This document shows positions 1 through 20,019 of a stretch of 20,019 nucleotides of DNA, piece by piece. Made by a program: the position numbers and the translations under genes. The notes beneath the pieces are model-generated. The model was not told where the DNA came from. It saw only the letters and a program-made list of their open reading frames with translations, and ran no database searches. The stretch is taken from positions 1 through 20,019 of IMG/VR virus record IMGVR_UViG_3300020437_000220, one strand, 5' to 3'. Positions within the stretch are counted from its first letter, which is position 1, and each line of letters starts with the position of its first letter. The DNA comes from a virus.

Positions 1-1665
1 TGCTTTTAATTCGTTTATTGCGTTTATAAGTACGCCTACTATTTTTCCGTAGTCAACTGATTTAACTTCTGTTGTTTCTCCTGTTTCAGGGTTAACGTCT
101 TGATTAGTTAAAACTACTTCTGGTAATACTTCTTCTACTTCCTGTGCAATAACACCAATACCAGCTTTACCATCTGCTAACCATTTATAACTAACACCAC
201 GTAACTTACCGCAGATACCAAGAGCATCGTTGATAGTAGAAATATCAGTCTTAAGCCTTGCGTCAGAGTAAGCTGTTACGTTACCAGAAGCAACTGCGTT
301 ACCACTACTGTCTATATAAAATATATTACTTCCACCTGAGTTTCTAAAATGAAATGTACCGGCTGCTTGGAAATAATAATGACCACTATAGTACTGAATT
401 TTACCAGTATGTTCTCCTGTCCAAGCACTAGTAGTGTTATTAAATCTAATATCACTACCAGCACCAATAGTTGCAGCACCAGCTCCACCAGTAAATGTAA
501 TGTCGCCTGCTGCTGTATCTGCTGTATTAGATCGTAAAAAGTTACTTGAATCAATACCATCTAAAGTGTCAGCGTCTAGCCCACTGCCAGAACCGTCATT
601 ACCAGAGTGCCAGACAGCATAGTCAGAACCATCAACTAAAAATCTTAGACCGCTATTGCCAGATTGTATTCTTACATGTTCGTTAGCTTCTTCATTTGAA
701 AGTTGTAAGAAACCTCCAGAGTTCCATTGAATATATGCTTTATCAGTATTATTTTCTCTAAATCTTATGTAAGGGTTAGCTGAACCACGAAGAAGTAAGT
801 GTGCATCAGCAGCACCACTGGTATTACCAATAACTATTGGATATGAACCAGTATTTTGAAAATCATATTGACCAGTTAAAGTATCACTAGCGTCTGATCT
901 TACAAAACTAGAAGCATGTAAACCATCAACTTGGTCAGCATTAATGTTTAGTGCATCAATTTCTGCTTTAGTCTGGTCGTCTTTAGCTCCAGAATCTATA
1001 CCATCTAATTTACTACCGTCAGCAGCTACGTCTCTACCGTCAACTGTTCCTGAAACTGAGATGTTTCCTGTTACAGCAACACCACCTTGAAGGGTTGCTT
1101 GACCACCTAAAGTTAAAGTACCAGATTCATCTAAAGCTAATAGTTGAGATCCTGACCCAGTACTACCATCTTTATACCATTTAAAAGACCTATTAGTATC
1201 ATCATTATCTGAGTCGATATTAAAGGTCATTGCTTCTTTAGCGTTTATATGACCAGATGAAGTATCTGCTGTACCTAAATCTAATATTCCTCCTTGAAGA
1301 GTTCCGTTAGCAGCTACTATATTTCCAGAAGTACTTATAGTTTGCGAACCAAAACTTGGGTTAATTTTAGTTCCAGCTATCGCAGCGTTAGAAACTACGT
1401 TTCCATTTGTAACTGTTACGTCTGTTGGTAAAGCTCCACCAGCAATCTTAGTTGTTGCTATAGAATCTGTACCTAGTCGTCCTGCTATTGAAGCTGAAGA
1501 TACGTTATTCATATCTTCTCTTGCTAGTGGTCTACCACCAGCTTGTGCGCCATCATGTACGACGGCTGTGTCTTTTGTTGTGTCTATTGTGACTTCGCCT
1601 TCGGCACCTGTAAATGATGCGTGCGCAGTAGTCGAGCCACGTCTTAATTTTAATAATTTTGCCAT
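1..1665 (-). CDS. Tail fibre/receptor-binding protein with C-terminal S74 autoprocessing chaperone domain (3' partial)
   Basis: I translated this frame by hand: it is open from the ATG at 1665 to the window edge (555 codons) and the stop lies outside. The first ~50 residues (MAKLLKLRRGSTT..., FTGAEGEVTIDTTKDT, VVHDG) resemble the N-terminal domain of major tropism determinant-type phage proteins. The middle is beta-rich fibre sequence with LDG/DADTLDG motifs and AVWHSGNDG. From about residue 466 it matches the intramolecular chaperone (peptidase S74) domain: Ser467-Asp-Ala-Arg-Leu-Lys472, then YKWLADGKAGIGVIAQEVEE near 493-512. Ser467 and Lys472 have the Ser/Lys dyad spacing of endosialidase-type chaperones, so self-cleavage between Tyr466 and Ser467 after trimer folding is expected. 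The ATG directly abuts the TAA of the upstream fibre gene, so translation is probably coupled. I infer a host-recognition role; the receptor is unknown. Confidence 0.9.
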   Translation of the reverse strand, partial: MAKLLKLRRGSTTAHASFTGAEGEVTIDTTKDTAVVHDGAQAGGRPLAREDMNNVSSASIAGRLGTDSIATTKIAGGALPTDVTVTNGNVVSNAAIAGTKINPSFGSQTISTSGNIVAANGTLQGGILDLGTADTSSGHINAKEAMTFNIDSDNDDTNRSFKWYKDGSTGSGSQLLALDESGTLTLGGQATLQGGVAVTGNISVSGTVDGRDVAADGSKLDGIDSGAKDDQTKAEIDALNINADQVDGLHASSFVRSDASDTLTGQYDFQNTGSYPIVIGNTSGAADAHLLLRGSANPYIRFRENNTDKAYIQWNSGGFLQLSNEEANEHVRIQSGNSGLRFLVDGSDYAVWHSGNDGSGSGLDADTLDGIDSSNFLRSNTADTAAGDITFTGGAGAATIGAGSDIRFNNTTSAWTGEHTGKIQYYSGHYYFQAAGTFHFRNSGGSNIFYIDSSGNAVASGNVTAYSDARLKTDISTINDALGICGKLRGVSYKWLADGKAGIGVIAQEVEEVLPEVVLTNQDVNPETGETTEVKSVDYGKIVGVLINAINELKA

Positions 1666-4614
1666 TTAAATTGTACCGAAGTCGAGTTGTAAATTGTTTC
1701 CGCTTATAGTTGCTACCTCTGTAAGGTTGAAGTTATTGCAATCTAATGCACCAGCAAGTTCAGGTGTAGTATCGTCAGCTACGTTCTGAATACCAGAGTT
1801 AGATGTAATACCTAACCATGCAGAACCGTTATAGTTTTTTAATGTATTAGTACTTCCGTCAAACCATAAATCACCAGCACTAGGACTGGATGGTTGAGTG
1901 TTAGAAATTTGGTATTCATTTGCATACCTATTAACATCTGAAATAGATGCGGAAACTGTGTTTATATTTGTCGCGTTAGAAACTGCTGCGTTAATATTTG
2001 ATGCGTTGGTAACCGCAGCGTTAATATTACTTGTATTGTTAGCTACCGCAGTAACGTCTGAGTTGATAGTAGCCACGGTATTAATGTTTGTAGCATTGGT
2101 GACAACAGCATTAATATTTGATGCGTTGCTAACAGCAGCATTAATATTAGAAGCGTTAGCTTGTACGGCGTTAATGTTTGTTTCATTTGCTTGTACCGCA
2201 TTAATGTTAGATGAATTGTTTGCAACTGCTGTTACGTTAGAAGTTATACCTCCAACCGCTACAACACTAGAAGCAATATCAGCTACAGCTTTAATTGGGT
2301 CTTCGACTACAGTTATGGTGTTACCCATACCACTGTGATTTGTACAGTAATATTGGAAATTAGTTGGTTGTGATTCTGGTATTACAATTTGTACTTTTGC
2401 ACCAGTTTGTCCCTGAGTACCAGTAACCGTTACGTTAGTTGAGTACTGTGAACTACCAGCATAAAATCTAAATGGATGAGCACCATTAGAACTATCACTC
2501 ACATCAAATGTATAAGTCCAACCTTTGTGTAGTGTAAGGGTAGGAGCTTGTACTCCATCTATTAAGAATTTACCTCCAGATGCAGTGACAGTAAATGTTC
2601 TTTCATCTTCTAAAGCATCTGCAACTATATCTAATGAACCATTAGAACTACCTGTAGATACAGGGTCAGTAATTAATCCGAGGTCTTCTGCATAAGTAAT
2701 CGCACCTGAGACAATAGCAATATCGTTAAGAACACTCTGTGCAGGGGTGATGATAGCCCAATTAGACCCGTCCCATACCCGTAAATTGCCATTGGAATTA
2801 TCAAACCATAAATCACCGCTTTGTAAACTTGTTCCATCTACTCTTTGTGAAGGTGGGTTAGAATCTATTTGATATAAATCTGCAAAGTTATTTATGTCAA
2901 CTACGTTTGCACCGGCTGCCACAATGTTAATAATATTCTGAGCAACAGTATTAACTTGAGTAGCTATAGGTACTAATCTGTGAAATGTATATTCATCAAG
3001 AGTTGCTGTAGATTCAACTAATAAACCAAATCCACTTGGCAAATCTAAAGGAACATTTTTTATAGTTACTGTTCTATTTCCGGGAGCGTCTGGACCACTA
3101 CTAACAGCTACTGTTCCGTTAGCAATACTTACATTAGTTCCAGTACGAGTATATCCAGTAGTTAAAGCACCAATACTTAATATTGCTGATTGACCTGTAG
3201 CACCTTGTGGGTTTGTATTTGGAAAATTTAATTCGTCAGCAATAACTGTAAAACCACCAACCTCGTCAACAAGGTCAATAATTCTTGCGTTAATAGCAGC
3301 AGTTGTAGCTACAAATGAGTCTGAGTTAGACCAAGTTTGTCCACTAGCAAGTGTTTCTGAAGAATCCTGTCTTAGGAATAAAGCTTCAGCTTCTGTTTCT
3401 GTGTAGTATCTGTTATCTAATTGACCAGCGTCTAACTCTGTTTCTGTATAATACCTAGTATCAGCAGCACCGTTAGCTATTTCTGTTTCAGTAAAATATC
3501 TACCATCTAATGCACCATTTAAAAGTTCTGATTCTTGGAAATACTGGTCATCTAATTGACCACCATTTAGTTCAGCTTCGGTATAATATCTACTATCAAT
3601 AGCACCGCCAGTAGTAAGTTCAGTCTCAGTAAAATATCTGTTATCTAGTTGACCAGCATCTAGTTCAGTCTCGGTATAATATCTACCATCAACGGCACCA
3701 TTAGTTAACTCACTTTCTGTAAAATATAAATTATTTAACTGACCACCATCTAGCTGACTTTTTGTGTAGTACCTAGGGTCAAGAACTCCATTATCAAGTT
3801 CTGTTTCTGTGTAATATCTATTGTCTAGTTGTCCAGCATCTAGTTCGTTTTCTGTGTAATATCTATTGTCTAGTTGACCAGCGTCTAGCTCAGTCTCAGT
3901 GTAATATCTATTATCTAATGTACCTAATTCTATATCTTCTTCTTTAATGCTTCTGTTAACTACGTTGTCTCCAGAAACAGTTATATCTATAGGTAGAGGA
4001 CCTCCTCCTAATTTATCTAAAGTTACAGAATCGTTTAATAATTTAGAACCTTGTATATTTGCACTAGGACTTACGTCCGCATCTTTTATAGTTCCATCAA
4101 CTATGTTGTCAGTGTTGACAGTAATGCCTGTTGGTAGTGCACCATTAGCAAGTTTTGTAAGTCCTATAGCTGCGTTTGCATTAATATCATCATTAACGAT
4201 AGTTCCATCTAAAATCTTTTGAGATGTAACTTGTCCATCTCTAAGGTCCTGTTCAATTATGTCGTTTCTACTTTCTTGAATACCATGTCTAACTAAAGTT
4301 TCTAAGGCATTTAAGTCCGCAGCTTTAATAGATGAACCGGGAGTAAAAGTTACTGTAGGTGTAGTTACATCTGTTTCACTATATACGTGTATGGTTTTAC
4401 CGCTTTGGTCATCTCCAAAGGTAATGCGCGTGCTGTTAGCAGCTATTTTGTATTCTCCTGTCCCCGGAGTTCCTGTAGTACCTATAAAGGTTAAAGGATT
4501 ACCTCCGTTAATTCTGACTTTAATGTCAGATTCATTTATGTATTGAGTTGTAAAATCTAACAACTTGCCACCGGCTATAGTTGTTGATGTAAATTCTTCA
4601 GTTTTTGTCGCCAT
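1666..4614 (-). CDS. T7 gp17-like tail fibre protein, 982 aa, with an internal cupredoxin-like domain
   Basis: Residues ~1-115 match the T7 gp17 N-terminal domain that anchors fibres to the tail (INESDIKVRINGG, ITFGDD, IKAADLNALETLVRHGIQESRND). Then come a linker with DGTIKDADV/LPIDITVSGDNV motifs, twelve 15-residue repeats at 233-412 (consensus LDNRYYTETELDAGQ), a GDLWFD...WDGSNW module near 600, a cupredoxin-like domain at 674-772, eleven 10-residue repeats at 790-899 (consensus NASNINAAVS) and a second GDLWFD...YNGSAW module near 914. T7 gp17 is 553 aa, so this fibre is much extended by modular repeats. It follows the gp16-like gene as in T7 and abuts a second adhesin gene. There is no strong Shine-Dalgarno before the ATG. 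I see no chaperone domain at its own C-terminus; folding may depend on the downstream protein, which is inference. Confidence 0.92.
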   Translation of the reverse strand: MATKTEEFTSTTIAGGKLLDFTTQYINESDIKVRINGGNPLTFIGTTGTPGTGEYKIAANSTRITFGDDQSGKTIHVYSETDVTTPTVTFTPGSSIKAADLNALETLVRHGIQESRNDIIEQDLRDGQVTSQKILDGTIVNDDINANAAIGLTKLANGALPTGITVNTDNIVDGTIKDADVSPSANIQGSKLLNDSVTLDKLGGGPLPIDITVSGDNVVNRSIKEEDIELGTLDNRYYTETELDAGQLDNRYYTENELDAGQLDNRYYTETELDNGVLDPRYYTKSQLDGGQLNNLYFTESELTNGAVDGRYYTETELDAGQLDNRYFTETELTTGGAIDSRYYTEAELNGGQLDDQYFQESELLNGALDGRYFTETEIANGAADTRYYTETELDAGQLDNRYYTETEAEALFLRQDSSETLASGQTWSNSDSFVATTAAINARIIDLVDEVGGFTVIADELNFPNTNPQGATGQSAILSIGALTTGYTRTGTNVSIANGTVAVSSGPDAPGNRTVTIKNVPLDLPSGFGLLVESTATLDEYTFHRLVPIATQVNTVAQNIINIVAAGANVVDINNFADLYQIDSNPPSQRVDGTSLQSGDLWFDNSNGNLRVWDGSNWAIITPAQSVLNDIAIVSGAITYAEDLGLITDPVSTGSSNGSLDIVADALEDERTFTVTASGGKFLIDGVQAPTLTLHKGWTYTFDVSDSSNGAHPFRFYAGSSQYSTNVTVTGTQGQTGAKVQIVIPESQPTNFQYYCTNHSGMGNTITVVEDPIKAVADIASSVVAVGGITSNVTAVANNSSNINAVQANETNINAVQANASNINAAVSNASNINAVVTNATNINTVATINSDVTAVANNTSNINAAVTNASNINAAVSNATNINTVSASISDVNRYANEYQISNTQPSSPSAGDLWFDGSTNTLKNYNGSAWLGITSNSGIQNVADDTTPELAGALDCNNFNLTEVATISGNNLQLDFGTI
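1918..2247 (-). repeat. Eleven in-frame 30-bp (10-residue) repeats in the fibre gene
   Basis: This stretch encodes residues 790-899 as 11 consecutive decapeptides: units such as NASNINAAVS, NATNINTVAT, ITSNVTAVAN and SISDVNRYAN, without insertions. Asn and small residues recur with a period of ten, which suggests a regular fibrous fold (a beta-helix or coiled shaft). The units have diverged at DNA level while the period is kept exactly, as expected for selection on the protein. Confidence 0.85.
2299..2595 (-). other. Cupredoxin-like domain inside the tail fibre (residues ~674-772)
   Basis: Within the fibre ORF about 99 residues read as a cupredoxin: a strand starting FTVTASGGKFLIDG, then PTLTLHKGWTYTFDVSD, NGAHPFRF, a beta-rich stretch, YYCTNHSGMG and ITVVED. 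The putative type-1 copper ligands are His713, Cys757, His760 and Met763. The Cys-x2-His-x2-Met spacing is that of amicyanin, and the 44-residue gap from first His to Cys lies between plastocyanin (47) and amicyanin (39). I checked the His713 and Cys757 codons against the DNA. Fold and copper binding are inferred from motif and length only. Confidence 0.72.
3379..3918 (-). repeat. Twelve in-frame ~45-bp (15-residue) repeats in the fibre gene
   Basis: Residues 233-412 are 12 tandem units of consensus LDNRYYTETELDAGQ; one unit has a single extra residue (TTGGA) and the last is one residue short. Tyr-Tyr/Phe-Thr-Glu and Leu-Asp recur at fixed spacing. Identical 15-mers occur in separated units (for example the first unit, with the later LDNRYYTETE copies), which suggests duplication or recombination between units as well as selection on the protein. 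Confidence 0.88.
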
Positions 4615-4642
4615 TTATCTAAGGGATAATTTGACGGGCGGA

Positions 4643-7600
4643 TTATTTAGGCATCTCTAGCATCTTATCTATAGTGTCTTTATTAGCACTTCTATTTTTT
4701 AGCTTTTGATTCCTTTCTTCGAGTAACAACTTTTGGACGTCGTTATCTTTTTTAATGCTTGCCCAAGCTCGTTTTTTAGCTCGGTCAAACTCTCTCGCAA
4801 TTTTTTTGTAGTGGGGAAATGATTTTGGTTCGACATCAGCTAATCCATTTTTACGGTGCCAGTTCATCTCTGCAAGTGATATTTGCATATTCTCTGACCT
4901 AGCCATCTCATCAAACTTAGCTAGTAAGTTTTGTTCACCTATAGCTTTCTGGAACATTGATCTAACTTTTGGACTGTCAGACAAATCTGTTCCATCAGGA
5001 GCTGTATATGTAGAAGTTCTCATATCATAGCCACTGTTAAATAAAAATTCTCTACCTTCTGAGTAATCTAAATTAAAGTTAACAGGTGAGAACGCATTAA
5101 ACATACGAGTAATAAAATCGTGATCTTTAATAGGTTTGCCAGTTAATATATCATACTTAATTGGTAGTGGGTCTGCTGCAATATTTTCAGTTATTAAGTT
5201 TCTGTTTCTTATAGAGCTCTGTAAATCAGAACCTAGCTCTCTTGTGTATGGTGTTAGTACTTTACCTATCTCATTTCTAAGACCAGACAAAGGTACTGTG
5301 TTATTCATTAGAGAAGCAATGATTCTATTAGACTGTCCGGGTTGACCAGAGAATAGATCAACAAATGACTGCATACCAGCTAGATAGGATTTACTTGTAA
5401 CTGTACTTCCCATTGCCATAGCTAGTTTTAATAATCTATCTTCAGCCCATTCTTCACCCATTAACTGTTGGTGATCTCCTATATCTCCTACTAATGCAAG
5501 TATTTGGTTATATGGTTCAAAGGCATCATAATTTACCCAGACATCACCAAGTTTTATAGTCCTTGGTTTCCATCCCATATCTAACCATGCTTGTCTTTGC
5601 TTTCTATCTGTAGGTCCATTACCATGTAAGTTACCACTAAGATACGCCATAGACGCCATACTTATAGCAGCAGAACCGATAGCTAATCTACCATTCTGTA
5701 TAGCTTTAGCATTCATTAAATCCTGTGGAGTTTTAATACCATACTGTAGTAAATCAGAAAGATCATCTCCGGGTTTAGCTTTAGCTATCATGTTAAACTC
5801 TTTAACAAAGAAGTTAAAACCGGGAGTATGTTTAGCGGTTAGTGCTAATCCATTAACACCAGTTCTAGCAAATAGGAAGAAAGGTCTAGCCCATGGTGCC
5901 TCGTCAAATGCTTTAGCTAAACTTTTACTAAAACCAGTTAGGTCTTGAGTAAGTGTAGCTTCTCTTCTACTGAAGTCAGCCATCTCGTCAGCTAAACTAC
6001 CATCAGGTTTAAATATCTGTTGATTAAATAAATCTTCTTGATTCTTAAAAAATGTTTGATCTAGGTTACTGAAGTTACCATCAGGTAATCTATCAGCAGC
6101 AGCTAGAAATGCTTTTTCTCTAGCTCTAGCTCTACCTATCATTAGTGCAAAGGTATCGTCAGTAGCTGCCATAATCTTAGTAGAATATGTAAGAAGACTA
6201 CTATCATTCAACCCTCTAACCATGTTAGCTGTACGATATAATGCTTTATCTACTGCATTACCTCTAGTTTCTGCCCAATGTCCATACATTTGCCATTGGT
6301 CATCTAGTTTATTTCTTTCTACAAATCTAGTTTTCATTGTAGATAAATCACCAGCCCAGTAACTATTTAATCTTTTTCTAAAATATTTAAAAGATTCTGG
6401 AACCATCTCACGCATTGAATTGAGAGAAGCTAATGCAGCTCTAGTTATAGTTGCATCACCTTTCATTAAACCTCCCATAGCCATAGCCATAGGTCTGGTA
6501 AATGCTGCGGTAGATGTACCCATAATTGCGCGAACTGATGTTTTAGGTCCTGATAGAACACTATGAGTAAACATAGTTCCCATCTCTCTTAAAAATGCAC
6601 CAGTCTTTTTCTTATCGCCAGCAAACGTACCACCTCTCATTTTCTTACGCATAAATACGTCAAGATCATCTAGAGTGTGTACACCATCAGCCATAGATAT
6701 ACCTTCAAAGATAGTTTTAAATACTTCGTCACCATCTTGTTCTGTAGTCATTTGTAGAGCTACACGGAACGCATCTATACTTTCCTGTACATCTTTTTGT
6801 ATTGCTTCTTTAAATTCTTTAGGTGATTTTCTTATACGTGAATCACCAAACTCTGATAACATCTGTGATACTTCAGCACTAGATGTTTTTCTTAGCTCTA
6901 GTCCAGCTATAAGTTTTTCTACTAATTGTTGAGCAGGACCATCTATATCTTTTATATCTGCAATATCAGCTAATTCTCTAGCAGTTATACCAGCATCTCT
7001 AATATCATTAAACAAGGAAATATTAACCATGTCTAATGCTTTTATAAATCTAGGTTGTACAATTTTACCAACTGTTCTACCTTTTTCGTTTTTAATTGGT
7101 ATTGATGATTTAGTAAGTTTCTTAAAGAACTCTCCTGTAGTTACGTCGCTTGTGTTTCTACCTTCATAAATTGACCTAAACATATCAAGGTCTTCACCTA
7201 TACTTTCTTGTAAAGTTTTACCTTGACGTCTAGCAGTTTCTTCTAACTGTTTTATAAAACCTTGACTTCTAAAATTACCAAGAACTTCTTTTATAACTTT
7301 ATCTGTTTCACCAGTTCCTTGAGCCATTCTACTAATCTGAGTATTAGAAAGCAAAGAACCTGTACTACCTTCTTCTGCACCCCATTCTGTTTTCATACGC
7401 TTTGCAGATTTATCTACAGCTTCAGCAGTACTGTTAGAAGTTGTAGCTCCCTGCCAAGGGTCAGCAATAGGTTCGTTCTTTGGTGCTCTAAACCCAGATT
7501 CTTTCATCTGAGATTTAGCTTGTTCTCTCTTTTGTGTTTCTACACTATCTAATCTAGACTTTCTAAACTCTTCAAACTTCGATCTGATTGCAGCAATGTC

Positions 7601-8455
7601 TTCTCCTGCTGCTGCCTTTAGTTCACCTCTAGCATCATATACTCTTTTAGCTGCATCACCTATTTCGTTACCAACTCTTACGCCAGTATCAGCTACAACC
7701 TTTGCACCTTCTTGACCTTGTCTAGCAAGTAATTTAGCTAGTGGTGTAAGTCCAAATATAGTTGCATCAAACACAGCACCTATACCCATACCTTCAACAA
7801 CATGTCTAAGTTTATTTAGAGCTGGGTGATCTGTATCTTTAGTAGCTAAAGGTGTACTGAGCCATGGATATTTTTTTGCTATGACTCCTGATAAGTTATC
7901 AGTTTCTTCGTTTTTAGCTAGTAAATCATACTTTAAACCAGCTAAAGCACCTTGTCTTAAATAGGCTCCAATCTTTGCACCTTGTGCTATTTTGCCTGCA
8001 CCACCTGTTAAAGCGATAGTACCAACAACATCTGTAGCACCTCTGACTAGACCACCCCACCATGTTTTAGTTTCAATAGGGTCGCCGTCACCATACATAA
8101 ACTGGTCCCACTCTGTTTGATATCCTTCTTCTGTCTTACCTTCTTCTTCCATCTCGCCATTGAAAAAGTCAATAACTCTTTCTGGGGCAGTGATGATATT
8201 AGAAGCTATGTCTCTAGCACCAGCTCCTAAACCTATCAAAGTGTCAGCAGCATAGTCTTTTGCTGTAGGACCTTCAGGTTTAGCTTCTTCAGGTACAACC
8301 TCTGCCGGTACTTCGATTTCAGGTTCTACTATTCCATTTTCTATATCGGCAGCTTCAATATTTTGTACTGCCTTTTGTGTGTCCTCTTCGGACATCCCTG
8401 TACCAGAGATTCCTATCTCTAGTGTAGGGTCAAATTCTTCATTCATAGTTACCAC
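4643..8455 (-). CDS. T7 gp16-like internal virion protein, ~1270 aa
   Basis: Length (T7 gp16 is 1318 aa), position after the gp14/gp15-like genes and position just before the fibre gene identify it as the largest internal core/ejection protein. In T7 this protein enters the cell envelope ahead of the DNA and helps form the translocation channel. The N-terminal ~80 residues are acidic and Pro/Glu-rich. Hydrophobic or amphipathic stretches follow ([18 protein letters not shown] early on; [17 protein letters not shown] near residue 930), and the C-terminus is Lys/Arg/Glu-rich and probably helical. I cannot see the N-terminal lytic transglycosylase motifs of T7 gp16. The start is uncertain: GTG at 8455 or ATG at 8446, neither with a clear Shine-Dalgarno. 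The role is by homology of position and size. Confidence 0.83.
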
Positions 8456-8463
8456 GGTAATTA

Positions 8464-8481
8464 TAGCCTAAGATAAGGCTA
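8464..8481 (-). other. Small inverted repeat between gp15- and gp16-like genes
   Basis: In the 37-nt gap, TAGCCT and AGGCTA form a perfect 6-bp stem around a 6-nt loop, just upstream of the gp16-like start. No T-run follows, so it is not a canonical terminator. It might stabilise the transcript or affect translation of the next gene; it could also be chance. Confidence 0.35.
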
Positions 8482-8492
8482 GTAATCCGCAG

Positions 8493-10550
8493 TTACTGGT
8501 CCTTTCTCATTAAGCCTTTTTTGTTATAAATAGAAGTTTTTACGTTCTGTTCACCCTGTCCTTCGTCTTCGAGTCTAGCTCTTGTGATACGAGAACGTGT
8601 AGGGAATTTGTAAATAAGGTTTAATACTTTATCGTTATATTTATTTTCTTGAGGTTTATCTGTTACTTCTTCTCCATAAAATTGAAGCTGTGAATTAGCT
8701 AAGTCAATAGGATTAACTCCCATTCTCATAGCTAGGTCACGGTAATAGTCTGGAATGTCTCTAGACTGTTTTAATGGAGTTTTACTCCACATTATTAACT
8801 CTCTCTGTGTTTCTTTATTAGTGTTAATTTTTTGTTTTCTCCACTGACCATTAGCAGATTGTTTCATACCATTTTGTATGCTTTTACTGTATGTATTATC
8901 TGACGGGTCAAGACTAGGATTCATCATAGCATCCACTGCCCTTTCATTCTGTAATACTTTTTCTACAGCAGCTTGACCAGCTCTCATACCATCTTCAGGT
9001 CTTCCTACAGTCTGACCATCTCTGACAGTAGCTTGTTTGTAAGCACTATTAAATACTTCTTCTAGACCGTCATATAAATTTAGCCACTCTACTGAAGCAG
9101 TTTCTGTACTTCCAAATGTATCTCCTGTTCCTTCGTCAGTGTATGCCTTAAGAAATTTAGCTGCTTTGTCATGTAAATCTGTTCCCGGTACGAGTGCACC
9201 TGAAGTAAGTATTTTATCTTTGTATTTATTAAAAACTTCAGTACTTACATTTTCCATTTCAAAATCATACACACCACCTTGGTAGCGTATAGATTGTGCA
9301 ATCATATCTTCTGCAACATCGTCAGGTAAATGACCTTTTAAAGCATCTGATAATTCTATAGGTACATATCCGTCATACTTATCTTTGTAGAACGCATACA
9401 TCATTGCCTTTTGTTCGTTAGTAGGAGCTTGCATACTTCTTATAACATCTAAGTCAGCAGCTATAGAGTTTTCTTTTGCTTCGTCTCTAGCAGCTTGACC
9501 TAGTTTAGCAGCACCAGCTAGTTCTCCTTCTAAACCAGCCCACTCTTTCCAAGAACCCATAGTCTTAGTAGAACCATCACGAGCTATTATTTCGTGATTA
9601 ACTACAGACATAGCTTCTGTATATGAAATTACATCTTGACTAACTAGATCAATTAAGTTCTCTTTAAACGCTCTTCTACCAGCACCTATAGTAGTCCTGT
9701 TTCTAGCTGCATATCTAGCAGCCCAGTCATGTGCAAGTTGATGTCCATCTTCAGGATTAGCAGTAACAAAACCCATCTGTATCATTTTACTGTCAGAAGC
9801 TGCTACCTCTAGTTGGTAGTTTTCTTCTCTAGCTACAGCTTGTTTTTTCCTACGCATGTCATCAAACTTGTCTATCTCTGGTTTGACAACAGTAGCTACC
9901 ATTGCTGGATTTAATCCTGCAAACTGTTTAGCATACTCAAACTTAATCTTTGTATCTAAAGCTGCCTGTTCTTGTGGTGATAGGTTATCCATGTGTCCAA
10001 CAGACACTGATTGACCATCTCTAATAACATCTATCTTAGTAGTTTCGTAAGCATCATAAACATATTGATCGTAGTCTTTAGCTTTTTGTAAGGCATACTG
10101 TTCTGCAACCATATACCTTTCCCACCCAGACATTTTACGAAATTCTTGAGCGGTGATACTATCATTGGTTTCGGATTCTACTTTAGATGCAAACTCTTGT
10201 ATAGCTAAATCATCTTCAAATAGCATTTCTTTGTCGCCTCTGAACTGTGCTTCCAGTTCTGGGCTGATACCATTAGTAAGAATTTCTAGAGATATTTCTG
10301 CTTCTCTATCTTGTCTATATTTTTCTTGTTTCTTTTGTAAAATATTACCAAATGTAGAAGAAAGGTCAGCTAATCCCTGAAACATTTTAGCATCATTTTT
10401 TAGCTTATCTTCACCAACTTGTTGTAGTTGTTGAAAATATTTTTCTTCATTCTGTTGTATTTGTCTGTCAGATTTTTCTTGTTCGGGAATTATGTCCACG
10501 ATTTCTTCAGGATTCACTGACTGACCTGTAATATTAAATTGTGGAATCAT
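8493..10550 (-). CDS. T7 gp15-like internal core protein, 685 aa
   Basis: This is the middle member of the gp14-gp15-gp16 internal core series, slightly shorter than T7 gp15 (747 aa). The sequence is soluble, highly charged and mostly helical in character: Gln/Glu-rich near the N-terminus (QIQQNEEKYFQQLQQVGED), with no signal peptide or membrane segment. In T7, gp15 stacks with gp16 inside the capsid and is ejected to form the periplasmic part of the DNA channel. Here the ATG comes 2 nt after the TAA of the gp14-like gene, so translation is probably coupled. The assignment rests mainly on gene order, length and composition; I recognise no enzymatic motif. Confidence 0.82.
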   Translation of the reverse strand: MIPQFNITGQSVNPEEIVDIIPEQEKSDRQIQQNEEKYFQQLQQVGEDKLKNDAKMFQGLADLSSTFGNILQKKQEKYRQDREAEISLEILTNGISPELEAQFRGDKEMLFEDDLAIQEFASKVESETNDSITAQEFRKMSGWERYMVAEQYALQKAKDYDQYVYDAYETTKIDVIRDGQSVSVGHMDNLSPQEQAALDTKIKFEYAKQFAGLNPAMVATVVKPEIDKFDDMRRKKQAVAREENYQLEVAASDSKMIQMGFVTANPEDGHQLAHDWAARYAARNRTTIGAGRRAFKENLIDLVSQDVISYTEAMSVVNHEIIARDGSTKTMGSWKEWAGLEGELAGAAKLGQAARDEAKENSIAADLDVIRSMQAPTNEQKAMMYAFYKDKYDGYVPIELSDALKGHLPDDVAEDMIAQSIRYQGGVYDFEMENVSTEVFNKYKDKILTSGALVPGTDLHDKAAKFLKAYTDEGTGDTFGSTETASVEWLNLYDGLEEVFNSAYKQATVRDGQTVGRPEDGMRAGQAAVEKVLQNERAVDAMMNPSLDPSDNTYSKSIQNGMKQSANGQWRKQKINTNKETQRELIMWSKTPLKQSRDIPDYYRDLAMRMGVNPIDLANSQLQFYGEEVTDKPQENKYNDKVLNLIYKFPTRSRITRARLEDEGQGEQNVKTSIYNKKGLMRKDQ

Positions 10551-10552
10551 AA

Positions 10553-11296
10553 TTAATAACTCTGCATAAAGTTAAATCTACTCTGTACTTGAGTAGGACT
10601 GTTATATGTATAACCAGTTGAACCTAAAGTTGGAGCAACCGTAGGTGTTGGTGGAGTTCCGCCACCCATAGTATTCTTAGGCATACCTTCTAGACCAGCA
10701 CCTAATGCTTGACCCATACCCATCATTAATGTTAAACCTACGTTCTCCATTTGTGGTGGTGGGGGAGCAAAGTCTTGTACAGGTGCAACAGCAACTTTAC
10801 TGAATGACCTATTAAGAGTACTTTTTAGTTGTCTATTAGTATCTGCCATAGCTTCTTTAGCATCAAACCTAGCAGAAGCTAAAGCTCTTGATCGCATAGC
10901 TTGACTCAGACCAAGTTGACCTTGATTCATAACTAACTGTCTTCTAACTGATGCACCTCTTACACCACGTTCCGCAGCAGAGGCTTCTATCATACCTTCG
11001 TTAGCTAACATCTTTTTGAAATCATCTTGATTTTGTAAGATAGCCATTGATCTAGCTCTATTTAATTGTATGTTAGTCCTAGTATATGCTCGTTGAGCTG
11101 CAATGTTTGCTAGGTCTACCTCTTGTTCAAATTGTACTTTCTTAGATTGATAAGTACTACGTGTTTGCATCCACTTACGTTCTCTAACTTTAAGTTGATG
11201 CGCGTACATTTTACGCTTATGTTTGTTGTTCGCGGACGCTTGAGCTGCTCCGCCTACTGCGGATACTGCTGGTCCTATCGCTGCTGGACTGCACAC
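10553..11296 (-). CDS. T7 gp14-like internal virion protein, 247 aa (GTG start)
   Basis: The N-terminus MCSPAAIGPAVSAVGGAAQA resembles that of T7 gp14 (MCWAAAIPIAISGAQ): a short Cys-containing, Ala/Gly-rich hydrophobic segment. A long basic helical region follows, rich in Arg/Gln/Ala (QAMRSRALASARFDAKEA), then a Pro-rich patch (APPPPQ) and a Gly/Met-rich tail. T7 gp14 is ejected first and forms an outer-membrane pore. The start codon is GTG at 11296; no clear Shine-Dalgarno precedes it and the gene begins 80 bp inside the upstream gp13-like gene, so initiation probably depends on ribosomes translating that gene. Followed 2 nt later by the gp15-like gene. Confidence 0.85.
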   Translation of the reverse strand: MCSPAAIGPAVSAVGGAAQASANNKHKRKMYAHQLKVRERKWMQTRSTYQSKKVQFEQEVDLANIAAQRAYTRTNIQLNRARSMAILQNQDDFKKMLANEGMIEASAAERGVRGASVRRQLVMNQGQLGLSQAMRSRALASARFDAKEAMADTNRQLKSTLNRSFSKVAVAPVQDFAPPPPQMENVGLTLMMGMGQALGAGLEGMPKNTMGGGTPPTPTVAPTLGSTGYTYNSPTQVQSRFNFMQSY

Positions 11297-11720
11297 GGCA
11301 AAATTCTATAAAGGATAAATTGTTTGGTCCGTAAGGAAATTTTCTTAAAAATTTAAAACCTAAAAACCTAAGTAACTTAATATGGACTTTGTTTCTTTCG
11401 TCTACAAAGTTCCACAGTAACTTGTCTTGTCTTGAGTTCACATATCGTTTTGCTTCTCTAGCAAACGTATGAGGAAATTTTAAAATTGCTGGGGTACATA
11501 GCATCCAGATTTGTCCACCTTCGTAGACGCCTGCAATACCACATATCTCATTATCTGGGTTAGTAAAATAAACTGACTCAGAGTTATGTACTCCGACAAC
11601 CAGAGCATTTAAAGGGTCATGTCCATGACCTTCTTTAACTTCCCGATAATCATCAGGGAGCAAATTAGAAGCTACATAAAGTGCAGCCTCTACATTCGCT
11701 TTGTGGATGAATTTACTCAT
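11217..11720 (-). CDS. T7 gp13-like protein (GNAT-like fold), 167 aa
   Basis: It sits where T7 gene 13 lies, before the gp14-like gene. The core (CGIAGVYEGGQIWMLCTP, FAREAKRYVN, LWNFVDERNKVHIKLLRFLGFKF) reads like the acetyltransferase-fold gp13/DUF2833 family. In T7 gp13 is needed for virion morphogenesis; no catalytic activity is claimed here. T7 gp13 is 138 aa; the extra length is a Ser/Arg-rich tail (about 26 residues after FIEFC) encoded where the reading frame overlaps the start of the gp14-like gene by 80 bp. Its ATG overlaps the stop of the 52-aa gene upstream (AATGAGTAA), which points to coupled translation. Confidence 0.78.
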   Translation of the reverse strand: MSKFIHKANVEAALYVASNLLPDDYREVKEGHGHDPLNALVVGVHNSESVYFTNPDNEICGIAGVYEGGQIWMLCTPAILKFPHTFAREAKRYVNSRQDKLLWNFVDERNKVHIKLLRFLGFKFLRKFPYGPNNLSFIEFCRVQSSSDRTSSIRSRRSSSSVREQQT

Positions 11721-11871
11721 TTAATGCGTGTTGTAATTTATCCAAGGTATCTTGCATCCAAGACTCCCAAGGATTACCTAAGGGCAGTTTCATACCTTTA
11801 TACATACGATTCTTTTTCAACCATTGTATGTATATACGTACTTCTGTTTCGGTAAGGGGGATGTTATACAC
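11713..11871 (-). CDS. Small conserved-looking protein, 52 aa, GTG start, between tail tubular protein B and gp13-like
   Basis: This frame, read by hand, fills the gap between two virion genes exactly. GTG (11871) overlaps the end of the tail tubular protein B gene (CGTGTATAA) and its TAA overlaps the ATG of the gp13-like gene (ATGAGTAA), 8 nt at each end. The product starts YNIPLTETEVRIYIQWLKKN and ends in an amphipathic helix-like stretch (ESWMQDTLDKLQHALNE). It is rich in Trp, Tyr, Lys and Leu, with no membrane segment. The seamless overlaps argue for a real gene. I do not recognise the family; its position suggests a small tail or core assembly factor, which is inference. Confidence 0.75.
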   Translation of the reverse strand: MYNIPLTETEVRIYIQWLKKNRMYKGMKLPLGNPWESWMQDTLDKLQHALNE

Positions 11872-14800
11872 GTTGATAATAATTGTTATTGTAAACTCCT
11901 TCCCATGTTAACGTATGAAAGTTAGCAGGAGAGGGATGGGTTGACTTAATAGTTAAACTTGTGTTTAAATTTCTGTCATATACAGGAACTGTTCTTAAAA
12001 GATTATCTTCAAATACAGTTGTTCTGTTAGCTAGTTGCCTATCTGCTGGTGTTACTTCAAATAATTCTGTATAGTCTTCTCTACCAACTCTAGATAATGT
12101 AGTCTCATAAATACCTATAGGACCAAATCCAAGTTTAACTCTATGTAATATAGTATTAGCTCTTGTATCAGCTCTAAAGTTTTCCCCAGTTTTAGTTACA
12201 TAATAGATAGTAGGCATGGTAATTGACATAGTATATAGATAACCTATATAAAAATTTTGTCCTGTCCAGTCTCCGGGTATTTCTAAATTACTACCATTAA
12301 CTGTTACCTCTGCATAGTTACCAATAGTCAATGGTGTACTAGCAGGGTCATCTATATCGTATGCAGCTATTTGTCCTACGCCATTAAGACCTGAAGGTTT
12401 AGGGAATATAGTTTTATCGCCATTATAAGCACTAGATGCTAGAGATGTTACTGGCATTAAATAGTCTAAATGTACTCTATCATCATTTAGAGCAACAGTA
12501 TTATTATCCATTCTTATAGAAAACTTTAACAACTCACGTTGAGAATTATTTTCTAACACCACATACAAAGCATCGTCTTGCATACAATGATACTTAATAA
12601 TTCCCGGTAAAGTCCACCTAAACCAAGAAGCTAGTTTTCTTTCAGTAATCTGGTCAAAATATCTGTAACCATATAATGTTGACTGGTTATCTTCACTAAA
12701 TAAAATTATAGAGTTTTCTCTAGAGTTACTTATTAATGATAAATCATTTTCAAATAGTTTTGATACAACTGCACTCTGCTCAATTACATTTGGTTCACCT
12801 TCTCTTTGTACCTGTGCCATTTCAAAGAATCTAGAATGCTTACCAGCATTGTCTAAGAAACCAACTGTAGTACCAAGAGAAATAGGATTCGTTTTAAAGT
12901 TAAAGTTATAAGTAGAAAGTGCGTTGATTTTAGCAGTTGTAGGACTAAATATATCACTATCAGTTGTTAACATAAACTGCTGATTTTTAGAAAATAATAA
13001 TAAACCAGTGTTTACCTGTATACCATCATAAATAATAGCAGGATATTCTGAACTAGCTGCTATATCTATAGGGTCACTAGCTATAAGTTGTATAGCTGAC
13101 TTAGCAAAGAAGTTAGTAAAGTCTCCGGGACGAGACATAATTATATTTTCATCAGCAAGTATTGCAAATCTGTTTCTAAAAAACAACATCTTACTAATAC
13201 CTTTACCTATAAATGAAGGTTCAGGATTAGTGACGTTATCACCTACTATTGCATTATCCCATTGTGGAGTTGCTATTGCATGTTTCCAAACGCTAGTACC
13301 AGTGCCAGTCTGTGTAGCTGAAAGTGGACTTATTACTTTATAAGTATCATCATCAACAACTTCATCTACAGCAGCTCCAAATTGTTGGTTTGCATTACCA
13401 CCACCATAGTATAAAGTTAAATAAACTAAATTACCTTCACTCAACCCATGATTTGATTGGGTGTTAATAGTAACAGTATTACCTGTCTGTGACCAACTAG
13501 ATATTGTGCTACCACTATCGGAAGGGTCTGCAAATATAGTTCCGTTTAATTCTGTTAATCTAAAATTACCATCAGGAGTTCTTATAAGAACAACAGGCAT
13601 AGTAGATTTTTTAAATTCTATAAGTCTTCCCGGCTTAGCACATTCTTCCCATGTACCTTCACCATCTTTACCATTGTTACCAAAGAACTTAACAAAATGA
13701 TTGTCCTCATCAGCTTCACTATTAACAACCTCTACAACCATTCCATCCTTACACTGAGAGGGGAGATCACCTACATCGTTAACTTTACCAGCAACAACGT
13801 TTAACAGCTCTCCTACGGGCGTAGAGGCGTTGAATATGCCAGTTCTCTTTACATGTAGTCCTGTACCAATTTGTGTACAAGTAAATCCGTTACCTGTATT
13901 AGTATCGTTTCCAGTAATTTCTTTTCTTATATCTCCTATAATACTTTCAGCAGTAATAGTAGTTTCTGTGTCAAAGGGGGTAGGTTGTGGTCTAACAAGA
14001 GCTAAATTAGCTTGTACAATAGACCTACTAGATTCTTCTATAGTAACTTTGTAGTAGGCATCTGCCATGAATACATAGAAATAATCTCCTTCTCTCCAAC
14101 CTTCACCACCATGAAGTAGGTCGTATGTTGTAGTATATCTAGCTTGATACACAGTTGTTTGACTACTTCCAGAACCTTCTGTATATGGAACTGACTGTCC
14201 AGTTGTAGCTATACGAAAATATAAGTTCTTTCTATTTGCTTGACTACCATTATTGTTTACATCAAAAACGTTAACTTGATAGCTATAGTTTGTGCTAGTA
14301 AAAGTACCATCAGCTTTTTCGCCACCAGTAGCACCTTCATCAACTAAAGTTTTATTACTATCTACTGAGAAAATACGTGTAGCTACGTTAGGTGCAAAGG
14401 CGTCTCTACCATCACCAGCTTCGGTTCCACATCTAGCATTATTAGAGTTACCTCTATCTGCATGATCTCTCATGTGAAATGTGCTATCACAGTAGTTGTT
14501 ACTAGAGTTAACCATAGTCACATTAATACGTGTAGCCGTATGTACTTCACTATTATCAGCAGGGTCTGTACTATCAAAGATATTTACTGAATATTGTTTT
14601 GCATAAGACAGTGTTTTTAATTCAATAAATATTTCTTTTAAATAATCTCCTTCAGGTTCTTTAGTAGAATCCATCTCTGTAATAACGGACCTATTATTTA
14701 TATAAGTAAAATCGTTAAGAGTTAGAGTCTGTATATCTTCATCATTACTGTGAGCTAAATATCTGGTCGGTACTGTTTGAGCAACATCTACTACAGTTTT

Positions 14801-15082
14801 AGCAGCACCAGTTAAACAATCCCACATATTAACTGTACCATTTCGTTGTACCTGTCCTATGTACTGTTCGGTCTCGTCTCTGTAATAGTGGAACCATTTA
14901 CCGGTATCAGTAGAACCAACTAAAGTTGACACAAACTTACCAGCCGGTCTCTTTAGTAATCCCTGTGTAACATCAGGAATTGCATTTAGCATGTCTTTTA
15001 CCTGACCGGGAATCTTTTGTTCGTCAGGCTGTTGTGATATACCAGCATTCAGACTATGTATAGTTTGTGTAACGTTTGCCAT
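11864..15082 (-). CDS. Tail tubular protein B (T7 gp12-like nozzle protein), 1072 aa
   Basis: The N-terminus (TQTIHSLNAGISQQPDEQ, QGLLKRPAGKFVSTL) matches the T7 gp12 start (IKNLKGGISQQPD, EGLQKRP). Further family-like blocks are HGGEGWREGDYFYVFMADAYY, a DIAASSEYPAIIYDGIQVNTGLLLFSKNQQFML region near the middle, and a beta-rich C-terminal half. Gp12-type proteins form the hexameric nozzle at the tail tip through which DNA exits. At 1072 aa it is far longer than T7 gp12 (794 aa); part of the difference is a beta module around residues 520-605 with an SNHGLSEGNLVYL motif. The ATG overlaps the stop of tail tubular protein A (TAATG). Its 3' end overlaps the GTG of a 52-aa gene. Confidence 0.93.
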   Translation of the reverse strand: MANVTQTIHSLNAGISQQPDEQKIPGQVKDMLNAIPDVTQGLLKRPAGKFVSTLVGSTDTGKWFHYYRDETEQYIGQVQRNGTVNMWDCLTGAAKTVVDVAQTVPTRYLAHSNDEDIQTLTLNDFTYINNRSVITEMDSTKEPEGDYLKEIFIELKTLSYAKQYSVNIFDSTDPADNSEVHTATRINVTMVNSSNNYCDSTFHMRDHADRGNSNNARCGTEAGDGRDAFAPNVATRIFSVDSNKTLVDEGATGGEKADGTFTSTNYSYQVNVFDVNNNGSQANRKNLYFRIATTGQSVPYTEGSGSSQTTVYQARYTTTYDLLHGGEGWREGDYFYVFMADAYYKVTIEESSRSIVQANLALVRPQPTPFDTETTITAESIIGDIRKEITGNDTNTGNGFTCTQIGTGLHVKRTGIFNASTPVGELLNVVAGKVNDVGDLPSQCKDGMVVEVVNSEADEDNHFVKFFGNNGKDGEGTWEECAKPGRLIEFKKSTMPVVLIRTPDGNFRLTELNGTIFADPSDSGSTISSWSQTGNTVTINTQSNHGLSEGNLVYLTLYYGGGNANQQFGAAVDEVVDDDTYKVISPLSATQTGTGTSVWKHAIATPQWDNAIVGDNVTNPEPSFIGKGISKMLFFRNRFAILADENIIMSRPGDFTNFFAKSAIQLIASDPIDIAASSEYPAIIYDGIQVNTGLLLFSKNQQFMLTTDSDIFSPTTAKINALSTYNFNFKTNPISLGTTVGFLDNAGKHSRFFEMAQVQREGEPNVIEQSAVVSKLFENDLSLISNSRENSIILFSEDNQSTLYGYRYFDQITERKLASWFRWTLPGIIKYHCMQDDALYVVLENNSQRELLKFSIRMDNNTVALNDDRVHLDYLMPVTSLASSAYNGDKTIFPKPSGLNGVGQIAAYDIDDPASTPLTIGNYAEVTVNGSNLEIPGDWTGQNFYIGYLYTMSITMPTIYYVTKTGENFRADTRANTILHRVKLGFGPIGIYETTLSRVGREDYTELFEVTPADRQLANRTTVFEDNLLRTVPVYDRNLNTSLTIKSTHPSPANFHTLTWEGVYNNNYYQRV

Positions 15083-15699
15083 TATCTAATAAGTGCTTTG
15101 TATGGTTGATAAGCTCTATAGTTGGTCTGCTGTGGGAAGCCCATAAAGTTATGGTCACCCTGTTCTGTTTCAAATTCCATAGCGTTAGCTCTAGCTTGTT
15201 GTTCCTCTACCTGAAGTAACTTAACTAGGTCGCCATTAGAAACGAGTTGTGTAGCAGCACGCATAGATGCTCTTGCAATTATGTATCTCTGTATAGCTGG
15301 AGGTACATCTGTGAATGGATATAGTGTAACGATGTCGAAGTAATATTCTCCGGTAAATACATCTGTCTGGTTTATTGTGTCGAACAACTTGCCATCTCTT
15401 TTTACAACGTTAGTTCCTCTGTCAGCTTGACCGTCATGGAAATCATAAACGATTGCATTAGTAGGAACTACAAAGTTACCTTGAGCATCAGGAGCTTTTT
15501 TTACTTTGTGTTCTGTGTTAAAAGTCCACCCTATTGTTTGGACATCTTTGTTTACTTCAGCAAGGAGGTTAACTACAAATGCTATCTCTGGATTTTGTAG
15601 TGAATTACCTGTGATGTTAGTAACTGGAGATTGACCAATGCTACCCAAGATAGAGTTCACTGCGGATAGTTCGGTATCGGTGCTTATTTGAATAGCCAT
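15082..15699 (-). CDS. Tail tubular protein A (T7 gp11-like adaptor), 205 aa
   Basis: MAIQISTDTELSAVNSILGSIGQSPV, followed by NPEIAFVVNLLAEVNKDVQTIGWTFNTE, is the typical gp11 start: a helical segment that binds the portal, with the W-F-N block. T7 gp11 is 196 aa. The protein forms the dodecameric adaptor between portal and nozzle. I chose the ATG at 15699 because it gives the family N-terminus; the open frame runs back to an ATG at 15804, but that extension overlaps the capsid gene. The chosen ATG abuts the eight-T run of an intrinsic terminator and lacks a normally spaced Shine-Dalgarno, so expression needs read-through and perhaps unusual initiation. The stop overlaps the next gene (TAATG). 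Confidence 0.92.
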   Translation of the reverse strand: MAIQISTDTELSAVNSILGSIGQSPVTNITGNSLQNPEIAFVVNLLAEVNKDVQTIGWTFNTEHKVKKAPDAQGNFVVPTNAIVYDFHDGQADRGTNVVKRDGKLFDTINQTDVFTGEYYFDIVTLYPFTDVPPAIQRYIIARASMRAATQLVSNGDLVKLLQVEEQQARANAMEFETEQGDHNFMGFPQQTNYRAYQPYKALIR

Positions 15700-15723
15700 A
15701 AAAAAAAGGGAGCCGAAGCTCCC
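15700..15723 (-). terminator. Intrinsic terminator after the major capsid gene
   Basis: On the minus strand a perfect 6-bp GGGAGC/GCTCCC stem with a TTCG tetraloop is followed at once by eight T. T7 has its late terminator at the same place, between genes 10 and 11. Termination here would give more capsid than tail transcripts; enough read-through is needed for all downstream virion genes. Confidence 0.92.
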
Positions 15724-15739
15724 GTATAAAGTGTATAAA

Positions 15740-16885
15740 TTAACCGTTCTCTGGGTATGTTGTACCGAACGCTGTTGGTGCTGTTGCTCCAACGTATAGT
15801 TCAACGGCTGCTGCTGGGTTTAGGAAATCTGCCCCCATAGCTAGACGACCTAATATTACATCGCCTTGGTATACTACTGATACATCTCCAGAAGTTACCT
15901 GAACCTGAGGTCCGATAGCTTCTACAACCCCTGCTGCCTCTTTCTGGAAAATTAATCCACAAGATTTAGCAAAGTCTGTGCTGTTACCGTAGTTGTTGTT
16001 AAGTCCTGTTACAGACTTTCTGCCGTCAGCTAAAGCTGTACCGACATGATCTCCTAAGTTTGAAGGAGATGTCTCACCTGTAGTTCCGCCATAAGCTACA
16101 CCATGCTTAGCTAGGAATGGGATGTTCATTGACTTGAAGATTTTGATGCCTGCAATTTCAATGATTCCATTACCTGACTGTAATGCTGTACCTTGTACGT
16201 CTCTGTTGATAAGACCGTTAGAACCTATGTCCTGTATAAGAGCGTAGTACTGGCGAGGGTTTAGAACCGCTACTCTTCCAGAGCCACTGACTCCTTTTTC
16301 GTCAAGTGCTGCTGCTGCATCGTAGAAAGCATTAACTAAGTTGCCTGCGTTGTAAGCATCAGAATCATTAGTTGTTGAACCAACTCTGATCTGTGTTCCA
16401 CCGGGCTCTTTGAAGTTAGTCTTAGCTACAGGTGAAGCCTGTCTTGCACCTTTAGCAATAGCTCTGAAGATGAGTCTATCATACTTCTCTGCTAATGCGT
16501 ATCCAATCTTCTTGGAAATCTCGCCTCTCAATTCATAGTGTGCGAGTGTCTCATCTAGCTCATATACGAAAGCTGAGCTGATTAATAGGTCGTCGCAAGT
16601 TATTGTTTTTTCTGCGACTGGAGGTGCGCCATCACTGTTACCTAAGATGCTATTTCCGGGAGTATGGAACTCGGCTTGGGTGCGCCCTGTGTAGATGAAC
16701 TGCAATGATTTGCCGTTCTTAAGGGTACGCTTCATAACCAAATCACGAGCTATAGACTCGTGTTGGAAGCCTTTGAACATTTCTCCACTGAACAATTTAA
16801 GGTAAAGGGCGCGAGGGTCGGTACCACCATTCAACGCACCCGGACGGGTTAGCGATGAAGTCATACCTGAACTCTGTTGAGCCAT
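15740..16885 (-). CDS. Major capsid protein (T7 gp10-like), 381 aa
   Basis: Blocks shared with T7 gp10A appear in order: ALYLKLFSGEMFKGF, GKSLQFIYTGRTQAEFHTPGN, EKTITCDDLLISSAFVYELDETLAHYELRGEI, then an Ala-rich helical region and VAVLNPRQYYALIQD. This is the HK97-fold shell protein, assembled on a scaffold around the portal. At 381 aa it is a little longer than T7 gp10A (344 aa). The ATG at 16885 is preceded by AGGA (16893-16896) at good spacing. The gene has a ~300-nt structured leader upstream and an intrinsic terminator 16 nt after its stop, so it can be expressed as its own abundant transcript. I see no evidence for a T7-style 10B frameshift product. Confidence 0.96.
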   Translation of the reverse strand: MAQQSSGMTSSLTRPGALNGGTDPRALYLKLFSGEMFKGFQHESIARDLVMKRTLKNGKSLQFIYTGRTQAEFHTPGNSILGNSDGAPPVAEKTITCDDLLISSAFVYELDETLAHYELRGEISKKIGYALAEKYDRLIFRAIAKGARQASPVAKTNFKEPGGTQIRVGSTTNDSDAYNAGNLVNAFYDAAAALDEKGVSGSGRVAVLNPRQYYALIQDIGSNGLINRDVQGTALQSGNGIIEIAGIKIFKSMNIPFLAKHGVAYGGTTGETSPSNLGDHVGTALADGRKSVTGLNNNYGNSTDFAKSCGLIFQKEAAGVVEAIGPQVQVTSGDVSVVYQGDVILGRLAMGADFLNPAAAVELYVGATAPTAFGTTYPENG

Positions 16886-16921
16886 TATATTATCCTAATT
16901 TGAGGGGTATTATGTATCGTC

Positions 16922-16934
16922 TTCTAGCCTAGAA
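16922..16934. other. 13-bp palindrome (TTCTAG-n-CTAGAA type)
   Basis: TTCTAGCCTAGAA is a perfect inverted repeat with 6-bp arms and one central base, about 37 bp upstream of the capsid start. Perfect odd palindromes of this kind can be protein-binding sites, but none is known here; chance remains possible in such an inverted-repeat-rich leader. Confidence 0.4.
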
Positions 16935-16956
16935 TGTTGTCAGTCTTAATTGGTCT

Positions 16957-16975
16957 AACGTGAGACTGGCACGTT
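16957..16975 (-). other. Hairpin, 6-bp perfect stem, 7-nt loop, in the capsid leader
   Basis: On the minus strand AACGTG and CACGTT pair perfectly around CCAGTCT, ~70 nt upstream of the capsid start. No T-run follows. It may be part of an RNA processing or stabilising structure; function is unknown. Confidence 0.45.
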
Positions 16976-16982
16976 TTGTGGT

Positions 16983-17033
16983 CTTTTCCCACCGTCGACG
17001 GGTAAAAGGTATCCTCCTCAGAGGGCTTTTCCC
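16983..17033 (-). other. Mutually exclusive hairpins sharing one central arm
   Basis: On the minus strand GGGAAAAG occurs twice (17033-17026 and 16990-16983), flanking CTTTTACCC (17008-17000). The central arm can pair with either copy: 8 bp with one bulged A, loops of 17 and 9 nt. Only one pairing can form at a time. The larger loop contains the AGGAGG at 17018-17013, and the smaller hairpin includes a perfect 10-bp CCGTCGACGG palindrome. Confidence 0.5.
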
Positions 17034-17041
17034 AAATTGAA

Positions 17042-17065
17042 TAGGGAGGTAACGCTCCTCCCCTA
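17042..17065 (-). other. Hairpin just after the 17-codon ORF
   Basis: TAGGGGAGG and CCTCCCTA pair over 8 bp with one bulged G, loop AGCGTTA, beginning 4 nt after the TAG of the small ORF. The downstream TTCAATTT is not a proper T-run, so it is at best a weak terminator; it could protect or define an mRNA end. Confidence 0.45.
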
Positions 17066-17069
17066 AGGT

Positions 17070-17123
17070 CTACTTGACTATTCTTGTGTAAGCAACGCCA
17101 CGATATACGAAAGTAACTTTCAT
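17070..17123 (-). CDS. 17-aa peptide with a YRGVAY motif
   Basis: The ORF encodes MKVTFVYRGVAYTRIVK and then TAG. A GGAG Shine-Dalgarno (17130-17133) lies 6 nt before the ATG, the best ribosome-binding site in this leader and better than those of several large genes here. YRGVxY near the start is the hallmark of short cyanobacterial DUF4278-type proteins (MKLTYRGVxY). It could be a real micropeptide, a leader peptide that affects the hairpins downstream, or a remnant of a longer gene: the same frame stays open for about 39 codons after the TAG, although that continuation is not recognisable. Length alone makes the call uncertain. Confidence 0.5.
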   Translation of the reverse strand: MKVTFVYRGVAYTRIVK

Positions 17124-17137
17124 GGTTATCTCCATAT

Positions 17138-17161
17138 ACTAAGCCCCGTTCCATGCTTAGT
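17138..17161 (-). other. Hairpin upstream of the 17-codon ORF ribosome-binding site
   Basis: ACTAAGC and GCTTAGT form a perfect 7-bp stem with a 10-nt loop. It ends 4 nt before the GGAG that serves the 17-codon ORF, so it could keep that site exposed or mark a processed 5' end. Confidence 0.5.
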
Positions 17162-17192
17162 CGTCATGCGTCCCCGGAGGGATGAACGGACG

Positions 17193-17723
17193 TTACCATG
17201 CTGCTGCAATTAATGGTTTCTTATCTGCTTTTATTTCTACAAATTGTGCTGGATGTCTATCCACCTTACCTTGAAAAATAAAATCAAATCCCATTGATAT
17301 TCTTGGTTCATCAAAAGGGTTACTATCTACCCAGTGAACCATAGTAGAAGGAAAGTACATTAAAGTTCCTTCTTTATTTATATATGTTTTAGATGCAAAG
17401 CTAGTACCAGTACTTGGTCCAGCTAAAAATAAATTTGCACTAAAAATATATTGATCGCTTGGTGAATGTATATGTGGTGTTATTCCTTCACCTTTAAACC
17501 AATGATTTGCCCAGCATGCTACATGACAGTCGCCAGCAAGGGCATGTATTTTAGGAGAAAGAATTTCAGTAACTACTGAGTCATTAAAAAAGATACTGGT
17601 TTCACTATTAAAGACTCCATTCTCTTTTCCTGCTGATAAAAAATTATCTCTGTTTGCAACAATAAAATCTACTAATGTTAGTCTTTCTTCATTACTAACC
17701 CAGTTATCAATTTCCTGTATCAT
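17193..17723 (-). CDS. 2-oxoglutarate/Fe(II)-dependent oxygenase-like protein, 176 aa
   Basis: The double-stranded beta-helix signature is present: His84-Ile-His86 (PHIHSPSD), a following strand (YIFSANLFLAG), GTLMYFPSTMVHWV with His130, and Arg141 in EPRISMGFDFIF. His-x-His, distal His and the RIS arginine are the pattern of 2OG-FeII oxygenase families common in marine phages; the two distal residues would be the second metal His and the 2-oxoglutarate-binding Arg. It is a paralogue of the gene just upstream and overlaps it by 17 nt. Substrate unknown; hydroxylation of a protein or nucleotide is possible. It ends at the capsid leader, so it lies where T7 has its scaffold gene. Confidence 0.8.
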   Translation of the reverse strand: MIQEIDNWVSNEERLTLVDFIVANRDNFLSAGKENGVFNSETSIFFNDSVVTEILSPKIHALAGDCHVACWANHWFKGEGITPHIHSPSDQYIFSANLFLAGPSTGTSFASKTYINKEGTLMYFPSTMVHWVDSNPFDEPRISMGFDFIFQGKVDRHPAQFVEIKADKKPLIAAAW

Positions 17724-18327
17724 TTTTCTCTAAGACATGAACGAAGTGAACATTGAAGCTGAGAGATATTCTTAAGCCATCATGTTTTACTTTCGCTTTT
17801 GGTACATAATGTTTTGTGTTTGGAGGAAATAGTAATAAACTTCCTTCATCTATTTCTAAGTCAGTATCTCCTTCTAATGATGGAGGTATACCTTTGTACT
17901 TAAGTAAATTTACATACTCTTTCTTGTCATTTACAAAGACTACAGGCTGATCTTTTTCTTTATCAAACTGTACATAATAAATACCACTTAAGACTTCTGT
18001 GTCAGTTACGTGGTCATGCACCTCTTGATACATATCACTTGTATGTATATTGTACCAAGCTTTTACTTCAAATTTAAATGGCTGACATCCAATATAATTA
18101 AAATAGGATTCGATTGCCATTAACAAACCATTGTTTAAATTATCTAATCCTGCACCGTCTGCTGGTATCTGCCATGTATGACAATTAGTAGCCCATGGTG
18201 CTTTTTGTTTTGGATTATTTTTAAACTCTTCTAATAGTTTTGGAACTATGAGTTTTTTATATTCTTTATGGTCTGTCATCTGTTCGACTACTACGTTCGT
18301 CGGAAACAGGGGGTATAGTTGTGCCAT
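17707..18327 (-). CDS. 2-oxoglutarate/Fe(II)-dependent oxygenase (2OG-FeII_Oxy_5-like), 206 aa
   Basis: MAQLYPLFPTNVVVEQ is the usual opening of this family. The core follows the family pattern: KAWYNIHTSDMYQEVHDHV with His104-Asp-His106, VLSGIYYVQF, then EGSLLLFPPNTKHYV with His173 and LRISLSFNV with Arg186. Activity would use Fe(II), O2 and 2-oxoglutarate; the substrate is unknown. I prefer the ATG at 18327 to the GTG at 18357: it gives the family N-terminus, and a GGAG lies 11 nt upstream, whereas the GTG has no ribosome-binding site. That GGAG is in a hairpin (18339-18362), so translation may be controlled. Overlaps the second oxygenase gene by 17 nt. Confidence 0.85.
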   Translation of the reverse strand: MAQLYPLFPTNVVVEQMTDHKEYKKLIVPKLLEEFKNNPKQKAPWATNCHTWQIPADGAGLDNLNNGLLMAIESYFNYIGCQPFKFEVKAWYNIHTSDMYQEVHDHVTDTEVLSGIYYVQFDKEKDQPVVFVNDKKEYVNLLKYKGIPPSLEGDTDLEIDEGSLLLFPPNTKHYVPKAKVKHDGLRISLSFNVHFVHVLEKNDTGN

Positions 18328-18338
18328 ATTTGGATGGA

Positions 18339-18362
18339 CTCCAGTGCCTTGTGACACCGGAG
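18339..18362 (-). promoter_or_regulatory. Hairpin sequestering the Shine-Dalgarno of the first oxygenase gene
   Basis: CTCCGGTG (18362-18355) pairs with CACTGGAG (18346-18339): seven Watson-Crick pairs and one G-U, 8-nt loop. The right arm contains the GGAG used by the ATG at 18327, so folding would hide it. No T-run follows, which argues against a terminator. Confidence 0.5.
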
Positions 18363-18374
18363 ATAATAAATAAA

Positions 18375-18491
18375 TTAGTTATCAGGGTTATCAGAGTCAG
18401 AAGATTCTTTATCAGTTTCTTCTTTTTTCTCTTCTTCATAAATACCAAATCTAGTTAATGCTGCCTGCATTTTATCTGATTGATGTGCCAT
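18375..18491 (-). CDS. Small acidic protein, 38 aa
   Basis: Read by hand: MAHQSDKMQAALTRFGIYEE, then a Lys/Glu stretch and a Ser/Asp/Asn-rich end (SSDSDNPDN). The ATG overlaps the stop of the 49-aa gene (TAATG) and the stop comes 48 nt before the first oxygenase ATG. The C-terminal half is acidic and probably disordered, in contrast to the three basic proteins encoded just upstream, so binding between them is a possibility (inference). No family recognised. Confidence 0.7.
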   Translation of the reverse strand: MAHQSDKMQAALTRFGIYEEEKKEETDKESSDSDNPDN

Positions 18492-18640
18492 TATCTTTTC
18501 TTTGCAGTTTTAGCTGCACGCTTGAAATTAGCTTTAGTAGGAGCACCTTTAGCTCCGGGCTTTCTCATCTTCTCACCAGAGCCAGCAGCAATGCGCTTTC
18601 TCTTGGCATGGATGTTTGCGTATAATCCGGGTTTAGCCAT
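18491..18640 (-). CDS. Small basic conserved phage protein, 49 aa
   Basis: The sequence begins MAKPGLYANIHAKRKRIAAG and continues SGEKMRKPGAKGAP. The block 'I-H-A-K-R-K-R-I-A-A-G-S-G-E-K-M-R-K-P-G' is a motif I recognise from short uncharacterised proteins of many tailed phages, usually near head genes. The protein is strongly basic (Lys/Arg about one third), with no Cys and no hydrophobic core, so it probably acts by binding nucleic acid or an acidic protein surface. The ATG overlaps the preceding stop (TAATG), and AAGGGG lies at usable distance upstream. Function unknown. Confidence 0.85.
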   Translation of the reverse strand: MAKPGLYANIHAKRKRIAAGSGEKMRKPGAKGAPTKANFKRAAKTAKKR

Positions 18641-18702
18641 TATCTGTACCCCTTCTTACCGCCTTTGCCACCTTTGCAGGAGCCTTTACCTTTGTGTGCC
18701 AT
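18640..18702 (-). CDS. Very small Gly/Lys-rich protein, 20 aa
   Basis: MAHKGKGSC followed by a KGGKGGKKGYR tail; six Gly and seven or so Lys with a single Cys. The ATG follows the 79-aa gene's stop after one base and its own TAA overlaps the next ATG (TAATG). Tight packing and extreme composition support it as a real translated peptide, perhaps a nucleic-acid-binding or packing peptide, but length is at the limit of what sequence alone can show. Confidence 0.6.
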   Translation of the reverse strand: MAHKGKGSCKGGKGGKKGYR

Positions 18703-18703
18703 G

Positions 18704-18943
18704 TTAACATTTCCATTTACGAAGGGCAAGAGCCTTACGTGTAGGCTTGCCGTTTGGTTTTTTCATTGGTCCCTTTACTCCGCTCATCCGAGCACAGAAG
18801 GAACGTTTGCGAGGTCCGCCCTGAGGCTGTGGAGCCTTCAGGTTGGAGCCAGTCGCAGCGTTATATTTTTTTCTGCCAGCAGCCGTAAGCCCACCGGTAC
18901 GCGATTTATGTTTGCCTATCTTTAGGCTTACGTTCTTTGACAT
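18704..18943 (-). CDS. Small basic protein, DUF6321-like, 79 aa
   Basis: The order of motifs is that of a widespread short phage protein: KSRTGGLTAAGRKKYNAATGSNLKAP, then RKRSFCARMSGVKGP, and a C-terminal RKALALRKWKC. The Ser-Phe-Cys-Ala-Arg-Met block and terminal Lys-Trp-x-Cys are the most telling; the two Cys (within SFCARM and at the C-terminus) could bind metal or form a disulphide. I associate this pattern with DUF6321, from memory. It is strongly basic and soluble. The ATG overlaps the psbA stop (TAATG) with AGGA a few bases upstream, so it is co-expressed with D1. Function unknown. Confidence 0.83.
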   Translation of the reverse strand: MSKNVSLKIGKHKSRTGGLTAAGRKKYNAATGSNLKAPQPQGGPRKRSFCARMSGVKGPMKKPNGKPTRKALALRKWKC

Positions 18944-20019
18944 TATCCTATAGTTGGTGCTGATAGAGCCACTTGTGTTGCCTCTGTTGAAGCTAAGTCA
19001 AGTGGGAAGTTATGAGCGTTACGCTCGTGCATCACTTCCATACCTAGACTCTGCCTGTTAAGAACATCAGCCCAAGTAGGAATGACTTTACCATTAGCGT
19101 CTACTACTGACTGGTTAAAGTTAAAACCATTAAGGTTAAAAGCCATAGTAGATATACCCATGGAGGTAAGCCATATGCCAATAACCGGGAAAGCACCAAG
19201 AAAGAAGTGCAGCGCACGGCTATTGTTGAATGAAGCATATTGAAATATTAGTCTACCAAAGTAACCGTGTGCAGCTACGATGTTATAAGTCTCGCCTTCC
19301 TGACCAAACTTATACCCGTAGTTCTGTGATTCAGTTTCCGTGGTCTCCCGAATGATTGAGGAAGTAACAAGGCTTCCGTGCATAGCAGCAAACAAAGCAC
19401 CACCAAATACCCCTGCAACGCCGAGCATATGGAATGGGTGCATAAGAATGTTGTGTTCTGCTTGGAAGACAAACATGAAGTTGAATGTTCCACTGATTCC
19501 TAAAGGCATACCATCAGAGAATGAACCCTGACCGAATGGATAAACTAAGAATACAGCTAGAGCTGCTGACAATGGAGCTGTGTATGCCACAAATATCCAT
19601 GGTCTCATACCTAGTCTGTATGAAAGTTCCCACTGTCTACCAGCGTATGCTGCTACTCCTATTAAGAAGTGAAAGACAATGAGTTGATATGGTCCGCCGT
19701 TGTATAACCACTCGTCTAAAGTGCCAGCTTCCCAGATCGGGTAAAAGTGCAGTCCGATTGCGTTGGAGCTAGGGACTACTGCTCCAGATATAATATTGTT
19801 CCCGTACATTAACGAGCCGGAAACGGGCTCACGTATGCCATCTATATCTACAGGTGGTGCTGCGATAAAGGCGATTATGAAACATGTGGTAGCAGTTAGT
19901 AATGCTGGAATCATTAGCACACCGAACCAACCTACGTATAGGCGGTTGTTTGTGCTAGTGACCCAGCTACAAAACTTCTCCCAGTTGGTAGTAGTGTCTC
20001 TTTGTAATGAGATTGCTGC
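18943..20019 (-). CDS. psbA: Photosystem II D1 protein (5' partial, only the start codon missing)
   Basis: The frame is open to the window edge and gives 358 residues; aligning Trp14 and the C-terminus shows that the first visible codon is D1 residue 2, so only Met1 lies outside. All key residues are present at canonical numbers: His118, Tyr161 (TyrZ), Asp170, Glu189, His190, His198, His215, His252, Ser264, His272, His332, Glu333, His337, Asp342 and Ala344, followed by a 15-residue C-terminal extension for CtpA cleavage. Residue 130 is Gln (GRQWELS), the low-light D1:1 state. Residue 243 is Gly where host D1 usually has Glu, in the loop linked to D1 turnover. D1 would replace damaged host protein in thylakoids during infection. 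No intron is present. Confidence 0.99.

Follow-up and report, generated by a model that had tools for sequence, protein, structure and literature searches.

The known cupredoxins are either electron carriers that the cell exports or domains of oxidases, and type-1 copper sites built from two histidines, a cysteine, and a methionine are generally electron-transfer centers. Among openly accessible journal papers, we found no report of phage tail proteins with a domain of the cupredoxin, blue copper, or plastocyanin-like kind. The nearest published idea is that of iron sites in phage fibers, where HxH sites in marine phages were proposed to make a contact of the 'Ferrojan horse' type (PMC11705849). 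The fold and ligands of the tail fiber domain analyzed here are known but their architectural setting is new, and the domain appears to have been previously unrecognized in phage fibers and baseplates; automatic databases may already assign the cupredoxin superfamily to some of these phage proteins.

The Tail Fiber Gene and Its Predicted Metal Ligands

The whole stretch of DNA that was analyzed, hereafter the window, is a 20,019-base IMG/VR virus record whose gene content reads as that of a T7-like marine cyanophage, with recognizable genes for PsbA, a major capsid protein, a nozzle protein, and two 2OG-Fe(II) oxygenase-like proteins. The psbA gene (photosystem II D1; 18943–19920, minus strand; Photo_RC E 2.5e-81) lies near the window end. 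The two oxygenase-like genes (PF13759; 17193–17723 and 17707–18357, minus strand) are adjacent and overlapping and lie near the capsid gene; S-TIP37 has one such gene, near its fiber genes. The tail fiber of the window, which is gp17-like by position and architecture, aligns end to end with the tail fiber-like protein of S-TIP37 (30.5% identity across residues 3–965). The features of this gene are as follows.

1666–4614 (−): tail fiber gene, 982 aa (open reading frame; PHROG tail fiber families; S-TIP37 alignment)
2749–2877 (−): small beta module 'GDLWFDNSNGNLRVWDGSNW', residues 580–622, upstream of the cupredoxin-like domain (strands in the 241-residue model)
2611–2724 (−): linker, residues 631–668, mostly of low confidence (pLDDT <50 in the 241-residue model)
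2305–2604 (−): cupredoxin-like domain, residues 671–770 (AF2 model; longer model; Foldseek against PDB)
2476–2478 (−): His713, predicted N-terminal metal ligand, equivalent to amicyanin His53 (hhalign; invariant in 105/105 domains)
2344–2346 (−): Cys757, predicted metal ligand, equivalent to amicyanin Cys92 (hhalign; invariant in 105/105)
2335–2337 (−): His760, predicted metal ligand, equivalent to amicyanin His95 (hhalign; invariant in 105/105)
2326–2328 (−): Met763, predicted axial ligand, equivalent to amicyanin Met98 (hhalign; invariant in 105/105)
2218–2298 (−): start of a long helix leading into NINAV-type repeats, residues 773–799 (helix 214–240 of the 241-residue model, low to moderate confidence)
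1807–1926 (−): second 'GDLWFDGSTNTLKNYNGSAW' module, residues 897–936, downstream of the NINAV-type repeats (sequence)

The fiber thus runs from the small beta module through the linker, which is probably flexible, to the cupredoxin-like domain, the long helix with its NINAV-type repeats, the second beta module, and the C-terminus. The domain is an in-line shaft module and is not visibly placed at a receptor-binding tip. About 12–14 'LDNRYYTETELDAGQ' repeats form an array in the N-terminal half of the fiber (about 3370–3930, minus strand).

The four residues named in an earlier note on this DNA (His713, Cys757, His760, and Met763) were all found at these numbers, in the canonical order and spacing of a type-1 copper site with axial Met (H713, C757-x2-H760-x2-M763), whereas the boundaries which that note gave for the domain (2299–2595, residues 674–772) were close to those of the modeled domain and shifted by a few residues. 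C-x2-H-x2-M occurs in a single open frame of the window, the other two six-frame matches having stops at or beside the motif. Apart from the initiator, Met763 is the sole Met of the 982-aa fiber, and Cys is found at just two positions (757 and 959). Among 11 distinct full-length fibers of the same clade, non-ligand Met and Cys amounted to 0.15 and 0.04 per 100 aa, respectively; these fibers were chosen by the motif, so that their ligand Met and Cys are present by construction. That fibers nearly devoid of Met and Cys keep one Met and a free Cys here points to selection.

Fold Prediction and Sequence Relation to Cupredoxins

As searches with one sequence gave signals too faint for a decision, profiles and structure were used. 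In Pfam, Copper-bind (E 0.14) and Cupredoxin_1 (E 0.02) remained below their curated cut-offs, with 13.0 and 15.3 bits for PF00127 and PF13473 against gathering cut-offs of 21.2 and 27 bits, respectively, and phmmer of the single domain sequence against PDB gave no cupredoxin match. A sequence relation to the cupredoxin fold superfamily was detectable with profiles. A profile built from 19 sequences matched copper nitrite reductase (E 2.8e-4) as well as pseudoazurin (E 0.03) among the sequences in PDB, and a profile–profile comparison by hhalign paired all four residues with the amicyanin/plastocyanin ligands (E 2.3e-5, at a probability of only 76). The hhalign target consisted of amicyanin (identical to 1AAC) and presumed sequences of two plastocyanins and one pseudoazurin. 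The amicyanin spacing, Cys-x2-His-x2-Met, which had been claimed for the fiber, is borne out by this alignment.

Given the window domain aligned with 39 metagenomic relatives (40 sequences in all), AF2 predicted an all-beta domain (pLDDT 89.2, pTM 0.82) with a cupredoxin-like strand layout, in which His713 lies just ahead of a strand, Cys757 at a strand end, and His760 and Met763 in a loop followed by the last strand. The domain was kept in a second model of 241 residues made from a different alignment, with block-mean pLDDT values mostly of 87–97. In Foldseek searches against PDB, the top 24 matches of the first model (best E 5.1e-5) were without exception copper proteins that contain cupredoxin domains, namely copper nitrite reductases, laccases/multicopper oxidases, and rusticyanin, and the 241-residue model matched plastocyanins, pseudoazurin, amicyanin, and AcoP. 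The AF2 model and these matches, nearly all of the best being cupredoxins, are consistent with the Greek-key beta-sandwich of about eight strands of the superfamily, as a prediction only because TM-scores to PDB cupredoxins were moderate (about 0.4–0.6). The proposal of a cupredoxin-like domain is thus supported by the predicted fold. Among BFVD models, Foldseek also matched two small 'beta-sandwich proteins' of Pithovirus LCPAC (A0A481Z7Q7 and A0A481Z6J5; E about 1e-6).

Conservation of the Predicted Ligands

The first IMG/VR profile scan used C-x2-H-x2-M itself and was excluded as evidence of ligand conservation; since a pattern that contains the motif guarantees it, two motif-free baits were used. 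With the first, a domain fragment without the Cys/His/Met end, His and C-x2-H-x2-M were found in 53/53 distinct sequences. With the second, the separate upstream GDLWFD module, the domain was found with C-x2-H-x2/3-M at 77/77 loci, loci cut by contig ends being left out. Pooled, both baits gave 105 distinct complete domains, all of which carried the four residues; this set has a mild bias, a match having been required nearly to the profile end. Eleven of the 99 columns were invariant in these domains, the four predicted ligands among them, for which the chance would be about 9e-5 if columns were exchangeable, a yardstick only because the sequences are related. The His–Met loop was one residue longer in 11 of the 105 domains (e.g., CSVHGNAM), with all four ligands kept. 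The four ligands were also invariant across 19 diverse sequences, the most distant of which shared 37% identity with the domain of the window. The free variation of ligands among marine phage homologues that would speak against the site was accordingly not seen in the motif-free set. All ligands are kept with the lengthened loop, C-x2-H-x3-M, an azurin-like H–M spacing, in copies L316, L338, L347, L358, L359, L361, and others.

Distribution of the Domain and Ligand-Less Copies

A tblastn search of phage isolate records with a relative of the window domain as the query matched 841 places in 359 records. The carriers were marine phages of Synechococcus, Prochlorococcus, Pelagibacter, and Methylophilales, plus a few identified no further than as marine or uncultured, and the annotations at the matches were tail fiber, gp9 baseplate wedge tail fiber connector, gp7 baseplate wedge initiator, and structural protein. 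The domain, treated in the earlier note as a one-off in one fiber, is therefore a widespread module, some paralogues of which are free of ligands. The 19 genomes searched whole contained from 0 to 5 copies each; the S-TIP37 genome had none, though its fiber is alignable over nearly the whole length. Three matches in bacterial genome records proved to be viral sequence, two of them sitting among phage head and tail genes and the third being equal in length to an IMG/VR contig, and a plasmid search gave no match to the domain. Given its spread across phage tail proteins, this result on plasmids, and the viral nature of the 'bacterial' matches, the domain looks like a virus-specific module that moved between tail proteins.

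Forty-seven copies, 46 from 18 isolate genomes and that of the window, were scored for the ligands. His and C-x2-H-x2/3-M were both present in 28, both absent in 17, and only His was kept in 2, an association with a Fisher p of 6e-11 that is descriptive, the copies being related. In the ligand-less copies, most of the fold-core glycine, tyrosine, and phenylalanine residues were usually kept. These paralogues show that the fold is independent of the metal. Isolates with complete domains include S-RIM2, P-SSM4, and Pelagibacter phage Baldr, while the second copy of S-H9-2 is one of those naturally free of ligands.

Several copies stand apart. Cyanophage PSS2 has a nearly stand-alone copy (L253; ACT65642.1, locus 3992–4330) beside tape-measure genes, in which His, Cys, and the second His are replaced and only Met is kept. 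Copies L295, L296, L299, and L285, in giant baseplate-region ORFs of T4-like cyanophages, are ligand-less with a conserved 'SSMxGGNLSF...NISYYFDPSR' and apparently make up a family branch whose role is solely structural. Two further copies of P-HM2 and P-SSM2 (L298 and L301) are more like ordinary cupredoxins ('YSYICGIHSSMKGTITV' and 'YYYVCQNHAAMQGQIVV') and are perhaps closest to the cellular ancestor.

Possible Roles of the Domain

Fold, ligand set, conservation, module reuse, and the all-or-none pattern come from prediction and alignment. Metal binding is suggested by which ligands are present, by how well they are conserved, and by their retention or loss as a set, and from there we infer the identity of the metal, its loading route, and its role. 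With moderate confidence, we propose that the cupredoxin-fold domain of the fiber, with its complete type-1 ligand set (two His, Cys, and Met), binds a metal, probably copper, and serves the virion as a unit of structure or adhesion. Each chain would hold a single metal ion, in all likelihood copper, by His713, Cys757, His760, and Met763, and this ion would fix the ligand-bearing loops, giving a rigid, metal-locked beta-sandwich on the virion exterior that could serve as a spacer or adhesion module. Because the cytosol in which the fiber is made has hardly any free copper, the site would probably take up its metal once the cell has lysed, either from seawater or at the envelope of the host. 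Against this reading, the first His is followed by Pro, where plastocyanin and amicyanin have Asn.

A rather unlikely explanation, though the most probable of the alternatives, is that the domain is a plain structural beta-sandwich of cupredoxin ancestry, with ligands kept by descent or packing and a metal-free virion. The fold signature persists without any ligand in the 17 paralogous copies, such sandwiches are widely reused in phage fibers, and we know of no cellular copper chaperone that would be expected to serve a cytosolic virion protein. However, residues needed for packing only would be lost singly, whereas the observed set was complete in 28 copies, absent in 17, and partial in 2; it also survives a changed loop length, and a free Cys and a Met are kept in proteins otherwise nearly free of them. 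Retention by descent, one of the options raised earlier for this domain, is weakened by these observations. The all-or-none pattern speaks for a functioning metal site and against a relic, as loss of the set as a unit would fit selection on one metal site and packing residues would be expected to decay piecemeal.

Alternatively, the domain could be a copper-carrying contact module, in which a protein of the host envelope recognizes or receives the copper of the virion, as a copper analogue of the 'Ferrojan horse'; we regard this as improbable. The presence of the domain in fibers and in gp9, the baseplate fiber connector, and the precedent of the proposed HxH iron sites (PMC11705849) would be in agreement with such a contact, but the domain lies between the linker and the helical repeats, beyond which come another module and the C-terminus, and a tip position is not visible. 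It is very doubtful that the domain is a redox device cycling between Cu(I) and Cu(II), for instance to detoxify oxidants or to hand on electrons at the surface of the host: sites with these ligands are usually electron-transfer centers, but a partner or second redox center was not recognized in the fiber, and the repeated copies across unrelated tail proteins suggest a building block. Mimicry of plastocyanin to bind a photosynthetic host partner, also envisaged in the earlier note, is the least probable reading, for although the hosts of most carriers are cyanobacteria and cyanophages carry plastocyanin genes, the domain is also present in phages of the non-photosynthetic Pelagibacter and Methylophilales, the partners of plastocyanin reside in the thylakoid lumen and not on the cell surface, and phages have separate petE genes, a plastocyanin query matching one place per phage record which, among the matches listed, was plastocyanin or its neighbors, with no fiber named.

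If intact blue-copper domains of virions held copper, surface copper availability might control the state of the fiber or host contact, and virions might be a specific copper ligand in seawater, an extension of the metal-site proposal that we consider improbable. With a complete type-1 ligand set in structural proteins of very common ocean phages, copper would join the metals proposed to play a part in phage adsorption and trace-metal cycling. The finding also offers an annotation where the module is at present called just 'tail fiber' or 'hypothetical'.

Comparison with Known Systems

Amicyanin of Paracoccus denitrificans (PDB 1AAC) shares the H...C-x2-H-x2-M spacing, its four ligands are aligned by hhalign, and Foldseek matched 1MDA with a TMt of 0.57. 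Unlike the phage domain, which has His then Pro inside a virion fiber and about 19% identity, amicyanin is a free periplasmic electron carrier with His53 then Asn; the H-N after the first ligand, the methylamine dehydrogenase context, and the exported free protein that mark amicyanins were not found here. Plastocyanins, both cyanobacterial and phage-borne (petE), resemble the domain in fold and ligand types (Foldseek matches 1BAW, 3BQV, and 1AG6), but have the loop C-x2-H-x4-M in place of the x2 or x3 loop of the phage domain, and the fiber domain was not seen among the listed petE matches.

Copper nitrite reductases with an extra cupredoxin domain (6HBE and 2DV6) were the best sequence-profile and Foldseek matches, and 'YICSIHPYM' of 6HBE has the C-x2-H-x2-M loop of the fiber; they are multi-domain periplasmic enzymes with a catalytic type-2 site, whereas the phage domain lacks such a site. 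Multicopper oxidases and laccases were likewise matched by Foldseek, and the 'HP' of the fiber resembles HPxH at their type-1 site (6VOX alignment), but the phage domain is without the HxH trinuclear ligands and differs in the last loop. The HxH iron sites of T4 gp37 and alterophage R22Y fibers are also proposed metal sites in a tail fiber, in the latter case of a marine phage, but they are histidine-only iron sites in a trimeric fiber, with unrelated fold and ligands (PMC11705849). Finally, although it is another protein in another virion position and copper is missing from its annotation, the cyanophage gp9 'baseplate wedge tail fiber connector' (PHROG 677) has a homologous C-terminal domain with complete ligands.
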